Below, in pieces: positions 1 through 5,219 of a stretch of 5,219 nt of DNA (the stretch's first letter is position 1; each line of letters begins with the position of its first letter). Origin of the DNA: Conexibacteraceae bacterium. GTDB lineage: Bacteria; Actinomycetota; Thermoleophilia; Solirubrobacterales; Solirubrobacteraceae. The notes beneath the pieces were generated by a model, which saw only the letters and a list, made by a program, of their open reading frames with translations, made no database searches and was not told where the DNA came from. Both the position numbers and the translations under genes were made by a program. Location of the stretch: contig WQWK01000163.1 of assembly GCA_009785395.1 (NCBI GenBank), forward strand, positions 1 through 5,219, read 5' to 3'.

Positions 1-1
1 C

Positions 2-1102
2 ATAGGTACAACCGCTACGCGGGCGACCACGCCTGTCCTCAGCAAAACTGCGACACCGCAGCCAAGGCATACGCCTCTCGAAAGACTCTCCCCCGCCGAG
101 CTCGCCGGCCAGCGGATCATCTACGCCTACCCCGGCACCACGCCCCCACCCGAGTTGCTGCGTCGTATACGCCGCGGAGAAGCCGCCGGAGTCATCTTCT
201 TCGGTCCCAACATCACGAGCCGCAGCCAATTGCGAGCGGTGATCCGCCGGCTGCAGCAGGCCAACAACTCCAGCCCCATCAATGCGCCGCTGCTGATGAT
301 CGTCGACCAGGAGGGCGGTATCGTGCGTCGACTGCCAGGCGCTCCAAACCAGTCCCAGAGGCAGCTGGGTCAGAGCGCGCGCGGCGAATTGCTCTCGCGC
401 CAAGCGGGAGCAGGTGCAGCTGCCAACCTCGCCACCGTCGGGCTGAATGTCAACCTCGCCCCGGTCATGGACGTGTACCAACACCCAGGGGACTTCATCG
501 ACCAGTTCGAACGGTCCTACAGTTCGAGTCCCGCGCGCGTCGCCACGCTCGGCCGCGGGTTCATCGAAGCACTACAAGCCGGCGGGGTCGCGGCAACCGC
601 CAAGCACTTTCCCGGGCTTGGCGCGGCGGCTCGTGGCCAAGACACTGACGAAGGTCCCGTCCGACTCGATGTGCCGCTCTCACAGCTGCGGGCGGTCGAT
701 GAGGCGCCATACCGTTCGGCGATCGCCGCCGGTGCGCGGCTTGTCATGCTCTCGTGGGCGGTCTATCCGGCCATCGACCCGGAGCCGCCGGCGGGGCTCT
801 CGCCCACCGTCATCGCCGGAGAGCTTCGCCGCCGCCTTGGCTTTGCAGGCGTGACCATCACCGACAGCCTCGGGGCCGGGGCGCTGGATGGGTTCGGCGG
901 TTCCGCTGAACGGGCGGTTCTTGCCGCGCGAGCTGGAGACGACCTGCTGCTCTGCTCTGCCCGCTATGTCGCAGACAACAGCCCCGCCGAGGGCGTTGCG
1001 GCCCTCCACGGCCTCGTGGCCGCGCTGAGCGACCACACGCTCGCCCGCGCGGACGCCGAAGCTGCTGCCAGCCGGGTGCTCGCCTTGCGGCGGCAGCCAT
1101 AG
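2..1102 (+). CDS. Glycoside hydrolase family 3 protein (beta-N-acetylhexosaminidase-like), 5' end outside window
   Basis: This is a single-domain GH3 enzyme, a family of retaining glycosidases that remove beta-linked sugars such as N-acetylglucosamine from cell-wall fragments. The frame is open from base 2 with no ATG, GTG or TTG before 155. The TTG at 155 would remove the first barrel strand (AGQRIIYAYPG), so the true start is upstream. Counting from base 2 (366 residues visible), the GH3 landmarks are VDQEGG with D102, the NLAPVMDV strand, KHFPG at 201-205, and ITDSL, whose D288 matches the catalytic nucleophile. The visible N-terminus is a Thr/Pro/Ala-rich stretch before the barrel, which suggests an exported or lipid-anchored protein, but the signal peptide is not seen. 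The NagZ-type acid/base dyad D-S-H is replaced by D214-T215-D216, so the histidine is missing. There is no second GH3 domain. Family assignment is firm; the substrate is inferred. Confidence 0.9.
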   Translation: MGTTATRATTPVLSKTATPQPRHTPLERLSPAELAGQRIIYAYPGTTPPPELLRRIRRGEAAGVIFFGPNITSRSQLRAVIRRLQQANNSSPINAPLLMIVDQEGGIVRRLPGAPNQSQRQLGQSARGELLSRQAGAGAAANLATVGLNVNLAPVMDVYQHPGDFIDQFERSYSSSPARVATLGRGFIEALQAGGVAATAKHFPGLGAAARGQDTDEGPVRLDVPLSQLRAVDEAPYRSAIAAGARLVMLSWAVYPAIDPEPPAGLSPTVIAGELRRRLGFAGVTITDSLGAGALDGFGGSAERAVLAARAGDDLLLCSARYVADNSPAEGVAALHGLVAALSDHTLARADAEAAASRVLALRRQP

Positions 1103-1188
1103 TGTGTCCACCGGCTCGAGGGGCCGCACCGCAGCAACTCGAGCGTTTGTGAAGAGTTTTTGGCACGTGCCTCATCGGGCAGGTTGGC

Positions 1189-1194
1189 GAGGAA
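1189..1194 (+). promoter_or_regulatory. Shine-Dalgarno site of the secreted-protein gene
   Basis: GAGGAA lies nine bases before the ATG at 1204 and directly abuts another in-frame ATG at 1195, which is too close to use. It supports 1204 as the start. No comparable site precedes the alternative GTG codons at 1104 and 1149. The stretch 1103-1203 also holds a 10-base palindrome at 1162-1171 but no convincing promoter hexamers. Confidence 0.55.
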
Positions 1195-1203
1195 ATGGCG
1201 CTC

Positions 1204-2658
1204 ATGAAGGGCTCTTGGCGTTCGCCGCGGGATTCCTGGCCTGCCTGGCGCTCGCGTTGAGCCCCTCGGTGGCGCGGGCGCAGAGCGCGTTGGTCGCGCT
1301 CACGGGGCCCACCACCAAGGCACCATCACCCGGCGGCCTGCGCGCCGCCCCCGTGCTGGAGGGGCGCGCGCTCGTGTGGGCCGTCGCAGGGCCACACGAA
1401 ACCGAGGTGGTGCAGAGCGAGGTACCTGGGCAGCCGCCCGTGACGCTTGGCGACCTGCCCAGCGGGCAGCTCGCGCTTGCCGCCTCGCCACGCCAGCTGG
1501 TGGTCAGCCGCTCGGTCCAGTTCTGTCCCCAGGCCGACTCGTGCACCCCCAGCTACAGCTATTGGCGCTCTGCCTCAGGCGAGACGCTCACCGGTTTCAC
1601 CGATCCGCAGTTCGGGGTGGTGCAGGTGAGCGGAGAATGGCTCGGGTACACCGAGACCGGCAACTTCGCGGTGGGCGACCCGTTCGAGCCTGCCACCCCG
1701 CCGCTGCGCCTTGGCTTTCCCACCCACCCGACGCTTGCCTACCCGTACCTCGCCTCGGTGATCCAACCAAAAGACGCGCTCGCCTCGGTGATCGTGACCG
1801 ACCTACCCACCGGCGCCGTCGTGCTGCAGGTGCCGGAGGGGCCCGGTGGGGGCACTCTCGAATCCGATGATCTCGACACGCTGCAGAGCGACGGCACCGT
1901 GGTCGTGGACGCCGCGCAACCGACGCAGCCCGCGCGAGGCTCGACCGGCGGGCTGCCGGGGTGGGCATCGCCCGCGCAACCCAGCGTGCATCCGCTCCCG
2001 GCGCTCAGCGGCGCGGTCGGCATCACGATCGCAGATGGCCTCGTCGCCGGCGAACTGCGCCCGCCCGACGAAGTCGGGACAAAGCGCCTGCGAGTGGTGA
2101 ATCTCGCCGGGACCGTAGTTGCCGAACGCACGGTCACCAGCCCGCTTGGCGCCCTCGCCTTCGACGGGGCCCGGCTCGTGTGGGCGCAGGAACCGTGCAC
2201 GGTCGCCTACGCCTCGGTGTGGAACATCGGTGAAACGCCGCCCGCCCCAGCGGACGCTCGCTGCGCGTTGGTCGGAGTGTCGGTCCCCCCTCCCCCGATG
2301 CGCCTGCACGGGGGTCGCCTCCACCTGACACTCCGCTGCCCCGAGTCCGCGACGGCCACCGGCTGCCCCGGCCGGCTCTGGGTGCGCGCGAGGGCCGCCA
2401 GCGGGGCCGGGCCCGGCGCGCAGGGACTCGCGATCCTCGGCCACGTCTCCTACAGGCTCGCTGCGGGGTCCCGGCGGCGGATCGCGATCGACCTCGACCG
2501 CCGGATCCGTCGCTTCCTCGCCGCCGGGACCGTCATCGTGCAGGCAGAGGCGATCGCCAGCCGCCCGACAGGCGAACGTCCCACGCAGGATCCGGGGGGT
2601 GGGCAGTGTGCGCTTCTCCCTGAAGCCGCGCGGCCGGCCCATGGGCACCGCGCACTGA
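1204..2658 (+). CDS. Secreted Thermoleophilia-type protein, beta-rich body plus Cys-containing C-terminal domain; two apparent frameshifts
   Basis: I recognise no enzymatic function. With one G added to the run at 1209-1211 and one removed from the run at 2594-2599, the gene gives 484 residues. It then starts MKGLLAFAAG, has a hydrophobic signal segment and a likely cleavage after ARA (residue 26), and ends SLKPRGRPMGTAH-stop. The body (about 27-365) is rich in short beta strands such as ALVWAVAGP and ARLVWAQEP and resembles a beta-propeller. Cys108/Cys115 and Cys332/Cys354 may form disulfides. The C-terminal domain (about 366 on) carries LTLRC...TGC (Cys379, Cys388) followed by strands and a basic RRIRRFLAAGTV stretch, a module I associate with exported Thermoleophilia proteins. 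Uncorrected, the body frame is open from 1104 to 3389, but codons before 1212 lack the G/C third-position bias and the part after 2658 is antisense to a better gene. It follows the GH3 gene by about 100 bases. It could also be a decaying gene. Confidence 0.65.
1749..1793 (+). repeat. 15-bp direct repeat within the secreted-protein gene
   Basis: CTCGCCTCGGTGATC occurs exactly at 1749-1763 and 1779-1793, a period of 30 bases or ten codons. It makes the peptide LASVI appear twice, separated by QPKDA. Because the repeat is in frame it leaves the protein intact; it may be a small tandem duplication or a chance of codon bias in similar beta strands. Confidence 0.6.
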
Positions 2659-2668
2659 CCCGGCGGCT

Positions 2669-3919
2669 TCAGCGGCTGGGCCGCGTCGCGATCTCGACGC
2701 CGTGCGGCGTCTCGAACGCCAGCAGGATTTCGCCGTCGGCGGTGACAGCCGAGCTGACCTGTTTGTCTTCGTTTTCCCTGCTCAGCAGGCTCGCGCCGCC
2801 GAGGCGCCGCCCGTTACCGACCCTCGCGCGCAGTCGCCCGCTCAGGTGCCCGCCGCGCACGCCTTCCCACGCAACCACGTACTCGCCCTGCTCGCCGATC
2901 GCGAGCGCCCGCAGTTCTTCGCCCCGCCACGCGCCCAGCTGGGGCCCGGCACAGCCTCCGCCCGGCCGACAGACCGACAGCGCGTTGTGCCGTGCGGCGC
3001 TCCCGGCGAGCAGCGCCCAGCCGTCCGCGGCGACCGCCGCCTGGCGCACGCGTTCGATCGCAGGCGGCGCGAACGGCGGCTCAAATACGCCGCCCGGCGC
3101 TCCTCGCGAGAGCCACACGCCCGGTTCGCCACTGAGGATCGCGAGCTGCGCGCCCGAGGAGAGCGTCGCCACATCGAGCGCTCGCGGCGGCCGTTCGGTG
3201 AGGTCGCCGCGCCGCACCAGCAGCGTGCGAGCTGCCCGCCGAATGCCGCGCGCGCTCCACACGGCGCCGCGAAGGGAGCCTTCGTCCTGCCAGGTGATGT
3301 GCAGCCTGCCCGACGCGTCGAAACCCGCGAACACGCCTTCGATGGTGCTCGACAGTTCGTCGATGGGCTGCGGAGCGCCGAAGCCGTGACCGGGCCACGC
3401 GAGATTCACATACGCGCCGGCGGGCTGAAACATGAACCACACGACCGCGGCGCGCCCCCCGGGGCCGAGCGTCACCTGCGGCGCTTCCTCGGCCGACAGG
3501 TTCGCGCCAAGCGGCGACAGCCGCACGACCGGGCCGAGGCCGCGAGGTCCGACACGGACAGCCCTCACCGCGTCTTCGGCCGTCGTGAGCCACGCGACGA
3601 CCGCCCGGCCGTGGCCGTCGATGGCCGCGCCCAGTGGTGCCGCGCCGCCGCGGCCGACTCTGCGCGCCGCGCCGAAGCGCGCTGCGCCCGGCGGCCTCAA
3701 CGCGACGAACGTGTGGTGGGGGCCATCCCACGCCAAGATCGCCCAGCCGTCCGGCGCGGCTGCCACGACAGGAGGTCGTTCGCCTTCCAGCCCCGCACCC
3801 GCGCTGCCCGCGATCCGCGCCAGCCGCCACGGTGAGCGCGCCCAGGCGTTGCCGGCGGCCGCGGCGATCAGCGCGACCAGCGCCAGGACGATGGGTCCGC
3901 CGATCCTGCTCGTTGTCAC
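2669..3919 (-). CDS. Secreted eight-repeat beta-propeller-like protein of unknown function
   Basis: The 416-residue product begins with a GTG at 3919 and has a classic signal peptide: basic start, hydrophobic core VLALVALIAAAAG, cleavage likely after AWA at residue 27. The mature part repeats a pattern of the type (D/G)xxGxxxVxW about every 43-53 residues. Examples end at W64 (DGWAILAW), W110 (GHGRAVVAW), W161 (GPGGRAAVVW), W210 (DASGRLHITW), near 263 and 306 in degenerate form, W351 (GEQGEYVVAW) and F402 (ADGEILLAF). Such strand-turn-strand units are typical of beta-propellers that bind ligands outside the cell. Cys317 and Cys323 could pair. No catalytic motif is visible. A G-run about ten bases before the GTG is only a weak ribosome binding site. 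The gene converges on the plus-strand secreted-protein gene, leaving 10 bases between their stops. The long plus-strand frames through it are Arg/Pro-rich shadows. That it is a real gene is well supported; its function is unknown. Confidence 0.85.
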   Translation of the reverse strand: MTTSRIGGPIVLALVALIAAAAGNAWARSPWRLARIAGSAGAGLEGERPPVVAAAPDGWAILAWDGPHHTFVALRPPGAARFGAARRVGRGGAAPLGAAIDGHGRAVVAWLTTAEDAVRAVRVGPRGLGPVVRLSPLGANLSAEEAPQVTLGPGGRAAVVWFMFQPAGAYVNLAWPGHGFGAPQPIDELSSTIEGVFAGFDASGRLHITWQDEGSLRGAVWSARGIRRAARTLLVRRGDLTERPPRALDVATLSSGAQLAILSGEPGVWLSRGAPGGVFEPPFAPPAIERVRQAAVAADGWALLAGSAARHNALSVCRPGGGCAGPQLGAWRGEELRALAIGEQGEYVVAWEGVRGGHLSGRLRARVGNGRRLGGASLLSRENEDKQVSSAVTADGEILLAFETPHGVEIATRPSR

Positions 3920-4024
3920 AGTTCGAGAACCCCCGTCGCGCGGGGATGTTGCGAGCGGGCGATGCGCTGCTCAGAACCCCAGCACTTTCGGGGGACCATC
4001 AGGCACTACGGTGCTCGGTAGAGG
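3920..4024 (-). other. Intergenic stretch between the 57-residue gene and the propeller-like gene
   Basis: This 105-base gap contains a small hairpin GCAC-loop-GTGC at 4003-4014, a CCCC/GGGG inverted repeat with a nine-base loop at 3977-3994, and CCCCG/CGGGG at 3931-3945. None is followed by a T-tract on the minus strand good enough to call a terminator, and no clear promoter hexamers were found. It should hold the end of the deaminase transcript and the leader of the propeller gene, and it coincides with the change in base composition. Confidence 0.4.
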
Positions 4025-4198
4025 TCAGCGAAGAAGCTCCTCACTTACCTCGACTGGACGCCAGTGCCGTGGTGTGGGTGACGCTGTTTGAGCGTCTCGG
4101 ATCTCCTCGCGAACCCGCTTGGCTACCTGCTCGGGATCAAACCCTTTTCGCAGCCATTGGAGATCCGCGTCGGTCGCGGTTCGGATGTTCTCGCTCAC
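4025..4198 (-). CDS. 57-residue charged protein, translationally coupled to the deaminase gene
   Basis: I do not recognise this protein. It starts with a GTG at 4198 that overlaps the TGA of the deaminase gene by four bases (GTGA) and stops at 4025. A strong GGAGG ribosome binding site sits seven bases upstream. The product begins MSENIRTATDADLQWL; residues about 11-38 (TDADLQWLRKGF, then DPEQVAKRVREEIRD) look like one or two amphipathic helices rich in Arg, Lys, Glu and Asp. The tail is PTPRHWRPVEVSEELLR. It has no signal peptide, membrane segment or cysteine, so it is probably cytosolic. Overlap plus ribosome binding site argue for co-expression with the deaminase, as with a partner, antitoxin or regulator, but no role can be read from the sequence. 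Known AvcID systems use an RNA antitoxin upstream of avcD, so a downstream protein would differ from that. It could also be an unrelated small gene carried on the same island. Confidence 0.75.
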   Translation of the reverse strand: MSENIRTATDADLQWLRKGFDPEQVAKRVREEIRDAQTASPTPRHWRPVEVSEELLR

Positions 4199-5219
4199 GT
4201 TTCGTCCTCCGTGTCAGTTGGGATGGGGACCTTAAGTCCGATGGTTTTTGAAATAAGCTGCACGAAGTCTTCTGTCAGCTCGCTCTCGAGCTCAGCGATG
4301 CGGGTAGTCGGAAGCGCTGGCCCCCCGAAGGCAAATGATCCCGCGCTTTGCAGCACTCTGGGAGTCGCCGCCTGTCGCGCGCTCGTGGCCATGGCGCGCC
4401 CTCGAGCATCCTTGCGACTTGTCGGTCCAAAGTCAAAGTACTGTGGATAGACCCGTGGCGCTACGCCGATGTACTGCTCGAAGACCACCTCGCCGTCTAC
4501 AATTCCAGGTCGCTCCGGCTCTAGGACGACTACGTCGTCGTGAAGGTCGCGGGCAAGGCTCTTGGCGTAGGGGTGCATGTAGAGAACACGCTTTATCTCG
4601 CTTGCGATCATATGCCGGACACAGTTGTGGCAAGGAAAGGTGGTACAGACGAGCGTCGACTGATCGATCGCCACACCTCGGCGGGCGGCAGTCGTGATCG
4701 CGTCCATCTCAGCGTGAACCGATCGCCCAAACTCTGTGATCGAGCTGAAGCGAGTGCCGCTGACCGCCCGTAGGAAATCATCGAGCTTGTCCTCGGGAAC
4801 GTCGAACCCATCCGGATCGAGCTTCGTGAGGCGCCTTTGATTTGCCCATTTGGTGCGCGCCATCTGGACAAGTAGCTCGCGCGCGATTCTCCGTTGCCAG
4901 AGAGTGTTCGAATCGAGTGGTGGCTGCCGCGCGAAGTCGCGCCCATCGGGCTCGTCGGGTGACCAATATATTCCACCCTTGCCGGAGGGCACCTCGTTGG
5001 TGCCCACAGCGAGAAGGTCGCCCGCCGCACTGATGATCGCGGCGCCGACTTGGCGCCCCATCTCGGCGCTGCGAAGCCCAGCGCCGAAGGCATGGTACAT
5101 AGCCTGTTCCTCGCGGTAGGGAGGGACGAACGGCTCTCCGAAGATGAGGCTCACGATCCGTGGGACCACATCACTCAGAGTTGTCTCGCTGCGGCCGTCC
5201 ACGAAGAAGTCAGCCAGCG
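4195..5219 (-). CDS. avcD: AvcD-type anti-phage deoxycytidylate/dCTP deaminase, catalytic part; 5' end outside window
   Basis: The product is a zinc-dependent deaminase converting dCTP/dCMP to the uracil forms. In AvcD-type phage defence this drains the dC pool needed for phage DNA synthesis. Numbering from the internal GTG at 5202, zinc and catalytic residues are H163-A-E165 in SVHAEMDAI and P190-C191-x-x-C194 in TTFPCHNCVRHM. Features shared with AvcD rather than plain dCMP deaminase are LIFGEPF, LRSAEMGRQVGAAI, GTNEVPSGKGGIYW, DGRDF, the roughly 70-residue stretch from there to HAE, and FEQYIGVAPRVY followed by RKDARG. The frame stays open beyond 5202 (LADFFV before it, also AvcD-like), so the GTG is probably not the start. 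AvcD proteins usually carry an N-terminal P-loop domain, expected past 5219. The gene is less GC-rich than its left-hand neighbours and overlaps the 57-residue gene. The deaminase fold is near certain; the AvcD assignment is by recognised motifs, and the P-loop domain is unseen. Confidence 0.85.
   Translation of the reverse strand, partial: LADFFVDGRSETTLSDVVPRIVSLIFGEPFVPPYREEQAMYHAFGAGLRSAEMGRQVGAAIISAAGDLLAVGTNEVPSGKGGIYWSPDEPDGRDFARQPPLDSNTLWQRRIARELLVQMARTKWANQRRLTKLDPDGFDVPEDKLDDFLRAVSGTRFSSITEFGRSVHAEMDAITTAARRGVAIDQSTLVCTTFPCHNCVRHMIASEIKRVLYMHPYAKSLARDLHDDVVVLEPERPGIVDGEVVFEQYIGVAPRVYPQYFDFGPTSRKDARGRAMATSARQAATPRVLQSAGSFAFGGPALPTTRIAELESELTEDFVQLISKTIGLKVPIPTDTEDET
4206..4210 (-). 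promoter_or_regulatory. Shine-Dalgarno site for the 57-residue protein
   Basis: On the minus strand this reads GGAGG, a full match to the anti-Shine-Dalgarno core, seven bases before the GTG at 4198. It lies inside the last codons of the deaminase gene, and its placement decides the start of the small gene. Confidence 0.8.

Follow-up and report, generated by a model that had tools for sequence, protein, structure and literature searches.

The founding papers on AvcD-type deaminases are said to be those of Hsueh (2022) and Tal (2022), and we know of no account of how such deaminases are controlled outside the studied Vibrio systems. Enzymes that deplete nucleotides need to stay off in healthy cells and to be on at infection. 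In the published descriptions, AvcD deaminates dCTP and dCMP, the RNA AvcI inhibits AvcD, and AvcI is lost once phage stops host transcription (PMC10511110; also PMC9455884, PMC12409362); PMC9455884 places AvcI upstream of avcD.

Here we describe a 5,219-nucleotide stretch of DNA (the window) from a Conexibacteraceae bacterium. The reading that we consider likeliest, and hold with moderate confidence, is that the end of the window carries the 3' portion of an anti-phage module, probably gained by horizontal transfer, in which an AvcD-like deoxycytidine-nucleotide deaminase is joined by a translationally coupled partner of 57 residues. With the AvcD of AvcID, the Vibrio system with the RNA antitoxin AvcI, this enzyme and its relatives share a two-part protein, zinc motifs, framework loops and matches to the NF041025 and PADLOC models. 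They differ from it in that the full-length close relatives fall below the 400-bit equivalog cut-off of NF041025, in an N-terminal loop that reads GLVYGAG in the near clade versus GLCGA.GSG in gammaproteobacterial members (the Vibrio cholerae protein itself lying outside the comparison), and in the coupled small gene downstream in the window.

The deaminase gene and the small gene behind it

On the minus strand, a reading frame runs without a stop from the window edge at 5217 down to a TGA at 4195-4197, and profiles and alignment identify it as the C-terminal 340 residues of the deaminase (4195-5217). All of the motifs named in a preliminary description of this DNA were located on that strand: the zinc and catalytic motif HAE (4708-4716), whose H and E are invariant in a 31-row alignment (A1); the zinc motif PCHNC (PCxxC; 4621-4635), both Cys of which are invariant in A1; a framework at 4933-5055 comprising RQVGAAI (5035-5055), GTNEVP (4987-5004), GGIYW (4963-4977) and DGRDF (4933-4947), whose core residues vary little or not at all in A1; and GVAPRVY (4447-4467). 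The NF041025 match ends at residue 263 and is followed by a C-terminal tail (4198-4428, minus strand) that contains PRVLQSAGSFAFGGPALP (4309-4362, minus strand) and has a similar counterpart in the near-clade proteins of A1.

The deaminase is not a chance frame, because 2840 of 7996 scored database candidates match it at E ≤ 1e-3 (the best 120 were listed). Its best match after the window's own protein is a deaminase of 537 amino acids from a Solirubrobacteraceae MAG (P0002), 76% identical across all 340 residues; thus, the GTG at 5202, near which the preliminary description had allowed that the gene might start, is not the start of the deaminase, and about 197 N-terminal residues lie past the contig end. 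By this comparison the full protein has about 537 residues. Going by the names given to P0002 and to another match, P0013, the host is probably a member of the Solirubrobacteraceae, and it probably lives in soil. Among the 119 listed relatives, 85 have 500-600 amino acids, 6 have 450-499 and 28 are shorter.

Directly behind the deaminase lies a gene of 57 codons (4025-4198, minus strand), termed here the HWRP type, which was absent from the preliminary description and is a new observation. Its GTG (4198-4196) and the deaminase stop overlap within four bases (GTGA), its own stop ends at 4025, and a GGAGG resembling a Shine-Dalgarno sequence (4206-4210, minus strand) stands 7 bases before the GTG; a GGAGG occurs 4-14 bases upstream of 2 of the 182 start codons on the minus strand. 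Judged by the GTGA overlap and the GGAGG, the small gene is translationally coupled to the deaminase, and it is conserved. A sequence search with the small protein alone gave no match. A chimaeric protein of 577 amino acids (P0107) contains the C-terminal half of a deaminase followed by a stretch 18/33 identical to the small protein, and a query made from the alignment of the small protein with this tail found one protein, the free-standing P0121 (55 amino acids; source contig of 1,518 bases), 25/51 identical to the small protein from residue one. P0121 and P0107 are identical over the small-protein stretch, so they may be close kin and are counted as one independent homologue. Protein-level selection on the HWRP type is indicated by conserved residues. 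In 131 family genomes, the search for an HWRP-type gene returned two partial matches at about chance level (E = 0.004 and 0.006 per genome). P0107 joins an NlpC/P60 protein to the deaminase half and the small protein, and is likely to be artefactual or to represent a decayed copy.

Within the window's own clade, an HWRP-type gene adjoins a deaminase in two loci only, the window and the odd chimaera P0107, which counts against the module reading, as does the absence of the N-terminal third of the deaminase from the window. The small number of such loci, together with the RNA antitoxin AvcI of the AvcID system (PMC10511110), would instead suit an ordinary AvcD-like defence enzyme held by an upstream RNA, with the small gene as an accessory that plays no part in control. 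We consider this unlikely, though it survives better than the other alternatives, because the small gene has GTGA coupling, a ribosome-binding site and protein-level conservation, and because short proteins recur beside the deaminase in other clades (see below).

Family assignment and the N-terminal region

The deaminase fragment scored 242.6 bits against NF041025 (anti-phage dCTP deaminase) and 289.6 bits against the PADLOC dCTPase model, versus 43.6 bits against the ComEB/plain dCMP deaminase model TIGR02571, whose cut-off of 219.45 bits was not reached. It also matched Pfam PF00383 (56.9 bits) and phrog_9198, of unknown function (210.1 bits). Against PDB sequences, the best score was 39.1 bits, for a match lying mainly in residues 156-217 and covering the dCMP-deaminase core only. 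ComEB/dCMP deaminases with solved structures (7fh4, 2hvv, 1vq2) thus share the PF00383 zinc core with the window enzyme and differ in that only this core aligns; the solved chains listed have 138-193 amino acids, which leaves no room for a second domain as large as that of the relatives. These scores bear out the earlier claim of an AvcD-type framework as opposed to a plain ComEB/dCMP deaminase.

The profile search that the preliminary description had proposed favoured the dCTP deaminase models over ComEB, but the NCBI equivalog cut-off of NF041025 (400 bits) was missed by all eight full-length near-clade proteins scored (P0002, P0009, P0012, P0022, P0030, P0053, P0087 and P0092), at about 357-380 bits (356.9-379.6), even though nearly the whole model is matched from residue 15 of P0002. 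The chimaera P0107, left out of this set, scored 144.5 bits. Proteins that pass at 400 bits or more are P0105 (411.0), the E. coli plasmid member L107 (498.0), L108 (424.2), L109 (425.3) and L001 (428.7), and L104 (363.7), L106 (284.0) and L081 (388.6) are below. The PADLOC dCTPase model gave 425-439 bits for five full-length near-clade proteins (P0002, P0009, P0030, P0053 and P0087), 471 bits for P0105 and 601.4 bits for the E. coli plasmid member. On a quick tree of 103 proteins, the window enzyme groups with P0002, P0009 and P0012 (SH-aLRT 100). This group falls within a wider clade of 18 rows, made up of database proteins and including P0105 (SH-aLRT 100). Because the full-length close relatives stay below 400 bits and because of the tree, we term the window enzyme AvcD-like, a member by sequence of a sister subfamily, and not formally AvcD.

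The preliminary description had left the choice between defence and pyrimidine metabolism to a P-loop domain expected past the contig end, and this test proved unsuited to the family. A Walker A motif (G....GK[ST]) is present in 0 of 137 aligned relatives that have the N-terminal region (near-copies included; later-fetched loci and L001 left out), so the P-loop test would discard the whole sampled family. At the Walker A place, the window's closest relatives read GLVYGAG[A/T][E/D] and gammaproteobacterial members read like GLCGA(I/V)GSG(V/I)K; YG[ASVT]G is present in all 74 listed relatives up to P0100 that have the N-terminal region. Pfam gave no N-terminal domain in the three proteins searched (P0002, P0105 and L107). 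The approximately 200 N-terminal residues of the relatives are covered by NF041025.

The separate branch formed by the near clade on the quick tree, its scores below 400 bits and its own C-terminal tail might be taken to mean that a deaminase of the same fold acts in defence on another target, such as RNA, another nucleotide or a signalling nucleotide; we regard this as improbable, since the zinc motifs and framework loops are those of the family. More doubtful still is a decayed or broken copy without function, a reading to which the cutting of the gene by the contig end and the existence of two broken-looking relatives (P0107 and P0102) lend something, but against which stand 340 codons without a stop, motifs that are all intact and the close identity to P0002.

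Distribution, neighbourhood and base composition

Relatives of the deaminase, here more distant ones of about 40% identity or less, are patchily distributed. They were found in 2 of 396 genomes of a phylum sample reached via an actinobacterial MAG (the centre genome itself accounts for one of these two), and in 5 of 399 genomes of the class and 4 of 146 genomes of the family of G122, the genome, among 246, with the protein that best matches the glycosyl hydrolase family 3 (GH3) protein of the window (45%). Sixty of 72,556 plasmid records match the deaminase, 46 of them covering at least 80% of the query, whereas among 1256 matching phage records of 50,697 only 2 cover at least 80%; the other phage matches among the 20 listed are annotated as dCMP or deoxycytidylate deaminases. 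The near-clade deaminase locus was not found in the genome contigs, viral contigs, plasmids (by DNA) or genome sets searched.

The neighbourhoods of 12 relatives were read (six genome loci and six plasmid loci), and chosen neighbours were profile-tested in two of them. In L082, at about 40% identity, the deaminase adjoins genes for type I restriction (REase_I, 1166 bits), and a gene for an integrase lies at a distance of about 5 kb; in the plasmid locus L108, it adjoins Gabija-like genes (GajA 220 bits, GajB 144 bits). No defence gene was seen elsewhere in the window itself, a further point against the module reading: PADLOC gave no matches for its three other large proteins or for the small protein, and among these the Pfam cut-off was reached by the GH3 protein only. 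The G+C content of the deaminase (61.0%) and the small gene (60.3%) compares with 68.5, 72.3 and 74.7% in the three other genes of the window. The sparse relatives, the defence and integrase neighbours and the lower G+C fit a mobile accessory gene, and the deaminase and small gene were probably acquired horizontally.

The preliminary description had held that the motifs mark a defence locus and not housekeeping pyrimidine metabolism; the patchy spread and the two relatives beside restriction or Gabija-like genes fit that claim, but the Walker A on which its decision was to hang does not decide it. A housekeeping dCMP deaminase of pyrimidine metabolism, which has in its favour the PF00383 core and the residual ComEB score, is the least credible reading and was rejected on profiles and distribution, given the far higher NF041025 and PADLOC dCTPase scores, the 500-600 residues with a second domain of 85 of the 119 listed relatives and the rarity of relatives in the family genomes.

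Elsewhere in the window, 2-1102 (plus strand) encodes the GH3 protein, an N-terminal-domain protein resembling NagZ and below the NCBIfam cut-off (142.5 versus 207 bits). An open frame at 1104-3389 (plus strand) runs antisense through the gene at 2669-3919 (minus strand); by eye, a stop near 2658 would suit the end of a plus-strand gene but is in another frame, and a frame change before it is possible. Rfam returned in the window nothing besides a nadA match at 3864-3952 below the gathering threshold (24.3 versus 37.5 bits), taken as chance, and only tRNAs in eight relatives.

Short genes beside other deaminases and a possible mode of control

Short genes of other types adjoin AvcD-type deaminases in other clades. 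One family, WPxWK (motif EV..WP.WK), is found behind deaminases in acidobacterial, planctomycete, actinobacterial and other loci. A WPxWK HMM built from seven seeds before 21 later loci were fetched gave 8 matches at E < 0.01 among the 2133 frames of those loci, each lying immediately behind the deaminase on the same strand; 13 of the 21 loci have no match. In 25 deaminase-bearing whole genomes, a 14-row alignment (A3) gave 16 matches at E ≤ 3.3e-5, in 14 genomes, of which 15 are directly downstream of a deaminase and one is elsewhere; since 14 of those 15 are seeds, this search shows mainly the near-absence of WPxWK from other places in these genomes. The lone outlier (L133, 1492-1683, minus strand; L140, G1214:C83) is the last gene of a cluster that encodes a DNA methylase, an NsnA-like GmrSD_N protein and a MAE_28990-type HEPN protein, which shows that WPxWK genes also occur away from deaminases. 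Among 199 genomes of the G801 phylum, with at most 31 candidates scored per genome, a deaminase is present in 6 and a WPxWK gene in 5, all within those 6; four of the five gave seeds, and only the absence from the other 193 genomes is therefore independent.

For a second family, LxW, an iterated search of 18,042 frames ended with 31 matches at E < 0.02, and all 31 adjoin a deaminase. Six of the 31 are seeds and iteration brought in the other 25, which makes their E-values non-independent; the near-copies L048/L049 and L032/L050 are among the 31. The gene is upstream of the deaminase in 21 (gammaproteobacterial genomes, an E. coli plasmid and IMG/VR contigs) and downstream in 10 (desulfobacterial and Geobacter-type genomes, a Nitrospirae MAG and others). 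The first round, which used downstream seeds only, added at E < 0.02 one downstream match (L016) and one upstream match (L021). On the E. coli plasmid, the gene annotated as hypothetical that precedes the deaminase (L107, 3688-3873, plus strand) belongs to LxW. A short gene of a third kind, FRERV(I)QDL-like and grouped by eye, lies downstream of the deaminase in L011, L024, L026, L051, L053 and L056; this FRERV type forms one clade on the tree and is perhaps distantly akin to LxW (L024, E = 0.001).

When each frame was cut back to the stretch that does not overlap the deaminase, dN/dS was 0.15-0.27 in 6 of 9 pairs (five LxW and one FRERV; two of the six with dS of about 2) and saturated in the other three, among them the sole WPxWK pair. 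Protein-level selection is thus shown for the LxW and FRERV types, and for WPxWK it is indicated by conserved residues. Labels of small-gene type change 17 times on the deaminase tree versus a shuffled mean of 61.6, so the distribution of the short-gene families follows that tree, some labels having been set by eye and L012 and most FRERV loci having weak HMM scores. The tree includes 80 loci, and in 29 of them no short gene of these kinds was found by the criteria used; L003 and L091 have look-alikes that the HMM does not accept. Comparison with hhalign gave no kinship among HWRP, WPxWK and LxW (probabilities 0.2-0.3%), and the window's small frame was not among the matches of either the WPxWK or the LxW HMM; kinship of the small protein with these families was rejected, and the analogy between the partners is positional.

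Ten LxW-deaminase gaps were folded. A hairpin with a z-score of -3.4 to -6.0 (0 of 200 shuffles as good) is present in five (L006, L009, L018, L031 and L010), and the other five have z-scores of -2.3 to +0.2. By eye, the hairpin covers the likely ribosome-binding site of the deaminase in L006 and L009.

Under the reading of the window as an anti-phage module, and by analogy with AvcD, phage infection would set the deaminase to turn dCTP and dCMP into dUTP and dUMP, depleting a pool that the phage needs. The small protein is perhaps its partner or inhibitor: made from the same message through the GTGA overlap, it would most likely bind the enzyme and keep it quiet, as a protein antitoxin or regulator. 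If it were produced together with the enzyme but disappeared faster once expression stops, it could work the same switch as AvcI, by protein. We know of no experiment on the near clade, and a protein partner for AvcD-type deaminases was not found in the literature searched, a search that most subscription journals lay outside.

More tentatively, and with appreciably less confidence than for the window itself, AvcD-family deaminases might in general be two-protein systems, in which a clade-specific short protein (HWRP, WPxWK or LxW) would serve as protein antitoxin or trigger. The gammaproteobacterial LxW gene is directly upstream of the deaminase, in the slot that AvcI is reported to occupy in Vibrio, so the same stretch there may hold both an RNA and a genuine protein gene. 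If the small genes are real partners, the published picture of an RNA antitoxin would describe one branch only, and the family would offer a ready set of testable protein partners.
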